Under the pieces are notes generated by a model. That model saw only the letters and a program-made list of their open reading frames with translations. It did no database searches and was not told the DNA's origin. The translations under genes and the position numbers were made by a program. A stretch of 64,000 bases of DNA from Melioribacter roseus (GTDB taxonomy: Bacteria; Bacteroidota; Ignavibacteria; Ignavibacteriales; Melioribacteraceae). Below, in pieces: positions 1-64,000 of the stretch. Positions within the stretch are counted from its first letter, which is position 1; every line of letters starts with the position of its first letter. Location: positions 1-64,000 of the forward strand of contig DYLK01000003.1 in assembly GCA_020722065.1 (NCBI GenBank), written 5' to 3'.

Positions 1-365
1 TAGCACACTTCGGCAAGCTCAGTGCAAGTGCGGATCCACCCAACAAGACGGCGGACAGGTTGAAAAGATTAAAAGCAAGTACGAAATGTAGATTAGGATT
101 ATGAATTAAGATTAAGAAAAAGGAAAAGACAAAATAGCACGCGGGTTTAACGGATGAGACCGATAAGAACAGAAAATTGTATTTGTTTATGTAGCACAGA
201 ATTGCATTCTGTGTTTTTTGTTTTAGCAATAATATTTTGGCTTTAAGCATTAAATACTGCTCCGCCGTAATATGTTATATTGATATTATATTCTTATAAA
301 TTATCATTATCACAAATTAAAGTATAAAAAATGGTTAAAAATTATATAAAGAAAGCACAAAAAAG
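1..365. other. Leading intergenic stretch
   Basis: I see no convincing coding sequence here. The first ~170 bases are visibly richer in G and C than the rest of the window. Bases 5-25 resemble one arm of the imperfect inverted repeat at 4222-4300 (shared core cttcg...aagctcagt), so this is probably the edge of another repeat copy. A short hairpin lies at 195-213. The last ~150 bases are very AT-rich and should hold the promoter of the Wzi-like gene, but I could not assign -10 and -35 boxes with confidence. Confidence 0.5.
195..219 (+). terminator. Hairpin followed by T-run, possible terminator
   Basis: A perfect 8-bp inverted repeat (CACAGAAT, 195-202; ATTCTGTG, 206-213) with a 3-base loop is followed by six T residues. 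This could end transcription of a gene upstream of the window. The stem is AT-rich, so it could equally be one of the dispersed palindromes of this region. Confidence 0.4.
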
Positions 366-2069
366 ATGTTTATATGTAAAAATAAGAGTTCACTACTAAA
401 TATGCACACTTCAACAATAAAGATATTTCTTTACTTATTACTTTTCACCTCAAATCTATCGCTTCTAATTGCCCAATCAACGTACGAACCAGTATATAAC
501 AAGGAAATCTATTCATTTCTTGATAAACAAGCAGAAAAAGGGATAATTACTTTTTTTGATGATGTGCGTCCAATTACGAGAGAAAAAATAGTTAGACACT
601 TATTAAGATTATCATATAATTTAGATAAATTAACTCCAATAGAGAAAGAACAGTTAGAATTATTTAAAAAAGAATATGCCTTTGAAATAAAATTTATAGA
701 AAAAGATACTACAAAAATTGATGAATTTTTCAAGTTTGGTGTAAATGATAGATTTAATGTTTATAAGTATTATGATAAAAACTTCACTTTTGATATTGAC
801 CCAATATTTCAGATGAAATATGATTTATTGCAAGAAAATTATCTTCAATATGGTGGAATTAAATTTAAAGGTAGAATAAGTGATTTTGTGGGATTTTATT
901 TCTCCTATCGTGATTTTATGGAAAACGGAAAAAATATTGATGTTTATAAGTATTTTACCTCAACAACAGGAGTTAAAAATCATAGAGCAACTCTAAATAA
1001 ACATTCAGAGTATAGTGAAACAAGGGGTGGAATTACACTTGGTTGGAATTGGGGAAATTTTACATTTGCAAAGGATTGGTTAAACATTGGTTCAAGTTAT
1101 CAATCCTCAGTAATTTTATCAGATAAAACTCCATCGTTTCCACATATTCGTTTGGGAATAGAGCCAGTTAAGTGGTTTAAGTATAATTTTGTTCATGCTT
1201 GGTTGGATTCACAGTTAATAGATTCAACCACTATAAGATATACTGGTGTTGAGTCAGATGTATTAGATCGTTCTCAAAGTTTTTCCAGAAGATTTAAGTA
1301 TTACGTTGCTCACACATTTTCATTCCAACCATTTAATAATTGGTGGTTAACGTTTGGCGAATCAATTATATATGGTGATAGATTAGAACCAATTTATTTT
1401 ATTCCATTATTTTTTAGACTCGCTGATCATTATAATAGTATTGACGGGGCAGATACAGGAGATAACGCACAAATATTTTTTAATACATCCTATAGATGGA
1501 CAGATATTAAAAGTAAGTTTTATATATCGATTTTTATCGATGAGTTGTCAATAAAAGATTTATTCTCAGGTGGCCCAAATGCACAGGTATATGCTATGAC
1601 TTTGGGGGATAGATTTGAAAATCCATTTTGGAAGAATTCAACACTTACTTTGGAATATAATGCTATTCGTCCATATTCTTATATGAATGCAGATCCATTA
1701 CATCAATATACTAGTTCAGATTATCAACTTGGGCATTGGATTGGAAGCAACGCAACACAATTATATTTTTCATTTGAACAATATTTTACAAGAGCTATTA
1801 AATTAGAAGCATTTGTTCAATTTATTCAAAAAGGCTCAAAAGAAGACATTAATGATTATTACAATAGAAAAACTGAAACATATAAGTTGTTATTTGGAGA
1901 TATAAGTAGGTTTACGGAACTTGGTGGGAGTATTTCTTACAATCCATATCATGAGTTTTTTATTGACATAGATTATAATTATATTGCAACTTCAACTAAT
2001 CGTTTTATTAATGAATATAGCAGAGAAAAAGGACATTATCTTGCAACTTCATTGCGGTATGGTTTCTAA
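366..2069 (+). CDS. Wzi-like outer-membrane beta-barrel (capsule assembly type)
   Basis: Predicted secreted outer-membrane protein of 567 residues. A hydrophobic signal segment ends near the sequence LLIAQS (about residue 37). The remainder is rich in alternating aromatic strands typical of a beta-barrel, with stretches such as GWNWGNF, KDWLNIGSS and GDRLEPIYFIPLFF that resemble the capsule assembly protein Wzi family, which anchors or organises exported polysaccharide. The ATG at 402 (MHTST) gives a more ordinary signal peptide and may be the true start. The next gene, a WecA-like glycan transferase, starts 4 bases after the stop, which supports a role in surface polysaccharide. The family call rests on pattern recognition, and no catalytic motif is expected. 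Confidence 0.7.
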   Translation: MFICKNKSSLLNMHTSTIKIFLYLLLFTSNLSLLIAQSTYEPVYNKEIYSFLDKQAEKGIITFFDDVRPITREKIVRHLLRLSYNLDKLTPIEKEQLELFKKEYAFEIKFIEKDTTKIDEFFKFGVNDRFNVYKYYDKNFTFDIDPIFQMKYDLLQENYLQYGGIKFKGRISDFVGFYFSYRDFMENGKNIDVYKYFTSTTGVKNHRATLNKHSEYSETRGGITLGWNWGNFTFAKDWLNIGSSYQSSVILSDKTPSFPHIRLGIEPVKWFKYNFVHAWLDSQLIDSTTIRYTGVESDVLDRSQSFSRRFKYYVAHTFSFQPFNNWWLTFGESIIYGDRLEPIYFIPLFFRLADHYNSIDGADTGDNAQIFFNTSYRWTDIKSKFYISIFIDELSIKDLFSGGPNAQVYAMTLGDRFENPFWKNSTLTLEYNAIRPYSYMNADPLHQYTSSDYQLGHWIGSNATQLYFSFEQYFTRAIKLEAFVQFIQKGSKEDINDYYNRKTETYKLLFGDISRFTELGGSISYNPYHEFFIDIDYNYIATSTNRFINEYSREKGHYLATSLRYGF

Positions 2070-2073
2070 ATAA

Positions 2074-3729
2074 ATGACACTTATAATAATATTCTTTCTA
2101 AGTTTATCATTAAGTATAGTGGCTACACCACTTCTAATTAGTTATTTTATTAGAAAAGGTATTGTAGATAAACCAGAAGGTGAACGTAGGATTCATAAAG
2201 TTACAACTCCTAGGATGGGTGGTATTGTTATAGTTGTATCTGCCATGATAATGGTTTTTAGCTTTTATCCAAATTTAAATGATTCTTGGCTATTTATAGT
2301 TGGCTTGTTGATTATCACTATTATTGGCGTAATTGACGATGTTATAGGCATTAAATATAGCTATAAGTTTGTGTTCCAGATTTTGGTTGCATTTTTAATA
2401 ATGTTTGACTTAAAATTGTTTAATCTTTGGGTTAATATTTTTACAATATCATTTTTCCCACCTTTAGGTAGTTTAATAATAGTTTTATTTATTGTAGGAA
2501 CTATAAATTCCATAAACTTAATGGATGGTTTAGATGGATTGGTTTCTGGATATTCAATTCCAAAGTTTTTGGTATTTATTGGTATAGCAATAATTAACCA
2601 AGATGAATTTTTAACAATTTTATTAATTGCTTTGTTGGGGAGTATTACTGGTTTCCTAAAGTACAATGCAAATCCAGCGACAATTTTTTTAGGTGATACT
2701 GGCTCGTTGTCAATTGGGTATTTTCTTGTTTATTCTGTGCTTAAAATATCGTTATTCAGATACAATGTTAATGGAAGTTTAAACTTGACATTTGCAATAA
2801 TGATATTGTCTGTCCCAATATTAGACACATTAAAAGTTATGCTTTTGCGATTAGCAAATAAACAAAATCCTTTTGCTCCAGATAAAACTCATTTACACCA
2901 TCTTCTTTTTGGACAAAATTTGAAACATAAAACGGTTGTATTTGTAATTCACCTTTTCTCGTTGGTTTTTATATTTGTTGCTTTAATTTATTATAAGGAA
3001 TCTGAAAAATATGGTATTATTTTTTGGTTGGTTACTTCAGTGTTATTGCTAAATTCAAGGAACATAATAAGATATTTCAAAGAGCAAGGGTATTTCCCAC
3101 CAATTTTTGATGTAATCGAAAAATATGTTGGGAAAAGAGTAATTGTTTCTAAGAAAAATCTTATAAATTTATCAATTATACCAACAGCATTTTTGTTATT
3201 TTTTTCAGCTTTACATCGGCCAAACTATGACCAGAATATTATTATTATTGCCATAATATTTGGCGGGATATCTTTTTTTATGTCTCTTTTCTTGAATAAA
3301 CGTTATAAATTGAATAACTATATTTTTATTTATCTAAATTTGACAATATTTTTCTTTTTTTCATTCTTCAGAAGTAAAATGTATTTTGGGGATTTAATAG
3401 AAAACAACCAAATAATTTTAATCTCGTTAATTTTAATAATGTTTCTGATTATTCTTTTCTCATTTGCAAGGAAAAAACTAACATCTAATGTCGAAATAGT
3501 ATTTTCTGGATTTGATTTATCAATAATAGTTTCCACAATAGCAGTGCTCATAGCAGATAATTTTTTCCTCCCACAATCGTATTCTTTTATAGCTCTAAGC
3601 TTAGTTTTGTCATTAACTTTATATCTATGGGTTAAAATAGTTGTAAATGTAGATAAAAGATTTGATAAGGTCGTTTATTATGTATCTTTTATTTTACCAT
3701 TTATCATACTTCTTTTTTCAATTAAATAA
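2074..3729 (+). CDS. Polyprenyl-phosphate glycosyl-1-phosphate transferase (WecA/TagO/MraY family) with long membrane tail
   Basis: Integral membrane enzyme expected to move a sugar-1-phosphate from a UDP-sugar to undecaprenyl phosphate, starting synthesis of a lipid-linked glycan on the cytoplasmic face. Family motifs are complete: DKP near residue 32, the Asp pair D88-D89, NLMDGLDGL at 148-156, FLGDTGS at 206-211 and the His motif HLHH at 273-276, which in WecA/TagO relatives (not MraY) shapes the UDP-sugar site. The usual fold ends near residue 340. Here about 210 further residues, mostly hydrophobic with probable extra membrane helices, continue to residue 551. It follows the Wzi-like gene by 4 bases, probably in one transcript. 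Confidence 0.88.
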   Translation: MTLIIIFFLSLSLSIVATPLLISYFIRKGIVDKPEGERRIHKVTTPRMGGIVIVVSAMIMVFSFYPNLNDSWLFIVGLLIITIIGVIDDVIGIKYSYKFVFQILVAFLIMFDLKLFNLWVNIFTISFFPPLGSLIIVLFIVGTINSINLMDGLDGLVSGYSIPKFLVFIGIAIINQDEFLTILLIALLGSITGFLKYNANPATIFLGDTGSLSIGYFLVYSVLKISLFRYNVNGSLNLTFAIMILSVPILDTLKVMLLRLANKQNPFAPDKTHLHHLLFGQNLKHKTVVFVIHLFSLVFIFVALIYYKESEKYGIIFWLVTSVLLLNSRNIIRYFKEQGYFPPIFDVIEKYVGKRVIVSKKNLINLSIIPTAFLLFFSALHRPNYDQNIIIIAIIFGGISFFMSLFLNKRYKLNNYIFIYLNLTIFFFFSFFRSKMYFGDLIENNQIILISLILIMFLIILFSFARKKLTSNVEIVFSGFDLSIIVSTIAVLIADNFFLPQSYSFIALSLVLSLTLYLWVKIVVNVDKRFDKVVYYVSFILPFIILLFSIK

Positions 3730-3942
3730 ACGGGGCATTTAAAATTTAGTTTACTAATCGCCGAATAACAAAATATAATTCTGTTGGTTCATAAAATAAT
3801 AGCAATTCAAATTATTGATATTTTTAATGAGGGCTGTCAGAATTAGGATTTATATGTTTATAAGATTTTAGGATTAAACAATTAAAAAAAATCTTTTTGG
3901 GAAACTATTCAAGCAGCACCACGTTTAGATTTCGTCAAGTTA

Positions 3943-3969
3943 CCCCTCTCGAAGAGGGGGATTTTTTTT
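3943..3969 (+). terminator. Strong intrinsic terminator-like hairpin
   Basis: CCCCTCT (3943-3949) pairs with AGAGGGG (3953-3959) across a 3-base loop and is followed, after G and A, by eight T residues. It sits 213 bases after the stop of the WecA-like gene and probably ends that transcript. The element may also be a dispersed terminator-type repeat, since it lies so far from the gene. Confidence 0.65.
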
Positions 3970-4063
3970 GGTGAAAGATGTAAATTTCTATAATCTCATA
4001 TTTTTATAGTCGGTGAATAGTTATCAATCAATTTGTTTACTGATTTTCTGAAACTTGTTTATT

Positions 4064-4093
4064 CATACCTTCGAGGGACAAGTACCTCGAAGG
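4064..4093. repeat. CCTTCGAGG palindromic repeat, copy 1
   Basis: A perfect 9-bp inverted repeat, CCTTCGAGG (4068-4076) and CCTCGAAGG (4085-4093), with an 8-base loop. The same element, including the neighbouring TATGAATAAAC on the reverse strand, recurs at 31323-31360, and a variant is at 23408-23435. Confidence 0.8.
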
Positions 4094-4154
4094 AAAACAA
4101 AATTAATCTTAAAAATCCGATAATCTGATTAATCTGTGATTCAGACTTCTTTAA

Positions 4155-4201
4155 TTTGTATTTGTCAGACGAGGACGTCTGACCCACCCGTCTGACCTAC
4201 C
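4155..4201. repeat. CAGACG palindromic repeat, copy 1
   Basis: GTCAGACG (4164-4171) and CGTCTGAC (4176-4183) form a perfect 8-bp stem with a 4-base loop. A second CGTCTGAC follows at 4189-4196. The unit, with its TTTGTATTT flank, recurs in inverted orientation at 5823-5857, on the other side of the aminotransferase gene. Confidence 0.75.
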
Positions 4202-4221
4202 GAGGGTAACGATTTTCTGTA

Positions 4222-4300
4222 TGTCATACTGAGCTTTAGCGAAGTATCCTAAAAAGTTGATTGACAAGAAGAAAGATTCTTCACTTCGTTCAGAATGACA
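4222..4300. repeat. Imperfect long inverted repeat
   Basis: The left arm starts TGTCATACTGAGC (4222) and the right arm ends TTCAGAATGACA (4300). Reverse-complemented, the arms agree over most of about 28 bases (TGTCAT-CTGA...GAAG-ATC). The element has no coding capacity and looks like a small non-autonomous dispersed palindrome. A partial relative is at the very start of the window (5-25). Confidence 0.65.
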
Positions 4301-4573
4301 ATTTTGGACTGTGAGACTTGGTGACTATGAGATTTTGTGATTGATTGGTTGGTTACTGTTTACTGATTAATTTATTGGTTGAATCTTAATCTTAAAACTG
4401 ACTAGGCTATGATTTGTATGATATATATTAATAAGTTTTCTCTATTATAATTATTCAGATGATTATCAAATCTTTTACTTTTGGGCTTCTTTTTCCCTCC
4501 CTTAATTTATTCTTCTTATTTCTCAAGTAAAATTTAAGTAATTTTAAAGTCAAATTTTTTAGGATTATAAAAC

Positions 4574-5746
4574 ATGAAAGTCCCATTATTAGACCTTGTT
4601 GGTCAATACAAATCGTTAAAGACAGAATTAGATAACGCAATTTTAAGAGTTGCTGAATCACAATATTTTATTTTAGGTCCAGAAGTGGACAAATTGGAAA
4701 AATCACTTTGTGAATATTTGGGAGTAAAATCAGCGATTGGGGTTTCGTCTGGCACTGATGCTTTGCTTGTCTCCTTGATGGCAATTGATATACAACCAGG
4801 CGATGAAGTTATTCTTCCAACATATTCCTTTTTTGCAACGGCTGGAGTTGTTTCGAGACTGAATGCTGTGCCAGTGTTTGTCGATTCAGACCCAATTACT
4901 TTTAACATTAATCCAGAATTGATTGAAGAGAAAATTACATCAAAGACTAAAGCTATAATTCCTGTGCATTTATACGGACAATCTGCTGAAATGAATAGAA
5001 TTATGGAGATCGCAAAAAAATACAATCTAAAAGTAATTGAAGATGGAGCTCAAGCAATCGGTGTTCAATATGAAGATGGAAGAATGGTAGGAAGTATAGG
5101 TGATTTGGGTTGTTTCTCGTTTTTCCCAAGTAAGAATCTTGGAGCTTATGGGGACGGTGGTTTGGTTGTTTCAATGGATGAAAAACTTGGTGAAAAGGTG
5201 AAATTGCTTCGTGTGCACGGAAGTCATCCAAAATATTATCACAAAATAATTGGTGGAAATTTTAGACTTGATGCTATTCAAGCAGCTGTTTTGAATGTAA
5301 AATTGCCACATCTTGATTCTTGGTCAGAAAAGAGAAGACAAAATGCTGCTCTTTATACAAAATTATTCATCGAAAAAGGTTTGGCAGAAGCTACGGGGAA
5401 AACCACTTTTGATGAACGAAATAAAGTCCTTTTGCCAAGAGCTATTTATGAATCGAATAAAGACAATGTAAAAAACTATCATATTTATAACCAATATATT
5501 ATTAGAACGCAAAATCGAGATGAATTAAGAGCTTTTTTACTTAAGAATGAAATTGTTACTGAAATTTACTATCCAGTTCCATTTCACAGACAAGAATGTT
5601 TTGCTAATCTTGCTTCTTCGAAAGGCAAATACCCAGTCGCGGATTTTGCTGCAGATAATTCAATAGCACTACCAATTTTCCCAGAACTTTCTACACAACA
5701 GATTGAGTTTGTTGTTGAGAAGATTGCAGCTTTTTGTGAAAAGTAA
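4574..5746 (+). CDS. DegT/DnrJ/EryC1-family sugar aminotransferase, WbpE-like
   Basis: PLP-dependent aminotransferase of 390 residues acting on a nucleotide-linked keto-sugar. The PLP site is complete: SSGTDAL at 58-64, the Asp-Gly-Ala-Gln motif at 157-160 (D157, Q160) and the Schiff-base lysine K187 in FFPSKNLGAYGDGG. The start MKVPLLDLVGQY is typical of WbpE/WlbC enzymes, which aminate UDP-2-acetamido-3-keto-glucuronate to the 3-amino sugar using glutamate. WbpI-, WbpA- and WbpB-like genes follow downstream, so this is the likely substrate. The gene stands alone between repeat-laden spacers of 844 and 279 bases. The family is certain, the exact substrate is inferred from context. Confidence 0.85.
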   Translation: MKVPLLDLVGQYKSLKTELDNAILRVAESQYFILGPEVDKLEKSLCEYLGVKSAIGVSSGTDALLVSLMAIDIQPGDEVILPTYSFFATAGVVSRLNAVPVFVDSDPITFNINPELIEEKITSKTKAIIPVHLYGQSAEMNRIMEIAKKYNLKVIEDGAQAIGVQYEDGRMVGSIGDLGCFSFFPSKNLGAYGDGGLVVSMDEKLGEKVKLLRVHGSHPKYYHKIIGGNFRLDAIQAAVLNVKLPHLDSWSEKRRQNAALYTKLFIEKGLAEATGKTTFDERNKVLLPRAIYESNKDNVKNYHIYNQYIIRTQNRDELRAFLLKNEIVTEIYYPVPFHRQECFANLASSKGKYPVADFAADNSIALPIFPELSTQQIEFVVEKIAAFCEK

Positions 5747-5822
5747 TCAGATTGATTGGTTGATAGCAGTGTATCAGAAAAGCAGTTTAAGTTTAAGACT
5801 AAATTCAAGTCTATGAAATTTA

Positions 5823-5857
5823 GGTAGGTTAGACGTCCTCGTTTGACAAATACAAAT
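5823..5857. repeat. CAGACG palindromic repeat, copy 2 (inverted)
   Basis: This is the reverse complement of the 4155-4201 element with a few mismatches, and it lacks the 13-base segment containing the second CGTCTGAC. The shared flank is AAATACAAATT. With copy 1 it brackets the WbpE-like gene as an inverted pair. Just downstream, ATTCCC (5865-5870) and GGGAAT (5884-5889) form another short palindrome. Confidence 0.65.
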
Positions 5858-6025
5858 TTAAGAGATTCCCGCTAAAAACGTGTGGGAATGACAGAAAGAT
5901 ACTAATCGGTTTGGAAAAGAGAAAATAAACGAAACAAAACAAAACGATAAAAAATTGAAGTTATTCTACAATTTCTGTTCACTCATTACTGGTTACAATG
6001 TAAATAACACTAAAGAGAAGAATAA

Positions 6026-7120
6026 ATGAAAATAATTTCCGTAGTTGGTGCAAGACCAAATTTTATGAAAGTGGCGCCATTGCACAAAGAGTTTAATAAA
6101 CATCAAGATAAAGTTAAACATCTTATTTGTCATACTGGGCAACATTACGATGAAAAGATGAGTAAAGTATTTTTTGATGAATTAGAATTGCCAAAACCTC
6201 ATTTTTATTTGGGAGTTGGTGGCGGTTCACACGCTGAACAAACGGCAAAGATTATGATAGAATTTGAGAAAATTCTATTGATAGAAAAGCCAGATGTTGT
6301 GCTTGTGGTTGGTGATGTTAATTCCACAATTGCTTGCAGTTTGACGGCAAAGAAGTTGAATATCAAAGTAATTCACGTGGAAGCTGGTTTGCGTAGTTTT
6401 GATATGGAAATGCCTGAAGAAATAAATAGAATTTTGACAGATAGAATTTCAGATTATCTTTTTGTAACTGAACAAAGTGGTTTGGATAATCTAAAATCAG
6501 AAGGAGTTCCAAGTGAAAAGGTATTTTTTACTGGAAACGTTATGATCGATTCGTTAGTGAATTATCAAGATAAAATTAATAAATCGCAAATACTTGAATT
6601 TTTGCAACTCGAAAGAAATCGTTTCGTACTTGCAACACTTCATCGTCCAAGTAATGTTGATACTGAAGAATCGTTAATTGGTTTGATAAATTTTTTGAAT
6701 AAAATTGCTGAATTAAGAAAAGTTATATTCCCAATTCATCCACGGACAAAGAACAATATAGAAAAATTTGGTTTGATTGAAAGATTGAATAGTCAAATTA
6801 TTCTAACTGAACCAATTGGATATATCGATTTTCAGTCGCTTGTGCAGAATTCCGAATTAATTGTTACAGATAGTGGCGGAATTCAAGAAGAAAGTACATT
6901 TTTGGGAGTTCAATGTATTACGTTACGAAAAACAACTGAACGACCGATTACTGTAGATTTGGGAACTAATCAATTAATTGGAACAGACTTAATTAAAGCT
7001 GAAAAAGCTTGTTTAGAAGTATTAAATGGTAAATTAAAAAAAGGCACAATCCCACCATTTTGGGATGGAAAAGCTGCCGAAAGAATTGTAAATAAAATAT
7101 TAGAGGTATTTAATGTATAA
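6026..7120 (+). CDS. UDP-N-acetylglucosamine 2-epimerase family (WecB/WbpI-like)
   Basis: Non-hydrolysing UDP-HexNAc 2-epimerase of 364 residues. Characteristic segments are VVGARPNFMK (6-15), HTGQHYDEKM (36-45) and TDSGGIQEES (281-290). The residues matching the known catalytic set are present: D97 in VVGDVNS, E119 in HVEAGLRS, E131 in PEEINR and H206 in LHRPSN. WecB makes UDP-ManNAc from UDP-GlcNAc, whereas WbpI epimerises the diacetamido-glucuronate product to UDP-ManNAc3NAcA. Neighbouring WbpA-, WbpB- and WbpE-like genes favour the WbpI role, but the sequence alone does not separate the two. The stop overlaps the start of the next gene by 8 bases. Confidence 0.87.
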   Translation: MKIISVVGARPNFMKVAPLHKEFNKHQDKVKHLICHTGQHYDEKMSKVFFDELELPKPHFYLGVGGGSHAEQTAKIMIEFEKILLIEKPDVVLVVGDVNSTIACSLTAKKLNIKVIHVEAGLRSFDMEMPEEINRILTDRISDYLFVTEQSGLDNLKSEGVPSEKVFFTGNVMIDSLVNYQDKINKSQILEFLQLERNRFVLATLHRPSNVDTEESLIGLINFLNKIAELRKVIFPIHPRTKNNIEKFGLIERLNSQIILTEPIGYIDFQSLVQNSELIVTDSGGIQEESTFLGVQCITLRKTTERPITVDLGTNQLIGTDLIKAEKACLEVLNGKLKKGTIPPFWDGKAAERIVNKILEVFNV

Positions 7121-8462
7121 ACAAAATTTATTGAAGAAAATTGAAGATAAATCTGTAGTAATTGGGATTATAGGTCTTGGTTATGTTGGTTTGCCACTCG
7201 GGTTGGAATTTGCAGAAAAGGAAGTTCATGTTATAGGATTTGATGTTGATGAAAAGAAAATCCCAATATTGATGTCTGGGAAAACATACATAAAACATAT
7301 TCCAGCTGAACGAATTGCAAAAGCTGTAAATTCTGGGTATTTTCAAGCAACATCTGACTTTTCTCACTTGCCTGAAGTTGATGCAATCTTGATTGCCGTT
7401 CCAACTCCACTTGATGAACATCGCGAGCCAGATATGAAATATATTGTTTCTTCAGTTGATATTATCAAAAAATATCTAAGAAAAGGGCAATTAGTTACTT
7501 TGGAATCAACAACTTACCCTGGTACAACACGCGAATTGATGCTCCCCGAATTTGAAAATACTGAAAAATATCAAGGGAAAGAAAATCCAACAAAATATGT
7601 TGTTGGCAAAGATTTCTTTTTAGCTTTTAGTCCCGAAAGAGAAGATCCAAACAATCCAAATTACAACACAGCAACAATTCCAAAAGTAGTTGGTGGTGTA
7701 ACAGAAAATTGTCTGGAAGTTGCAAGTAAAGTTTATGATTTAGTAATTGTGAAAACGGTAAAAGTTTCGTCTGCAGAAGCTGCAGAAGCTACAAAGATTG
7801 TTGAAAATGTTTTCCGTTCTATAAATATTGCTTTAGTAAATGAACTTAAAATGGTTTTTGATAAAATGGGAATTGATATTTGGGAAGTAATCGAAGCAGC
7901 TAAAACAAAACCATTTGGATTTACTCCGTTTTATCCTGGTCCAGGGTTGGGCGGACATTGTATTCCAATCGATCCATTTTATTTAACTTGGAAAGCAAGA
8001 GAATTTGAAGTAAACACTAAATTCATCGAACTTGCTGGTGAAATAAACACATTCCAACCATATTATGTTGTACAAAATGCACTTGAAGTGATGAATCTAC
8101 ACGAAAAATCTTTGAAAAATGCAAAAGTATTAATACTTGGAGCAGCATATAAAAAGAATGTAGATGATATGCGAGAATCACCATCTTTGAAATTGATTGA
8201 AATTTTTCGCGAAAAAGGTTCAATTGTGGATTATAGTGACCCTTATATTCCTGTTCTTCCTAAAACTAGAAAATATGATTTTAATATGAATTCAGTTGAA
8301 CTCAGTGCTGAAAATCTTTCAAAATATGATTTAGTAGTTTTAAGTACTGACCACGATGATTTTGATTATTCATTTATTCACGAACATTCTAAAATAATAT
8401 TAGACACACGAAACGCATTTGGCAAACACGGATTAAAATCGGAGAAGATATATAAATCTTAA
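7113..8462 (+). CDS. UDP-N-acetylglucosamine 6-dehydrogenase, WbpA-like
   Basis: Nucleotide-sugar dehydrogenase of 449 residues that oxidises the C6 hydroxyl of a UDP-HexNAc to the carboxylate with two NAD. The N-terminal Rossmann motif is GLGYVGLPLG (21-30), the central stretch PTPLDEH is at 97-103, and the catalytic cysteine is C283 in GLGGHCIPIDPFY, followed by the usual C-terminal UDP-binding domain. Length and the PFYLTWKA sequence match the WbpA/WlbA-pathway type better than UDP-glucose dehydrogenases. It overlaps the epimerase by 8 bases, so both are co-translated. WbpA supplies the uronic acid that the WbpB- and WbpE-like enzymes then modify. Confidence 0.88.
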   Translation: MYKQNLLKKIEDKSVVIGIIGLGYVGLPLGLEFAEKEVHVIGFDVDEKKIPILMSGKTYIKHIPAERIAKAVNSGYFQATSDFSHLPEVDAILIAVPTPLDEHREPDMKYIVSSVDIIKKYLRKGQLVTLESTTYPGTTRELMLPEFENTEKYQGKENPTKYVVGKDFFLAFSPEREDPNNPNYNTATIPKVVGGVTENCLEVASKVYDLVIVKTVKVSSAEAAEATKIVENVFRSINIALVNELKMVFDKMGIDIWEVIEAAKTKPFGFTPFYPGPGLGGHCIPIDPFYLTWKAREFEVNTKFIELAGEINTFQPYYVVQNALEVMNLHEKSLKNAKVLILGAAYKKNVDDMRESPSLKLIEIFREKGSIVDYSDPYIPVLPKTRKYDFNMNSVELSAENLSKYDLVVLSTDHDDFDYSFIHEHSKIILDTRNAFGKHGLKSEKIYKS

Positions 8463-8515
8463 TTTTTATTATTTCTTGAGGTTTTCTATTAGATTCAAGA
8501 AATTATTTAGAATAA

Positions 8516-8599
8516 GCAAAAAGAGTAAAATATATTGATTTTGAAACTTATGACGATATTGATAAAAAAATAAAAGAAATTCACCTATCAATAAATTAA
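8516..8599 (+). pseudogene. Possible 3' remnant of a lost gene
   Basis: A 27-codon open stretch with no start codon reads AKRVKYIDFETYDDIDKKIK and onward, then ends at TAA. Its composition looks protein-like and it lies in a 197-base gap where the pathway context would allow another gene. It may be the tail of a deleted gene, or chance. I cannot assign a family. Confidence 0.2.
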
Positions 8600-8659
8600 T
8601 TAATTAAAAACGTTGAGAAGTAAAAACTAATTTTCAACCTCAACCTCAACCTTAAATTT

Positions 8660-9547
8660 ATGAAAACATTCGCACTTACTGGAGCCGCTGGATATATAGC
8701 TCCAAGACATTTTAAAGCAATAAAAGATACAGGCAATGAGCTTGTTGCTATGCTTGATATTCACGAATCAGTTGGAATAATTGATTCTTTTTTCCCAAAT
8801 GCTGCATTTTTTAAGGAATACGAACGTTTTGAACGTCATCTTGAAAAATTAAGAAGAGAAAAAAAAGGAATTGATTATTTATCAATTTGTTCGCCTAATT
8901 TCCTTCACGATTCCCACATTCGCTTGGCTTTGAGAATGGGAGCTGATGCAATTTGCGAAAAACCGCTTGTTCTAAATCCATGGAATCTGGACGCACTACA
9001 AGAAATTGAGAAAGAAACTGGTAGAAAAATTTATAATATACTTCAACTTCGACTACACGATTCCGTTTTGGCATTGAAACGAAAAGTTGAGAAGAGTACA
9101 ACTCGACATAAAATTTCTCTGCATTACATTACTTCGCGAGGAATTTGGTATGATTTTTCGTGGAAAGGTGATATTTCAAAATCTGGTGGAATTGCAACAA
9201 ATATTGGTGTTCATTTCTTCGATATGTTAATTTTTCTATTTGGCAAAGTTCAGAAATCAAAATTGATTCTATCTGAAAAAAGAAAAATGAAAGGTGAACT
9301 TGAGCTTGAAAATGCCGATGTAGAATGGTTTTTGTCCATTGATTATTCTGATATTCCAGAAAAAGAGAAATTGGAAGGAAAACGAACTTTTCGCTCAATT
9401 TTAATTGATGGAGAGGAATTTGAATTTTCAGAAGGATTTACAGATTTACACACAAAAGTTTATCAAGATATTCTAAACGGGGGTGGTTTTGGACTTGATG
9501 AGACAAGGGCAGCAATTGAATTAGTTCATTCTTTGAGAAATCTATAA
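8660..9547 (+). CDS. Gfo/Idh/MocA-family oxidoreductase, WbpB/WlbA-like
   Basis: NAD-dependent sugar dehydrogenase of 295 residues. The N-terminal Rossmann region has GAAGYIAPRHF (8-18), unusually close to WbpB/WlbA enzymes. The Gfo/Idh catalytic lysine is K101 in CEKPLVL, and GGIATNIGVHFFDML (176-190) holds the active-site His H185. WbpB oxidises C3 of UDP-GlcNAcA to the 3-keto sugar, recycling NADH through 2-oxoglutarate, and hands it to the WbpE aminotransferase. The gene follows the WbpA-like gene after a 197-base gap. It ends 100 bases before the convergent sensor gene, with a structured inverted repeat between them. Confidence 0.85.
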   Translation: MKTFALTGAAGYIAPRHFKAIKDTGNELVAMLDIHESVGIIDSFFPNAAFFKEYERFERHLEKLRREKKGIDYLSICSPNFLHDSHIRLALRMGADAICEKPLVLNPWNLDALQEIEKETGRKIYNILQLRLHDSVLALKRKVEKSTTRHKISLHYITSRGIWYDFSWKGDISKSGGIATNIGVHFFDMLIFLFGKVQKSKLILSEKRKMKGELELENADVEWFLSIDYSDIPEKEKLEGKRTFRSILIDGEEFEFSEGFTDLHTKVYQDILNGGGFGLDETRAAIELVHSLRNL

Positions 9548-9562
9548 ATAGCAAAAATATTG

Positions 9563-9634
9563 ATTTTAGGTAGAATCTAATGAATTGAAAATAAACTCGT
9601 TTTCGAGATAATTACTTACTAAGTTCTACCTAAA
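9563..9634. terminator. 12-bp perfect inverted repeat between convergent genes
   Basis: TTTTAGGTAGAA (9563-9574) and TTCTACCTAAAA (9623-9634) are perfect reverse complements. A smaller stem, CTCG-tttt-CGAG (9595-9606), is nested in the 48-base loop. The site lies between the plus-strand WbpB-like gene and the minus-strand sensor gene, where a bidirectional terminator is expected. There is no long T-run, so the mechanism is uncertain. Confidence 0.45.
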
Positions 9635-9647
9635 ACTGCTAACCGTT

Positions 9648-12005
9648 TTATTTCAATTGAGCGTAATATTTAATCTTTTCGATAAATTCTTTACTATCGA
9701 TTGGTTTTGGAATGTAATCCGTTGCACCAGCATCTAAACATTTTTCACGATCGCCTTTCATTGCAAATGCAGTTAATGAAATAATTGGGATGTCTTTGTA
9801 ATATTGAATTTTTCTAATTCTATCAATTGCTTCGAATCCATTCATAATTGGCATTTGCATATCCATTAAAATTATATCGAATTTCTCTTTTTCAGCTAAT
9901 TTTAACGCTTCTTCGCCATTTTCAACTATTGCAATATTTTCAAATCCGTTTTTCTTTAATAATCTAGTAACAATTATTTGAGAATGTTTGTAATCTTCTG
10001 CAAAAAGTATTTTTATTGCTTCATCGTTTGTTTCTTCAACTACTTCTTCAACAGTCTTTGGCTCTTCGTAACGATGTATCATTGATTTTATCGTTTCAGC
10101 TAAATCTTCAATATTTGTGCTTTTTTTGCTGAGTAATTCATCAAATAAGCCTTCAACTTCGCGTAAATCATCCCCAAAATTTTCCTTCCCAGTGTAAATG
10201 ATTATTGGTAGATTCTTAAATTTTTCTATTGATTTAACCATTTTTATCAATTCAAATCCATTTGGGTGAGGCATATCTAAATCAAAAATTGCTAAATCAA
10301 TATCTTTATCCATAATTAAATCTATAACTCGAGATGAAATATGCTCTGCAAGTGGTTTAAACCCCGCAGTGGAAATTGCTTGTGAAACAAGATTTAATGT
10401 TGGAACGTCATCATCAACACATAAAATTGTAGAATTTTTTCGCAACTTATAACTTTGTAAAACTTCGACTAAGTGATTATAATTTATAGGTTTAGAGAAA
10501 TATTCCATCGCTCCCATCATAAATGCTTTTTGCTCTTCAACTTCTACCGAGCAAACAATTACGGGAACATTTTTCATATTTGGGTGATTATTGATTTTCC
10601 GTAGTAATTCCATTCCATTTATTTCGGGTAATTCAATATCAAGAATTACAGCCAGAAATTTTTTAGCATTTAACATTTGGAAGGTTTTTTCTTCATTATT
10701 CACAATTGTTGGCTCATATCCCCATTTAATTAAATAATTTGTAAGCAATTTTGATGTAGCGTAATCATCTTCAATTACTAAAATTGAATTCAAATCGGGA
10801 GATGCCATCGGAAGCATTTCCAATTGCGATTTAACTTTCGATTCAAATTGCGGTTGTATAGTAATTAGGAAGGAATTCCCATTTACAGAATTTTCTGAAA
10901 AAATTAATTTACCTCCAATTGAGCTAATTAATTTGGCAACGTAAAACAGAGAAAGTCCTGAAATTAAGGAAGTTTTTTCTAATAAATTTTGTATTCCAAA
11001 AGGTTGTAAAATCTGATTTGTGAAATTTGCAAAAGCCGCATTTGATTTATCTGAAATTTTCAATTCTATCAGATTATTCGAGGAAAAACTTCCTTCAATC
11101 GTAATTGTTCCAATTTTAATGATTTTAGCAAGAATTGTTAAAAATAAATTAATTGCAGATTGCAGTTTTGCTGCATCAACGGAGATTTTATCGGGAATTG
11201 TATCATCTAAAATCAAGCGAAAACTTACATTCGAGTTGTGCAATTTGGAATTTAGTATATCGATAGTTTCTTTCAATAATTTTTTTATTTCGACATCGGT
11301 TTGCTTTATCTGAATTTCTTGATTATAAATTTTAATTAATTCTGAAAAATCATTGACGGTTGCAAGTAATTTGTGGGAATTTTCTTTTATTGTTGATAAA
11401 TATGAAAAAGATGTTGGCGAAAGACTTTCTCCATCGATAATTGAAGTTGAACCAACAATCGAATTTGAAAGAGTACGAATTTCATTAGTTGTTTCATTTA
11501 ATAAAGCAAAAATTGTTTTTTCACTTGAAACAATGCCGTTTCGAGAATCTAACCAAATTTGGATAATGTTTTTTAGAAATTTCCCAAGTGATTTTATCGA
11601 TTCAACGTCATTCGGTAGAAAATCATTCCTTTGAGCTATTTTAACAAAAATTGTGGTATCAATATTTGCACGGAATGTTAGACTTATTTCACTACTAGCA
11701 ATATCACTAATTAGAATATTGCAATTATCGCTTTTATGTACAAAAAATTCATCAGTATTAGAAAAACCAGCACAATCATCGAGATTATATTTTTCGAATA
11801 ATTGAAATGATTTTTTAACATTTGTAGAATTTCCTAATAAAAGGGCAGATTTATTTTCTAACTTGAAAACCGCAATTGCATAAACCTCAAATTCAGATAC
11901 GATATAATTTGAAATATCGTTTAAGAAAGAATCTCTTCCCGATTTTGCTAAATTTAGCATTGTGTTAATCTGCAACAACGAACTTAATTTTGAACCTTGT
12001 ATCAT
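9648..12005 (-). CDS. Degenerate histidine kinase with three receiver domains
   Basis: Cytoplasmic signalling protein of 785 residues. Residues 1-155 look like a GAF-type sensor. Residues 163-387 follow the layout of a HisKA-HATPase core, but the key residues are missing: the H-box reads ETTNEIRTLSN with N174 where the phospho-accepting His belongs, the N-box reads NLFLTILAK, and the glycine-rich ATP loop reads ISDKSNAAF. Three receivers follow (about 408-520, 526-643 and 665-785) with intact phospho-acceptor aspartates D456 (ILDIELP), D575 (IFDLDMP) and D715 (LMDMQMP). It probably receives phosphate from other kinases or acts as a scaffold. It is a single minus-strand gene next to surface-glycan genes, and nothing shows its target. 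Confidence 0.82.
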   Translation of the reverse strand: MIQGSKLSSLLQINTMLNLAKSGRDSFLNDISNYIVSEFEVYAIAVFKLENKSALLLGNSTNVKKSFQLFEKYNLDDCAGFSNTDEFFVHKSDNCNILISDIASSEISLTFRANIDTTIFVKIAQRNDFLPNDVESIKSLGKFLKNIIQIWLDSRNGIVSSEKTIFALLNETTNEIRTLSNSIVGSTSIIDGESLSPTSFSYLSTIKENSHKLLATVNDFSELIKIYNQEIQIKQTDVEIKKLLKETIDILNSKLHNSNVSFRLILDDTIPDKISVDAAKLQSAINLFLTILAKIIKIGTITIEGSFSSNNLIELKISDKSNAAFANFTNQILQPFGIQNLLEKTSLISGLSLFYVAKLISSIGGKLIFSENSVNGNSFLITIQPQFESKVKSQLEMLPMASPDLNSILVIEDDYATSKLLTNYLIKWGYEPTIVNNEEKTFQMLNAKKFLAVILDIELPEINGMELLRKINNHPNMKNVPVIVCSVEVEEQKAFMMGAMEYFSKPINYNHLVEVLQSYKLRKNSTILCVDDDVPTLNLVSQAISTAGFKPLAEHISSRVIDLIMDKDIDLAIFDLDMPHPNGFELIKMVKSIEKFKNLPIIIYTGKENFGDDLREVEGLFDELLSKKSTNIEDLAETIKSMIHRYEEPKTVEEVVEETNDEAIKILFAEDYKHSQIIVTRLLKKNGFENIAIVENGEEALKLAEKEKFDIILMDMQMPIMNGFEAIDRIRKIQYYKDIPIISLTAFAMKGDREKCLDAGATDYIPKPIDSKEFIEKIKYYAQLK

Positions 12006-12240
12006 TTTCGTCCTATTACCAAAATCATAATTTTAATTTGAAATATACTTATTAATTTTTGTATGTAAAAGATGTATTATTTTGAAAATGTAATGTGGTA
12101 ACAATGGTACTATCGGAAACAATCTTTTATGATTTTATTTGTTTCACTTAAAAATGAAATAAAAACTTCATAAAAAGTTAAAAATGGAAAAAATATATTG
12201 CTTAAATGAGAGTAAAACTATATTTTTACAACTCTTTTTT

Positions 12241-12325
12241 GCGAGAGTGGCGAAATTGGCAGACGCGCTAGACTTAGGATCTAGTATCGAAAGATGTGTG
12301 GGTTCGACTCCCTCCTCTCGTACCA
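12241..12325 (+). tRNA. tRNA-Leu (anticodon TAG)
   Basis: An 85-base cloverleaf with encoded CCA. The acceptor stem GCGAGAG pairs with CTCTCGT (G1-T72 wobble), the anticodon stem CTAGA/TCTAG encloses the loop CTTAGGA with anticodon TAG, and the T arm contains GGTTCGACTCC. The extended variable arm around TATCGAAAGATG is typical of class II tRNAs such as Leu. It lies 40 bases upstream of the trigger factor gene. Confidence 0.95.
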
Positions 12326-12365
12326 TTTATTTTCAAATCAATTCTAATTTATTCAAGAGGTTATA

Positions 12366-13655
12366 TTGAATATCACTATAAATCAATTATCGGAAAATTT
12401 AAGGGAAATAACTGTACTACTAAATGCAGAAGAAGTAAAACCAGAAATTGAGGAAATATTCAAAAAGGAAAGTCAGAAATTACAAATTCCAGGTTTCAGA
12501 AAAGGTAAAGCTCCAATGTCAATGGTAAAAAAATTATACGGAGAAACCATTGAATACAGGGCAACAGAGAAGATTTCAGAAAAGAAATTTTGGGAAGCAG
12601 TTGAATCAGAAAAAATAAATCCAGTTAGCATACCAAAACTTACAGACATTGATTATTCAGCTGAAAAAGGTTTAACGTTTAAAGCTGAATTTGAAGTTAT
12701 TCCAAATATTGAACCAAAAGAATATAAAAATCTTGATTTCCAAAAAGTGATTTTTGAAGTAACTGACGAAATGTTAGAAAAAGAATTTACTGAAATGTTA
12801 AAGAAAAAAGCAACTTATGAAGATGCTGATATAATAGATTCAACTAATTATGTTATTGAAGTAGAAATTAAACGAATTGACGAACATGCAAGTGAATCAG
12901 AACATGAGAATTCGCAACCGATGAAAATTGACCTTTCTTCAAATGTAAATCCAGAAATTGTAACAAATTCAAATGGGAAAAAAGTTGGTGATGTTTTTGA
13001 ATTTTCATTTGTGGATGAACACAAACACGGTGAAGAAGTTCATAAAGTTGAATATAAATATGAAAATAAAATCAAATCTATAAAAAAAATAGTTCTGCCA
13101 GTACTTACTGATGAATTCATTAAAGAAGAGACAAAAGACAAATATTCTTCAGTTGACGAATACAAAAAATTCTTGAAAGATACTTACGAGCATTATAATA
13201 AATCCCAATCAGAAGAGATCTTGCTTAATTCAATATTATCTAAAATTTCTGAAAATAACCCATTTGAAGTCCCACAAGGTTATATTGATATTATGTATAA
13301 ACGTTTGAATGATTATGAAAAAGAAAATGCAAAGAGAAATAAAAAACATTATGACGAACAATTGAGCAAAGAGCAAATGATGAAAAAATCAGAATGGACA
13401 GCTCGTTGGCAAATTTTAATGGAAGCAATTGCTAAAAAAGAGAATATTACCGTTACTGACGAAGATTTTGCAAAACTTGCAGAAAAAGAAGCTCCATTAA
13501 TTGGACTTTCTGTTGATAAGTTAATCCAATATTACAAAGATTCAGGCCGTGAAAATGTTCTTTTGGAAGACAAAGTGATTGAATTTTTACAAGATAACAA
13601 TAATATTAAAGAAGTTACACCTGAAGAATATGAAAAATCCAATAAATTAGATTAG
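12366..13655 (+). CDS. tig: Trigger factor (ribosome-associated chaperone)
   Basis: Protein of 429 residues that binds the ribosome exit tunnel and shields nascent chains. The N-terminal domain has the ribosome-binding signature GFRKGKAP (about 40-47). A PPIase-like domain follows (about 150-245), with an insertion containing a His/Glu-rich stretch (EHASESEHEN), and the rest is the helical C-terminal substrate-binding domain. The start is TTG, since no ATG fits the conserved N-terminus MNITINQLSENL, and an AAGAGG ribosome-binding site precedes it. clpP follows by 15 bases, the conserved tig-clpP order, although clpX is not next. Confidence 0.95.
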   Translation: MNITINQLSENLREITVLLNAEEVKPEIEEIFKKESQKLQIPGFRKGKAPMSMVKKLYGETIEYRATEKISEKKFWEAVESEKINPVSIPKLTDIDYSAEKGLTFKAEFEVIPNIEPKEYKNLDFQKVIFEVTDEMLEKEFTEMLKKKATYEDADIIDSTNYVIEVEIKRIDEHASESEHENSQPMKIDLSSNVNPEIVTNSNGKKVGDVFEFSFVDEHKHGEEVHKVEYKYENKIKSIKKIVLPVLTDEFIKEETKDKYSSVDEYKKFLKDTYEHYNKSQSEEILLNSILSKISENNPFEVPQGYIDIMYKRLNDYEKENAKRNKKHYDEQLSKEQMMKKSEWTARWQILMEAIAKKENITVTDEDFAKLAEKEAPLIGLSVDKLIQYYKDSGRENVLLEDKVIEFLQDNNNIKEVTPEEYEKSNKLD

Positions 13656-13670
13656 TAGAGAAGGTTAAAA

Positions 13671-14282
13671 ATGGAAATACAGAATAATTATTTGGTTCCT
13701 TACGTTATTGAACAAACTGGAAAAGGTGAACGCGGGATGGATATTTATTCCCGTTTACTACGTGAAAGAATCATTTTCCTTGGAACTGCGGTTGATGATC
13801 ATGTGGCAAGTTTAATAATTGCTCAACTTTTATTTTTAGAAGCTGAAGACCCAGAAAAAGATATCAATCTTTATATCAATTCACCTGGTGGTTCTGTTTC
13901 TGCTGGACTTGCAATTTATGATACTATGCAATATATAAAACCAGATGTTGCAACAATTTGCGTTGGATTGGCTGCAAGTATGGGTGCAGTTTTACTTGCT
14001 GGTGGTTCTTCAAATAAACGTTCTTCTTTGCCAAATTCAAAAATTATGATTCATCAACCTTGGGTTGGTGGATTGCAAGGACAAACTACTGATATTGAAA
14101 TTCACGCACGTGAAATGGTAAAATCCCGCGATAAATTATATTCAATTCTTGCTTATCACACTGGCAAACAACTTTCAGAAATTGCAAAAGATTGCGAACG
14201 AGATTACTATTTAACTGCTGATGAAGCAAAAGAGTACAAATTAATTGACTCAGTTTTAGATTCAAGAAAAAATAAGAAATAA
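13671..14282 (+). CDS. clpP: ATP-dependent Clp protease proteolytic subunit
   Basis: Serine protease of 203 residues that forms the double-heptamer chamber degrading proteins unfolded by ClpX or ClpA/C. The fold markers are [20 protein letters not shown] (68-87), the catalytic Ser S103 in GLAASMGA and His H128 in MIHQPWVGG. The catalytic Asp lies in the CERD segment (175-178). The N-terminus [21 protein letters not shown] is normal for a ClpP with a short propeptide. The gene pairs with tig upstream, and a hairpin terminator follows. Confidence 0.96.
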
Positions 14283-14299
14283 GAATTAAGAAAGCTCCC

Positions 14300-14350
14300 A
14301 AAAGCTGTTTCAGAAGTTTATTCCTTTTTTGCTTTTGAAACAGCTTTTTT
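14300..14350 (+). terminator. Intrinsic terminator after clpP
   Basis: AAAAGCTGTTTC (14300-14311) pairs perfectly with GAAACAGCTTTT (14337-14348) and runs into further T residues. The 25-base loop is long, but the 12-bp stem and T-tract fit an intrinsic terminator for the tig-clpP transcript. Confidence 0.75.
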
Positions 14351-14386
14351 ATTTTCCACACAAAGATTAAGCCCTTTTTAGAAGAT

Positions 14387-14417
14387 TTTACAAAAAGATA
14401 TTCCCGTCTTTTGTAAA
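14387..14417 (+). promoter_or_regulatory. Hairpin directly upstream of a start codon
   Basis: TTTACAAAAAGA (14387-14398) is the reverse complement of TCTTTTGTAAA (14407-14417) apart from one extra A, and ends 8 bases before the ATG at 14426. The overlapping TAAATTTG (14414-14421) resembles the Bacteroidota -7 element. It could be an operator, a second terminator or an mRNA leader hairpin. I cannot tell which. Confidence 0.3.
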
Positions 14418-14425
14418 TTTGAGCT

Positions 14426-16348
14426 ATGAAAAATCGTTTATTAAAACTAATTCTACTTTTTGTTGCTGTTTCGTTAATTTCAGGCTATTTTACTTATAGA
14501 GAAATTCAACAGGAAAGCACTATTCTTGCAGATTCCCTAACTACAAACCTTCATTATCGACAAAATCAATCAAATTCTAATTTTAATTATTCAATTTTTG
14601 CTGAGATTGATTCAACTTCGAATCTGAAAGCAAAGTGTATTTTCCGATTTATTAATAATGAGAAATTGAAGAAAATTAGTTTTTTGCTTCCAATGAATGG
14701 TTTAAAGAGCAATTCGACACATTTTGCAATTGATAAACAACTTTCAGCTGCTGAAATGACATTTATAAACATTCACAAAATTTCTATAAACGGAATTTCT
14801 GCCAAATATCATTATTTGATTGATTCTAATTTGGTGTATTTTGATAGTACTGTAATTGAACTTAACAATAATTCACTTTCAGATACTTTGAATGTGGAAT
14901 TTACTTATTCAATAAAATTACCATTTGCGAAATATTTTATTGGGAAAGCGAGTGATTTAGATTTTCTTGTCCTAAAAAATTGGTATCCGATTTACATTAG
15001 AAATTCACACAGACAAAAATATTTTACGCAATTTGCTTCTTTAGATTTGTACAATTCAAATTTTTCTGCTCAAATAAAATATCCGTCCTCTTTAATTCCA
15101 ATTACTTCGGCAAAAGTGATAAGTGATAAAAAAGGGGGAATTATAGTTAATCAGAATAATTCACACGAATTATTGCTTTTTTTTGCTGAAAAAGAGGAAT
15201 TCCAATTTTCACAATCAGAAATTAAGAATCGAGAAATAAAATTTTATTATCAGAAAAAAGATGAGAATTATCTTGAAAGAATTTCAACTGCAATAGAAAA
15301 AACAATTGGATTTTATGATTCTCTTGGATTAACTTTGCCGAATAAACTAACTTTTGTTTCGTTACCGAGGACAATTTCAGAGAATTTCTCTTCTAAATCG
15401 CTTATTGGATTTCATATTCCATTATTTTCCCCAATTTTTACCAAAGAACCCGAATTCCAAATTATCACTGAACTTTCTAAGCAGATTTTCAGAGAGCAAT
15501 TCTCGATCAATGAAAATTACGATAAATGGTTAATTTCTGGTTTGAGTGAATATTATTCCAACCGAATATTTTCAAATTATTACGGGAAAATCTCTCAATA
15601 TTTCAATTTGTTTGGTTATTTACCATTAGAAGGTGAAGTTTTCTATTCATATAATGAAATTCCAATAATTTACAGATTTAGGAATTATGAATTTGAACCT
15701 TATTTGAATAATCTAAATGAACTTTACGATGCCAAAAATCGAGTTTCATTAAAGAAATCAGCTTATGAAATTTTTAATAAAGATTCTTTTCGATATCAAA
15801 CAATTATCAAACCTTCTTTGTCGTTAAAAGTTGTTGAAAATTATTTTGGGAAGAAGAAAATTGACTCAATAACTCGCAGTTACTTTATCAATTACAGAAA
15901 CTCAACCGTTTCATCTGATAATTATTTGTATCTTTTCAAAAAGTACATTGGAATTCAATCTGATGTATTTATTGAAAATCTTTATTACATAAATAGCAAT
16001 TTTGACTTTTCAATTCTTGAATTAAACGAAATTAGACCTAATTTTTACAATTTGGTTGTTTCGCGAAATGGAGGCTCGTTTTTGCCAGTTGAAATTAATG
16101 TTTATACTGAAAATGATACTTTGAACTTTTCTTGGAACGGGAATGATGAAATAAAGCATTTCTTTTTTGAGACAAATTACAAGGTTATTGGTGCTGAAAT
16201 TGACCCGATGAAGAAAAATATTCTTGATATTAATATCTCCAATAATTCAATTTCTACATCTAATAATTTTACAACGCCTTTTTCTTTTGCCATACATTGG
16301 TTTTTCTGGGTACAAAATAGTTTAATGTTTTTGGGATTATTGGGATGA
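14426..16348 (+). CDS. Membrane-anchored M1-peptidase-like protein lacking the zinc site
   Basis: A 640-residue protein with an N-terminal membrane anchor or signal (about 5-25) and a hydrophobic C-terminus. The middle follows the M1 aminopeptidase plan, but where HExxH is expected it reads T348-E-L-S-K352, and where WLNEG is expected it reads WLISG (368-372), so all three zinc ligands are replaced. It is therefore probably not a peptidase and may bind peptides or act as a periplasmic partner. Its stop overlaps the start of the next membrane protein by 4 bases, suggesting the two work together. The M1 relationship is my inference from motif positions and spacing. Confidence 0.6.
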   Translation: MKNRLLKLILLFVAVSLISGYFTYREIQQESTILADSLTTNLHYRQNQSNSNFNYSIFAEIDSTSNLKAKCIFRFINNEKLKKISFLLPMNGLKSNSTHFAIDKQLSAAEMTFINIHKISINGISAKYHYLIDSNLVYFDSTVIELNNNSLSDTLNVEFTYSIKLPFAKYFIGKASDLDFLVLKNWYPIYIRNSHRQKYFTQFASLDLYNSNFSAQIKYPSSLIPITSAKVISDKKGGIIVNQNNSHELLLFFAEKEEFQFSQSEIKNREIKFYYQKKDENYLERISTAIEKTIGFYDSLGLTLPNKLTFVSLPRTISENFSSKSLIGFHIPLFSPIFTKEPEFQIITELSKQIFREQFSINENYDKWLISGLSEYYSNRIFSNYYGKISQYFNLFGYLPLEGEVFYSYNEIPIIYRFRNYEFEPYLNNLNELYDAKNRVSLKKSAYEIFNKDSFRYQTIIKPSLSLKVVENYFGKKKIDSITRSYFINYRNSTVSSDNYLYLFKKYIGIQSDVFIENLYYINSNFDFSILELNEIRPNFYNLVVSRNGGSFLPVEINVYTENDTLNFSWNGNDEIKHFFFETNYKVIGAEIDPMKKNILDINISNNSISTSNNFTTPFSFAIHWFFWVQNSLMFLGLLG

Positions 16349-17247
16349 TAAAACGGGAATTGATTGAAAGTTTTAGAAATGTAGTTTACAACTTCAAGTT
16401 TGTGCTGCTTTTTTTTGCCACAAATTTCTTTATTGCATTAACTTTAAGCATCCAAGTATTTCAGACTTTGTGGGAAAATCTTTCAAAATCTCTAATTAGC
16501 CAACAAATGGTTACAAATTCCGATTTTTTATGGTATTTACAATTTAGGAATTTATATTCAACACAACTTGATAAACTTCCAACTACCATAATTGTTGCAG
16601 CAATTCTGTATATAATGATTCAAACATTTTTTTCTGGTGGATTGCTTACAATTTTCAACAACATAAAGAAAAATGACATAATAGATTTTTTCTACGGTGG
16701 CGTTAAATACTGGTATAGATTTATAAAAGTAACAATTATTGCAATTATTTTAATTGCGATAGCATTTGTGATTAACGATTTACTTGGTGATTTAATTACG
16801 TGGGCATACAGTAAAACTGATTATGTTTTAGGCGATTTCATTTTACGTTCTGCTCGATATACAATTTTAATCTTTCTAATTGGAACAGTTGTAATTATTT
16901 CGGATTATACAAAAGTTGATATTTTATTCCGTGATGAAAATTCAATTTGGGAATCGTTAAAAAGAGTTGTGGTTTTCCTAAAAAGAAATTTCTTAGTAGT
17001 TTTCCTTGTTTTTTTTGTGCTTTCGTTAATTAGCATCGGAATTGCAATTTTATACAATATTGTCGGGAATTACATTTCAAGAAAGCCATATATTTATATA
17101 ATTATTACATTTACAGTGCAGCAAATCTTAATTATCTTTCGCTTTGGAATTAAAATGTTATTTGCTTCAACTGAATTAAATATTTACAAAGCATTAATAA
17201 TTGAACCAATTCGAGTTCGATTTAATGAAGAAACAAAAATGGAGTAA
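16345..17247 (+). CDS. Hypothetical multi-pass membrane protein
   Basis: A 300-residue protein with about five or six hydrophobic segments (near residues 17-40, 80-105, 130-150, 172-195, 222-245 and 250-270). I recognise no enzyme motif. It overlaps the preceding M1-like gene by 4 bases (ATGA) and is followed 2 bases after its stop by def, so it may be transcribed with both. The pairing with a membrane-anchored peptidase-like protein suggests a shared envelope role. The family is unknown to me. Confidence 0.65.
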   Translation: MIKRELIESFRNVVYNFKFVLLFFATNFFIALTLSIQVFQTLWENLSKSLISQQMVTNSDFLWYLQFRNLYSTQLDKLPTTIIVAAILYIMIQTFFSGGLLTIFNNIKKNDIIDFFYGGVKYWYRFIKVTIIAIILIAIAFVINDLLGDLITWAYSKTDYVLGDFILRSARYTILIFLIGTVVIISDYTKVDILFRDENSIWESLKRVVVFLKRNFLVVFLVFFVLSLISIGIAILYNIVGNYISRKPYIYIIITFTVQQILIIFRFGIKMLFASTELNIYKALIIEPIRVRFNEETKME

Positions 17248-17249
17248 AA

Positions 17250-17801
17250 ATGCCAATTTTACCAATTACAGTTTATGGTGATTCAATACTTAGAAAAAAG
17301 GTTGCCCCAATTACACAAATTGATGATAATCTAATTTCAACTATTCGTGATATGTTTAATACAATGAGAAATGCTTATGGCATCGGATTAGCTGCAAATC
17401 AAGTAAATCTTAATAAACAAATATTTGTAATCGATATTAGCGAAATTGAATCTTATTCGCACATTAAACCAGTTGTAATGATAAATCCCAAAATTTTACT
17501 TTATTCTGATGAAAGAGTTGTTATGAATGAAGGTTGTTTATCGTTACCAAATTTGCGAGCTGACGTAGAAAGATCAAAAATGATAAAAGTACAATATCTT
17601 GATGCAGACGAAAATATTCAGGAAATTGAAGCAGATGGATTATTTGCTCGAGTAATTCTTCATGAATATGATCATTTAATTGGGAAAATGATTCCAGATA
17701 GAGTTTGTAAACCTGTTCGCGACAAACTTAAGAAAGAACTTCTTTTGATAAAAAATCGCGAAGTTGATGTTGATTACCCAATAACTGAAAAGAAAATTTA
17801 A
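17250..17801 (+). CDS. def: Peptide deformylase
   Basis: A metalloenzyme of 183 residues that removes the formyl group from the N-terminal methionine of new proteins. All three family motifs are intact: GIGLAANQ (44-51), EGCLS (94-98, with metal ligand C96) and HEYDH (138-142, with ligands H138 and H142 and catalytic E139). It overlaps fmt by one base (TAATG), the classic def-fmt pairing that couples deformylation with formylation of initiator tRNA. Confidence 0.97.
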   Translation: MPILPITVYGDSILRKKVAPITQIDDNLISTIRDMFNTMRNAYGIGLAANQVNLNKQIFVIDISEIESYSHIKPVVMINPKILLYSDERVVMNEGCLSLPNLRADVERSKMIKVQYLDADENIQEIEADGLFARVILHEYDHLIGKMIPDRVCKPVRDKLKKELLLIKNREVDVDYPITEKKI

Positions 17802-18706
17802 TGAATATAATTTTTTTCGGAACGCCAGATTTTGCAGTATTTTCACTAAAAGCGATTTTCAACTCATATCATAAAATTCTTGCGGTAGTAACTGCCCCAG
17901 ATAAAGAACGCGGTCGTGGAAGGAAAGTAAGTTTCACGCCCGTAAAACAATTTGCAATAGAAAATGGAATTGAAGTACTTCAACCAGAAAATCTATCTGA
18001 CATACAATTTATTGCCAAATTAAAAGAATTTAGTGCGGATCTATTTGTAATTGTAGCGTTTCGTATTTTGCCAGAAATTGTATTTACGATGCCAAAATTT
18101 GGTTCATTCAACTTGCACGGTTCAATTCTTCCAAAATATCGCGGAGCTGCTCCAATTCAATGGGCAATTATTAACGGTGAAAAGAAAACGGGAATTACAA
18201 CATTCTTTCTTCAAAAAACAGTTGACACTGGAAATATAATTTTGCAAAAAGAAATTGAAATTAAAGAAGAAGATGATTTTGGCACTTTGCACGATAAAAT
18301 GGCTGAAATTGGAGCGAAATCAGTAGTTGAAACAATCGATTTAATTTCAGAAAACAAAGTCAATTTACAAAATCAAGATGATTCTTTAGCTTCAAAAGCA
18401 CCAAAAATTACAAAAGAAATTCAGAAAATTGATTGGAATAATTCTTCTGAAAAAATTGTAAATCAAATACGCGGACTTTCGCCATTCCCAGGTGCATTTT
18501 TTTTGCATAACGGGAAAATCATCAAAATCTGGAAAGCAATCAAATCTGATAAAAAACTTGGAATTGGGGAAATTCTTGAAACGAAAAAACAAATATTTAT
18601 TGGTACAAATAATTTTGCTATTGAAATTCTCGAAATTCAACCAGAAGACAGAAAACGAATGACTTCTGAAGAATTTTTACGTGGAAATAGTTTAATAAAA
18701 GGATAA
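17801..18706 (+). CDS. fmt: Methionyl-tRNA formyltransferase
   Basis: An enzyme of 301 residues that formylates Met-tRNA(fMet) with 10-formyl-tetrahydrofolate. The N-terminal domain begins IIFFGTPDFAVFSL. The active-site triad is N104, H106 (FNLHGSILPKYRGAAPI) and D142 (KTVDTGNI). The C-terminal OB-like tRNA-binding domain runs from about residue 205. It shares a one-base overlap with def upstream and is followed 6 bases later by the PLP enzyme gene. Confidence 0.96.
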   Translation: MNIIFFGTPDFAVFSLKAIFNSYHKILAVVTAPDKERGRGRKVSFTPVKQFAIENGIEVLQPENLSDIQFIAKLKEFSADLFVIVAFRILPEIVFTMPKFGSFNLHGSILPKYRGAAPIQWAIINGEKKTGITTFFLQKTVDTGNIILQKEIEIKEEDDFGTLHDKMAEIGAKSVVETIDLISENKVNLQNQDDSLASKAPKITKEIQKIDWNNSSEKIVNQIRGLSPFPGAFFLHNGKIIKIWKAIKSDKKLGIGEILETKKQIFIGTNNFAIEILEIQPEDRKRMTSEEFLRGNSLIKG

Positions 18707-18712
18707 AATTTT

Positions 18713-19678
18713 ATGAATTTACTTGACGCAATCGGAAACACTCCGCTCGTACAATTACACAACATAACAAAAGGAACACAAGCTAAAATTTGTGCAAAAT
18801 TGGAATTCACAAATCCTGGTGGAAGTATAAAAGACAGAATTTCGCGATATATGGTGGAAAAAGCTGAAAAAGAAGGGAAATTGCAACCTGGACAAACAAT
18901 TATCGAAAATTCATCGGGAAATACTGCAATGGGACTCGCGATTGTTGCTCGCCAAAAAGGTTACAAACTTAAAATCGTAATTCGCGATACAACAAGCAAA
19001 GAAAAATTGAAAATGCTTCAAGTTCTTGGCGTTGATGTTATTGCAGTTGACGCATCTCTTCCGCCAGAACGAGAAGATTCTTACAATAATTATGCTAAAA
19101 ATCTTGCAGCAAAAAATCCCGATTTGTTCTATATCGATCAACATAATAATCTTAATAATAACGAAGCACATTATATGACAACTGGTCCAGAAATTTGGGA
19201 ACAAACAAAAGGAAAAATCGATTATTTTGTAGCTGGAATTGGAACTGGCGGAACAATCTGCGGCGTTGGAAGATTTCTGAAAGAGAAAAATCCGAATATT
19301 AAAATTATTGCGGTCGATCCTTTTGGTTCGATATTTTACGATTATTTCAAACACAAGAAGCTAATCGAACCTTATCGATATTTTATTGAAGGTTTGGGCG
19401 ATGAATTCCTAATTAAAACTGCACAATTTGAATATATTGACGATATGATAAAAGTTACTGATAAAAATTCCTTCGAATATGCGATGAAATTGGCTTATGA
19501 AGAAGGAATTATTGCTGGCGGTTCGAGTGGTGCAAATATATGGGGAGCTTTACAAATTGCAAAAGATTTGGATGAAAACAAGCGAATTGTAACAATTTTC
19601 CCAGATTCAGGTTATAAATATTTTAGCACAATTTACAACGAAGATTGGTGGAAACAACATAATAATTTTGCCGATTAA
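18713..19678 (+). CDS. Cystathionine beta-synthase / cysteine synthase family PLP enzyme
   Basis: Fold-type II PLP enzyme of 321 residues. The Schiff-base lysine is K40 in NPGGSIKDR, the substrate loop reads ENSSGNT, and the phosphate loop reads GIGTGGT. The C-terminal stretch with FPDSGYKYFSTIYNEDWW is characteristic of cystathionine beta-synthases rather than CysK, which suggests condensation of homocysteine with serine. The regulatory CBS pair found in many such enzymes is absent. O-acetylserine sulfhydrylase activity is the main alternative. It sits 6 bases after fmt and overlaps the following methyltransferase gene by one base. Confidence 0.85.
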   Translation: MNLLDAIGNTPLVQLHNITKGTQAKICAKLEFTNPGGSIKDRISRYMVEKAEKEGKLQPGQTIIENSSGNTAMGLAIVARQKGYKLKIVIRDTTSKEKLKMLQVLGVDVIAVDASLPPEREDSYNNYAKNLAAKNPDLFYIDQHNNLNNNEAHYMTTGPEIWEQTKGKIDYFVAGIGTGGTICGVGRFLKEKNPNIKIIAVDPFGSIFYDYFKHKKLIEPYRYFIEGLGDEFLIKTAQFEYIDDMIKVTDKNSFEYAMKLAYEEGIIAGGSSGANIWGALQIAKDLDENKRIVTIFPDSGYKYFSTIYNEDWWKQHNNFAD

Positions 19679-20439
19679 TGCCATTTTATTCATCATTAAA
19701 AAGCGTTTTATTAAGAATAATTTCTAAGAATTTATTAAAGAAATACGAACATATTTTCCGCTATTTCTATTCAATAATTTACATTGGGAAAAATGTTGAA
19801 TGTAATGTTTGTAAAACAAAATTCTCGCATTTTGCTAAATTTAACAACACTTTAATTTGTCCAAGATGCGGAAGTTCAAGCAGAGAACGAAGAATTATCC
19901 AAATAGTTGACGAAAATCATAAAAATGGGAAATTACTTGATTTTTCGCCGCCGAAATCTCAGATGAAATATTTCAAGGAAAAGTTCAAGCAAAATTATCT
20001 TTCTACGGATTACTTGAATGAATTTGAGGCTGATTTCCATTTCGATATTACAAATATTAACTTGCCCGAAAATGAAATTCAGACGATAATTTGTTATCAC
20101 ATTTTAGAGCATATTGAATATGATTTTTCGGCTATGAAAGAACTTTTCAGAATTCTTTCGCCGAATGGAAAAATATTCATTCAAACACCGTTCAAAGAAG
20201 GAGAAATTTACGAAAATGAAAATATCATTCAGCCAGAAGAAAGAAAATTACATTTTGGACAAGCAGACCACGTTCGAGTCTATTCGATTAACGGTTTGAA
20301 AAATCGCCTTGAAAAAGTTGGTTTTGCTGTTGAAATTTTATCATTTACTAATCAAAATGAAGAAAATTATTTTGGATTGCTTGAAAATGAAACAATTTTG
20401 GTAGGAAGGAAATCTAAAGAAACACTATTTTTACAATAA
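19678..20439 (+). CDS. SAM-dependent methyltransferase with N-terminal zinc ribbon
   Basis: A 253-residue protein. Residues 40-75 hold two Cys pairs (CNVCKTKF and CPRCGSSSRER) that look like a zinc ribbon, followed by a class I methyltransferase domain with the Asp-containing acidic loops (LLDFSPP, HFDITNINLP) and the motif CYHILEHIEYD at the catalytic strand. Such ribbon-methyltransferases are often found in glycan or small-molecule loci, but the substrate is unknown here. The start overlaps the stop of the preceding gene by one base (TAATG). Confidence 0.75.
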   Translation: MPFYSSLKSVLLRIISKNLLKKYEHIFRYFYSIIYIGKNVECNVCKTKFSHFAKFNNTLICPRCGSSSRERRIIQIVDENHKNGKLLDFSPPKSQMKYFKEKFKQNYLSTDYLNEFEADFHFDITNINLPENEIQTIICYHILEHIEYDFSAMKELFRILSPNGKIFIQTPFKEGEIYENENIIQPEERKLHFGQADHVRVYSINGLKNRLEKVGFAVEILSFTNQNEENYFGLLENETILVGRKSKETLFLQ

Positions 20440-20463
20440 TTTAATAATTTTTTACGAGGAAAG

Positions 20464-22482
20464 ATGAAAAGATTTTTCGCACTTTTGATTTTGCTATTCG
20501 CAACACAAATTTATGCTCAAAAACACGAAATGACAGTTGAAGATATGTGGAAAATGAAGAGAATCGGCTCAACTTCACTTTCACCAAAAGGTGATTTTAT
20601 AGCATTTTCAGTAACATCTTACAATATGGACGAAAATAAAGGAAACACAGATATTTGGATTGTGAAATTGGAAGGAAATCAAGTAAAACCAATTCTGAAT
20701 TCCGAAAAAAACGAAAGTTCGCCAGTATTTCATCCAGATGGGAAAAGAATATTTTTCCAGCAAGATGAACAAATATTTTCTTGTGATTACGAAGGAAAGA
20801 ATGTAAAACAAATTACTGATTTTTATTCTGGAGTTAGCGGAATAAAGTTTAACAAAGATGGAAGTAAATTCTTGTTTGTTTCCGAAGTTTACCCAAATTG
20901 CACAAGTCAAGAATGCAATCAGAAGAAAGATGAAGAAATTGCAAATTTGAAAGTGGAAGTTAGAGTTATTGAAAATCTACTTTTCAGACATTGGGATAGT
21001 TGGCGAAGTGAAAAGAGAAGTCATTTGTTTGTTTATGATTTGAACACAAATTCCGCAATCGATTTAACTCAAAATTGTAAATCGGATATTCCCACAATTG
21101 CTCTCGGAAGTGCATACGATTACAATTTTTCTTCAGATGGAAAATCAGTAGTTTTTACAATGAATCCAGATAAAGTTCAAGCAACATCAACAAATAACGA
21201 AATTTTTAGAATAAATCTTGATAAAATTGGGAAAGATAATTTTGAGCTAATTTCCAATAGCAAAGGAAATGATAATCAACCAATTTTCTCGCCAAATGGA
21301 GAAATGCTCGCTTTTACCTCTATGAAACGTGCTGGTTTTGAAGCTGATAAACAAGATTTGATTATTTATGATGTTGAAACGAAATCATATAAAAACTTAA
21401 CAGAAAACTTTGTTTTCTCAATTTCTGAATTTATTTGGTCGCACACGTCAAAGAAAATCTATTTTATTTCATCAAACGAAATTAACGAATCAATCTATCA
21501 AATAGATGTTGCAAGCGGAAAAGTAGATTTGCTTGAAAAAGAAAACGTGAATTCTGATTTAATTCTATCAGCAAATGGGAATTTTCTGTATTTCAAGAAA
21601 CAGAAATCTGATTTGCCAAGTGAATTATTCTCAATAAATATTACAACCAAAAAAGTATCTCAAATCACTTCCATCAACCAACAAATACTTGATGAAATTG
21701 AATTTGGTAAACTTGAAACATTTTGGGCAAAAGGTGCAAATGGCGATAATGTTCAATCAATTCTGATAAAACCACCATTTTTTGATGAAAATAAAAAATA
21801 TCCGCTAATTTTCTTAATTCACGGCGGACCACAAGGTCATTGGTCCGATGATTTTCATTATCGATGGAATATCCAACTTTTCGCATCAAAAGGTTATGTA
21901 GTAATTGCTCCAAATCCACGCGGAAGTACTGGTTACGGACAAAAATTTGTAGATGAAATTTCAGGAGATTGGGGCGGAAAACCATACAAAGATTTGATGA
22001 ATTCGCTCGATTTTGCTTTGGATAAATATTCATTTATAGATAAAAATAATCTTTTCGCTGCTGGAGCTTCTTATGGCGGATATATGATAAATTGGATTGA
22101 AGGAAAAAACACGAGATTTAATGCTTTAGTTTCGCACGATGGCGTTTTTGACCACGAAAGTATGTATGGGACAACAGAAGAACTTTGGTTCCCAGAATGG
22201 GAAATGAACGGAACTCCTTGGGAAAATCCAGAATCTTACTCAAAATGGTCGCCAAGCACTTATGTTAAGAATTTCAAAACTCCAATGCTTATTGTGCAAG
22301 GTGGAAATGATTTTCGAGTACCAGAAGGACAAGCATTTCAACTATTCACTTCACTACAAAAAATGGGTGTTGAATCTAAATTTTTATATTTCCCAAAAGA
22401 AACACACTTTGTAACCAAACCACAAAACGCAAGATTTTGGTGGAATTCAATTTTTGATTGGTTTGAAAATCACAAGAGGTAA
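20464..22482 (+). CDS. Secreted S9-family prolyl oligopeptidase-like serine peptidase
   Basis: An exported peptidase of 672 residues with a signal peptide ending near IYAQ (residues 1-18). The N-terminal two thirds are a beta-propeller of the TolB/DPP type with repeated SPKGDFIAFS- and SPNGEMLAFTS-like blades. The C-terminal alpha/beta hydrolase carries the catalytic triad S536 (GASYGGYM), D616 (GGNDFRVP) and H648 (ETHFV). It probably trims peptides in the periplasm or outside the cell. The next gene begins 3 bases after its stop, and the ribosome-binding site TTTACGAGGAAAG precedes the ATG. Confidence 0.9.
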   Translation: MKRFFALLILLFATQIYAQKHEMTVEDMWKMKRIGSTSLSPKGDFIAFSVTSYNMDENKGNTDIWIVKLEGNQVKPILNSEKNESSPVFHPDGKRIFFQQDEQIFSCDYEGKNVKQITDFYSGVSGIKFNKDGSKFLFVSEVYPNCTSQECNQKKDEEIANLKVEVRVIENLLFRHWDSWRSEKRSHLFVYDLNTNSAIDLTQNCKSDIPTIALGSAYDYNFSSDGKSVVFTMNPDKVQATSTNNEIFRINLDKIGKDNFELISNSKGNDNQPIFSPNGEMLAFTSMKRAGFEADKQDLIIYDVETKSYKNLTENFVFSISEFIWSHTSKKIYFISSNEINESIYQIDVASGKVDLLEKENVNSDLILSANGNFLYFKKQKSDLPSELFSINITTKKVSQITSINQQILDEIEFGKLETFWAKGANGDNVQSILIKPPFFDENKKYPLIFLIHGGPQGHWSDDFHYRWNIQLFASKGYVVIAPNPRGSTGYGQKFVDEISGDWGGKPYKDLMNSLDFALDKYSFIDKNNLFAAGASYGGYMINWIEGKNTRFNALVSHDGVFDHESMYGTTEELWFPEWEMNGTPWENPESYSKWSPSTYVKNFKTPMLIVQGGNDFRVPEGQAFQLFTSLQKMGVESKFLYFPKETHFVTKPQNARFWWNSIFDWFENHKR

Positions 22483-22485
22483 AAA

Positions 22486-22839
22486 ATGAAAGAATTTGAT
22501 GTAAAAGATTTTGAAGATGTAAATATTGATATCGATTCTGAAGAAGAATTTAACAAGATGGAATCTGAAGTTGATGAAAAACTTTGGTCTAAAGTAGAAA
22601 AAACTGGCAAAAAAATTTCATTCAAAGAAGATATCTTGGCACTTTATCGATATATGAAAGATAGAAGAGTGAATTGGTACAGAAAAGCAATTGTTGTAGC
22701 TGGCTTGTTGTATTTTATTTCTCCAATTGATACAATCCCAGATATTTCGCCATTGATTGGTTATCTTGATGATTTGGGAGTAATTACCGCAGTGTTAAAA
22801 TATCTCGGAAGTGAAATTCTTCCATATTATGAGGAATAA
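22486..22839 (+). CDS. YkvA/DUF1232 family small membrane protein
   Basis: A 117-residue protein. The N-terminal ~40 residues are strongly acidic, and the remainder carries the DUF1232 signature, WYRKAIVVAGLLYFISPIDT and the following PD-P-IGYLDD segment, around a single membrane helix. The biochemical role of the family is not established. Its stop overlaps the NUDIX gene start by one base (TAATG), so the S9 peptidase, this gene and the NUDIX gene look like one transcript. Confidence 0.8.
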   Translation: MKEFDVKDFEDVNIDIDSEEEFNKMESEVDEKLWSKVEKTGKKISFKEDILALYRYMKDRRVNWYRKAIVVAGLLYFISPIDTIPDISPLIGYLDDLGVITAVLKYLGSEILPYYEE

Positions 22840-23375
22840 TGCGAAATTTTGAAGTAATATCATCGGAAAAAAAGCATATCGGTATTGTATTTGATTTAAA
22901 AATCGATAAAATAAAATACAATTCTGGTAATTTGGGAATTAGAGAAGTAATTCTACATAACGGCGGAGCGGTTGTTTTACCAATTACAAATGATGGAAAA
23001 GTTATGTTGATAAAACAATATCGCTATCCATTAAATAAAGTTATCTGGGAATTGCCTGCAGGAAAATTAGAAAAAAACGAAAACCCAGATTTTGCAGCAA
23101 ATAGAGAATTGGAAGAAGAAACTGGTTTCAAAACGAAGAATTTAGTTAAACTTGGCGAAATTGCCACAACTCCAGGATTTTGTAGCGAAATTCTTCATTT
23201 ATATTTAGCTGAAAATTTACAAAATGGGAAATTAGCACGCGAAGAAGGTGAGTTAGGAATCGAGATATTCCATTTTACAATTGATGAAATTGAAAATATG
23301 ATTAAAAATGGGGAAATAATAGATGCCAAAACAATTGCCACAATTTATCTATATCAGTTAAGAGTTAAGAGTTAA
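22839..23375 (+). CDS. NUDIX hydrolase, ADP-ribose pyrophosphatase type
   Basis: A 178-residue hydrolase of nucleoside diphosphates linked to another group. The Nudix box is complete: G-x5-E-x7-RELEEETGF (residues about 76-98), preceded by the QYRYPLNKVIWELPAG stretch typical of ADP-ribose pyrophosphatases and followed by TTPGFCSEILHLYLA. The last codons (LRVKS) and the stop are encoded inside a tandem 7-base repeat, so slippage there would change the C-terminus. The gene closes the operon. Confidence 0.88.
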   Translation: MRNFEVISSEKKHIGIVFDLKIDKIKYNSGNLGIREVILHNGGAVVLPITNDGKVMLIKQYRYPLNKVIWELPAGKLEKNENPDFAANRELEEETGFKTKNLVKLGEIATTPGFCSEILHLYLAENLQNGKLAREEGELGIEIFHFTIDEIENMIKNGEIIDAKTIATIYLYQLRVKS

Positions 23376-23391
23376 GAGTTAAGAGTTAAAA
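23357..23391 (+). repeat. Tandem heptamer GTTAAGA (four copies plus partial)
   Basis: Four perfect head-to-tail copies of GTTAAGA (23357-23384) are followed by a variant GTTAAAA (23385-23391). The stop codon of the NUDIX gene (23373-23375) lies within the third copy. Because 7 is not a multiple of 3, gain or loss of copies upstream of the stop shifts the frame. Confidence 0.85.
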
Positions 23392-23407
23392 ATTATGCTT
23401 TATTTAT

Positions 23408-23435
23408 ACCTTCGAGTTACTTGTTCCTCGAAGGT
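23408..23435. repeat. CCTTCGAGG palindromic repeat, copy 2
   Basis: ACCTTCGAG (23408-23416) and CTCGAAGGT (23427-23435) form a perfect 9-bp stem around a 10-base loop, TTACTTGTTC. The loop and arms closely match the copy at 31323-31348. Confidence 0.75.
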
Positions 23436-23505
23436 AATCTGGTCTATTGTAATTCGTAATTAATAAATTAACAATGCTTCAAATTATTAATTTAATTTTA
23501 TTTTA

Positions 23506-24168
23506 TTATTTAATTTTATACCCAAATGTAACTTGAGCATTCGCATGTTTCATTTTAACATCATCATCGGGAATGTTGTTCAATCCCATTGAATATCTTA
23601 CACCAACAGCAAGTTGTCCGAAGGAGTATTCGCCACCAAACACCAAACCGTAACCAGGGATTGTCATATTATCGGATTTTAAATCATCAGATTCAGAATA
23701 GGTATCGGAATCACTTGTCCCATCAGAATATTCAATATTATATTCTGATTTAATATCAGCTTTACCATTTAAAAAAATATCGAAATACGGACCAGCAAAA
23801 GCAGAAAATTCTGGAGTTAAGTTAAAAACTCCAAGAACTGGGATTTCAAGATAATTCATTGAGTAGGTTAGAGTAAAATTAATAGTTTCCGTATAGTTAG
23901 CATCGTTAATAACATAATTTTCTGAATATTCTGCACCTTTGTTATTATAATAAAATTCTGGTTGAACAGAAAATTGTTCTGACATTGGTAAAACAGCAAA
24001 TACACCAAGTCCATAACCAAATTTTGCTTTGACATTTTCCATATCGTCACCAGTGAATGTTTAATAGTTCAAAGCTGCTTTTACACCATAATTTGAAAAT
24101 TGAGCATTTACACTCGAAAAAGCTAATACAAAAAGTATTGCCAACATTAAATAAATATTTTTTCTCAT
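23506..24168 (-). pseudogene. Outer-membrane beta-barrel (OmpX/PorT-like) gene with in-frame stop
   Basis: Read from the ATG at 24168, which has an AGGAG ribosome-binding site, the frame gives a signal peptide (MRKNIYLMLAILFVLAFSSV then NAQ) and the barrel start FSNYGVKAALNY. A TAA at 24063-24061 then interrupts codon 36. The same frame continues as TFTGDDMENVKAKFGYGLG through barrel strands to GYKIK. Proteins of this family commonly read GLNxSTFTGDD here, so a serine codon probably mutated to TAA. A 178-residue piece from the ATG at 24042 would have no signal peptide and could not reach the outer membrane. It could be a recent pseudogene, a sequencing error or, less likely, readthrough. Confidence 0.8.
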
Positions 24169-24239
24169 TTCACAACTCCTATGTTTTTTTGAAGCATTGT
24201 TAAATTACACTTTCAAACTTAATTAATTACAAATTAATC

Positions 24240-25844
24240 TCAATAAGTAAATTGCATTGCGTAATATTTAGGATTTAATTTTTCGCCAGTGGCTTTTTCA
24301 ATTAATTTATTCCATTCATATATTGCACCGTATGAGAAATACAGATTTTTCAAATAATCTCCAATTGCTTTATCATTACTGAAAGATTTCTTCGATTTAC
24401 CATTTGTAATTACTTTTTCTGTTATGAAAAAATGCAATTGAGAAGCCAAAATTTCTCCCAAAATATAATTATGGTAATATGCTGGATAAAGTGCGATATG
24501 AATTTTAGAAGCCCAATCTGCTGAATTTCTACCAATTGGCTTAGTAATTTCTTGATATTTTTCAACCAAATTCCACCAAAGAGAAGTCAAATCTTGGTTG
24601 GGATTTTTATACATTTCTCGCTCAAATCGATAAACAACTTGTACCCAACGCGAAAAAATCAATTGTTCTGCTCGCAATTTTGAAAATCCTTCGGTCTCGA
24701 CAGTTTTAGCTAAATTTTGTTCAATTTTAAGATTTTCAACTAACCAATCTGCATTTGAAGCTAATCTTCCAAAAAGCATTGCAATTGCTTCAGTGCAAAA
24801 AATATGTGCATGAGTTCGCAATTCCCAAGGCAAATTTTTTGAAATGAATTTATCATAAACAGCGTGACCGAATTCGTGAAGCATTGTGGACATCCATTTG
24901 TAATTTGGTTTTATATTGCAAACCACTCGAATATCGCCTTCGCGGTCAATATTTGTACAATATGCGTGCTGGTATTTATTCTCTTTTTCAAATAAATCGC
25001 TGTTTGCTAACAAATCATCAATTGGAAGGTTAATTTCGGCAAAGTATTTTTTTGTGATTTCCACAATGTCAGATTTTTCAAAAATCATATCAAAATTGAT
25101 TGAAGTGAATTCTGGTCCTTGTTGAAAGAATTTGTCTTGATAATGCCAAGGCATAAGTTCATTTTTATTGATATTTAATCTTTTTGAAAGAAAATCATCA
25201 ATTTCTGCTTTCACTTTTTGGAAAGAATGTTTGGTTAGATTATCCAATTCATCGAAAAACATATCCATTTCTTCGGGATTTTGCTCGCTTAAAAGCAAAC
25301 TCATTGTGTGGTAATTTTCAAATCCCATTTGTTTTGCAGCTTGATTTCGCAATTTCACTAATTCAACAATTTGCGAACTTACTTCATTACCAATTTGTTT
25401 ACTTGCTTCCCAAGTTGCTTTTAGTTCGTCAGAATTTGTCGATTTTTCTAGAATTTCATCAATTTGATTATCTGTAAGCTCTTTTTTGCCAATTTTTCCA
25501 CGAAAAGTAGAGAATTGTCTTTCTAAATTGCTTGAAATATTTACAATTTTTTCCATCAATTCGGAATCAAATTGATGAGAAACAAACGAATTATAAATTA
25601 ATTTTATCTCACGTTTTGTAACTTCGTTGAAATTGAAATCGCTTTCATAAAGAGTCTTAATTTTCTGAAATCTATTTTTATCAGAAAGAAAATTGTTTAT
25701 CTCAATTTCAATTTCGGCTGATTTTTGGAATAATTCTGATTTCCCAGTAATTGTAGCATCAAAATTTGTTTTTGATAATTCCGCAACTTTTGGAATAATA
25801 AAATTTTCATAATCTGTAATAAAACTTGTGAATTCTGTTAACAT
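24240..25844 (-). CDS. M2-family zinc metallopeptidase (peptidyl-dipeptidase type)
   Basis: A mainly helical metallopeptidase of 534 residues. The zinc motif is HEFGH (H323, E324, H327), followed about 25 residues later by the third-ligand region CTEAIAMLFGR, as in the angiotensin-converting-enzyme family M2 that removes C-terminal dipeptides. I place the start at MLTEF (25844), which follows a GGGAA-type ribosome-binding site. The open frame extends 30 codons upstream through a hydrophobic stretch that could act as a signal peptide if translated. It is divergent from the DAHP synthase gene, with a shared promoter region of about 136 bases. M3-like assignment is the alternative. Confidence 0.82.
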   Translation of the reverse strand: MLTEFTSFITDYENFIIPKVAELSKTNFDATITGKSELFQKSAEIEIEINNFLSDKNRFQKIKTLYESDFNFNEVTKREIKLIYNSFVSHQFDSELMEKIVNISSNLERQFSTFRGKIGKKELTDNQIDEILEKSTNSDELKATWEASKQIGNEVSSQIVELVKLRNQAAKQMGFENYHTMSLLLSEQNPEEMDMFFDELDNLTKHSFQKVKAEIDDFLSKRLNINKNELMPWHYQDKFFQQGPEFTSINFDMIFEKSDIVEITKKYFAEINLPIDDLLANSDLFEKENKYQHAYCTNIDREGDIRVVCNIKPNYKWMSTMLHEFGHAVYDKFISKNLPWELRTHAHIFCTEAIAMLFGRLASNADWLVENLKIEQNLAKTVETEGFSKLRAEQLIFSRWVQVVYRFEREMYKNPNQDLTSLWWNLVEKYQEITKPIGRNSADWASKIHIALYPAYYHNYILGEILASQLHFFITEKVITNGKSKKSFSNDKAIGDYLKNLYFSYGAIYEWNKLIEKATGEKLNPKYYAMQFTY

Positions 25845-25980
25845 TTTTCCCTTAAGAATTAATGAATAAACTACACAAAAATAAATAAATATTTTAAAGG
25901 ATATTTGGTGGGCATTTTTTAAGATAAATCTCAAATAAATATTTATCTTTCACACTCATTTTATTAGAATTAGGTTAAAG

Positions 25981-27042
25981 ATGATTATAGTCGTAAATAA
26001 TAATATTTCTGACAGTGAATACAAAGAACTAATAAGTTATCTCAAAGAGAAAAAAGCAGAAATTCACGAAGTACGCGGTGTAGAAAAACGAATTATTGGA
26101 GTTATTGGAAATAAACACAAACTTGATAAAGATGCAATTATTACTTTTGAAGGCGTTGAAAAAGTAATTCCAATTATTGAATCTTATAAAATTGCATCTC
26201 GCCAAATGCATCCACAAGCAACAATAATTGAAGTTGGTAAAGTGAAAATTGGCGGAATTCAGCCAGTTAAAATGGCAGGACCTTGTTCAGTTGAAAGCGA
26301 AGAACAAATCTGGCAATCGGCTGAAGAAATGGCAAAACAAGGTGTTGATATTTTGCGTGGTGGAATTTTCAAACCACGTTCTTCCCCATATTCTTTCCAA
26401 GGAATTGGCGAAATTGGTTTGCCTTGGCTTCGTGATGCTGGAAAACATTACGGTTTACCTGTAATTTCGGAAGTTATGCAAATCAAACAAATTGAAGATA
26501 TGTATGACTATGTTGATATTTACCAAGTTGGCGCCAGAAATATGCAGAATTTCAAATTGCTCGAAGAACTTGGTAAAACTGATAAACCAATTATGCTAAA
26601 ACGCGGAATTGCAGCAACTTTGAACGAGTTTTTGATGAGTGCAGAGTATATTCTTTCTCAAGGAAATAACAAAGTGATTTTATGCGAACGTGGAATTAGA
26701 ACTTTTGTTGAATTTTCAAGAAATACACTTGATATTAACATTATCCCAATGATAAAAAATGTTTCGCATTTGCCAATAATTGTTGACCCAAGTCACGCAA
26801 CTGGAAGACGCGATTTGATAATTCCAACAACTTTGGCGGGATTAACAGCTGGCGCTGATGGATTTATTGTTGAAGTTCATCCAAATCCGCATGTTGCCCT
26901 TTCTGATGGTGCTCAACAACTTAATTTCTCACAATTTGCAAAATTGATTGAAGATTACAAAATAATTGAAAATTCTGTCGAAATTTTGCGAGCAAAGAAA
27001 ATGAAAGAAATTGAAAAGGATGCTTCGAGTTCTCTTCAATAA
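25981..27042 (+). CDS. aroF: 3-deoxy-7-phosphoheptulonate (DAHP) synthase with N-terminal regulatory domain
   Basis: First enzyme of the shikimate pathway, joining phosphoenolpyruvate and erythrose 4-phosphate. Residues 1-70 form a ferredoxin-like regulatory domain of the Thermotoga DAHP synthase type, which senses aromatic amino acids. The TIM barrel follows with MAGPCSVES (about 98-106), GGIFKPRSSPYSFQG, the metal-binding Cys and His residues, and DPSHATGRRD. The length of 353 fits this class. The end overlaps aroA by about 23 bases, so synthesis of aromatic precursors is translationally linked. The symbol follows common usage for this class (also called aroG/aroQ-type). Confidence 0.93.
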   Translation: MIIVVNNNISDSEYKELISYLKEKKAEIHEVRGVEKRIIGVIGNKHKLDKDAIITFEGVEKVIPIIESYKIASRQMHPQATIIEVGKVKIGGIQPVKMAGPCSVESEEQIWQSAEEMAKQGVDILRGGIFKPRSSPYSFQGIGEIGLPWLRDAGKHYGLPVISEVMQIKQIEDMYDYVDIYQVGARNMQNFKLLEELGKTDKPIMLKRGIAATLNEFLMSAEYILSQGNNKVILCERGIRTFVEFSRNTLDINIIPMIKNVSHLPIIVDPSHATGRRDLIIPTTLAGLTAGADGFIVEVHPNPHVALSDGAQQLNFSQFAKLIEDYKIIENSVEILRAKKMKEIEKDASSSLQ

Positions 27043-28276
27043 CGAATCTGAAAAGGAAATTAAATTACCTTCTTCAAAAAGTGTTACACATCGGATTGTA
27101 ATTCTTGCTTCGTTAAATAAAGGGAAAACAACAATTTATAATCCTTTAATTTCTGAAGATACAAAAATTACGATTGAAGCATTGAAATCATTTGGAGCTG
27201 AAATTGAAGTTTTAAGCGATAAAATTGTAGTTTCAAAACCAATTGGGAAGGTGCACAATCAAGAAATATTTCTGGGAAATTCTGGCTCTTCTGCCCGATT
27301 TTTGATTCCATTAGCAAGTTTTCTTGACAAATCAATTACTTTTTCAGGAAGCGAAGAATTGCAAAAACGTCCATTTTCGGAATTGATAACGATTCTTGAA
27401 AATCACGGAATTTCAATTAAATCAAATAACAAAACTTTGCCAATTACAATTTATCCTTCGCTTTTCCAAAATTCTGATGAAATTCAAATTGCAAAAATTC
27501 CTTCTTCGCAAATTGTTACGGGTTTACTTTTTGCAACTTTACTTCAGAACTCGAATTCTAAAATTGCTTTTTTAGATGAAATTCCATCATTCCCATATTT
27601 GAAAATGACAATCAAAATGATGAAAAATTTGGCAATTAATCTCGATTTTGAAGAAAATAGGATTTCAATTCCGAAACAAAATATTAATTTCAATTGGAAT
27701 TACACAATCGAGAATGATTTATCGGCGGCATCATATTGGGTAGCTTTTGCTTTGATAAATCAAACAAAAGTTACATTCAGAAATTGTCTTTTGCCATCTT
27801 TACAAGGTGATGAAAAGATATTTGAAATTGCTGAAAAAATTGGCGGGAAAGTAATTGTAAAAAAAGATTCGGTTGAAATTTCTGGCAAAATTGAAAAAGG
27901 TCTGGATTTTGATTGCGAAAATATTCCCGATATTGTCCCAACTTTGGCTGTTTTGGGAATGTTTGCTCCAGAAAAATTTGTACTGCGAAATGTATCTCGA
28001 TTAAAATATAAGGAAAGCGACAGAATTTCAGCAATAATCGAAAACATAATTTTGCTCGGTGGAAAAGCTGAATATCTTGATGAAAATCTAATAATTTTCC
28101 CACAAAAGAATTATTTCGGGAATAAAATTAAGACTTTCAAAGATCACAGAATAGCGATGGCTTTTGCAATTGCTGGGACGAAAATTCCTAATGTTGTTAT
28201 CGAAAATCCAGAAGTTGTAGAAAAATCTTACCCAAACTTTTGGTTAGATTTTTCAAATTGGGAAAAAGTTGAATGA
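27020..28276 (+). CDS. aroA: 3-phosphoshikimate 1-carboxyvinyltransferase (EPSP synthase)
   Basis: Transfers the enolpyruvyl group of PEP to shikimate 3-phosphate, the sixth step of the shikimate pathway. The signature LPSSKSVTHRIVILASL lies near the N-terminus, GNSGSSARFLIPL follows near residue 90, and the C-terminal catalytic stretch reads RLKYKESDRISAI, with FKDHRIAMAFAIAG near the end. The ATG at 27020 is chosen (MLRVLFNNES); a TTG three codons upstream is possible. It overlaps aroF upstream and tyrA downstream (ATGA), forming a tight aro operon. The NSGSSARF form of the PEP loop (usual NAGTAxR) points to a class II-like enzyme. Confidence 0.94.
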   Translation: MLRVLFNNESEKEIKLPSSKSVTHRIVILASLNKGKTTIYNPLISEDTKITIEALKSFGAEIEVLSDKIVVSKPIGKVHNQEIFLGNSGSSARFLIPLASFLDKSITFSGSEELQKRPFSELITILENHGISIKSNNKTLPITIYPSLFQNSDEIQIAKIPSSQIVTGLLFATLLQNSNSKIAFLDEIPSFPYLKMTIKMMKNLAINLDFEENRISIPKQNINFNWNYTIENDLSAASYWVAFALINQTKVTFRNCLLPSLQGDEKIFEIAEKIGGKVIVKKDSVEISGKIEKGLDFDCENIPDIVPTLAVLGMFAPEKFVLRNVSRLKYKESDRISAIIENIILLGGKAEYLDENLIIFPQKNYFGNKIKTFKDHRIAMAFAIAGTKIPNVVIENPEVVEKSYPNFWLDFSNWEKVE

Positions 28277-29031
28277 TGAATACAACTCAAAATTCAATTG
28301 CTGTAATTGGCGCTGGTAGATTTGGTTCATTTTGGGCAAGACAAATATCAAATCATTTTTCCGTAAAAATTTATGACGAAAATCCAGAAAAAACAGAAGA
28401 GCAAAATTATGCTCAACAAGTAGATTTAGAAGAAGCACTTTCGCAAAAATTCATTTTCCTCACAATTCCAATACGAGCAATCGAACCATTTTTGATTGAA
28501 AATTCCAACAAAATTGCCCAAAATTCAATTCTAATTGATTGTGCTTCTGTAAAAACAAAAATTGTTTCTATGTTTGAAGAAAATCTTCCCAAAGAAATTC
28601 AGTATGTTTTTACTCATCCACTTTTTGGACCAGATTCGGGAAGCAAAGGTTTGAAAAATCTATCAATTTCTGTTCAAGCTGGAAAAATTGAATATTCAAA
28701 TTTCCAATTTTTACTAAATTTGTATGAAAAATTGCAATTGAACGTTATTTCTCTTACTGCCGAAGAACACGATTACCAAATGGCGTTCAACTTAAATTTA
28801 GTTCATTTACTTGGTCGAGCTTTATCGGGAATGAATATTTCGGCGATTTCGCTAAAAATGAACGCACTTACAAATTTGAACCAAATGTCTCATTATGTTG
28901 TAAACGATTCTTATCAATTGTTTGAAGATTTTTTTAGATTTAACCCATTTGCAAAACAAATTGTTGTTGATTTTCAGAAAAATCTGCAAGATGTAATTGA
29001 TAATCACTTAAAAAAGATAATTGAAATATGA
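28273..29031 (+). CDS. tyrA: Prephenate dehydrogenase
   Basis: Oxidative decarboxylation of prephenate to 4-hydroxyphenylpyruvate on the way to tyrosine. The N-terminal Rossmann motif is AVIGAGRFGSFWA, and the substrate-domain signature THPLFGPDSGSKG contains the catalytic His region. The C-terminal helical domain is short, and there is no ACT domain, for a length of 252. It overlaps aroA by 4 bases and PBP4 by 4 bases. Arogenate as substrate cannot be excluded. Confidence 0.88.
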   Translation: MMNTTQNSIAVIGAGRFGSFWARQISNHFSVKIYDENPEKTEEQNYAQQVDLEEALSQKFIFLTIPIRAIEPFLIENSNKIAQNSILIDCASVKTKIVSMFEENLPKEIQYVFTHPLFGPDSGSKGLKNLSISVQAGKIEYSNFQFLLNLYEKLQLNVISLTAEEHDYQMAFNLNLVHLLGRALSGMNISAISLKMNALTNLNQMSHYVVNDSYQLFEDFFRFNPFAKQIVVDFQKNLQDVIDNHLKKIIEI

Positions 29032-30443
29032 AAAAATTAAGATTTGCTTTGCTTGTTCTCATCGTTTTTGTATCGGCAAATTTTGCTCAAAATGCTAAAA
29101 TTTCATCTAAAATCAACAAAATTCTTAAATCTGAAATTTTGAAAGATGCTTTTATCGGAATTGATATTTTCAATCTGACAAAGAATAAACCAATTTTTTC
29201 ATTCAATAATCAAAAACTATTCGTTCCAGCTTCAAATCAAAAAATAATTACTTCGGCAACTGCAATTAACTTTTTGCCACAAAATTATGAATTTTCAACC
29301 AAATTTCGGACAAATGGGGCAATTGTAGATTCGGTTGTAATTGGCGATTTGATAATAAAATCAGACGGAAATCCAAATTTTGGTAATGAAGAATTCCAAT
29401 CTGTTGCAGAAAATCTGAAGAAAATGGGAATAAGAAAAATCAAGGGGAATTTGGTCGCTGATATTTCTTGGAATGATTCGGTTTATTGGGGAAAAGGTTG
29501 GATGTGGGACGATAATCCGAGCGAATATTTGCCCTATTTTTCTTCGTTAAATAGCTATTTTGGAAAAATGAAAGTTGTTGTGCAAAGTGGAAGTTTTGGC
29601 GAAAAAGTGCAAGTTACTTCTGAACCAAAATTTGAATCACTTTTAATTCAAAATAACGCAACAATTTCTATTTCAGATACAAACACACTCTTTGTAACCC
29701 GAGTTTTTGAAGGGAATCGGAACAAAATTATAATATCTGGCAAAATTCCTCAGAATTCAGTTGATGATTTTGAATTCAATATTGAGAATCCTGAGCAAAT
29801 ATTTCTTGAAATTTTGAAGGAAAAGTTGAATTCGAATTCAATTAAAATTGAAAAAGAACTGAAAATTGAGAAAAACGTCCCATTTATTGCCGATTTATTT
29901 GAAATAAAAACACCAATTGAATTTATTTTGAATAGATTAAACAAAAAAAGTGATAATCTTTTTGCTGAGATTTTACTTCGAGAAATTGGCGTATATCATT
30001 TTTCGGAACCTGCAAGATTTTGGAAAAGCCAGATTTTAATCGATTCACTAATCACACTTAGTGGAAATAAACCAGAAAATTTTACAATTGCAGATGGAAG
30101 TGGACTTTCGCGATATAATTTGATTTCGCCGAAATTGATTACCGATATTTTTAAGTATTTCTACAAAAATGATAGAGAAAAATTCAATTCGTTAATAAAT
30201 TCATTTGCTGTTTCGGGCAAAATCGGGACTTTGAAAAATCGTCTAAATTCAAAGAAAAATATCGGGAAAGTGAAAGGAAAAACTGGTTCATTAACATCTG
30301 TGAATTCATTGAGTGGAATTTTAACAAATAGTTACGGCGATGAAATTGCATTTTCGATTATTGTTAATAATTACAGTGGAAAAGATTCAGACATTCGAAA
30401 ACTGCAAGATTCAATCTGCAAAATTTTAATAAAAGGAAAATAA
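29028..30443 (+). CDS. dacB: D-alanyl-D-alanine carboxypeptidase/endopeptidase (PBP4, S13 family)
   Basis: Periplasmic peptidoglycan hydrolase of 471 residues with a signal peptide ending near NFAQ (residues 1-21). The penicillin-binding motifs are in order: SxxK as S69-N-Q-K72 in VPASNQKIITSA, SxN as KKSDNLFAE (about residue 308), and KTG in VKGKTGSLTSV near residue 418. It cleaves D-Ala-D-Ala or cross-links during wall remodelling. It overlaps tyrA by 4 bases and precedes prmA by none, so it is part of the aro transcript, apparently by operon packing rather than function. Confidence 0.92.
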   Translation: MKKLRFALLVLIVFVSANFAQNAKISSKINKILKSEILKDAFIGIDIFNLTKNKPIFSFNNQKLFVPASNQKIITSATAINFLPQNYEFSTKFRTNGAIVDSVVIGDLIIKSDGNPNFGNEEFQSVAENLKKMGIRKIKGNLVADISWNDSVYWGKGWMWDDNPSEYLPYFSSLNSYFGKMKVVVQSGSFGEKVQVTSEPKFESLLIQNNATISISDTNTLFVTRVFEGNRNKIIISGKIPQNSVDDFEFNIENPEQIFLEILKEKLNSNSIKIEKELKIEKNVPFIADLFEIKTPIEFILNRLNKKSDNLFAEILLREIGVYHFSEPARFWKSQILIDSLITLSGNKPENFTIADGSGLSRYNLISPKLITDIFKYFYKNDREKFNSLINSFAVSGKIGTLKNRLNSKKNIGKVKGKTGSLTSVNSLSGILTNSYGDEIAFSIIVNNYSGKDSDIRKLQDSICKILIKGK

Positions 30444-31289
30444 ATGAAAGAATTTGTGGAATATAAAATCCAAACTCGACCTTTTGAGCCTGAAATTCTA
30501 TCTGGTTTGTTGTGGAATTTGGAACTTGATGGCTTGAACGAAAATGAAGAATCAATTTCAATTTTTGTCGAAAAAACATCTGAAATTGAACTGAAATTGA
30601 ATGATTTACTAAAATCTGCAATCGAAAATGAATTGATTGATTATTTTGAAATCACCAAAAATAATGTGGAAAACAAAAATTGGAATGAAGAATGGGAAAA
30701 GAATTTGAATGTGATTGAAATTTCAGATAAAATTGTGATAAAACCAACTTTTCGGGAATATGAAAATCCGCAAAACAAAATTGTAATAAATCTTGACCCA
30801 AAAATGTCTTTTGGCACTGGTGAACACGAAACAACAAAAATGATGATTCGAGCAATTGAAAAATATATTTCCAAAGGAGATTATGTTTTAGATGCTGGTG
30901 CTGGAACTGCAATTTTAGCAATTGCAGCTTTAAAACTTGGTGCAAGCAAAGCAATTGCATTTGATAATGACGAATGGTGCAAAATTAATGGGGAAGAAAA
31001 TAAAAATCTAAATCAAATATCTGAAGAATTGGAAATTGTCCTTGGTGAAATTGGCGATATTCATCAAACAAATTTCGATTTGATTCTGGCGAATATTAAC
31101 ACACATATTTTGATTGATATTAAAAACCAATTGGCAGAAAAGTTAAAATATGGTGGAAAATTGATACTTTCTGGATTATTGAATACTGATAAATCATTAA
31201 TCACCGAACATTTTCAATCTGAAAAATTACAGAAAATTGATGAAGATAGTGAAAATGAATGGAGTTTACTTGTTTTTCAGAAAGAATAA
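30444..31289 (+). CDS. prmA: Ribosomal protein L11 methyltransferase
   Basis: Class I methyltransferase of 281 residues that trimethylates L11. After an N-terminal L11-binding domain (1-75), the signature DPKMSFGTGEHETTKMM marks PrmA, the SAM loop reads VLDAGAGTAILAIAALKLGA, and the catalytic LANINTHI follows. It starts immediately after the PBP4 stop. It is the last gene of the aroF-aroA-tyrA-dacB-prmA run; a repeat-rich spacer separates it from the pilin genes. Confidence 0.93.
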   Translation: MKEFVEYKIQTRPFEPEILSGLLWNLELDGLNENEESISIFVEKTSEIELKLNDLLKSAIENELIDYFEITKNNVENKNWNEEWEKNLNVIEISDKIVIKPTFREYENPQNKIVINLDPKMSFGTGEHETTKMMIRAIEKYISKGDYVLDAGAGTAILAIAALKLGASKAIAFDNDEWCKINGEENKNLNQISEELEIVLGEIGDIHQTNFDLILANINTHILIDIKNQLAEKLKYGGKLILSGLLNTDKSLITEHFQSEKLQKIDEDSENEWSLLVFQKE

Positions 31290-31322
31290 TAACAATTAAA
31301 AGTTAAGAAATTGATTTGTCTT

Positions 31323-31360
31323 CCTTCGAGGTACTTGTTCCTCGAAGGTATGAATAAACG
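31323..31360. repeat. CCTTCGAGG palindromic repeat, copy 3
   Basis: CCTTCGAGG (31323-31331) and CCTCGAAGG (31340-31348) form a perfect 9-bp stem with an 8-base loop. With the following TATGAATAAACG it is nearly the exact reverse complement of 4055-4093, one base in the loop differing. Lying 33 bases after prmA, it may double as a terminator, though no T-run follows. Confidence 0.8.
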
Positions 31361-31384
31361 ATTATCAGAAAATAAGCAATCAGG

Positions 31385-31421
31385 AATCAATCAACCAATC
31401 AATCTATCTATCTATCTATCT
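31385..31421 (+). repeat. Short tandem repeats AATC and ATCT upstream of the pilin genes
   Basis: A degenerate AATC run (31385-31405) passes into five perfect ATCT units (31402-31421). The tract is 73-109 bases before the first pilin-like start codon and about 30 bases before a possible sigma-54 site. Tetranucleotide tracts of this kind change length by slippage and can alter promoter spacing. Confidence 0.8.
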
Positions 31422-31449
31422 ATTTTAACTTATAACCTTGCACATAAAT

Positions 31450-31466
31450 TTGGCACATATTTGTCT
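31450..31466 (+). promoter_or_regulatory. Possible sigma-54 promoter of first pilin-like gene
   Basis: TTGGCAC at 31450-31456 matches the -24 element, and TTGTC follows at 31461-31465, a partial match to the -12 TTGC element but with the spacing one base short. TAAATTTG (31445-31452) overlaps and resembles the Bacteroidota -7 element, so either sigma factor could be used. The start codon is at 31494. Confidence 0.3.
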
Positions 31467-31493
31467 TTATTTAAAAAAAAAGACGAGTTTGTC

Positions 31494-31883
31494 ATGGGAA
31501 ATCAACAATTATTACTCATCATTTTAGGAATTATTGTAGTAGGAATTGCGATTATTTCAGGTATTTATCTTTTTAGGGAACATGCAGTAGATTCAAAACG
31601 AGATACATTAATTCACGAGGGAATTAACATTTCATCGATGGCACAAAGCTACTATCTAAAACCACGAGAAATGGGCGGTGGAAGTGGCTCATTCAGTGGG
31701 TGGACAATTCCAAATAATTTAGTTCGTACAGCGACAGGAAGATTTTTTATAAGTAACAATTCAAATCCAATGGATTCAATTGTTTTCGAAGGAATTGGAA
31801 ATGAAGTAGCAACTTCGGGAGATTCAGTTCGAATTACAATTACTGTAACAAGAAATATTTACAGGGTTACGATTATTCATTAA
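31494..31883 (+). CDS. Pilin-like protein 1 with minimal MG leader
   Basis: A small protein of 129 residues: MGNQQLLLIILGIIVVGIAI begins a hydrophobic helix (about 4-26), followed by a helical stretch and a beta-rich C-terminal domain. If the Gly-2 to Asn-3 bond is the prepilin cleavage site, the leader is only two residues, and the usual Glu at mature position 5 is hydrophobic. I start at 31494, not at the upstream in-frame codons, because the paralogue 150 bases downstream begins identically. The pair shares AQxYYxKPxxxGGGxxxFxG after the helix. Position ahead of pilus assembly genes supports a pilin or pseudopilin role. It is not a canonical GFTLIE pilin. Confidence 0.75.
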   Translation: MGNQQLLLIILGIIVVGIAIISGIYLFREHAVDSKRDTLIHEGINISSMAQSYYLKPREMGGGSGSFSGWTIPNNLVRTATGRFFISNNSNPMDSIVFEGIGNEVATSGDSVRITITVTRNIYRVTIIH

Positions 31884-31955
31884 CCTGTAAAATTTACTGA
31901 ACTTGCGAATTTTATGAAAATCATCATAAAATCATAAAGAAATAAATAAGAAAAC

Positions 31956-31972
31956 TTGGCACAAAAATTTCA
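31956..31972 (+). promoter_or_regulatory. Possible sigma-54 promoter of second pilin-like gene
   Basis: TTGGCAC (31956-31962) followed by five A residues and TTTCA matches the sigma-54 -24/-12 pattern (TGGCAC-N5-TTGCA) with one mismatch. It lies 64 bases before the second pilin start codon. The similar TTGGCAC before the first pilin strengthens the suggestion. sigma-54 is known to drive pilA in Pseudomonas and Myxococcus. Confidence 0.4.
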
Positions 31973-32035
31973 ATACTTAACGCAGAAACTTAAAATTAAA
32001 TAATAACTCAAAACAAATTAAAAAGGAGATTCATC

Positions 32036-32479
32036 ATGGGACAACAACAATTATTACTCATCGTTTTAGGGGTTATCATAGTAGGAATTGCAGTTGTAGT
32101 TGGAATTAACGTATTTACAACAAGTTCACAATCATCAAGTAGAGATTTGGTTGTTTCTTCGTTAATTAATCTTGGTGCACAAGCACAACAATATTACAGA
32201 AAACCAACAGCTCTCGGTGGCGGTGGAAACGATTTTCAAGGATTTGCTTTAACTGCATCGCAATTTAATACTGCAGCTGGAGAATTTACAATTTCAACGT
32301 CTGTTCCAAGTGGTGCAACTGCAATTACTGGTGCGGCTGGAACAGTTTCATCTTCTGCTGATGAAATATATATTGTCGGGTCAGGTAATGATATAGGTAA
32401 TGACGGAACAAATCCAGTAAAATCCTATGTACGTGTTACACCAGATTCAATTATAGCCGCTTCAACGCCTTTGAATTAG
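32036..32479 (+). CDS. Pilin-like protein 2 with minimal MG leader
   Basis: A paralogue of the preceding gene, 147 residues. It opens MGQQQLLLIVLGVIIVGIAV, continues through a hydrophobic helix to about residue 27, and then has a small, Ala/Ser/Gly-rich domain containing QQYYRKPTALGGGGNDFQGF. A strong AAGGAG ribosome-binding site ends 8 bases before ATG, stronger than that of pilin 1, and an intrinsic terminator follows, so this is likely the abundant (major) subunit. A low charge density and no cysteines in the C-terminal domain are visible. The role as pilin is inferred from fold layout and neighbourhood. Confidence 0.75.
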   Translation: MGQQQLLLIVLGVIIVGIAVVVGINVFTTSSQSSSRDLVVSSLINLGAQAQQYYRKPTALGGGGNDFQGFALTASQFNTAAGEFTISTSVPSGATAITGAAGTVSSSADEIYIVGSGNDIGNDGTNPVKSYVRVTPDSIIAASTPLN

Positions 32480-32507
32480 TTGAGAAATATTACTACTCCA
32501 ATAATAG

Positions 32508-32535
32508 GGCTATCAAATATGATAGCCTTTTTTTT
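32508..32535 (+). terminator. Intrinsic terminator after the pilin-like genes
   Basis: GGCTATCA (32508-32515) and TGATAGCC (32520-32527) form a perfect 8-bp stem with a 4-base loop, followed by eight T residues. Lying between pilin 2 and the platform gene, it probably lowers expression of the assembly genes relative to the pilins, a common arrangement in pilus loci. Confidence 0.85.
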
Positions 32536-32547
32536 AAAGGTGATAAA

Positions 32548-33891
32548 ATGGTAGAACTAAAATTTTCGGCAGTAAAAACGAATGGAACAACGGTAACTGG
32601 AACAATTAATTCAGAAACCGTAAAATCTGGAAAGAATAAAATCAGTTCGATGGTTGAAAAATACAATTTGCAAAAATTGGTGATTGCTAAAAAGAGAAAT
32701 TTTATTTATAAGGTGAAAAAGAATGGCAAAATCGTAAAAGGAGAACAATCTGCTTTTTCGAGAGAAGAGGTTGTAAATGCAGTTACGAAATTGGGTTATG
32801 AAGTAGTTTCTGTCAATCCAAAATTGTTTGATTTTCAGATTAAACCGCCAAAGCAAGAAGTTTTATCATTTGTGAAAATTAGTGCCGAATTGCTAAAGCA
32901 AAAACTTGGTTACGGTGAAATAATGAATTTGCTTGTTAATGATATTAAACAGAAAACACTGAAAGAAACAATTCGACAAATTAACAATGAATTAAAAAAA
33001 GGGACAGATAGCCAAGTTGTTTATTCGAGATACGAATCTGTTTTAGGAAAATTTACTTCATATATGCTCGGACTTGCGGCAAAAAGTGGAAATATGACCC
33101 AAATTTATGAAGCAACTGCAAAATTCTTAGAACGACAAATGCAATTCAAAAAAGATTTGCGAAGTGCTTTAATTACTCCAATAGTTACTCTTTTTGTACT
33201 TTTCCTCGCAGTTTTATTTTATGTGGGCTATATTTTTCCAGAGACGGCAAAGTTATTTACAAAGTTTAATATTGAACTTCCTCCAATGACAAAAGCTACG
33301 CTTGATTTCAGTGAATTTTTAATAGAATATCCAATTGTAATTACATTAATTCTAATCATTCCTCCAATAATATTATGGAGATTTTCCAAAACTAAAAAGG
33401 GTAAATTATTGATTGATAAATGGTTACTGAGAATTCCAATAATAGGTAGTTTGATTCATAAAACAACAATTGAAGTATTTTGCCGTGTATTTTACACACT
33501 TTACACTGGCGCTGCGGAAAGTATTGAACCTATAAAAATTGCAGCCGAAGCTGCAGATAACGCATATTTTGAACATCAAATTAAAACAGTTGCAATTCCA
33601 TTAATGCTAAAAAAAGGAGTCGGTTTAACTGATGCTTTTGAAGCAACGGGAGTTTTTACAGAAACAGCTTTATCGCGATTTCATTCCGCTGAAGAAACTG
33701 GAACTCTTAAAAGTACGGCACTTCAACTTGCCAATTATTACGAAAGTGAAACTGTTTTTCGCTTGAAAAATATTGTAGAATTAGTTCAAGTTACAATTGC
33801 AATGATAATTATGATTGTAATGATTGGTTTAACACTAATTTCGGCTGAAACCGCAACAATTAGTCCGAAAAATCCGTTAATGGGTAGATAA
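32548..33891 (+). CDS. Type IV pilus/T2SS inner-membrane platform protein (PilC/GspF family)
   Basis: A polytopic platform protein of 447 residues linking the motor ATPase to the pilin-adding machinery. Two GspF repeats are visible, each a cytoplasmic helical bundle: about 105-210, ending in AAKSGNMTQIYEA, and about 300-405, with FHSAEETGTLKSTALQLANYYE. Each is followed by membrane segments (near 210-235, 258-280 and 415-440). The N-terminal ~90 residues, including a FIYKVKKNGKIVKGEQ segment, resemble the GspF N-terminal module. The gene starts 12 bases after the terminator and abuts the ATPase gene (TAA then ATG). Confidence 0.92.
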   Translation: MVELKFSAVKTNGTTVTGTINSETVKSGKNKISSMVEKYNLQKLVIAKKRNFIYKVKKNGKIVKGEQSAFSREEVVNAVTKLGYEVVSVNPKLFDFQIKPPKQEVLSFVKISAELLKQKLGYGEIMNLLVNDIKQKTLKETIRQINNELKKGTDSQVVYSRYESVLGKFTSYMLGLAAKSGNMTQIYEATAKFLERQMQFKKDLRSALITPIVTLFVLFLAVLFYVGYIFPETAKLFTKFNIELPPMTKATLDFSEFLIEYPIVITLILIIPPIILWRFSKTKKGKLLIDKWLLRIPIIGSLIHKTTIEVFCRVFYTLYTGAAESIEPIKIAAEAADNAYFEHQIKTVAIPLMLKKGVGLTDAFEATGVFTETALSRFHSAEETGTLKSTALQLANYYESETVFRLKNIVELVQVTIAMIIMIVMIGLTLISAETATISPKNPLMGR

Positions 33892-35706
33892 ATGGATAAA
33901 GAAATGGACAGAGAATTAATAGAACAGAAATTAGAAATGACCGACAAAATCGGTTATCTATTGCTTAAAAAGGGAATTATTGATTTCGAAATTCTTGAAA
34001 AAGCCTTGCAAGTAAAACTATCTGAAGCTGATAAATTAAAGAGAAATTTAGCTCAAATACTTGTTGAAGATTTTGGATACAATCATGATTTAATTTTTAA
34101 GGAAGTTGCAGTTTTATATGCTTTCAAAGAAATTCGTGAAGAAATTACTAATATTTCTGAAAAACGGTATGAAATTATAAAGAGGCTAAATGAAAGTTTT
34201 GGTGAGGAAATTAAAAAAAGTTTGCTCGAAAACAGAGTAATTATACTTCCATACGATAACAAACCTTCGGATAAAGTAATTCTTGCGGCTGTTGACCCTA
34301 CAAACAGAATGCTCACAAAACTTGCAAATCAGTTGAATTTGAAAAGATATGAAGTTTGCTATCTAAAATCTGCTGATTATGAAAATCTAATTCATCAAGT
34401 TTATCCACCAGAAAATGAATATCTGAAAATGATGGAAAATTCTGACGAGGTAATTGAAATTGAACACGAAGAATCGAATATCAGCGAAGAAGAAATTGAT
34501 TCAGAAATTAACAAAAGTGCTTTAATCAATTTAATTGAAGGAGCATTTATTGAAGGTGTAAGAAAAGGAGCGAGTGATATTCATATAATTCCAAACGGAC
34601 CTTTTTCCACAGACATTTTTATGAGAATTGACGGAAAACTTATGCTTTGGCACACACAAAAAAATACGCGTCCCGAAGCTGTAATTTCGGTTGTGAAAGA
34701 TCGTTCTCGTGGATTAGACAGATTTGAACGTGAAGTTGCACAAGATGGATTTATACAAAGAGAAATTGATAAAACAATAATTCGGTTTCGTGTTTCCGTT
34801 CTTCCAATTGTTGGAAAAGAAATCAAAAACAAGTTCGAATCAATTGTAATTCGTATTCTTGATGATAGAAAAGTTGTAAAAGATTTATCCAAATTAGGTT
34901 TACTTGGTTACGCATCGGAAGTATTTCAGAAAGCAATTCATCAACCACAAGGAATGGTAATTCTAACTGGACCAACAGGTTCAGGAAAAAGTACAACACT
35001 TGTTGCAGCGTTGTATCAAGTTATCAATCCAAGTGTGAATGTTCTAACTGTTGAAGATCCTGTTGAATATGAAATTCAAGGTGCGAGACAATTGAAAATT
35101 GGTTATAAAATGAATTTTGAACAAGCAATTCGAGCAATTTTACGACACGACCCCGATATAGTTCTGGTTGGAGAAATGCGTGATAAAGAAACAGCCGAAA
35201 CTGCGATAAAATTAGCAAATACAGGGCATTTAACATTTTCAACTCTTCACACAAACGACGCACCAAGTGCAGTTGCAAGATTATATAAAATGGGAATCGA
35301 ACCATTTCTGATTGCTTACGCAATTAATTTAATTGTAGCACAAAGATTAATTAGAAAACTATGTAATTCGTGCAAACGAAAAGTTGAAAACATTGATGAA
35401 AATTATTTGAAATCTGTGAATTTGGATGTTGATGAATGGAAATCCGCAGAAATTTATGAACCAGTTGGTTGCGAACATTGTAACAATACAGGTTACAAAG
35501 GAAGAATGGCAATTCACGAAGCACTTTATTTTACTAAAGAAATTCGTCAAATTATTGTAAAATCTGGAATTGAAGTTGATGAAGATGCAATTAGAAAACA
35601 GGCACGTTTAGATGGAACAAAAAGTTTACGAGAATCTGGTTTGGAGAAAGTAAAAGCTGGTTTAACTTCACTTCAGGAAGTAATTGCAGGAACAATGGAG
35701 GATTAA
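33892..35706 (+). CDS. Pilus assembly / secretion extension ATPase (PilB/GspE family)
   Basis: Hexameric cytoplasmic motor of 604 residues powering pilin insertion. N-terminal residues 1-170 resemble the MshEN/N1 domain, with an acidic linker to about 205. The ATPase domain has Walker A GPTGSGKST (360-368), an intact Asp box VEDPVEYEI, Walker B DPDIVLVGEMRD, and the His box THLHTND-type segment STLHTND. The zinc-binding tetracysteine region follows (CNSCKR and CEHCNNTGYKGR). All catalytic motifs are intact, unlike the PilT-like gene that follows directly. Confidence 0.94.
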   Translation: MDKEMDRELIEQKLEMTDKIGYLLLKKGIIDFEILEKALQVKLSEADKLKRNLAQILVEDFGYNHDLIFKEVAVLYAFKEIREEITNISEKRYEIIKRLNESFGEEIKKSLLENRVIILPYDNKPSDKVILAAVDPTNRMLTKLANQLNLKRYEVCYLKSADYENLIHQVYPPENEYLKMMENSDEVIEIEHEESNISEEEIDSEINKSALINLIEGAFIEGVRKGASDIHIIPNGPFSTDIFMRIDGKLMLWHTQKNTRPEAVISVVKDRSRGLDRFEREVAQDGFIQREIDKTIIRFRVSVLPIVGKEIKNKFESIVIRILDDRKVVKDLSKLGLLGYASEVFQKAIHQPQGMVILTGPTGSGKSTTLVAALYQVINPSVNVLTVEDPVEYEIQGARQLKIGYKMNFEQAIRAILRHDPDIVLVGEMRDKETAETAIKLANTGHLTFSTLHTNDAPSAVARLYKMGIEPFLIAYAINLIVAQRLIRKLCNSCKRKVENIDENYLKSVNLDVDEWKSAEIYEPVGCEHCNNTGYKGRMAIHEALYFTKEIRQIIVKSGIEVDEDAIRKQARLDGTKSLRESGLEKVKAGLTSLQEVIAGTMED

Positions 35707-36933
35707 ATGAACGAAAAGGTTTTGCAAGATATTCGTCGAGAAATTGAAATTTTTGAAGGGAATTTGTTGAATAGCGAAATTGTAACTTATACTGCAAAAA
35801 TAATTCAAACAATTTCAGAAGAACGAGTAAATTCGTATAGAAATGTCGTTGTTGAATTACTTCATAATATGATAAAATATAACGCATCGGATATTGAAAT
35901 TGGCGGCGATGGAACAAATAATATGATTTGGTTGCGAGTTGAAGGAATTAAAAGAGCAATTCCAGAATTTGGCGAGTTAAAACCATTAGAAGCTAATTTT
36001 CTAATTCTATCTTTATTGAATAAAAATCAAATTGAAAGTCTAATAATTGAAAGAAATATAGATTTTAGTTTTTCAATTAGGAATGATGAAGGTAAAAATT
36101 TCCGATTTAGAGGAAATATCTACTTCGAAATGGATAAATTGGCTATGAATTTCCGTGCAATTTCTGCTCAATTAAGAAAATTAAGCACTCTCGGATTTCA
36201 TTCAAATCTTGTTAGAATGATGAGTCACCAATATGTAAAAGCTGGTTTATCTTTAATAACTGGAATTACAGGCTCAGGCAAATCTTCAACTTTGGATTCA
36301 ATAATTGATTTTCATAATAGTTTTGACCCTGCACACATTATAATTCTTGCTTCGCCAATAGAATTTGTACATAAATCTTATAAATGTATAATTCGTCATC
36401 GTGAAATTGGAAAAGACGTAAAATCATTCCAAAATGGAGTTGTTGAAGCGATGAGACAAGATCCAGATATAATTGTAATTGGTGAAATGCGAGACCAAAA
36501 TACAATTCTTGCCGCTTTGGAAGCAACAGATACTGGACATAAAATTTTTTCAACATTACACACTTCTTCAGCAATAGAAACAATAGATAGAATTATCGCA
36601 GAAGTTAGTCCATTCGAGCAAGAACGAGTTCGTTTTCGTTTGGCGGATGTTTTAACTTCTGTAATATCACAAAAGTTAGTTCCGACAGTTTCAGGTAAAA
36701 GAATTCTGGCAAAGGAAGTTTTAATTGCAACACCAAGTGTTAAAGCTGCAATAAAAAGTAATAATCTAAACGAGATTTACGGAATGATTCAACAAGGGGG
36801 AAATTTGGGAATGATAACATTGGAACAAGATTTGCTCAGGTTATTTAAAGAACGAACAATAAGTAGCGAAACTGCAATATCGTTCTCAAATAACAAAACA
36901 AGAATGATGCAATTACTAAAGGCTGTAGAATGA
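35707..36933 (+). CDS. PilT-like retraction ATPase with altered Asp box
   Basis: A 408-residue ATPase, closest by eye to PilT. The Walker A motif is GITGSGKSS (186-194), Walker B reads DPDIIVIGEMRD, the His box reads GHKIFSTLHTSSA, and the C-terminal part carries the PilT-like EQERVRFRLADVLTSVISQKL run. At residues 215-219 it reads ASPIE where PilT and PilB normally read EDPIE, so the two acidic residues of the Asp box are gone. This may reduce or abolish ATP hydrolysis. Abutting starts and stops on both sides place it in the pilus operon. A retraction motor implies a pilus rather than a plain T2SS. Confidence 0.88.
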   Translation: MNEKVLQDIRREIEIFEGNLLNSEIVTYTAKIIQTISEERVNSYRNVVVELLHNMIKYNASDIEIGGDGTNNMIWLRVEGIKRAIPEFGELKPLEANFLILSLLNKNQIESLIIERNIDFSFSIRNDEGKNFRFRGNIYFEMDKLAMNFRAISAQLRKLSTLGFHSNLVRMMSHQYVKAGLSLITGITGSGKSSTLDSIIDFHNSFDPAHIIILASPIEFVHKSYKCIIRHREIGKDVKSFQNGVVEAMRQDPDIIVIGEMRDQNTILAALEATDTGHKIFSTLHTSSAIETIDRIIAEVSPFEQERVRFRLADVLTSVISQKLVPTVSGKRILAKEVLIATPSVKAAIKSNNLNEIYGMIQQGGNLGMITLEQDLLRLFKERTISSETAISFSNNKTRMMQLLKAVE

Positions 36934-38456
36934 AAAATTTAGTCTCAATATATTTCGATTCAGGAATGCTAAAAATTGCAATTTTCGAAAAAACATCTTC
37001 AAGTTTGCAAATACTGAAACTTATATCATCTTATCCGCTTGTTAATAAAAATGAAATGAATTATTCAGAAAAAACAGATTTGTCGAAAACATCAACTGAA
37101 ATGGATTTTGACGGATTTGAATTTAGCGAAGATAAAAATTCCAATGTAGTTGATATTGAAAAATTGAACACAGTTCTAAATGAGCTAAAATTTTCGAAAT
37201 ATGATGTTGTCATTTCATCATCAACGCCGGAAATTGATTTTGTTTGGTCAACAAAAAATGGAAAATCAAGCGAAATCGTAATAAGCAAATTAACTGAAGA
37301 AATTGCTGCGAATACTGGGCAAATAATTGGGAAAGATTTAGTTGATTTTCTTGAATCAGAAAATGAAAAAAATCTTGGTGTTTACATTAAAAGTGAAATA
37401 AAAGCGTTAAATCTATTAAATGAATTAGCAAGTAAAAATCGCAAGCGAAGTCAAAAAATTGTTGGAATAAAAAATTCCGAGATAACTTTGGCAAAATATG
37501 TAGTAAATAATAATGAAATACTTGCAAATGAACATTCGGTAGTAATTTATCTCGACAAATTCTTAAGTACAATTACTTTTCTAAAAGGGAAAAGCATTGT
37601 CCATTTTGGCGAGAAGTTGGATATTGGTACAAATTCCGAAGTTTATTCTGAAATATTTTCATCAAAAATCTTCTATGAAATGGAAAAAAGTAATATTTCT
37701 CATTTGGATAACATTTTTCTCTGTGGTGAAAATATTGATGAAGATGTTAGAATGAAATTCTATATAAATTTCCCAGAAACGAAGATAAAAATAGTTGATT
37801 TCAATTCAATAAAATTTGATGAGGCAGTTCTCTCCGAAAATAGCAAAACTTGTTCGTTTGCTATTCCAATCGCAACTGCTTTGGAATATTCTGAAGAAAT
37901 TGACAAGAAAAAGAAAATCGGAATTACAATTTTGCCAACTTATATAAAGGAACAGCAAAAATCACTTTCTTTGGGTTTTACTGGGATTGTAATTTTCATT
38001 CTTCTGTTTTTATCGGCGTTTTATTTTACAAGTTCAATTCTTGAAAAGGAAACTTTGCTTAAATCACAAGAACGACAAATTCGCAATTTGGAAAAAATTA
38101 AATCAGAAAACAGTGATTTGATTAATCAAATTTCGGGACTTTCGGGAAAAGTGAGCAACTTTTCGAACACAAAATTAGTTCTCGATTCACTTACTTTGAG
38201 CAACCGAGAATGGAGTAATAAGTTGATGGAAATTTCAAATTTTGCTGGAAATTACCGCAATTTTTGGTTAAAAACTTTAACATCAGAAGGAACAAATTCC
38301 GTTGATCTTTCAGGTTATTCACTTTCTCGTGGAGTTTTGACCGACTTGGCGAGATTTAACCAAAGTTCAACGATTTTCAGTATGCTTTACGAACCGCTAA
38401 AAAAATTAAATACATATAAATTCAATCTAAAATTCCCATTAAAGGTGAAAAAATGA
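36930..38456 (+). CDS. PilM-PilN-like fusion (inner-membrane assembly protein)
   Basis: A 508-residue protein. Residues 1-340 look like a PilM/GspL-type actin-fold cytoplasmic domain: it starts VSIYFDSGMLKIAIFEK and has a central strand with VVIYLDKFLSTITFLKG, plus an FLCGENIDED segment like the phosphate-2 loop. A single membrane helix (about 346-368) follows, then a coiled coil rich in Lys/Glu (about 370-400), then a PilN-like periplasmic domain. PilM and PilN are usually two proteins; the layout here resembles GspL of T2SS. It overlaps pilT and the next gene by 4 bases each. Assignment rests on order, topology and fold hints. Confidence 0.75.
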   Translation: MKNLVSIYFDSGMLKIAIFEKTSSSLQILKLISSYPLVNKNEMNYSEKTDLSKTSTEMDFDGFEFSEDKNSNVVDIEKLNTVLNELKFSKYDVVISSSTPEIDFVWSTKNGKSSEIVISKLTEEIAANTGQIIGKDLVDFLESENEKNLGVYIKSEIKALNLLNELASKNRKRSQKIVGIKNSEITLAKYVVNNNEILANEHSVVIYLDKFLSTITFLKGKSIVHFGEKLDIGTNSEVYSEIFSSKIFYEMEKSNISHLDNIFLCGENIDEDVRMKFYINFPETKIKIVDFNSIKFDEAVLSENSKTCSFAIPIATALEYSEEIDKKKKIGITILPTYIKEQQKSLSLGFTGIVIFILLFLSAFYFTSSILEKETLLKSQERQIRNLEKIKSENSDLINQISGLSGKVSNFSNTKLVLDSLTLSNREWSNKLMEISNFAGNYRNFWLKTLTSEGTNSVDLSGYSLSRGVLTDLARFNQSSTIFSMLYEPLKKLNTYKFNLKFPLKVKK

Positions 38457-39346
38457 GTAGAAATCTTAAAAATACAATAGCCCTTTTTGTCTTGTTATTG
38501 CTTGTTTCGGGTTTTGGTGGAATTTATTCTTTTGTTATTCAATCAAAAAAGATTTCAGTTAATGAAAAAAGATTGGATGAACTCAAACAATTTTCGAAAA
38601 ATAGAGATGCACTTTTAAGAGAAGTTTCACCGTTGAAATCTGAAGTTACAAAGTTGGATTCTTTGTTGAATAAAATGGAATACAACATTCCAACAAATCT
38701 TTCGCAATATGATTTTTATGATTTTGTAATTAAAAAAACGGCAAATTTTTCATCAAATTCCCATGTAAATGTAACTTTTCTTCAAAAAAAAGATTTGAAA
38801 GATTTCTCTTATTACGAATATCTAATTTCTGGAGATGCATATTATAATGATTTGTATAATCTGATTTTTTCAATTGAAAATTCAAGAGCGATAAAACAAG
38901 TCTCAAATGTAAGTTTAAGTGGGGCAATTATTGTAGATGAAGAAGGAATTCCAAGATATTTAGTGAATTTTAAGTTTAATGTAAGAGTTTTTTCTTCATC
39001 ATCTAACAGATTTGTAGCTAGTGATTTTTATGAAAAAGAGCTTGTTGCTCCAAAACTTTATGATATGTTTTACCCATTAATTCGAGATAAAATTATCCCA
39101 AATCTTGAGCATAATTTAGATGTTCACACAGCCAAATTGTTAGCAGTTCTTCCTAACGGAGCATATTTAACAGATGCAAGTCAGCAAACATTTCTGCTAA
39201 ATAAAGGCGATAAAGTTTATCTCGGATATTTAACTTCAATCAATCGAGAAGACGATGAAGTGGATTTTGTAATAAATAATGGTGGAATTGTTGAATACGT
39301 AACGTTAACATTAAAGAACGAGGAAAAAAATGAACAGAAAAAGTAA
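38453..39346 (+). CDS. PilO-like protein with C-terminal PilP/GspC-HR-like domain
   Basis: A 297-residue inner-membrane protein. It has one N-terminal membrane helix (about 10-30), a coiled coil (about 35-80) and a ferredoxin-like PilO/GspM domain to about 185. The C-terminal ~75 residues (from 222), with LLAVLPNGAYLTDASQ and then KGDKVYLGYLTSI, match the short beta-sandwich pattern of PilP or the GspC HR domain that binds the secretin. No separate pilP gene is present between here and the secretin, which fits a fusion. It overlaps the neighbouring genes by 4 and 17 bases. Confidence 0.65.
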   Translation: MSRNLKNTIALFVLLLLVSGFGGIYSFVIQSKKISVNEKRLDELKQFSKNRDALLREVSPLKSEVTKLDSLLNKMEYNIPTNLSQYDFYDFVIKKTANFSSNSHVNVTFLQKKDLKDFSYYEYLISGDAYYNDLYNLIFSIENSRAIKQVSNVSLSGAIIVDEEGIPRYLVNFKFNVRVFSSSSNRFVASDFYEKELVAPKLYDMFYPLIRDKIIPNLEHNLDVHTAKLLAVLPNGAYLTDASQQTFLLNKGDKVYLGYLTSINREDDEVDFVINNGGIVEYVTLTLKNEEKNEQKK

Positions 39347-40598
39347 ATTATTAGTCATTTTTCAAGTGATATTTATCAGTTACACATTCCAATTTGCTCA
39401 AGTTGAACTTGAAAAAGAAATGAATCAATATTTTCATCCCGATGAATTAGTTAGTTTTTCTGAACATATTCCATTCAACCGAGCAATTGAAATTTTAAGT
39501 GCGATTAACGAAAAATACACGGGAAGAACAATTCGTTCATTAATAGATAAAAAAGATCCAATAGGAATTGAGATAAAACAAACTCCATATTGGAAAGCAT
39601 TGAAAATTATTGTGCAATTCAACAATTTGTTTTATGAAACAAAAGAAAATGCAATAATAATTCAACAAAAGGATGAAATTAAAAATCTTGATACAAAAAC
39701 TTATGCCGATATAGAAGAAGGGCAAGTAAAAATATCAGCGTTGTTTTTTGAAGCAAATACAGCAAAATTGCAAGAACAAGGAATTAATTGGCAATTGTTG
39801 CTTTCAAAATCGGGAGTTACAATTGGAAGTGGTTTAGTAACATTCGGGCAACCTTCAACAAATAATAGCGAAAGCGAAGAATCTTCGGCAATTCCACCGC
39901 AATTTATGAATGAAATATCACATGATTTTACTTCGGGTGATTATCAAGGGAATATTACCGCACTTTTCAACTTCTTTCAATCACAAAATTTGGGACAAGT
40001 AATTGCAAATCCATCAATAATTGTAAGAAATGGTCAAGTTGGAAGAATTCAAATTGGTTCAGATATTTCTATAAAACAACGAGATTTTGCTGGAAATGTT
40101 CTTGATGCATTTGTTTCAACTGGAAGTATTGTTGAAGTTACTCCATATATTTATAAACAAGATGGAATTGAATACGCTCTCCTTAAATTGAAATTAGAAA
40201 GAAGCTCAGTTTCGCCCGATGTTACAAGGACAGAAATACGTAAAACTACCGCAAGTACAGATGTTTTGATGTTAGATGGCGAAGAAACTGTAATTGGTGG
40301 TTTGTTTGTTACAGATATTGTAAATGTTAGGCGTGGAATCCCATTTTTAAAAGATTTACCTTGGTGGGTTTTGGGAATTCGATACATTGCTGGTTACGAT
40401 TATGAATCAGAAGAAAAGAAAGAAATAATCATTCTACTAAAAACTGAAATAATGCCAAGTCTCAAAGAACGTTTTGCGAATAAATCAATTCAAAATAATT
40501 TGATAAAAAAAGAAATTCAGAATGGAAACGATTATATTCAAAAAAATAAAGTTTATGACATTGGATCAGAATTAACCGAAATCGGGGTAAAAAAATGA
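39330..40598 (+). CDS. Short secretin (PilQ/GspD family)
   Basis: An outer-membrane channel protein of 422 residues with a signal peptide ending near FQFAQ (residue 24). A single small N-domain follows (about 40-115), and the secretin core runs from about 120 to 385 with VIANPSIIVRNGQVGRIQIG, VEVTPYIYKQ and the C-terminal gate/signature VRRGIPFLKDLPWWVLGIRY. Family members usually have several N-domains and 600-750 residues, so this is a short form. It overlaps the PilO-PilP-like gene by 17 bases and the first receiver gene by 4. It should form the exit pore of the pilus. Confidence 0.88.
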   Translation: MNRKSKLLVIFQVIFISYTFQFAQVELEKEMNQYFHPDELVSFSEHIPFNRAIEILSAINEKYTGRTIRSLIDKKDPIGIEIKQTPYWKALKIIVQFNNLFYETKENAIIIQQKDEIKNLDTKTYADIEEGQVKISALFFEANTAKLQEQGINWQLLLSKSGVTIGSGLVTFGQPSTNNSESEESSAIPPQFMNEISHDFTSGDYQGNITALFNFFQSQNLGQVIANPSIIVRNGQVGRIQIGSDISIKQRDFAGNVLDAFVSTGSIVEVTPYIYKQDGIEYALLKLKLERSSVSPDVTRTEIRKTTASTDVLMLDGEETVIGGLFVTDIVNVRRGIPFLKDLPWWVLGIRYIAGYDYESEEKKEIIILLKTEIMPSLKERFANKSIQNNLIKKEIQNGNDYIQKNKVYDIGSELTEIGVKK

Positions 40599-40960
40599 TT
40601 TCAATATTAATTATTGATGATGATAAATATCTTGCTGAACTACTTGCTGATGAATTGAAAGAATTAGGTTTCAAATCGGAATTTGTAAATTCGGCGTCAG
40701 AAGGAATTTCCCAACTTAGCCAAGAAAATGATTACGATATTGTTCTTTTAGATTTAAAAATGCCCGAGCACGATGGCTTTTGGGTTCTTGAAAAAATGCG
40801 AGAAATTGATTGTAAACAAAAAGTTATTGTAGTAACCGCCTATGCCGATTTAGATTCAGCACTAAAATCAAGCAAACTTGGAGCGAGTGGTTTTGTAAGT
40901 AAACCATACGATTTGGATGATTTGTTGATTACAATACGAAGTGTTCTGCAAGAAATATGA
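40595..40960 (+). CDS. Single-domain response regulator
   Basis: A stand-alone receiver of 121 residues. The acidic pocket ILIIDDDKYL is followed by the phospho-acceptor Asp in VLLDLKMPEHDG, the conserved Thr in VVTAYAD and the Lys in VSKPYD, so it should be phosphorylatable. There is no output domain, as with CheY-like or PilG/PilH proteins that steer pilus motors. It overlaps the secretin gene by 4 bases, linking it to pilus control. Its kinase is not evident in the window. Confidence 0.88.
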   Translation: MISILIIDDDKYLAELLADELKELGFKSEFVNSASEGISQLSQENDYDIVLLDLKMPEHDGFWVLEKMREIDCKQKVIVVTAYADLDSALKSSKLGASGFVSKPYDLDDLLITIRSVLQEI

Positions 40961-41412
40961 AAAAATCAAAATCATATAATTTTAGTTTCCATCTTTCAAA
41001 TGAACAATTTGAGAATAATAATTTTGTGGGTTTTGATGAAAAACTTGCAACAATACTTGTAAATGATGACGATGAAACAGTACTTAATCAGTTTACCAAA
41101 TTTCTTGAGGAACTTCCGTTGCAAGTAATAACAGTTAAAAGTGGTTTTGAGACATTAATTTTACTGAATAAAATTTTACCCAAATTGATTTTTCTTGATG
41201 TATTAATGCCAGATTTTAGTGGATTTGAAACTATTTTTCGCATTAGAAATGATAAACGATTTTCATATATTCCAATTATTGCTTTAACATCTTTTGCAAT
41301 GCATGAAAATTTGAACATAATCAAAAAAAATGGGTTTACAGATTTTCTTCTCAAACCTATAAAAAAAGAAGAATTAATTAAAAAAATAAATCAATTTGTA
41401 TTTGACAAATAA
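40957..41412 (+). CDS. Receiver-domain protein with N-terminal extension
   Basis: A 151-residue protein with about 28 leading residues ahead of a receiver domain. The acidic pocket reads ILVNDDDETV, the acceptor Asp is in LIFLDVLMPDFSG, and the Thr and Lys equivalents are IIALTSFAM and LLKPIKK. The pocket sequence departs somewhat from the usual VDD, but the residues are acidic, so function is plausible. It overlaps the upstream receiver gene by 4 bases. No output domain is visible. Confidence 0.82.
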   Translation: MKKSKSYNFSFHLSNEQFENNNFVGFDEKLATILVNDDDETVLNQFTKFLEELPLQVITVKSGFETLILLNKILPKLIFLDVLMPDFSGFETIFRIRNDKRFSYIPIIALTSFAMHENLNIIKKNGFTDFLLKPIKKEELIKKINQFVFDK

Positions 41413-41413
41413 A

Positions 41414-42100
41414 ATGAAGAAAAAAATACTTGTAGTTGACGATCAACAAGCTAACATTTTTATAATCACGGAACGCTTAAAAAAAGTTGGTTACGATGTA
41501 ATAACTGCCGAAGATGGAAAAACTGCTATTGACATTGCAATAAATGAAATTCCAGATTTGATTTTACTTGATGTAATGATGCCCAAAATGTCGGGATTTG
41601 ATGTTTTACAATTTTTGGTTGCTCACGAAAAGACAAAAGATATTCCTATTATTTTGTTAACTGCTCTAACTGATTTTGAAGATGTTAAAAAAGGTTTCGA
41701 ACTTGGGGCTTTCGATTATGTTAAAAAACCATTTAATCGTGAAGAGCTACTTGCCAGAATTCGTTCGGCATTGCGATTTAGTGAAACAAACAAACTTTTG
41801 CTTGAAAATGAAAAAATGAAATTGTTTCAAGCATTTGTGGTTACCGCAAATCACGAAATACAACAACCACTTACAATGATTAATCTTTCGACTGCAGCAC
41901 TTCGAAGAAAATTTACAGAAAATGGTTTAATTGAAGATGAATTTGTTTCGAAACGAATTGATTTTATTGAAAAAGCAGCGGCACATTTAATTGAAATTGT
42001 AGAAAAACTAAATAGAGTTAAAAGACCAGTTTTCACAGAATATTTGAATAACCTTGAAATGATAAATATAGATTCCCCTGAAAAACCTCAAAATGAATAA
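41414..42100 (+). CDS. Receiver fused to a lone HisKA-like dimerisation domain
   Basis: A 228-residue protein. Residues 1-125 are a receiver with ILVVDDQQAN, the acceptor Asp in LILLDVMMPKMSG, the Thr in ILLTALTD and the Lys in YVKKPFN. Residues 140-215 form a helical pair with an H-box-like FVVTANHEIQQPLTMI, so the phospho-accepting His is kept. No HATPase domain follows, so the protein cannot phosphorylate itself. It could pass phosphate between Asp and His groups or dimerise. The ATG at 41414, one base after the upstream stop, is chosen over a TTG at 41396. Confidence 0.82.
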   Translation: MKKKILVVDDQQANIFIITERLKKVGYDVITAEDGKTAIDIAINEIPDLILLDVMMPKMSGFDVLQFLVAHEKTKDIPIILLTALTDFEDVKKGFELGAFDYVKKPFNREELLARIRSALRFSETNKLLLENEKMKLFQAFVVTANHEIQQPLTMINLSTAALRRKFTENGLIEDEFVSKRIDFIEKAAAHLIEIVEKLNRVKRPVFTEYLNNLEMINIDSPEKPQNE

Positions 42101-42200
42101 AAATTTGTCCATCGAAAATTTAGTAATTACCCGACCTACTTATTTTTAGTACCAAAAAATAATATTCTTCTAATTTTCTATTAATTAATAAGGCGACAAA

Positions 42201-43757
42201 ATGCAAAAAGAAATTGAAATTATTCTTCTCCCAGATGAAAAGGGAAATGAAGAGATTATAAAAAGTAAAATTTGCAGTCAATTACATATTAATTCTGAAG
42301 AATTATTTGGATTTATTAAGCAAAAAGAATCACTTGACGCTCGAAAAATTCCAGTATTTAGAATAAAATATTTAGTATTTATTAATGAAAAAGTCATCCC
42401 AAATCAGATAAAATTCAATTTTAAGAATGTAGAAAAATCGGAGGAAGTGATTATTGTGGGAAGTGGACCAGCAGGACTTTTTGCAGCAATCAAATTAATA
42501 GAGTTGGGAAAAAAACCTGTAATTTTTGAACGCGGGAAAAATGTTCGCGAAAGAAGATTTGATTTAAAAGAAATTATGCAAAATGGGAATGTTAATGAAA
42601 ATTCCAATTATTGCTTTGGGGAAGGTGGTGCAGGCACTTATTCTGATGGAAAACTTTACACAAGGAGCAATAAAAGAGGAAATGTAAATCGAATTCTCGA
42701 CATTTTAATTTATCACGGTGCAAAAGAAGAAATACGATACGAAGCACATCCGCACATTGGCTCGAATAAATTGCCCAAAATTATAGAGAAAATGAGAGAA
42801 ACAATTCAAAAGTATGGTGGGGAAATCCATTTTAATTCCAAAGTAACAGATATTATAGTTCGCGATTCGCAATTTATTGGAGTAGAAATTAATAAATCTG
42901 AAATAAGGCATGCAAAATCTGTTATTCTTGCAACTGGACATTCGGCTCGCGATATTTATTATCTCTTAGATAAGCGTAAAATACAACTTGAACCAAAATC
43001 ATTTGCTGTTGGAGTAAGAATTGAACATCCACAAGAATTGATTGATGCAATTCAGTATAAGATCCCAATTAGACCTTTGAATTTACCAGCAGCAAGTTAT
43101 TCGCTTGTAAACAACGTAAATAATAAAGGTATATTTTCTTTTTGTATGTGTCCAGGTGGAATCATAATTCCCGCATCAACAAATTCTAACGAATTAGTGT
43201 TAAATGGAATGTCAGTCTCAAAACGAAATTCCCCATTTGCAAATTCTGGGATTGTTGTGTCGGTTGATGAAAATGATTGGAGCGGATTCAAACAATCAAA
43301 GCATTTTGCAGGTCTAAAATTCCAGGAATGGCTTGAGAAAAAATCTTATGAAATTGGCGGAGGAAAACTTGTCGCACCAGCACAAAGAATAACTGATTTT
43401 GTTCAGGGAAAAGTTAGCACGAGTTTACCTAAAACTTCTTATTACCCAGGGATTTTAACGTACGACATATCAAAAATATTTTCAAAAGTTATTTCAAAGA
43501 GTTTAGCACTTTCAATAATGGAATTTGAAAAGAAAATGAAAGGGTTTTATACATCTGAGGCGGTAATTTTAGCATCAGAAACAAGAACAAGTTCGCCGAT
43601 TAGAATTCCACGACATAAAGAAAATATGATGCATATAAATATTGTTGGACTTTTCCCTGCAGGTGAAGGTGCAGGATATGCTGGTGGAATTGTTTCTGCT
43701 GCAATAGATGGAGAAAATTCAGCCGAAGCAGTTGTAAAATTTTTATCTAAAAATTGA
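42201..43757 (+). CDS. FAD-dependent oxidoreductase, COG2509 family
   Basis: A flavoprotein of 518 residues with an N-terminal ~80-residue extension ahead of the dinucleotide fold. The FAD motif is IIVGSGPAGLFAAIKL (about 84-99), then FERGKNVRERRFDLK, the family-specific NYCFGEGGAGTYSDGKL, and a C-terminal GLFPAGEGAGYAGGIVSAAIDG that closes the FAD site. The family is conserved in many bacteria, but its substrate is not known to me. It begins 100 bases after the last pilus-linked regulator and probably starts a new transcript. Confidence 0.85.
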   Translation: MQKEIEIILLPDEKGNEEIIKSKICSQLHINSEELFGFIKQKESLDARKIPVFRIKYLVFINEKVIPNQIKFNFKNVEKSEEVIIVGSGPAGLFAAIKLIELGKKPVIFERGKNVRERRFDLKEIMQNGNVNENSNYCFGEGGAGTYSDGKLYTRSNKRGNVNRILDILIYHGAKEEIRYEAHPHIGSNKLPKIIEKMRETIQKYGGEIHFNSKVTDIIVRDSQFIGVEINKSEIRHAKSVILATGHSARDIYYLLDKRKIQLEPKSFAVGVRIEHPQELIDAIQYKIPIRPLNLPAASYSLVNNVNNKGIFSFCMCPGGIIIPASTNSNELVLNGMSVSKRNSPFANSGIVVSVDENDWSGFKQSKHFAGLKFQEWLEKKSYEIGGGKLVAPAQRITDFVQGKVSTSLPKTSYYPGILTYDISKIFSKVISKSLALSIMEFEKKMKGFYTSEAVILASETRTSSPIRIPRHKENMMHINIVGLFPAGEGAGYAGGIVSAAIDGENSAEAVVKFLSKN

Positions 43758-43820
43758 TTGAAATCACTTGAAATTGTTTATATTAAACCATATTTGTTTT
43801 CAAGATTTTGGAAAAATAAA

Positions 43821-44234
43821 ATGAAAAAGAAAATAGCATATTTAAGTTTAGCAATTTTGACATCAGTAATCTCAATTTTTGCACTTGGAACAACATTATC
43901 TTTGTTTAATGCTTATAGCAGTGGAGAAAATATCATTGTAAATTGGCAAACTTCTGAAGAGATTAATTTAAGGGAATTTGTTGTTCAAAGAAAAAGTTTA
44001 AATATGTCTTATGTTGAAATTGGAAGAATTGCTGCAAGAGGGGGCAATAATTACTATACTTTTGTTGATGAAAATGTTTTTTCGAAAAATACGAATGAAG
44101 TTTTTGTTTATAGATTAAAATTTGTTAGTACAAATTCGGGAGTTGAAGCAACTTATTCAGACGAAATTACAGTTTCTCACAATATTTCAAGTGTAAAAAG
44201 AACTTGGGGAAGTATCAAGGCACTTTTTAGATAA
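43821..44234 (+). CDS. Small secreted protein with fibronectin III-like domain
   Basis: A 137-residue protein with a signal peptide (MKKKIAYLSLAILTSVISIF onward). The mature part has the pattern of a single FN3-like sandwich, including ENIIVNWQTSEEINLREFVV and VYRLKFVSTN, close to the repeated modules seen in large secreted FCB proteins. I set the start at the ATG at 43821; the in-frame upstream codons are poor. The gene lies between COG2509 and maf with small gaps. The role is unknown. Confidence 0.65.
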   Translation: MKKKIAYLSLAILTSVISIFALGTTLSLFNAYSSGENIIVNWQTSEEINLREFVVQRKSLNMSYVEIGRIAARGGNNYYTFVDENVFSKNTNEVFVYRLKFVSTNSGVEATYSDEITVSHNISSVKRTWGSIKALFR

Positions 44235-44237
44235 TTC

Positions 44238-44816
44238 ATGCTTCCCGAAAATATTCCGATTATTCTCGCTTCAAAATCACCACGTCGAAAAAAATTACTT
44301 TTGCAAATTGGATTGAAATTCCAAGTAAAAGTGTTCGAAACTGACGAAACCTATCCTTCAAATCTAAAACCATTTCAAATCGCAAAATACATAGCCAAGC
44401 AAAAATTGGATGAAGCTAAAAAACATCTTCAAAATTCAATTATAATTACTGCTGACACAATTGTTGTTTTGCATAAAGAAATTCTGGGAAAACCCAAAAA
44501 TGAAGCTGATGCAGTAGAAATGTTGAAAAAATTAAGTGGTAAAAAGCATTATGTTTACACTGGATTGGGAATTGTAAATCAACAAAACGGGAAAGAAATA
44601 ATTGATTTTGTAAAAACTTGTGTAAAATTTAGAGAGTTAAATAATGAAGAAATAATTGAATATGTTGCAAGTGGCAGTCCGATGGATAAAGCTGGAGCTT
44701 ATGGAATTCAAGATGATTTTGGGGCAGTGTTTGTTGAACGTATTTCAGGATGTTTTTATAACGTAATGGGTTTACCACTTTCAAAACTAGTTCAAAAATT
44801 TTATGAAATTGCTTAA
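44238..44816 (+). CDS. maf: Maf-like nucleoside triphosphate pyrophosphatase
   Basis: A 192-residue house-cleaning enzyme that hydrolyses non-canonical or modified nucleotides. Family markers are IILASKSPRRKKLL at the N-terminus, IITADTIV with the catalytic Asp, GKPKNEADA, and DKAGAYGIQDDFGA near the C-terminus. The start ATG is 4 bases after the preceding gene. The UPF0104 membrane gene begins directly after its stop. Confidence 0.93.
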   Translation: MLPENIPIILASKSPRRKKLLLQIGLKFQVKVFETDETYPSNLKPFQIAKYIAKQKLDEAKKHLQNSIIITADTIVVLHKEILGKPKNEADAVEMLKKLSGKKHYVYTGLGIVNQQNGKEIIDFVKTCVKFRELNNEEIIEYVASGSPMDKAGAYGIQDDFGAVFVERISGCFYNVMGLPLSKLVQKFYEIA

Positions 44817-45764
44817 TTGAACAGAATCAAAAAAAATATTTTCCCGTCAGTTTTATTTTCAGCTTTGTTTTTTATTGTGTTATCATTTTGGGGAGACTCA
44901 CATCAAATATTTTTATTATTAAAGGAATTTCCACTTTCAAATTTGCTAATTGCTTTGGCATTTTCTTTTGCAGTATTTGTTGTGAGATTAATAAAATGGC
45001 GGTTTTATCTTATTAAAATGGGAGAAAAAATTCCGTCGAAAGATGTTTTTCTATCTTTTTTTGCTGCATTGTCATTAAGTTTTTCCCCAGGTAAAATTGG
45101 AGATTTATTAAAATCTTATTATCTGAATGAAAGGCATTCGGTGAGATTTACTAAAACTTTTTCAATAATTTTGATGGAAAGAATGACCGAGGTGTATTCA
45201 TTAATTCTAATTGTGTTTTTTGGCTCAATTATTTTTGGAAATAATTCGTTAATAACAGTATTAATTTTCATTTTAGCTCATTTATTAATATTTATCGTCA
45301 TAAAAAAAGAGTATTATGAATTAATTCTTTCCAAATTACACAGATATGAGAGAATACAAAAATACTTGAAATACTTTCAATCTTTATACGGGAACTTGAT
45401 TGAATTAATAAAGTTGAAAATATTTATTCCCTCAATGCTACTATCTTTGTTAAGTTGGATTTTTGAATTTATCGCAATATTTACAATCCTTACAACTTTC
45501 AAAATTAAACACAACTTTTATGAAATATCATATTTTTACAGTTTTTCAACATTATTGGGTTCAATCTCTTTTCTTCCAGCAGGTATAGGAATAATGGACA
45601 CATCATTTTCATTTATTTTAATTTTGTTGGGATTTGATGAGAATTCAGTATTAGCTTCAACAATAATGATTAGAATTTCAACACTTTGGTTTGGAATATT
45701 GCTTGGTATTTTAACACTGATTATTTTTAGAAGTCAAATGAATTTTATATCGAAATATGACTGA
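44817..45764 (+). CDS. UPF0104 / lysylphosphatidylglycerol synthase transmembrane-type protein
   Basis: A polytopic membrane protein of 315 residues with about seven or eight helices. The N-terminal core with SFAVFVVRLIKWRFYLIKMG, the middle SFSPGKIGDLLKSYYL and the later FLPAGIGIMDTSFSFIL are typical of the UPF0104 family, flippase-like relatives of the MprF membrane domain. The start codon is TTG, directly after the maf stop, with no clear ribosome-binding site. Possible roles are transport or modification of lipids or glycans, but the substrate is not known. Confidence 0.8.
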   Translation: MNRIKKNIFPSVLFSALFFIVLSFWGDSHQIFLLLKEFPLSNLLIALAFSFAVFVVRLIKWRFYLIKMGEKIPSKDVFLSFFAALSLSFSPGKIGDLLKSYYLNERHSVRFTKTFSIILMERMTEVYSLILIVFFGSIIFGNNSLITVLIFILAHLLIFIVIKKEYYELILSKLHRYERIQKYLKYFQSLYGNLIELIKLKIFIPSMLLSLLSWIFEFIAIFTILTTFKIKHNFYEISYFYSFSTLLGSISFLPAGIGIMDTSFSFILILLGFDENSVLASTIMIRISTLWFGILLGILTLIIFRSQMNFISKYD

Positions 45765-45845
45765 AAAGTATTATTATTGAATAGTAAATTCAATATTTAT
45801 CAAAAAATTAATAAATTATTTATAATTAATAAATCTGGAGTCGAA

Positions 45846-46274
45846 ATGGCACGTGAAAATGAAGGATTAGGTAAAGGCTTAATTCTCGGTTTTTTAGCAG
45901 GTGGGTTAGTTGGAGCTGTAATGGGATTACTTTATGCTCCAAAATCCGGTAAAGAAATGCGAAATGATATAAAAGAAAAAGCTGATGATTTGATGGAAGA
46001 AGCACATAGTATGCTTTCTGACGCAAAAACAAAAGCTGATAAAATGATGAACGAAGGGAAAAAGAAATCTGAAGAAATGGTTGCTCAGACGAAACTAAAA
46101 GTTGGGGAATTATTATCAGAAGCTGAAGAAATCCTTGAAGGAGCAAAAAAAAAAACAAGTGAAATAATTCATAACGGAAAAGAAACAATTACAGAAAGAA
46201 CTGATACACTAAAAACTGCTGTAAAAGCTGGAGTTGATGCTTATAAAGCAGAAATGGATAAAAAGAGTAAGTAA
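45846..46274 (+). CDS. YtxH-domain protein
   Basis: A 142-residue protein. A glycine-rich membrane helix (LILGFLAGGLVGAVMGLLYA, about 11-30) is followed by PKSGKEMRNDIKEKADDL, the YtxH signature, and then a long charged amphipathic helix rich in Lys, Glu and Ala. The ATG at 45846 follows a CTGGAG site, and the 23 codons before it look like untranslated leader. Proteins of this kind are linked to stress or the membrane, with no defined function. It overlaps the next gene by one base. Confidence 0.8.
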   Translation: MARENEGLGKGLILGFLAGGLVGAVMGLLYAPKSGKEMRNDIKEKADDLMEEAHSMLSDAKTKADKMMNEGKKKSEEMVAQTKLKVGELLSEAEEILEGAKKKTSEIIHNGKETITERTDTLKTAVKAGVDAYKAEMDKKSK

Positions 46275-46693
46275 TGGAAGTTATTGAAATATTTATTATT
46301 GCTCTTATAATTGCAGTAATTGTTTTAATCGGTTACATCATAAAATTTCTAAAAAACACAACAGAGTCAATCAAAACAATGGTTGGCTCTGTTTCTGCAA
46401 TGCAACAAAATATTTCTGAATTAAAAACTGAAATAGTTGAATCAACTCGGAATATTGAACACATCACACGAAATATTGCTGAACTTACCGATAAAATTGA
46501 ACTTGATTATTCTACAATATCAAATTTGGTTGATAAAGTAAGAAAATTTAGCATTTTTCCATCAAAATCAAATAAAATGGATAAATCAGAATATAAGTCT
46601 GAATTTACTCATTCTGAAAGAATTAATAGTTTACTTGCAAGTCTTAATGCAATTAAAACCGGATTTACAGTATTTTATAACAAAATGAAGTGA
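46274..46693 (+). CDS. DUF948-like membrane-anchored coiled-coil protein
   Basis: A 139-residue protein with one N-terminal membrane helix (about 4-24) and then a heptad-like stretch (KTMVGSVSAMQQNISELKTE and onward) predicted as coiled coil. This layout matches DUF948 proteins, which are often found beside YtxH genes, as here. The pair probably acts together at the membrane. No enzyme motif is visible. Confidence 0.68.
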   Translation: MEVIEIFIIALIIAVIVLIGYIIKFLKNTTESIKTMVGSVSAMQQNISELKTEIVESTRNIEHITRNIAELTDKIELDYSTISNLVDKVRKFSIFPSKSNKMDKSEYKSEFTHSERINSLLASLNAIKTGFTVFYNKMK

Positions 46694-46708
46694 TTACTTG
46701 GAGGAATT

Positions 46709-48799
46709 TTGAAAGAGTACAAAGCAAATGATATTAGGAATATTGCATTCATTGGGCACGGCGGTAGTGGAAAGACAACAATTTCGGAGTTGCTACTTTT
46801 TGCTACCGGTGAAACAAACCGAATTGGAACAGTAGAAGATGGGAATACGGTCTCGGATTTTACCGCAAATGAGATTGAACGAAAAATCTCAATTTCATCA
46901 ACTCCATTACATTTTGAATGGTTAAACAAAAAAATTAACTTAATTGATATTCCTGGATATTCTGATTTTACAGGACAAATTAATTCATCTCTGCATGTTG
47001 TAGATTTTGCTTTAGCAGTAGTAAAATCTGCTGAAGGAATTGAAGTTGGGACAGAAACTGCTTGGGATATAGCTGAACACAATGATATTGCCAAAGGTGT
47101 GATTATCAACAAAATTGATAGCGAGCATTCACGCTTTGATGAAGTTTTTGAATTAATAAAAGACAGATTAAGTTCTGATGCGGTGATTGTAACCTTTCCA
47201 CTTAAAGAAGGAGTTGCAGCAGATACAATAATTGATGTTTTAAGAAAAAAAGCATTTAAGTATGGAGATTCTACTGGAAAGAAAATTGAAGAAGTTGAAA
47301 TTCCAACAGAATTAAATGCTAAAGTTGATAAATTACACGAAGAATTAATTGAAAAAATTGCTGAATCATCTGAAGATTTGATGAATAAATTTTTTGAAGA
47401 AGGAACACTTTCTGATGAAGATTTACAACGGGGAATAAAAGCAGCGTTAATAAACAAGAGTTTTGTCCCAGTTTTTGCAATGTCGGGTTTAAAAAGCTTT
47501 GGGATAAAATCATTTATGGATTTTATTGCAAACTATGCACCTTCTCCAATTGAATGCAAAAAAGTGCAAGGAAAAATTAACGATAAAGATGTTGAAATAT
47601 ATGCTGATGAAAATGGTAAACCAATTATTCAAGTTTTTAAGTCAATGTCAGAAAAACATGTTGGAGAACTTTCAATCTTCAAAGTTTTTTCGGGGACATT
47701 AAATGCTGGAATGGATTTATACAACACAAAACGAGAGAAAGTTGAACGTATTGGACAATTATTTGTTCTTAACGGAAAAAATAAAAAAGAAGTTACAAAT
47801 TTGTATGCTGGTGATATTGGAGCAGTAGTGAAATTAAAAGATACACACACTTCTGACACACTTGCGACAAAAGATAATCCAATAATATTAAAAGAAATTG
47901 TTTTCCCAAAACCAGTTATTCGAGGTGCAATTAAACCAAAAGCAAAAGGTGATGAAGATAAAATTTCATCTGGTTTACATACAGTTCATGAAGAAGATCC
48001 ATCACTTACAGTGCATTTTGATCCTGAACTTTCACAGACAATTGTGTCGGGACAAGGTGAATTACAATTAGCACTCGCAATCAAATTATTAAAAGATAGA
48101 TATAATGTTGATGTAGAATTAGTTGAACCAAAAATTCCATATCGAGAAACAATCCGTTCAGTAAACGAAAATGCAGAATATAAACACAAAAAACAATCTG
48201 GCGGACGCGGACAGTATGGTCACGTTGTGCTAAAATTAGAACCACTTCCAAGAGGAACTGGTTTTGAATTTGTTGATGCAATTGTTGGCGGTGTTGTGCC
48301 TGGACGTTTTATTCCTGCAGTAGAAAAGGGAATAAGAGAAGTTATGGATAAAGGTATTTTAACATCAAGCAAAGTAATTGATATTCGAGCAACGTTACAT
48401 TTTGGAAGTTATCACGATGTTGATTCTGATGAAATGTCGTTCAAAATTGCAGCTTCTCAAGCCTTTAAGAAAGGATTTTTAGAATCAAAACCTGTTATAC
48501 TTGAACCAATTTATGATGTAACTATAAAAGTTCCTGAAGAATTTATGGGTGATGTTATGGGAGATATTTCTTCAAGAAGAGGCAAAATCTCTGGAATGGA
48601 TTCTGAAGGTCCGTTCCAAATTATCAAAGCAAAAGTTCCATTGGCAGAATTGTATAAATATTCTACGCAATTGCGAAGCTTAACTTCTGGACGTGGAATT
48701 CATCTTCGTGAATTTTCACATTATGAAGATGTTCCAAAAGATGTTGAAAGCAAAATAATTGCAGCATTTAAAAAAGAAAAAGAAGAAGAAGATAAATAG
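46709..48799 (+). CDS. Elongation factor G paralogue (EF-G2-like)
   Basis: A five-domain translational GTPase of 696 residues. G1 is GHGGSGKTT (16-24), G3 is DIPGYSDF and G4 is NKID, all usable. The switch I region reads ERKISISSTPLHFEW, which is the form seen in the secondary EF-G group (such as Thermus EF-G-2) rather than the canonical GITITSAAT form. Its stop precedes a clear terminator, and it is not near rpsL, rpsG or tuf, again unlike the main fusA. The start is TTG with a strong GGAGG site (46700-46704). The role may be in translation under special conditions; a canonical EF-G is expected elsewhere. Confidence 0.85.
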   Translation: MKEYKANDIRNIAFIGHGGSGKTTISELLLFATGETNRIGTVEDGNTVSDFTANEIERKISISSTPLHFEWLNKKINLIDIPGYSDFTGQINSSLHVVDFALAVVKSAEGIEVGTETAWDIAEHNDIAKGVIINKIDSEHSRFDEVFELIKDRLSSDAVIVTFPLKEGVAADTIIDVLRKKAFKYGDSTGKKIEEVEIPTELNAKVDKLHEELIEKIAESSEDLMNKFFEEGTLSDEDLQRGIKAALINKSFVPVFAMSGLKSFGIKSFMDFIANYAPSPIECKKVQGKINDKDVEIYADENGKPIIQVFKSMSEKHVGELSIFKVFSGTLNAGMDLYNTKREKVERIGQLFVLNGKNKKEVTNLYAGDIGAVVKLKDTHTSDTLATKDNPIILKEIVFPKPVIRGAIKPKAKGDEDKISSGLHTVHEEDPSLTVHFDPELSQTIVSGQGELQLALAIKLLKDRYNVDVELVEPKIPYRETIRSVNENAEYKHKKQSGGRGQYGHVVLKLEPLPRGTGFEFVDAIVGGVVPGRFIPAVEKGIREVMDKGILTSSKVIDIRATLHFGSYHDVDSDEMSFKIAASQAFKKGFLESKPVILEPIYDVTIKVPEEFMGDVMGDISSRRGKISGMDSEGPFQIIKAKVPLAELYKYSTQLRSLTSGRGIHLREFSHYEDVPKDVESKIIAAFKKEKEEEDK

Positions 48800-48821
48800 T
48801 TCTAAATTATTTAATAATTAT

Positions 48822-48857
48822 AACTCTCTTGTTCCTAAAAAGAATAAGAGAGTTTTT
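48822..48857 (+). terminator. Intrinsic terminator after EF-G paralogue
   Basis: AACTCTCTT (48822-48830) pairs perfectly with AAGAGAGTT (48846-48854) and is followed by T residues. It lies between the EF-G stop and the HIT gene. The ribosome-binding site AAGGA of the next gene begins almost at once after it. Confidence 0.8.
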
Positions 48858-48863
48858 ATAAGG

Positions 48864-49397
48864 ATGAATATGGAGAAAATTTGGTCTCCTTGGCGATCAG
48901 TTTATATCGATTCGTTCGCAAAATCAGAAGAAGAAAATAAATGTGTATTTTGCGCTGCATCTACTGAAATAATTGGGCGTGAGAATTCACTTCTAATTTA
49001 CAAAGGTAAAACAGCGTTTGTAATTATGAATCTTTATCCATACAATAACGGACATTTAATGATTGTTCCAAAAAATCATAAATCAAGTTTTTCTGATTTA
49101 ACTTCTGAAGAACGAAATGAAGTAATGGAACTTACAGATTTGGCAATTAGGGCTCTTACAAAATTGTATAAGCCGCACGGTTTTAATTTTGGGGCAAATA
49201 TTGGTAGAGCCGCGGGTGCTGGAATTGACCAACATTTGCATTTTCATATTGTTCCAAGATGGAATGGAGACACCAATTTTATGCCTGTTCTAGGCGAAGT
49301 TAAAGTAATTTCACATGAATTAATTAAAACTCGAGATAACTTGATTACAATTTTTGGTGAACTTGTAAAAAATGAAAATTCTGATAGCTCCGAATAG
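48864..49397 (+). CDS. HIT-family nucleotide hydrolase/transferase
   Basis: A 177-residue HIT protein. The histidine triad QHLHFHIVPRW carries the nucleophilic His, and a Cys pair (CVFC) lies near the N-terminus as in many HIT enzymes that bind zinc. The first residues (MNMEKIWSPWRSVYI) match Ap4A phosphorylase/hydrolase-like HIT proteins. Translation is placed at 48864 because it has the AAGGA site, and the open frame upstream runs through the terminator. It overlaps the glycerate kinase gene by 26 bases. Confidence 0.88.
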   Translation: MNMEKIWSPWRSVYIDSFAKSEEENKCVFCAASTEIIGRENSLLIYKGKTAFVIMNLYPYNNGHLMIVPKNHKSSFSDLTSEERNEVMELTDLAIRALTKLYKPHGFNFGANIGRAAGAGIDQHLHFHIVPRWNGDTNFMPVLGEVKVISHELIKTRDNLITIFGELVKNENSDSSE

Positions 49398-50511
49398 TTT
49401 TAAGGAGAGTATTACTTCAGCAGAAATTTGTGATATTTTAACTGATGAATTGCAAAAACTAATTAATTTGGATAAAATCCAAATAGAGAAAATGCCAATT
49501 TCAGATGGCGGTGATGGTTTTTTAGATTCTATTGAATTTTCTAGAAAGACTGAAAGAATTTTTATCAATCTAAATTTCCCCTACAAAACTGAATCAATTA
49601 ATAAAACTTATTTTTTGTTGGATAAGCAGAAAAGAACAATTTATATAGAATCCGCTAAAATTATTGGGTTAAATTTAATTCCAACTGAATATAGAAATCC
49701 ACTTGAAATGAATTCCAAAGCAATTGGCGATTTACTTTTTTGGCTACATGAAAGTGAAATTAAAAATGAGTTTGATACAATTATTATCGGAATTGGTGGA
49801 ACTGCAACTCAAGATTTAGGTTTGGGAATATTAATTCCATTTGGTTTAGAAGCATTTAGAAATGGTGAAAAATTGGAAATTCTACCAAAATTCTACCAAG
49901 ATTTTACAGAATTGAGATTAAATGAAAAAATCAGAAATTATCCCTTTAAAATTAAAATTGTAAATGATGTCGAAAATCCACTTTTTGGAAAAACGGGGAC
50001 AAATTATGTATTTGCAAAACAGAAAGGGATTTTAGAAAATGAAATCCATAATCTCGAATTAGGTTTTGAAAATGTAGTTAAATTATTAGAAATAAAAGAT
50101 TTATCTAATTTAACTGGAGCTGGCGGCGGAATTTCTGCAATTTTTCAAATTTATTTTAATGCTGAAATTATTTCCTCGACACAATTTATTCTGAATGAAC
50201 TTGGTTTATCGGATAAAAATGAATTCGATATTGTTATAACTGGCGAAGGGCAATTTGATTTTCAGACAAACAATAACAAAGCACCGAATGTAATAAGGAA
50301 TTTCTACAAGAATAAAAATTTACATATCATATACATTTTTGGGAATGTAATTGGGAATTTTGAAAAGTTGGAAAACGAAACGATTTACGTGCTTAACGAT
50401 TTTTTTAATAATTTAGCAAACTCAAAAAAATTTGTTAAGAATGGATTAGTTAAAGTTTCAAAACTAATTTCAGAAAGGATTACGGAGATTACGAATGCAA
50501 GAACAATCTGA
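49372..50511 (+). CDS. Glycerate kinase (GlxK type)
   Basis: A kinase of 379 residues that phosphorylates glycerate to 2-phosphoglycerate (GlxK/GarK family). The N-terminal motif is IAPNSFKESITSAE (about 5-18), and PISDGGDGFLDS follows. The central IIIGIGGTATQDLGLG stretch and the later LTGAGGGISAIF and VITGEGQFD mark the active site. The length is near the family norm. It starts inside the HIT gene and overlaps thyX by 17 bases, so the genes form a tight operon from HIT to mutL. Confidence 0.9.
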   Translation: MKILIAPNSFKESITSAEICDILTDELQKLINLDKIQIEKMPISDGGDGFLDSIEFSRKTERIFINLNFPYKTESINKTYFLLDKQKRTIYIESAKIIGLNLIPTEYRNPLEMNSKAIGDLLFWLHESEIKNEFDTIIIGIGGTATQDLGLGILIPFGLEAFRNGEKLEILPKFYQDFTELRLNEKIRNYPFKIKIVNDVENPLFGKTGTNYVFAKQKGILENEIHNLELGFENVVKLLEIKDLSNLTGAGGGISAIFQIYFNAEIISSTQFILNELGLSDKNEFDIVITGEGQFDFQTNNNKAPNVIRNFYKNKNLHIIYIFGNVIGNFEKLENETIYVLNDFFNNLANSKKFVKNGLVKVSKLISERITEITNARTI

Positions 50512-51424
50512 AAATATTGAATCAATCAAAATTCCCGCTTTGGATGCAATTCTAGGGAAAAAATTCCCAGTTTTAGATGATGGATTTATCCGAGTAATTG
50601 ATTATATGGGTGGGGACGAAGCAATTGTTCAAGCAGCTCGAGTTTCTTACGGAAAAGGCACAAAGCAAGTTCGTCAAGATCGTGGATTAATTAGATATTT
50701 ATTACGACATAAACACTCAACTCCTTTTGAAATGTGCGAAATTAAGTTGCATATTCGAATTCCAATGGATGCGTGGCGGCAATGGATTAGACACAGAACT
50801 GCAAATGTTAACGAGTATTCAACTCGATATTCACTTGCAATCGATTCTGCTCAAACTACAAAAAATGATGAATGGCGTTTGCAATCTTCGGATAATAAAC
50901 AAGGTAGTTCGGGATTTTTTGATTCACAAATAGGACAAATTTTATCTGAAGAAGAAGCAAATTTGCACAAAAATCTGAAAGAAATTTATTTAAAAAGAAT
51001 TGAAATGGGAATGGCAAGAGAACAAGCCCGCAAGGATTTACCACTTTCAACATACACTGAAGCGTATTGGAAAATCGATTTACATAATCTTTTACATTTT
51101 CTTAAACTTAGAATGGATTCACATGCTCAATTCGAAATTCGACAATACGCAACTTTGATTGGACAAGAAATTGTAAGTAAATGGGTTCCAATTACTTGGG
51201 AGGCTTTCACTGATTTCAGTATAAATTCTACCGAATTTTCTGGGGTAGAAATGCAAATATTGAAGAAAATTATTGAAAAAGATGAAATCTCGGCAAATGA
51301 AATTGCCAAAAAATCCGGTTGGTTAGAATTAGATAAAAACGGCGAATTAAAACATTCGCTTGAAAGAATGGAATTTGAACAAAAAATTACTACTTTAGGT
51401 TTAATTCCCAATTGGAAAGCATAA
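50495..51424 (+). CDS. thyX: FAD-dependent thymidylate synthase
   Basis: Makes dTMP from dUMP using CH2-tetrahydrofolate, FAD and NADPH, returning tetrahydrofolate. The ThyX motif RHR-x7-S appears as RHRTANVNEYS (about 99-109), and the N-terminal part has VRQDRGLIRYLLRHKHSTPFE. Residues 250-309 go beyond the common ThyX length and carry a helical extension (MQILKKIIEKDE and onward). It overlaps folA by 13 bases. Starting ATG 50495 has a GGAG site. Confidence 0.95.
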   Translation: MQEQSENIESIKIPALDAILGKKFPVLDDGFIRVIDYMGGDEAIVQAARVSYGKGTKQVRQDRGLIRYLLRHKHSTPFEMCEIKLHIRIPMDAWRQWIRHRTANVNEYSTRYSLAIDSAQTTKNDEWRLQSSDNKQGSSGFFDSQIGQILSEEEANLHKNLKEIYLKRIEMGMAREQARKDLPLSTYTEAYWKIDLHNLLHFLKLRMDSHAQFEIRQYATLIGQEIVSKWVPITWEAFTDFSINSTEFSGVEMQILKKIIEKDEISANEIAKKSGWLELDKNGELKHSLERMEFEQKITTLGLIPNWKA

Positions 51425-51915
51425 GAAAAATCATTATTGCATCAATTTCAAAAAATGGGATTATCGGAAATCAAAACAAAATGGTTTGGAAAATTCCCGA
51501 AGAAATTGAGCATTTTAAACGAACTACAATCGATAATTATATTTTGATGGGAAGAAAAACTTTCGAATCGATTGGGAAAGTTCTTCCAAATAGAACGAGT
51601 TTAGTTTTATCAAAGACAAAAGCAGAAAATTCTAAAAACTTATATTATTTTGACGAGATTTTTAAAGTGTTCTCATTTTTAAAAGAAAATTCTATTCCCA
51701 AAATCTATATTATTGGCGGCGAAGCAGTGTTTTTACAAACAATTGATTTTGCAGACGAATTAATTTTATCTTTTGTAAAAGGAATTTATTCAGGGGATAA
51801 AGTATTTCCAATGAATAAGTTAGATGATTTTGAATTGATAAGTAGCGAAGAAAAGACTCAATTTGTAATTAATAAATTTGTTAGAAAACAACAAATTTCA
51901 AGAAATAAGAAATAA
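51412..51915 (+). CDS. folA: Dihydrofolate reductase
   Basis: A 167-residue enzyme that reduces dihydrofolate to tetrahydrofolate with NADPH. The start segment KIIIASISKNGIIGNQNKMVWKIPEEIEHFKR contains the substrate-binding acidic residue (the E in PEEIEHF position), then MGRKTFESIG, and the later IYIIGGEAVF is the cofactor site. The start is TTG at 51412, since no ATG fits, and it overlaps thyX. A ThyX organism does not need DHFR to recycle folate after dTMP synthesis, so FolA may serve other folate needs. Confidence 0.93.
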   Translation: MESIRKIIIASISKNGIIGNQNKMVWKIPEEIEHFKRTTIDNYILMGRKTFESIGKVLPNRTSLVLSKTKAENSKNLYYFDEIFKVFSFLKENSIPKIYIIGGEAVFLQTIDFADELILSFVKGIYSGDKVFPMNKLDDFELISSEEKTQFVINKFVRKQQISRNKK

Positions 51916-53682
51916 ATGAAAATTAAACTTTTACCCGAAAATGTTTACAACAAAATTGCTGCTGGCGAAGTTGTTCAGCGACCTTCATCAGTTGTAAAAG
52001 AATTAATAGAAAATAGTATCGATGCAAATTCTACCAAAATTTCAGTTTTTGTAAAGGAAGCTGGAAAGAAATTAATACACGTCGAAGATAACGGAAGCGG
52101 TATTTCGTCCGAAGATTTAGAAAATTCAATCAAAAAACACGCAACGAGCAAAATTGATAATATATCAGATTTAGATAGTTTGGTTACATTTGGATTTCGT
52201 GGTGAAGCGTTAAGTTCAATTTCGGCGGTTTCAAATTTTGAAATCAAAACGAAAACAAATGACGAAAATGTTGGTCATTCTTTAATTTATGAATCTGAAA
52301 AGGAAATAATTATTAATGAAATTCCATTTAACAATGGAACTTCAGTTTCTGTAAAAAATCTATTTTATAATGTCCCTGCACGAAAAAATTTTATGCGTTC
52401 AAATTCAACAGAAATGAAAAGCATTTCCGATATTTTTAGATTGTTTGCAATTTCGAACCCAAGTATTGAATTTGAACTTTTTCAAGATGGAAAACGAACT
52501 ATTTCCTATAAAAAAACAGATTTGCAAACACGTATAAACGATGTTTTTGGTCAAAATTATACGAATTTGTTAATTGAAATTGATGAAAAAACTGAACTTT
52601 TGAAAGTGCGTGGTTTTATTGCAAAACCAACATTTTTAACAAATAGCAAAGGGATGCAGTTTAGTTTTGTAAACAACAGATTTGTCAGAAGTAAAACAAT
52701 AAATCACGCAGTTTTTTCGTCTTACGAGGAATTGCTGAACAAGGGCGATTATCCGTTTTTCATACTTTTTATTGAAATTGAACCGAATAACATCGATATC
52801 AATATTCATCCAACAAAAGAAGAAATCAAATTTTACGATGAAAATCAGATTTACAATTTGATTAAATCGATTGTAAAAAAGTTTTTAGGCAGTTACGAAT
52901 ACATTCCAAAAACTGAGAAGAAAAAAGAATCTAATTTGAGAATTATAACTTCAAATGAAATTTCATCAGATAAAATAAATTCAGATGATTTAGATACATT
53001 ATTTTTCAAAATTGATGATGAATTAAAGTCCAAAACAAATGAAATCCAAAATCCATTAGAAAAAAATTTAATCTCAAATAAAGGAAGTAAATCTGTAAAA
53101 ACTGACTCATTACTCCCAAAGCAGAACAAATTTATTCAATTATTACACGATAAATTTATCATTTCGCAAATAAAAAGCGGAATTATGTTCATCAATTTTT
53201 ATGAAGCAAAACGAAAGATATTCTATGAAAAAGCATTAAATTATCTTCAACAAATTAGCATTTTCTCGCAACAATTATTATTCCCAGAACAAATTTCGCT
53301 TACAACAGAAAATTATAAATTTTTACAAAAGAATGATAATCTTTTCAGCAAAATTGGTTTTGAAATAAAATATTTAAGTAAAAATAGAATTGAGATAGTT
53401 GGAGTTCCGCCAGATGTTAATAATGGTAACGAAAAAGAGATTTTTCGAATGATTTTGAAAGATTTATTAACGTTCGATTTTTCAAAATCGGATGAATTGG
53501 TTTATAAAGTTGCAAAATCTTATGCAAATATTTTAGCCGAGCAACAAGAAATTATCACCGAGCAATACTTGCGGTTAATTGTTGATAAGCTTTTTGCGAC
53601 CGAAAATCCAGAAAAGGGAATAGAAGGAAAATTGATAATTACAAAATACACTTTGGAAGAAATTGATAAAAAATTTGGCTGA
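51916..53682 (+). CDS. mutL: DNA mismatch repair protein MutL
   Basis: A 588-residue MutL. The N-terminal GHKL ATPase is intact: KIAAGEVVQRPSSVVKELIE with the catalytic Glu, DNGSGIS (motif II), and FGFRGEALSSI (motif III). A variable linker follows to about 370, then the dimerisation domain. In that domain the endonuclease-type DQHAxHERxxYE signature reads INFYEAKRKIFYE (about 425-437), so the metal-binding residues look lost. The gene abuts folA. Coupling to mismatch recognition by MutS is expected; MutS is not in this window. Confidence 0.94.
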   Translation: MKIKLLPENVYNKIAAGEVVQRPSSVVKELIENSIDANSTKISVFVKEAGKKLIHVEDNGSGISSEDLENSIKKHATSKIDNISDLDSLVTFGFRGEALSSISAVSNFEIKTKTNDENVGHSLIYESEKEIIINEIPFNNGTSVSVKNLFYNVPARKNFMRSNSTEMKSISDIFRLFAISNPSIEFELFQDGKRTISYKKTDLQTRINDVFGQNYTNLLIEIDEKTELLKVRGFIAKPTFLTNSKGMQFSFVNNRFVRSKTINHAVFSSYEELLNKGDYPFFILFIEIEPNNIDINIHPTKEEIKFYDENQIYNLIKSIVKKFLGSYEYIPKTEKKKESNLRIITSNEISSDKINSDDLDTLFFKIDDELKSKTNEIQNPLEKNLISNKGSKSVKTDSLLPKQNKFIQLLHDKFIISQIKSGIMFINFYEAKRKIFYEKALNYLQQISIFSQQLLFPEQISLTTENYKFLQKNDNLFSKIGFEIKYLSKNRIEIVGVPPDVNNGNEKEIFRMILKDLLTFDFSKSDELVYKVAKSYANILAEQQEIITEQYLRLIVDKLFATENPEKGIEGKLIITKYTLEEIDKKFG

Positions 53683-53724
53683 TTTTACATAGTTAATTAA
53701 ATTTATATTAAAAATTGGTTTAAA

Positions 53725-55383
53725 ATGAAAGACAACGAAAAATTTAACAAGCAAAAAGAAGAATATTTCAAAAAATTAAACAATTCAAAAGTTACTGGAA
53801 TGAAGTTTACTTCAGTTTCAGGGGAAAAAGTTGAGCCACTCTACTTTCCAAATGAAATTGAAAATGGTGATTATCTCGAGAAACTTGGATTTCCTGGCGA
53901 ATTCCCTTTTACACGTGGAATACATCCAACTGGTTATCGAGGGAAAGTGTGGACAATGCGTCAGTTTGCAGGATTTGGAACTCCAGAAGATACAAACCAA
54001 CGATTCAAATACTTACTTGCAAATGGGCAAACTGGTTTATCTGTAGCGTTCGACTTGCCAACATTAATGGGTTGGGATTCAGATGCCGAGATGAGCAGAG
54101 GTGAAGTTGGAATTTGTGGAGTTGCAATTTCCTCGTTGGAAGATATGGAAATTTTATTCGATGGAATTCCGTTAGATAAAGTATCTACTTCGATGACAAT
54201 AAATTCTCCTGCAGCGATGATTTATGCATTTTATTTAGCAGTTGCAAAAAAACAAGGAGTAAGTTTTGAAAAACTTCGCGGAACTTTACAAAATGATATT
54301 CTAAAAGAATATATCGCTCAAAAAGAATTTATTTTCCCTCCGAATCCTTCAATGAGAATTATTACTGATATGATAGAATTCTCAACAAAAGAAGTTCCAC
54401 AATGGAACCCAGTTTCCGTTAGCGGTTACCACATTCGCGAAGCTGGTTCAACTGCGGCACAGGAATTAGCATACACATTGGCTGATGGTTTTGCTTATAT
54501 TGAAAGTTGCATTGAACGAGGAATGGATGTTGATGAATTTGCTCCGAGAATTTCCTTCTTTTTTAATTCACATCTTGATTTTTTTGAAGAAATTGCAAAG
54601 TTTCGTGCTGCAAGACGAATTTTTGCTAAAAGAATGCGAGATGTTTACAAAGCTAAAAACCCACGATCTTGGTGGTTGCGTTTTCATACTCAAACAGCGG
54701 GCTGTACATTAACTGCCCAACAACCAGAAAATAATATTGTTCGAACGGCACTTCAAGCACTTGCTGGAGTTTTAGGAGGAACTCAATCTTTACATACAAA
54801 TTCAATGGATGAAACTTTAGCGCTTCCGAGCGAAAAAGCCGTTAAAATTGCATTACGAACACAACAAATTATTGCTTACGAAACTGGTGTTATAAACACA
54901 GTTGATCCACTTGGTGGAAGTTTTTATGTTGAATCATTAACCGACAAAATGGAAGAAATGGCAAATAAAATTTTTGAAGAAATAGATTCACTTGGCGGTG
55001 TAATACCAGCAATTGAAATTGGTTACTTTCAAAAAGAAATTGCTGAGGCGGCTTATAGATATCAAATGGAACTAGATAAAAAAGAAAAAATAATAGTTGG
55101 AGTAAATGATTTTGTAGATAAAGAAGAAAAAATTGATATTCCAATTCTTAAAATATCTGAAGATGTTGAAAAAACACAAATTGAAAGATTGCAATCATTA
55201 AAAGCTCGACGAAATAATTCTGAAGTAGAAAGATGTTTAGCAAAACTTGGTGAAGCGGCAAAATCTAACGAAAATTTAATGCCAATTCTAATTGAAGCAG
55301 CAGAAAATTACGTAACTTTAGGTGAAATGGTAAACGAGTTAAAAACTCACTTTGGCATTTACGAAGAAACAGTAGTCGTTTAA
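53725..55383 (+). CDS. Methylmalonyl-CoA mutase, large subunit
   Basis: A 552-residue TIM-barrel subunit that rearranges methylmalonyl-CoA and succinyl-CoA with adenosylcobalamin. It has [45 protein letters not shown] and the CoA-binding C-terminal [12 protein letters not shown] and [10 protein letters not shown]. It ends where the separate B12-binding domain would begin (no DxHxxG motif), so this is the large subunit of a two-gene mutase. The small B12-binding subunit and the repair G protein are not in the window. An IcmA-type isobutyryl-CoA mutase is an alternative. Confidence 0.9.
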
Positions 55384-55406
55384 TATTGTTAACGAGTAAG
55401 AAATAA

Positions 55407-56624
55407 ATGATATTTCAATTAATTGGTTTGGCATCTCTTTTAGTTTTTAGTGCATTCTTTTCATCAAGTGAAATTGGGTATATTTTATCTAATAAACTTA
55501 AAATAGAAATTCGCTCGCGAAATAATAAATTATCTGCAAAAAATTCATATTATTTCTTTAAAAATCCACAAAAATATTTCTCAACTATTCTAATTTCAAA
55601 TAACATAGTAAATATTACATTTTCTTCATTTTTGACAATATTTCTTACGTATTATTTCAGTTTGACTGAAATAACGATTTTAGTGATGTCAACAGCTTTC
55701 ATTTTTCTGCTTGGAGAATTAATCCCAAAATTAATTGCAACTGAAAATCCAGATAAATTTTATGAATTTACATCAACCCCAATAAGAATAATCTCATTTA
55801 TTTTATATCCGTTTGTTTATTTGTCTGTAAAATTCTCCGCATTTATTACTGGGGATAAAATTAACGAACGTGGAATTAATTACATTTTATATCGAGAAGA
55901 TATTAACACATTAATTGAGGAAAGTAATGAAGCAGGAAATTTTGATGAACAAAATACCGACATTATCAAAAACGTTTTAAAAATGAGCAACCAACGAGTG
56001 GTTGAAGTTATGACACCTCGCACTGCAATTGTTGGAATTGATATTTCTTCAACAATTGAAGAAGCCTTAGATTTATTTATTGAAAGTGGTTATTCCAAAC
56101 TTGTTGTTTACGAAGAAAGTGCAGACCATATCCGCGGAATAATTCTTGCTTATGATATGTTCAAAAAACCAGAAAGTATTGAAAGCATCTTGCGTGAAAT
56201 TCCATACATTCCAGAAAGTAAAAGGAGTATGGATACTTTGGATGAACTTCTCGCAAAAAATATTTCGATGGCAATTGTTGTAGATGAATTTGGTGGAACT
56301 GCTGGATTAATTACAATTGAAGATGTAATTGAAGAAATGGTTGGTGAAATTAATGATGAATTTGATGACAATGAAATTGTTAATAAAAAAATTGATGATT
56401 CAACATTCCTTTTCAGTGGAAAAGCTGAAATTGATTTCATAAATGAAGAATTTGGAATTGGTATTCCAGATGGTGAATATGAAACAATTGCTGGTTTTAT
56501 CACTTCTCAAATTGGAAGGATCCCCGTAAAAGGTGAAAAAATTATGATTGGGAAATTCCAGATTGAAATACTATTCGCTGATAAAGTAAAAATTGAATTA
56601 ATTAAAGTTAAAATCCGAGCATAA
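55407..56624 (+). CDS. CNNM/CorC-family membrane protein with CBS pair
   Basis: A 405-residue protein. Residues 1-160 form a DUF21 transmembrane region (four hydrophobic segments; it begins LIGLASLLVFSAFFSSSEIG, followed by LLGELIPKLIATENP). Two CBS domains follow (about 190-310, with the MTPRTAIVGIDISSTIEEAL and AIVVDEFGGTAGLITIEDV segments), then a CorC_HlyC domain to the end. Such proteins are linked to Mg or cobalt handling. It lies 23 bases after the mutase gene and 3 bases before tgt. Confidence 0.9.
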   Translation: MIFQLIGLASLLVFSAFFSSSEIGYILSNKLKIEIRSRNNKLSAKNSYYFFKNPQKYFSTILISNNIVNITFSSFLTIFLTYYFSLTEITILVMSTAFIFLLGELIPKLIATENPDKFYEFTSTPIRIISFILYPFVYLSVKFSAFITGDKINERGINYILYREDINTLIEESNEAGNFDEQNTDIIKNVLKMSNQRVVEVMTPRTAIVGIDISSTIEEALDLFIESGYSKLVVYEESADHIRGIILAYDMFKKPESIESILREIPYIPESKRSMDTLDELLAKNISMAIVVDEFGGTAGLITIEDVIEEMVGEINDEFDDNEIVNKKIDDSTFLFSGKAEIDFINEEFGIGIPDGEYETIAGFITSQIGRIPVKGEKIMIGKFQIEILFADKVKIELIKVKIRA

Positions 56625-56627
56625 AAT

Positions 56628-57776
56628 TTGAAATTTCAATTACTCAAAACAGATTCACATTCCAAAGCAAGATTAGGGAAGATTATTACTGAACACGGTG
56701 AAATTGAAACTCCTATTTTTATGCCAGTTGGAACACAAGGAACCGTAAAAACATTAACTCCAAAAATGTTAAACGAAGATGTTAAAGCTCAAATAATTTT
56801 GGGAAACACATACCATCTTTATTTACGTCCAGGAACGGAAATATTACTGAAAGCTGGCGGTTTGCACAGATTTATGAATTGGCAAAAACCAATTCTAACA
56901 GATAGTGGCGGATTTCAAATATTCAGTCTATCAGAATTACGAAAATTAAAACCAGATGGCGTTCAATTCACTTCCCATTTAGATGGCTCAAAACATTTCT
57001 TTTCGCCTGGAAAAGTGATAGAAATTCAAAGAATAATCGGTTCAGATATTTTAATGCCACTTGATGAATGTACTCCGTATCCTTGTGAATTTGAATATGC
57101 AAAAAAATCGCAAGAATTAACATCAAATTGGGCAATTCTGAACAAAGAAGCTTTTGAAAAATCAGTTCCACTTTACGGACACAATCAAGCACTTTTTGGA
57201 ATAATACAAGGAAGTGTTTACAAGGAATTACGAGAAAAATCTGCAAAAGATTTAATAAAACTCGATTTTGATGGTTATTCAATTGGCGGTTTGGCAGTCG
57301 GAGAATCTACAGAAACTATGTACGAAATTGTTGATTTTACAACTGATTTCATTCCACAAGAAAAACCAAGATATTTAATGGGCGTAGGCAGACCAGAAAA
57401 TATTCTTGAAGCAATTGAACGTGGAATTGATATGTTCGATTGTGTTATGCCTACAAGAAACGCAAGAAATGCATATCTTTTCACTTGGGAAGGGATAGTA
57501 ACAATTAGTAACGCAGTATATTCTGATGATTTTTCGCCGATTTCAAAATCGTGCGGATGTTATACTTGTCAGAATTTTTCGAGAGCATATTTGCGACATC
57601 TTTTCAAAGCAAGTGAAATTCTTGCACTCGAATTAGCAACAATTCATAATCTTCATTTTTATTTAGAATTAGTAAAAACTGCACGTGAAAAAATCCAAAA
57701 TGGAGAATTTGTGCAATGGAAAAAAGCAATTATTGAAAAATTATCTATTAATATAAAATCATATTCGGAGGAATAA
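56628..57776 (+). CDS. tgt: tRNA-guanine transglycosylase (queuine/preQ1)
   Basis: Exchanges guanine 34 of GUN anticodon tRNAs for preQ1. The catalytic Asp lies in LTDSGGFQIFSL (about 90-101), the second catalytic Asp in MFDCVMPTRNARN, and the zinc site is the CGCYTCQNF and H segment near residue 305-335. The length of 382 fits bacterial Tgt. The start is TTG at 56628 (first residues MKFQLLKTDS), with no clear ribosome-binding site. It is followed by yajC by one-base overlap, the conserved tgt-yajC order. Confidence 0.96.
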   Translation: MKFQLLKTDSHSKARLGKIITEHGEIETPIFMPVGTQGTVKTLTPKMLNEDVKAQIILGNTYHLYLRPGTEILLKAGGLHRFMNWQKPILTDSGGFQIFSLSELRKLKPDGVQFTSHLDGSKHFFSPGKVIEIQRIIGSDILMPLDECTPYPCEFEYAKKSQELTSNWAILNKEAFEKSVPLYGHNQALFGIIQGSVYKELREKSAKDLIKLDFDGYSIGGLAVGESTETMYEIVDFTTDFIPQEKPRYLMGVGRPENILEAIERGIDMFDCVMPTRNARNAYLFTWEGIVTISNAVYSDDFSPISKSCGCYTCQNFSRAYLRHLFKASEILALELATIHNLHFYLELVKTAREKIQNGEFVQWKKAIIEKLSINIKSYSEE

Positions 57777-58144
57777 TGTACACATTACTTGCAATGGCAC
57801 CACAACCAAATGGTCAGGATGGCGGAATGTTCAGCACATTAATAATGTTTGCTGCAATATTTGCTATTTTTTACTTCATGATAATAAGACCACAACAAAA
57901 AAAACAAAAAGAAAGAGAAAAGATGATTGAAGCACTTAAAAAAGGTGATAAAATTGTTACAACTGGTGGTTTATACGGAGTAGTAGCTGGAATTGAAGAC
58001 AAAACTGTTTTAATTGATGTTGGAAACAATGTTAAATTAAAATATGATAAATCGGCAGTTAATGTTTTGGCAAGTAGCTCAAAAGATAAAAAAGCTGATG
58101 CTAAAAATGAACTTAAAACTGAAAATAGCGTTGAAGAAAAATAA
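57776..58144 (+). CDS. yajC: Preprotein translocase subunit YajC
   Basis: A 122-residue Sec accessory protein with one membrane helix (about 19-39, FSTLIMFAAIFAIFYFMII) followed by RPQQKKQKEREKMIEALKKG, then VTTGGLYGVVAGIED, typical of YajC. The C-terminal ~20 residues are a charged tail. Its start overlaps the tgt stop by one base (TAATG). secD and secF are not adjacent here. Confidence 0.95.
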   Translation: MYTLLAMAPQPNGQDGGMFSTLIMFAAIFAIFYFMIIRPQQKKQKEREKMIEALKKGDKIVTTGGLYGVVAGIEDKTVLIDVGNNVKLKYDKSAVNVLASSSKDKKADAKNELKTENSVEEK

Positions 58145-58155
58145 TTAATAACTAT

Positions 58156-58184
58156 CAGATTGCTACAAATTCTGTAGCAATCTG
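58156..58184 (+). terminator. Hairpin after yajC
   Basis: CAGATTGCTACA (58156-58167) and TGTAGCAATCTG (58173-58184) form a perfect 12-bp stem around a 5-base loop. An AATTAATTTTA tail follows rather than a pure T-run, but the stem's strength and position favour termination. Confidence 0.65.
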
Positions 58185-58215
58185 AATTAATTTTACTTAA
58201 TAAATTGGATTATAA

Positions 58216-59109
58216 ATGGTTAAAGTATTACCACTTGAGAAAAATTTTCTCGCAATAGAAAAAGAATTTTCAAAATATGAAAATTCTCAAATTGTCATTA
58301 TTCAGGCACCTTTGGAAAAAACGGTAAGTTACGGCAAAGGGACAAAGAATGGTCCAAAAGCAATTCTTGAAGCTTCGCATTATGTTGAATTTTTTGATGA
58401 AGAATTAAATAAAGAACTTTGTTTTGAAAAGGGAATTTCGACACTTCCAGAATTGAAAATGTCAGATTTATCCATTGAAAAATCACTTGAAGAAATTTAC
58501 AAAACGACAAAAAAAGTACTTGATGATGGAAAATTCCCAGTGATTCTTGGTGGAGAACACACAATTACGCAAGCAACATTTCGAGCTTTTCACGAAAAAT
58601 TCAAAGATATCTCAATTCTCCAATTTGACGCACATTCAGATTTACGCCAAGAATATGAAGGAACAATCTACTCACATGCTTCAGTTATGGCGAGAGTTGC
58701 AGAATTCAATAAAAATATTGTTCAAGTGGGAATTCGAGCACAATCAAAAGAAGAATATGATTTTATTAAAGCAAATAAAATCAAAACATTCTATGCAAGA
58801 GAAATATTTGCGAAAAATAGAGATGAATTGATTAAGCAAATTCTAAAAAGTCTGAAGAAAACAGTTTATATAACTTTTGATGTTGATGGGCTTGATCATT
58901 CAATAATGCCCGCAACTGGAACACCAGAACCAGGCGGTTTGTTGTGGGATGAAGCATTAGAAATACTGAAAGCAGTAGGAAAAACGAAAGAAATTGTTGG
59001 TTGCGATGTTGTAGAATTGGCGCCAAGTAAATATCATCCTTCATCAGATTTTGTAGCTGCGAAGTTAACATATAAAATAATGAACTACGCATTTCAAAAT
59101 TTTAAGTAG
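58216..59109 (+). CDS. speB: Agmatinase (ureohydrolase family)
   Basis: A 297-residue manganese enzyme that splits agmatine to putrescine and urea. The metal-binding signatures are GGEHTIT, QFDAHSDLR and TFDVDGLDHS, with the Glu of TGTPEPGG near the C-terminus. These match agmatinase rather than arginase, since the agmatinase-type spacing is kept. Formimidoylglutamase or guanidinase are less likely alternatives. It starts 72 bases after the yajC stop. Confidence 0.88.
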   Translation: MVKVLPLEKNFLAIEKEFSKYENSQIVIIQAPLEKTVSYGKGTKNGPKAILEASHYVEFFDEELNKELCFEKGISTLPELKMSDLSIEKSLEEIYKTTKKVLDDGKFPVILGGEHTITQATFRAFHEKFKDISILQFDAHSDLRQEYEGTIYSHASVMARVAEFNKNIVQVGIRAQSKEEYDFIKANKIKTFYAREIFAKNRDELIKQILKSLKKTVYITFDVDGLDHSIMPATGTPEPGGLLWDEALEILKAVGKTKEIVGCDVVELAPSKYHPSSDFVAAKLTYKIMNYAFQNFK

Positions 59110-59159
59110 AAATCAAGAAAATTTGTTATCTTATATATTAAATAGTTGCTAAAAAATAA

Positions 59160-60488
59160 ATGAAATTAAAATTTGCAATAATATTTTTAATCTTTACACA
59201 ATTTCTATTTTCACAAAATAACGGGAATGTTTATCATTTGCGTATTGAAAATGAAATTGATTTGGGTTTAATTCCTTACGTTAAACGTGGAATTGAATTA
59301 GCTGAAGAAAATAAAGCAAAGGCAATTATTGTTGAAATAAATACATTTGGCGGAAGACTTGATGCCGCAACTGAAATAAAAGATTTAATCCTTAATTGTA
59401 AAGTCCCAACAATTGCATTTGTTAACAAAAGAGCAATATCGGCTGGAGCTTTAATCACACTTTCTAACAAAACTATAATTATGTCGAAAAGTGCATCGAT
59501 TGGTGCGGCAACAGTTGTTGACCAAGAAGGGGAAAAACAAAGTGAAAAATATCAATCATTTATGCGTTCTGAAATGCGAGCTACTGCCGAGGCGACAGGT
59601 AGAAATCCTAAAATTGCAGAAGCGATGGTAGATGAAACGGTTCAAGTTGAAGGTTTAGACGATTCTTTAAAATTAGTAACTTTAACTTCTGAAGAAGCTA
59701 AAAAGTGGGGAATAGCTGACACAATTTTAAATTCAATTGATGATATTCTTAAATACAAGGATTTAGAAAATGCATCTGTTGTGGAAGTAAATCCAAATTC
59801 AGGAGAATCAGTTGTAAGATTTCTGAATCATCCAATAATTAGTTCGATACTTTTAATGGTTGGAATGCTCGGACTTTTTGTTGAAATAAAAACACCAGGG
59901 TGGGGAGTTGCTGGGACAATCTCGTTAATCGCATTTTTCTTGTTCTTTGGAACTGGAATTGTACTTGAAATTGTTTCACTTCTTGATGTAATTCTATTCA
60001 TATCTGGTGTAATTTTAATTATTGTTGAGATATTTTTTATACCTGGGTTTGGCGTTCCTGGTTTGCTTGGAATATTAATGATAGTTTTAAGTATGTTTTT
60101 GGGATTATTACCAGATTTCAATTTTATCACAACAGATTTAGTAGAATCTGCTATTTTGCAAATAGCAATTTCTTTAATCGCAACAATAGTTTTGGCAGTT
60201 ATTCTTCTTAAATATTTGCCAAAAACATCATTGATGAACAATTTTGTGCTAAACACAAGCATAAATAGTAAAAGTAGTTATGTAATAAATGAAAATAGAA
60301 GTGAATTAATCGGGAAAGAAGGAATAGCAATTTCAGATTTACGCCCTACAGGCTTTGCTATTATAGATGGAAATAGAGTTGATGTAATTACAGAAGGTGA
60401 ATTTATTTCTCGCGATTCAAAAATTGTCGTGATAAAAGAAGAAGGTTCAAAAGTTTTAGTAAAATTAATAGAAAGGTCTTATAAATGA
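59160..60488 (+). CDS. NfeD-family ClpP-class membrane serine protease
   Basis: A 442-residue protein. A signal peptide (about 1-18) leads into a ClpP-like protease domain (25-200) with the nucleophile S94 in RAISAGALITL and a Lys in the EEAKKWGIAD region that may complete the Ser-Lys pair. Several membrane helices follow (about 220-360) and then a C-terminal OB-fold (about 375-440, LIGKEGIAISDL and onward) typical of NfeD. The family helps regulate membrane proteases such as stomatins. It overlaps the following large secreted protein by 4 bases (ATGA). Confidence 0.88.
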   Translation: MKLKFAIIFLIFTQFLFSQNNGNVYHLRIENEIDLGLIPYVKRGIELAEENKAKAIIVEINTFGGRLDAATEIKDLILNCKVPTIAFVNKRAISAGALITLSNKTIIMSKSASIGAATVVDQEGEKQSEKYQSFMRSEMRATAEATGRNPKIAEAMVDETVQVEGLDDSLKLVTLTSEEAKKWGIADTILNSIDDILKYKDLENASVVEVNPNSGESVVRFLNHPIISSILLMVGMLGLFVEIKTPGWGVAGTISLIAFFLFFGTGIVLEIVSLLDVILFISGVILIIVEIFFIPGFGVPGLLGILMIVLSMFLGLLPDFNFITTDLVESAILQIAISLIATIVLAVILLKYLPKTSLMNNFVLNTSINSKSSYVINENRSELIGKEGIAISDLRPTGFAIIDGNRVDVITEGEFISRDSKIVVIKEEGSKVLVKLIERSYK

Positions 60489-63331
60489 AAAAGATGTTAT
60501 ATGTTCTTTTTGCTCTTGTAATCAGTACAAATTTATTTGCACAAATTACATATAGTGGACCAGCAGACGGTTCAGTTGCTACAGGTGTAATTGTTAGCAC
60601 GGATTCCTTTGGAAAATCCGAATTGAAACAATCACCACGTGTAAAATTATTTGTAAATCAAGATGTTAAACTAGTTGATGATATTTATAATAATACTTCC
60701 TCAACTGCCCCAGAAGGTTCAAATGTTGTTTCAAGTATAAATAAATCAATTAATGATTTTGAAGATAGTTTGATAACTTTCACAAGTTTTAAAGGATTTA
60801 CTCAAGAAAATTCAATTCCCCCAGATCCATATTTAGCAGTTGGACCAAATCATATAATTCAAGTTGTGAATAGTAGATTTATGATTTATGATAAAGAAGG
60901 AAACATACTGAAAGATATTGATGCAGATTCATGGTTTGCAAGTACACTAACAGGTGTTAGTACATTCGACCCAAAAGTAATATATGACCATTTCAGTGAA
61001 CGTTGGGTTCAAGTTTGGTTACATATTTCTTCAACAGAAGGATATTATTTGATTTCTGTATCTGATGATTCTGACCCATTAGGCACTTGGTTCAATTGGG
61101 CTTTGCCTTCACACTCAAACGGAAACACTCCATCGGGATCTTGGGGAGATTATGAAGGAGTTGGTTTTGATGATAAAGCTATTTACTTGACCTCAAATCA
61201 ATTTACCTTTGCTGGAAATTATGATAACACAAAATTGAGAATTATTGATAAAACAAATTTATATAATGTAACAGCACCAGGAGAAGTAACATTTAAAGAT
61301 ATTTGGAATATTACCTATCCTGGGACAAGTTATGATTGTTTTGGATTACGTCCAGCAAGAATGGAAACTAGTTCAACAAATTATTATTTTGCAGTACAAT
61401 CACCTTATTCTACAGGAACTAATGTTGGAATTTATACTTTAACCGACCCTTTGGGAACACCATCTTTAGATGGCGAAGCAGTTCCAACTGTTGCTTATTC
61501 AACTCCACCAGATGCTAATCAGTTAGGTGGTGGATCTCCACTAATTGATGGTGGAGGAGCATATTTTAGAAATGAACCACTATACAAGAATGGGAATTTA
61601 TATATTGTGCATGCTGTAAAAAATGGCTTGTATTCTGGAGTACATTACCTTGAAATTGGTACACGTGGTGGATTAAATGTAATTGAAGATATTGTTTTGG
61701 GTAACACAAATTATTATCATACATATCCAGCAATTGCAATTGATGCTAATAATAATAAATGGATTACTTATTCAAGATCATCAGCAAATGAATATATGGG
61801 GGCATACTTTTCTGTAATTCCAAATGGAAGTAGTTTACCAACAGCCGATCAAGTATTAATGCCAGGACAAGATAATTATGTTGTAACTTACGGAGGCTCG
61901 AGAAATCGTTGGGGAGATTATAATGGAATTTGGACTGATCCAGATGATAGAAACAATATTTGGATTTCAACTGAATTTGTTAACTTTTCGAATAATTGGG
62001 GAGTTTGGAACGCGGGAATACGAGCAATTCCTTTTGAAAATGCAACAATAAATATTTCAGCGGAACAATTAGATTTTGGACAAGTAGAAATCGGTCAAGA
62101 ATCAGAATACCAGAATATTGTAATCAAAAATTTTGGAAATGAACCACTTAATATTACAAATATCGAAAATACAGTTGGAGATATTAGTCTAACTTTTGAT
62201 AATCTCCCAATTGAATTGGCAGCTTATGATTCAGCAATTATTACTGTTCAATTTGTCCCAAATGCCGATTCTGTTTTTTCTGATAACATAATTATTACAG
62301 CCTCAGGAAATACATACGAAATATCAGTTTCGGCAGAAGGATATTTCATTCAGGAGGCTTACGAACATACAATCTACACTTCTACAGGAAGAGCAGATTT
62401 GGGTTCATTAGCAACACTTGATTTGCAAACTGCTAATTCAACTGTAGTTGGTCAAACTACTTTTTCAGCTGCTCGTTCTGTAACATATAATCCATTAACA
62501 AACAAACTTTGGGGAATAGGTGGTTTAGTTTCTCAAAATGCGGATATTATTGTAATATCCAGCAAAGATGGACAAGGATTTAAGAAATTTACATTGAATA
62601 ATGTTTATGATGCAATTGCTTTTGACCCAAATGGAATTCTTTATGGTGTAACTGACGATGAAAAATTATATACAATAAATACTGAGAATGGCGAAGAAAC
62701 TTTTATTGTTAATATCCCTACACGAATGGCGTCAATTACTTTTAGACCAACTTCATCTGAGTTGTGGGGAAGTTTAAGATCAAATACTACTAAAGATATG
62801 ATTGTTAAAATAGATTTAACTACAGGAGATACAACTCTTGTTGGAAGAACTGGCTTAAATAATGTACTTTGGGGAATGGCATTTGATAATGATGACAATT
62901 TATATGCAGTTCAAGGAACAGAATATCAGGAAAGTACTTTATTAAGTATCAATTCTAATACTGGAGTTGGAACAGCAGTCGGTTTAACTGGAAGAAAAGG
63001 ATTAATGGGTTTAACGTTTGCACGAGATGGATTGGTTGGTATTGAAATTAGCGACAACAATAATCCTACAAAATTCGATTTAATGCAGAATTATCCAAAT
63101 CCATTCAATCCAACAACAAAAATTAGTTATACATTGTCAGAAACAAGTCAAGTTGAACTTACTGTTTTCAATTCGTTAGGACAATCAGTAGCCACTTTAT
63201 TTAATGGAGTTCAAACTTCAGGAAATTATTCAATAGATTTTAATGGGAAAAATTTGGCAACTGGCGTTTATTTTTATAGATTAAAAGTAAACGAAAAAAT
63301 ATTTGTTAAAAAGATGATGTTATTGAAGTAG
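60485..63331 (+). CDS. Large secreted protein with type IX secretion sorting domain
   Basis: A 948-residue exported protein with a signal peptide (1-19). Residues 100-510 hold a beta-propeller-like region with several YLAVGPN- and WTDPDDR-type blades. Residues about 521-620 fit a choice-of-anchor D domain (DFGQVEIGQE, NFGNEPLNITNI), followed by a second propeller region (about 630-850). Residues 865-948 are a type A T9SS C-terminal domain, marked by QNYPNPFNPTTKISY and the GVYFYRLKVNEK strand, the signal for transport across the outer membrane. Likely a cell-surface adhesion or binding protein. Ligand unknown. Confidence 0.87.
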   Translation: MKKMLYVLFALVISTNLFAQITYSGPADGSVATGVIVSTDSFGKSELKQSPRVKLFVNQDVKLVDDIYNNTSSTAPEGSNVVSSINKSINDFEDSLITFTSFKGFTQENSIPPDPYLAVGPNHIIQVVNSRFMIYDKEGNILKDIDADSWFASTLTGVSTFDPKVIYDHFSERWVQVWLHISSTEGYYLISVSDDSDPLGTWFNWALPSHSNGNTPSGSWGDYEGVGFDDKAIYLTSNQFTFAGNYDNTKLRIIDKTNLYNVTAPGEVTFKDIWNITYPGTSYDCFGLRPARMETSSTNYYFAVQSPYSTGTNVGIYTLTDPLGTPSLDGEAVPTVAYSTPPDANQLGGGSPLIDGGGAYFRNEPLYKNGNLYIVHAVKNGLYSGVHYLEIGTRGGLNVIEDIVLGNTNYYHTYPAIAIDANNNKWITYSRSSANEYMGAYFSVIPNGSSLPTADQVLMPGQDNYVVTYGGSRNRWGDYNGIWTDPDDRNNIWISTEFVNFSNNWGVWNAGIRAIPFENATINISAEQLDFGQVEIGQESEYQNIVIKNFGNEPLNITNIENTVGDISLTFDNLPIELAAYDSAIITVQFVPNADSVFSDNIIITASGNTYEISVSAEGYFIQEAYEHTIYTSTGRADLGSLATLDLQTANSTVVGQTTFSAARSVTYNPLTNKLWGIGGLVSQNADIIVISSKDGQGFKKFTLNNVYDAIAFDPNGILYGVTDDEKLYTINTENGEETFIVNIPTRMASITFRPTSSELWGSLRSNTTKDMIVKIDLTTGDTTLVGRTGLNNVLWGMAFDNDDNLYAVQGTEYQESTLLSINSNTGVGTAVGLTGRKGLMGLTFARDGLVGIEISDNNNPTKFDLMQNYPNPFNPTTKISYTLSETSQVELTVFNSLGQSVATLFNGVQTSGNYSIDFNGKNLATGVYFYRLKVNEKIFVKKMMLLK

Positions 63332-63420
63332 TATTATCATTTTATTTGTTTTGAAAAGAAAAAAATAGAAATAGTTTCATAACTAATAACTAAATCTAAC
63401 AAAAAATATATGGAGGTCTT

Positions 63421-64000
63421 ATGAGAAAATTATTTTCTCTAATACTTACAATATTGTTTTTCACTTCGGCACTTGTTATTCAAGGACAAGATAAGAAGGA
63501 AGAAAGCAATATTAAAATTCAGAAATATGAGCTAAAAGCATCTGTTCCGCAATTAAGAACAGATTCAAAAGACGCATATTTATCTGAAGGATTCGAAGAT
63601 ACTTTCCCGCCGACAGGTTGGGTTTTATCCCCTGGCACGGGAACTGACTGGATGCAAGGCACAGGTACAACTCATGGTCCTGGAAGCGTTGTTGAAGGTA
63701 CAAAAGCAATTTTTTTTGATGATTATAACTATGATGCAGGAGTTGTTGCTACAATCACATCTCCAGCAATTGATTTAACCTCCGCCACAACACCAATTTT
63801 AGAGTTTTATTATTGGGACGGAGGAGACGGAGATTTTGTTGAAGTGATGATTTCAACTAACGGTGTGGATTTTTCTAATATCTACAATACTCCAACTACA
63901 GTATCAACTTGGACAAAGCAAATGGTTGATTTGACTGCTTATGCAGGTCAAACGGTTTATATCCAATTTGTTGGTACGAGTGTTTATGGTTACACAAATC
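63421..64000 (+). CDS. Secreted protein with cleaved-adhesin/MAM-like domain (partial, runs off window)
   Basis: The frame starts at ATG 63421 after a strong TGGAGG site and stays open to the window end. A signal peptide (about 1-22, MRKLFSLILTILFFTSALVI) leads to a domain beginning LSEGFEDTFPPTGWVLSP, with repeated strands (LEFYYWDGGDGDFVEVMIST, WTKQMVDLTAYAGQTVYIQF). This matches the cleaved-adhesin type jelly-roll found in T9SS cargo. The C-terminus and any sorting tail are outside the window. Confidence 0.8.
   Translation, partial: MRKLFSLILTILFFTSALVIQGQDKKEESNIKIQKYELKASVPQLRTDSKDAYLSEGFEDTFPPTGWVLSPGTGTDWMQGTGTTHGPGSVVEGTKAIFFDDYNYDAGVVATITSPAIDLTSATTPILEFYYWDGGDGDFVEVMISTNGVDFSNIYNTPTTVSTWTKQMVDLTAYAGQTVYIQFVGTSVYGYTN

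Follow-up and report, generated by a model that had tools for sequence, protein, structure and literature searches.

A type IV pilus-like locus of Melioribacter roseus encoding pilins that appear to be made without a leader, in a genome with no detected prepilin peptidase

The analysed window is a 64-kb stretch of DNA from Melioribacter roseus. Eleven genes lie on its + strand between positions 31494 and 42100, running from two pilin-like genes to three receiver genes, and all of them were confirmed at the positions given in an earlier note on this DNA. The genes are as follows.

31494..31883, + strand: pilin 1, major-type, read as leaderless (MGNQQLLLIILGIIVVGIA...); 129 aa; member of a 156-gene leaderless family
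32036..32479, + strand: pilin 2, major-type, read as leaderless (MGQQQLLLIVLGVIIVGIAVVVGI...); 147 aa; AF2 mean pLDDT 87.8
32548..33891, + strand: PilC/GspF inner-membrane platform; PF00482 E 3.9e-22; HofC/PilC/GspF models E 1e-35 to 1e-39
33892..35706, + strand: PilB-type extension ATPase; PF00437 E 1e-103; TIGR02538 PilB 415 bits
35707..36933, + strand: PilT/PilU-family retraction ATPase; TIGR01420 E 8.7e-95
36930..38456, + strand: PilM-PilN fusion (PilMN), GspL-like architecture; PilN E 1.3e-9; PilM fold Z 23.5
38453..39346, + strand: PilO plus a further conserved domain at the C-terminus, a possible counterpart of PilP; PilO E 8e-6
39330..40598, + strand: short secretin, PilQ-like, 422 aa; PF00263 E 1.8e-21; top NCBIfam model PilQ, E 5.8e-26
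40595..40960, + strand: RR1, stand-alone receiver; PF00072 E 6e-25
40957..41412, + strand: RR2, apparent hybrid histidine kinase remnant; PF00072 E 7.6e-20
41414..42100, + strand: RR3, receiver with a weak HisKA-like segment; PF00072 E 4.7e-29; HisKA E 4.6e-4

The identities proposed earlier for the PilC/GspF, PilB, PilT-family and secretin genes were significant by both Pfam and NCBIfam. The product of the PilB gene scored higher with the PilB model (415 bits) than with the GspE model (390 bits), both values lying below the curated NCBIfam cut-offs. The PilT-family ATPase, in which the Walker A sequence GITGSGKSS and a GEMRD motif are seen, reached 317.8 bits with TIGR01420, i.e., 1.3 bits below the NCBIfam cut-off of 319.1. 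Neither pilin of the window matched any Pfam family. Overlaps of 4 bases occur at the PilT/PilMN, PilMN/PilO, secretin/RR1 and RR1/RR2 junctions, and the overlap at the PilO/secretin junction is 17 bases. The receivers had been described as joined by 4-base overlaps, which is correct for secretin/RR1 and RR1/RR2; the start of RR3 is most likely ATG 41414, directly after the preceding stop, so that this gene does not overlap RR2. Directly 5' of the pilins, at 30444-31289, lies a gene whose product resembles by eye the ribosomal protein L11 methyltransferase (PrmA). Its role as a pilin N-methylase was considered and found unsupported, as relatives carry other genes upstream of the pilins.

RR1 adjoins the secretin gene in many relatives, several of which carry a hybrid histidine kinase of 925-1182 aa in the place of RR2, between RR1 and RR3. 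RR2 appears to correspond to the C-terminal receiver of this kinase, the rest of which is gone in the window. The locus had been pictured as a streamlined machine with built-in regulation; the T4P-like machine and its fused platform proteins agree with that picture, and the regulation looks to be partly a remnant.

Searched singly against Pfam and NCBIfam, proteins 6 and 7 gave no meaningful family match, and profiles were built from 38-39 relatives, together with an AlphaFold model of protein 6 (mean pLDDT 83). Residues 2-337 of PilMN are PilM by structure (Z 23.5 to 5eou_B, the PilM of P. aeruginosa, 3.4 A over 288 residues), a membrane helix follows, and the alignment profile of residues 362-486 matches the PilN of M. 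xanthus (E 1.3e-9), which bears out the PilM-PilN fusion recognised earlier. The PilM-like domain is closer to full PilM than to the cytoplasmic domains of GspL/EpsL (Z about 15). GspL of type II secretion also unites PilM-like and PilN-like domains, and with this precedent the fusions are not the notable part of the locus. The second proposed fusion, PilO-PilP, held only for its first half: the PilO part of protein 7 matches the PilO of 3jc8 in a profile search (E 8e-6), and Pfam finds PilO in 5 of 39 members. The C-terminal stretch of about 90 residues is a conserved domain at the position expected for PilP, with a GDxVYLGY...GGI block, and profile searches gave no significant match between it and PilP.

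The distribution of the system was analysed in 197 genomes of the class, in a phylum sample of 395 genomes and in a scan across named genomes. With the PilMN protein as query, 107 of the 197 class genomes gave a homologue; the pilin family was found in 106, and the two occur together in 102 (Fisher p 4e-44). In the phylum sample, which includes a second class, the pilin family is present in 131 of the 395 genomes. The named-genome scan gave 359 pilin relatives, and Ignavibacteria, Melioribacteraceae, Kryptoniota, Calditrichota and KSB1 are represented among the 80 best of these. The search of relatives for the same gene order, called for in the earlier note, showed that the order recurs both in the class and in the second class. 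Within the class, the order platform-PilB-PilT-PilMN-PilO-secretin is kept in most of the 40 loci compared, with the pilins preceding the platform gene where the stretch extends far enough; many of the more distant families have three extra genes between those for PilB and PilT. In the second class, the full machine was present in 10 of the 12 loci inspected, and the PilT-family ATPase is kept in the locus across families. As the order from pilin to secretin occurs in two classes, the suggestion that the system is specific to this lineage has to be abandoned. In one family, a second cluster with homologues of pilin, PilMN, PilO and secretin was seen in locus L055 (G051:C1:640500-657500), from which stretch a platform/ATPase gene is absent. 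Four other genomes (G018, G126, G136 and G173) each gave 8-10 leaderless-pilin matches, which suggests many alternative subunits.

The description of the first two genes as pilin-like is upheld by the fold of pilin 2. Its AF2 model matches PilV 5v23 (Z 8.1, 88 residues, 2.5 A) and the PAK pilin 1oqw (Z 7.9, 117 residues, 3.1 A), and the top eight rows of the structural search are all pilins or pseudopilins, unrelated rows appearing from Z 3.6 down. These matches came from a second structural aligner; in Foldseek by itself, the pilin had no significant hit. Among 22 members of the pilin family searched with Pfam, ComP_DUS and PilE_C were matched in one. Residue 4 of the pilin superposes on mature residue 1 of 1oqw, 3sok and 9iuf, and thus just three residues lie ahead of the canonical mature N-terminus. 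A profile alignment to PilE1 and geopilin gave the same register, weakly (E 0.3 and above) and in a supportive capacity only.

Pilins ordinarily have GFTLIE leaders, as was remarked earlier for this locus. Known prepilin leaders are hydrophilic, comprise 6-26 residues and end in a Gly(-1) that is invariant in bacterial prepilins, with Glu5 in the hydrophobic run that follows (PMC4471445). A class III signal peptide of this kind, i.e., a cleavable leader ending in Gly before a hydrophobic run with Glu5, was not found in the major pilins: their hydrophobic segment begins at most 5 residues from the start, and Glu5 is absent, with Leu at that position in the structural register. The start itself was analysed in 156 distinct pilin genes, part of which had been retrieved by a pattern containing MG. 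The codon of residue 1 is ATG in 135, GTG in 11 and TTG in 10, with no other codon, and it therefore behaves as a start codon. Residue 1 is followed by G-x-Q-Q, with Gly2, Gln4 and Gln5 in all 156 pilins. The median distance from the start to the nearest in-frame stop on its 5' side is 4 codons, and an upstream in-frame start is absent in 149 genes and present in seven, so that hidden upstream starts are ruled out for 149 of the 156. Pilin 1 of the window has in-frame upstream starts (TTG 31311, an ATG and other TTGs); these were rejected, as the 5' stretch has no homology and homology begins from ATG 31494. Moreover, 40 pilins found by BLAST, with no MG pattern, have the same start, except for one truncated by a contig end, and 18 of 18 pilins found by profile in another class of the phylum are leaderless, all starting MGQQQL. 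On the evidence of the gene sequences, translation of the major pilins starts at the residue preceding the invariant Gly2. The N-terminal tail of the major pilins is uncharged, and the difficulty of accounting for an N-in orientation of such a subunit is a point against the leaderless reading.

No match to PF01478 or PF06750 was found in the M. roseus genome (2.38 Mb, 100% complete), absence being defined here by A24 profiles, which an unrelated or strongly diverged enzyme might escape; the same profiles match in control genomes. The only T4P-type ATPases of this genome above the family cut-off are the two of the locus. Within the class, PF01478 matches in 8 of 197 genomes, and an A24 peptidase was undetected in 94 of the 102 genomes having both the pilin and PilMN. 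All eight A24-bearing genomes also carry the leaderless system, with the peptidase locus apart from the leaderless one. In seven of them, the peptidase locus also has another ATPase resembling PilB/GspE (~40% identity), and six of the eight genomes have a canonical-looking prepilin with leader, Gly(-1) and Glu5, e.g., mklikdekg/FTLIELMVT. Among 22 named relatives, A24 was found in 10, mainly Calditrichota and KSB1; some of their A24 loci have another GspF/GspE and prepilins, and others are too short or have neither. A failure of the search was rejected as the reason for the missing peptidase, since the same profile finds A24 in the eight class genomes, in the 10 named relatives and in 12 of 14 controls. 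It is possible that one peptidase serves both systems in the A24-bearing genomes, which does not apply where A24 is undetected. According to a survey of the superfamily, the prepilin peptidase is ancestral, and MSH loci lacking one occur beside another system that encodes it (PMC6668835). This explanation fails here because the genome has no detected A24 peptidase at all.

When the large minor pilin from other families was used as a profile, a trio of adjacent genes was located on another contig of the M. roseus genome (G000:C29, about 43907-46390; L194:5908-8391); the counterpart of this trio sits between the PilB and PilT genes in other families. The products comprise 161, 198 and 462 aa and start with MNTGQMLITIG, MGFSSIIDIIG and MGGKAALLLVLG, respectively, the large homologue being the last, and a conventional leader was found in none of the three. 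They are assigned as putative minor pilins through their homology to the trio of other families and their N-terminal segments, rather than through a fold. The second type has an invariant Asp close to the Glu5 position. The first has a Gly ahead of the hydrophobic run (MNTG/QMLIT), and this MNTG might be taken for a very short leader, a point counted against the leaderless reading. With the trio, the recognised pilin-type proteins of the genome number five, all of them apparently leaderless, and further, unrecognised pilins are possible.

Extended to the major pilins, an ultra-short leader would consist of M-G alone, with Gly2 as Gly(-1), and would be cut by an unrecognised peptidase. The invariance of Gly2, which parallels that of Gly(-1) in bacterial prepilins (PMC4471445), and the Gly4 of minor pilin 1 speak for this, but we regard it as improbable: known leaders are far longer and hydrophilic (6-26 residues; PMC4471445), A24 is undetected in 94 of 102 genomes, the fold puts canonical residue 1 at position 4 and not 3, a Gly at a fixed position is lacking in minor pilins 2 and 3, and invariant residues 2, 4 and 5 would be odd in a discarded leader. 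Equally leaderless pilins could instead build a type II secretion-like pseudopilus that pushes proteins through the secretin, with the PilM-PilN fusion resembling GspL and the large third minor pilin (462 aa) resembling GspK. This reading is unlikely, as the PilT-family ATPase is kept across families whereas type II secretion systems have no retraction ATPase, and as the PilB and PilQ models outscore GspE and GspD. Finally, the kinase of the window, shrunk to a receiver, might recall a degenerate, non-functional pilus that has lost pilD and the prepilin leaders. Such decay is hardly credible when gene order is kept over two classes, Gly2, Gln4 and Gln5 are present in every pilin, and reading frames and ATPase motifs are intact, all of which points to purifying selection.

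The main finding is therefore the leaderless pilins together with the missing prepilin peptidase, rather than the fusions. We consider it highly probable that the locus encodes a retractable T4aP-like machine whose subunits would be made without a class III leader and, for that reason, would need no prepilin peptidase. The broader proposal, in which we have somewhat less confidence but which we still think likely, is that of a distinct and ancient class of type IV filaments in Bacteroidota, Calditrichota and KSB1, in which all pilins are leaderless and assembled unprocessed and the G-x-Q-Q tip replaces the methylated Phe1/Glu5 end. That no PilP, PilY1-like or pilotin part was identified counts against the leaderless pilus. 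In the proposed mechanism, the pilin made by the ribosome would insert directly, leaving some three residues (M-G-Q) as a stub in the cytoplasm before canonical residue 1. Methionine aminopeptidase generally prefers Gly at position 2, and since residue 2 is Gly, Met1 may be removed by this enzyme. PilB, PilC and the PilMN-PilO ring would assemble the subunits into a filament, which would leave via the secretin and be retracted by the PilT-family ATPase. The invariant G-x-Q-Q tip, to judge by its conservation, may stand in for methylated Phe1 and Glu5 in platform or subunit-subunit contacts. Attachment, twitching or DNA uptake are the likely uses of the filament; ComEC is encoded in the same genome, which is compatible with DNA uptake and no proof of it.

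All type IV filaments are defined by the leader peptide together with the prepilin peptidase, a combination for which annotation tools search. Predictors of pilins that rely on the leader would miss the pili of this group. About a hundred of the relatives sampled share the arrangement described here. A widespread system with neither leader nor peptidase would show that processing, which is taught to be a universal step, can be dispensed with. The purpose of processing would become testable, i.e., whether cleavage is for assembly itself or merely removes the leader. A literature search for leaderless type IV pilins or the motif MGQQQLLLI, with most subscription papers outside its scope, returned nothing relevant. 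For cultured Melioribacter roseus, pilT, pilQ, pilB and pilC were reported, and pilA and pilD were reported as not found (PMC3534657). The present reading would account for its pili having been judged incomplete, because the leaderless pilins went unrecognised.

Suppressors of a pilD deletion in Synechocystis show that cells survive without a prepilin peptidase and that unprocessed prepilin is harmful (PMC8546353); that is a laboratory mutant, whereas leader and peptidase are naturally absent here. The type II secretion cluster of Cytophaga hutchinsonii, from the same broad group, shares with the locus a secretin, an ATPase, GspF and PilM/N/O/P-like proteins, but it has pseudopilins and the Peptidase_A24 prepilin peptidase CHU_3197 (PMC5553014), the latter undetected here. 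GspL of type II secretion has in common with PilMN a PilM-like cytoplasmic domain, one membrane segment and a PilN-like periplasmic domain, but in PilMN the first domain is nearer to full PilM, and a PilT-family gene accompanies the fusion. With the type IVa pilus the system shares PilB, PilC, a PilT-family ATPase, PilM, PilN, PilO, a PilQ-like secretin, the pilin fold and minor pilins. It differs from that pilus in that a class III leader is lacking, the major pilins are devoid of Glu5, a prepilin peptidase is undetected, PilM is fused with PilN, and the PilP counterpart is only a candidate C-terminal domain on PilO. As leader and peptidase are two features by which the superfamily is customarily defined, the system is not a plain member of the type IVa pili, despite its gene content and fold.

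Follow-up and report, generated by a model that had tools for sequence, protein, structure and literature searches.

Can a type IV pilus be assembled from pilins that carry no leader peptide? Two neighbouring genes at positions 31494-32479 of the window, a 64,000-nucleotide stretch of the Melioribacter roseus genome, raise this question. The initial annotation had read their products as pilin-like paralogues that are either cut after Gly2, releasing a two-residue leader, or left uncut. All type IV filaments are taken to depend on prepilin cleavage as a core step, and gene finders and pilin predictors search for a leader and for PilD. Glu at mature position 5 is usual, although not invariant, in type IV pilins. 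Passages of two reviews include the prepilin peptidase in the conserved set, describe class III leaders as 6-26 residues long and ending in Gly or Ala, and state that mutants in Glu5 are unable to make homopolymeric pili (PMC4471445; PMC10191384). In Synechocystis, a strain that lacks PilD suffers harm from its uncut prepilin (PMC8546353). For Melioribacter itself, one paper reports pilB, pilC, pilT, and pilQ as present and pilA and pilD as "not found".

Results

Pilin Genes and Their N-Termini

Both open reading frames were confirmed, and each begins M-G-(Q/N)-Q-Q (Table 1). The products are paralogues (41% identity, BLASTP E 5e-20) that have the segment AQxYYxKPxxxGGGxxxFxG in common (AQSYYLKPREMGGGSGSFSG and AQQYYRKPTALGGGGNDFQG); as had been proposed, a leader is absent from both, and so are Lys, Arg, and acidic residues from residues 1-24. 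The pilin B gene has an AAGGAG ribosome-binding-like site shortly 5' of its start. No Shine-Dalgarno-like site precedes the ATG of pilin A, whose frame is open for 67 codons upstream. Both traits are mostly absent among the relatives, and the upstream frame was treated as chance because most relatives have none. Searches of Pfam and NCBIfam gave no match beyond chance for pilins A and B. Over 46 family members, Pfam matched ComP_DUS best (in 11 members, lowest E 9.6e-5), and no clear family emerged from NCBIfam. Ahead of pilin A lies an ATCT tetranucleotide repeat of 6.5 copies (31398-31423), part of a larger AATC/ATCT array that starts at 31385; the repeat may be variable in length and so influence expression.

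Stretches encoding pilin relatives were confirmed in genome contigs in 442 cases, a pattern far beyond chance. For the start-codon count, 189 pilin-like ORF matches in the loci were considered, 5 without the N-terminal motif were dropped, and the 184 kept comprised 171 distinct members. A start codon lies directly before Gly2 in 171/171 (150 ATG, 12 GTG, and 9 TTG), with a Shine-Dalgarno-like site in 133 of them; the open frame upstream has a median of 4 codons and is no longer than 10 codons in 150. Because the first scan for relatives had used the pattern MG[QN]QQLLL, the survey loci found by HMM were scored apart, and the start codon preceded Gly in 50/50. An in-frame start codon upstream of the MG start occurs in only 4 of 149 distinct relatives. 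With the start codon right before Gly throughout, there is therefore no leader, and none of the 171 members has a class III leader of 6-26 residues ending in Gly or Ala. A true start upstream with a normal leader, which the initial annotation had named as the finding that would overturn it, was rejected for the family.

Among the 149 distinct members started by ATG, the N-terminus is M-G-(Q144/S3/H1/N1)-Q-Q, so that QQQ occupies residues 3-5 in 144. In this set Lys and Arg are absent from residues 1-27 and acidic residues from 3-24, and residues 6-24 are hydrophobic in 149/149, as in the alpha1N stretch of 20-25 residues in pilins. M1, G2, Q4, Q5, and L8 are invariant in the 46-sequence alignment, in which conservation is highest in the helix. 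Several ORFs were left out of the count. Three longer ORFs (L127 3464-4261, L129 4716-5534, and L130 3522-4355) are related to each other, measure about 265-278 aa, have several membrane segments, and match the pilin HMM weakly and partially with unrelated N-termini. The 249-aa ORF L128 3242-3988 is a fusion in which a zinc-ribbon-like start and membrane segments are joined to a pilin-like C-terminal part, and the pilin of L134 is cut by the contig end.

Predicted Fold and Register

An AlphaFold model of pilin B, built from the 46-sequence alignment, has a pLDDT of 91.6 and shows a helix at residues 3-55 followed by a four-stranded sheet, the lollipop arrangement of a long helix and an antiparallel sheet. 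Foldseek searches of the PDB returned no match at E ≤ 0.001 for this model or for that of the minor pilin W described below, and it was only the second look with VIA-align that ranked pilins first. The best match was full-length PAK pilin (1oqw_A; Z 7.8, rmsd 2.9, with 117 aligned), and pilins accounted for all four chains with Z ≥ 5. The family profile gave 9 matches to PDB sequences, of which 7 were judged pilins: six are named pilin or GspG, the best being a Geobacter pilin (E 0.0023), and 6xxe, labelled "uncharacterized", was assumed by us to be a pilin; the remaining two are dihydrofolate reductase. By sequence the homology of pilins A and B to known pilins is weak, and in the modelled structure they are predicted to have the pilin fold.

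The structure and profile comparisons agree on the register, in which residue n corresponds to mature position n-3. Gly17 is thereby paired with Gly14, and Leu8 stands at the Glu5 site, where we take the canonical numbering of PAK-type pilins to apply. Residue 8 is Leu in 146, Ile in 2, and Val in 1 of the 149 distinct relatives. The lack of Glu5 noted earlier thus holds at the structural site, and the predicted fold, together with the operon of machine genes, bears out the reading of the two proteins as type IV pilin-like.

Operon and Machine Genes

Pilins A and B head an operon encoding PilC, PilB, PilT, PilM-N-like and PilO-P-like proteins, and PilQ (Table 1), and the type IVa machine set of PilB, PilC, PilT, and PilQ is present in the window. 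The profile of the PilM-N family matched PilN in the PDB (E 1.1e-6), and 11 of its 22 members carry a Pfam PilN match, the best at 3.3e-5. The PilO-P profile matched PilO in the PDB weakly (E 0.02), and Pfam PilO was found in 2 of 20 members. Directly after the secretin gene, three response-regulator-like genes are chained over 40595-42100; they are possibly the control of the operon.

Table 1. Genes of the leaderless pilin operon in the window.
Feature	Position	Strand	Evidence
Leaderless pilin A	31494..31883	+	129 aa, starts MGNQQLLLIILG; ORF and family start-codon test
Leaderless pilin B	32036..32479	+	147 aa, starts MGQQQLLLIVLG; ORF, AlphaFold, VIA-align, PDB profile
Platform protein PilC/GspF	32548..33891	+	Pfam T2SSF E 3.9e-22; within PilC clade of leaderless systems
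Extension ATPase PilB/GspE	33892..35706	+	Pfam T2SSE 1e-103; TIGR02538 4e-124, below its cut-off
Retraction-type ATPase, PilT family	35707..36933	+	TIGR01420 pilT_fam 8.7e-95, 317.8 bits against cut-off 319.1
PilM-PilN-like fused protein	36930..38456	+	Sequence for the PilN half, position alone for the PilM half
PilO-PilP-like fused protein	38453..39346	+	Weak; PilP part suggested by position between PilN and PilQ
Outer-membrane secretin PilQ/GspD	39330..40598	+	Pfam Secretin 1.8e-21; TIGR02515 PilQ 5.8e-26
Three response-regulator-like genes	40595-40960, 40957-41412, 41396-42100	+	ORFs with overlapping starts; family read from sequence

Among the 48 loci of relatives with at least 9.5 kb downstream, PilC was found in 41, PilB in 41, and PilT in 40. 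All six machine genes were present in 33, and the order of those present was kept in 43. Four loci (L017, L033, L074, and L075) have leaderless pilin genes and no machine genes within 9.5 kb downstream; these are possible satellite pilins. Elsewhere in the window, 60485-63331 encodes a large secreted protein with the C-terminal motif NPFNPTTKISYTL, which is presumably type IX secretion-like.

The PilC tree (85 rows) places all 70 pilin-adjacent PilCs and 3 others in one branch with 100/100 support, apart from the 12 other rows. The three rows labelled "other" inside this clade (L134, L138, and L098) belong to genomes in which the pilins occur at another place in the locus or genome, and the count of 3 label changes reflects the 4.5-kb neighbour rule. 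The window PilC falls among the Melioribacteraceae of Ignavibacteriota; the long branches outside the leaderless clade are unsure. On this tree the PilCs of leaderless systems appear to be one lineage.

Minor Pilin Cassette

A three-gene cassette, V-W-X, was found in 25 of the 154 loci searched, a count in which L141 and L142 are the same place in the own genome and a single contig carries both L018 and L024. It is complete in 23, and the two incomplete loci contain V only, at a contig edge. The own genome carries the cassette on contig 29 (43907-46390), outside the pilin operon. V mostly begins M-x-T-G-Q-T, with Gln5 invariant in an alignment of 24, most W members carry an early Asp, and X begins M-[F/G/L]-G-K or M-G-[K/N/R]. 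Each of the three proteins starts no more than a few residues from the transmembrane helix, and a leader is absent. Lys and Arg are absent before the membrane helix in V (24) and W (23), whose second residue is often Asn, Ser, Thr, or another residue.

The AlphaFold model of the own-genome W protein (L142:4402-4998; pLDDT 87.2) has the GspJ fold. Its top ten entries, which score Z 10.3-12.0, comprise GspJ/XcpW/EpsJ complexes and the TTHA1219 pilin, and the next entry is at 5.2. As modelled, W is clearly GspJ-like, while the labels GspI-like for V and GspK-like for X come from position and shape only. The V and X profiles found no pilin in the PDB, and the W profile found only TTHA1219 (E 0.87). 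Pfam gave nothing on W members and DUF4900 in 12 of 23 X members; the GspK-like X (L142 5003-6391, L079 6702-7835) showed weak matches to DUF4900, DUF7305, or bactofilin and not to a GspK domain. Alignment of W with the full-length pseudopilus model 9a1f again gave the n-3 register, with Asp8 of W at the Glu5 site. An acidic residue at this structural site is thus kept in W and its relatives, and not in the major pilin.

Prepilin Peptidase Across Genomes

The search for a prepilin peptidase suggested in the initial annotation was run with two profiles. In the own genome (2.38 Mb, 100% complete), neither Peptidase_A24, whose control was positive in 12 of 14 genomes, nor a 9-sequence FCB-derived PilD profile gave a match at E ≤ 1, and no N_methyl-type pilin was found. 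The profile searches found no peptidase gene for pilin processing and N-methylation in this genome.

A survey of 99 genomes of the phylum, each at least 90% complete, found leaderless pilins in 39; T2SSF was present in 39/39 of these and in 57/99 overall. With Pfam alone, Peptidase_A24 exceeded its cut-off in 4/39 pilin genomes and in 12/18 other T2SSF genomes (Fisher p 3e-5). Because Pfam missed divergent PilDs, a phylum-specific profile was made from nine aligned PilDs of the phylum, in which both catalytic Asp residues are invariant, and was applied at E ≤ 1e-3. PilD was then detected in 4/39 pilin genomes and in 15/18 other T2SSF genomes (p 1e-7), leaving 35/39 leaderless-pilin genomes without a detectable peptidase; the nine profile sequences come from 8 surveyed genomes, which are thus found by construction, and the p values exaggerate independence owing to kinship among the survey genomes.

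Three of the 18 conventional genomes (G021, G034, and G087) were missed by the PilD profile, and two pilin genomes (G046 and G074) have N_methyl hits without a detectable PilD; PilD detection is therefore imperfect. Weak matches at E 0.03-0.33 in pilin genomes G030, G069, G085, and G031 look like chance. The four pilin genomes with PilD (G009, G014, G065, and G077) all carry conventional N_methyl pilins, and the PilD of G014 lies inside a conventional cluster with GFSLTELM, GFTLIELM, and GYTLIETL pilins.

A second set of 23 pilin-bearing genomes was picked to include Calditrichota, KSB1, and Kryptonia, with some shared with the survey (for example, L028 and G031 have the same hit position). 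PilD was found at E ≤ 1e-3 in 12 of them; N_methyl pilins accompany it in 10 of the 12, and PilD occurs in 2 of the 12 genomes without N_methyl pilins (p 6e-4). These two were inspected by eye: in G099 the PilD adjoins a PilB-like ATPase ORF of another cluster, and in G103 no pilus gene was recognised nearby. As judged from co-occurrence, PilD goes with conventional systems and not with the leaderless one. In Calditrichota and KSB1 pilin genomes, where PilD is present, it may have a role in the leaderless system. Taken across these genomes, the leaderless state extends to the minor pilins and tracks the absence of prepilin peptidase, two points that the initial annotation had not raised. As for the two routes considered in the initial annotation, the uncut one is favoured and cleavage after Gly2 is not, there being no peptidase match at E ≤ 1 in the own genome and none detectable in most relatives.

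Discussion

Our results are best explained by a type IVa-like, probably retractile pilus whose entire pilin set, the tandem major pilins A and B together with the GspI/J/K-like minor trio, is encoded leaderless and near-mature, with no use of prepilin peptidase or N-methylation; we give this reading a probability of roughly three in four. A broader proposal, which we regard as fairly probable, is that a branch across Ignavibacteria-type Bacteroidota, Kryptonia, Calditrichota, and KSB1 dispenses with any prepilin processing, such that all pilins are leaderless, methionine aminopeptidase alone trims the major pilin, and a conserved Gln cluster in place of the Glu5 salt bridge secures the filament core.

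Comparative sequence shows that translation starts at M-G-x-Q-Q. The hydrophobic N-terminal helix would then be inserted as a signal anchor by an SRP/Sec/YidC route, with the head in the periplasm. The lack of leader charge counts against the leaderless model here, as the positive-inside cue for pilin topology is lost. Methionine aminopeptidase acts when residue 2 is Gly. By this rule it, and not PilD, would remove Met before Gly2, leaving Gly-(Gln/Asn)-Gln-Gln-Leu, which would explain why Gly2 is invariant in the major pilin; since the second residue of V and W varies, the argument covers the major pilin and some minor ones only. From the gene content, PilB and PilC, with PilM-N and PilO-P, would polymerise the pilins through PilQ from a V-W-X tip complex, and PilT would retract them. 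Leu in place of Glu5 precludes the salt bridge from Glu5 to the N-terminus; instead, the N-terminus may be capped or hydrogen-bonded by the two to three Gln residues beside it. The pilus could possibly serve adhesion, twitching, or DNA uptake. ComEC and helix-hairpin-helix proteins are present in the own genome; these families are common and not specific, and they do not prove DNA uptake.

Other explanations have to be weighed against this model. The machine could build a T2SS-like pseudopilus for secretion instead of a surface pilus, given that the minor trio resembles GspI-J-K and W matches GspJ structures best. However, a T2SS has no PilT-type ATPase, whereas a PilT family member is encoded in this operon and in most of the relatives' loci, and the T2SS is described in a passage of a 2023 review as arising on loss of PilT (PMC10191384); we consider a pseudopilus unlikely. 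Cleavage after Gly2 by a prepilin peptidase that is unrelated or too divergent to be detected is slightly less likely still. Such a cut would obey the PilD rule of Gly at the cut position, and the profiles did miss some conventional genomes, so absence is not absolute. Nevertheless, the two profiles gave no match in the own genome, both registers put residue 4, and not residue 3, at mature position 1, V and W have no Gly at that place, and a two-residue leader would fall outside the 6-26 aa given for class III leaders in part of a review (PMC4471445).

The remaining alternatives are far less probable. An N-terminal hydrophobic segment without Glu5 would suit exported proteins that signal peptidase I cleaves and that are not filament subunits. 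Yet such cutting would remove the assembly helix, whose residues are the most conserved, and it would not fit the fixed linkage to PilC, PilB, PilT, and PilQ, which makes this reading very improbable. We give least credence to a longer N-terminus with an ordinary leader, the MG start being an annotation artefact. It draws on pilin A, which alone of the pair has the 67-codon open stretch upstream, with a K-rich segment before MG, and is already refuted at the family level by the uniform position of the start codon and the rarity of upstream in-frame starts.

The leaderless system shares with the type IVa pilus its machine gene content, PilT, secretin, predicted pilin fold, and minor pilin set. 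It differs in that no pilin found has a leader, the major pilin has no Glu5, no prepilin peptidase was detected in the own genome, and the PilM-N-like and PilO-P-like proteins are fused. With GspI, GspJ, and GspK (XcpV/W/X) it shares a three-gene V-W-X cassette, the match of W to GspJ/XcpW/EpsJ, and Asp at the Glu5 site of W, but here all three proteins are leaderless. MSHA pilins have leaders. The MSHA loci resemble this one in being without a peptidase gene of their own, and those treated in the relevant part of Denise et al. lie in genomes that have one (PMC6668835); that peptidase, of another system, may serve MSHA, whereas most genomes here have none detectable. The Bacteroidetes T2SS-like system of Cytophaga hutchinsonii is also a type IV filament system of the same broad group; in contrast, it has the Peptidase_A24 protein CHU_3197 and conventional pseudopilins, as described in part of its report (PMC5553014). 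Conventional PilC rows of the phylum lie outside the leaderless clade, and Cytophaga is not in the tree by name. The leaderless state looks derived from a PilD-using ancestor, because the history given in the 2023 review (PMC10191384) has PilT and PilMNO added at a later stage. No description of a leaderless-pilin system was recognised in the open-licence papers searched.

The leaderless pilins resolve the report of pilA and pilD as "not found" in Melioribacter, and if the system works without a leader and PilD, "incomplete" pilus gene sets such as that one would be explained. Leader removal, N-methylation, and Glu5 would then not be intrinsically needed for pilus assembly, and these bacteria would offer a natural model for asking what each of the three does in other pili.
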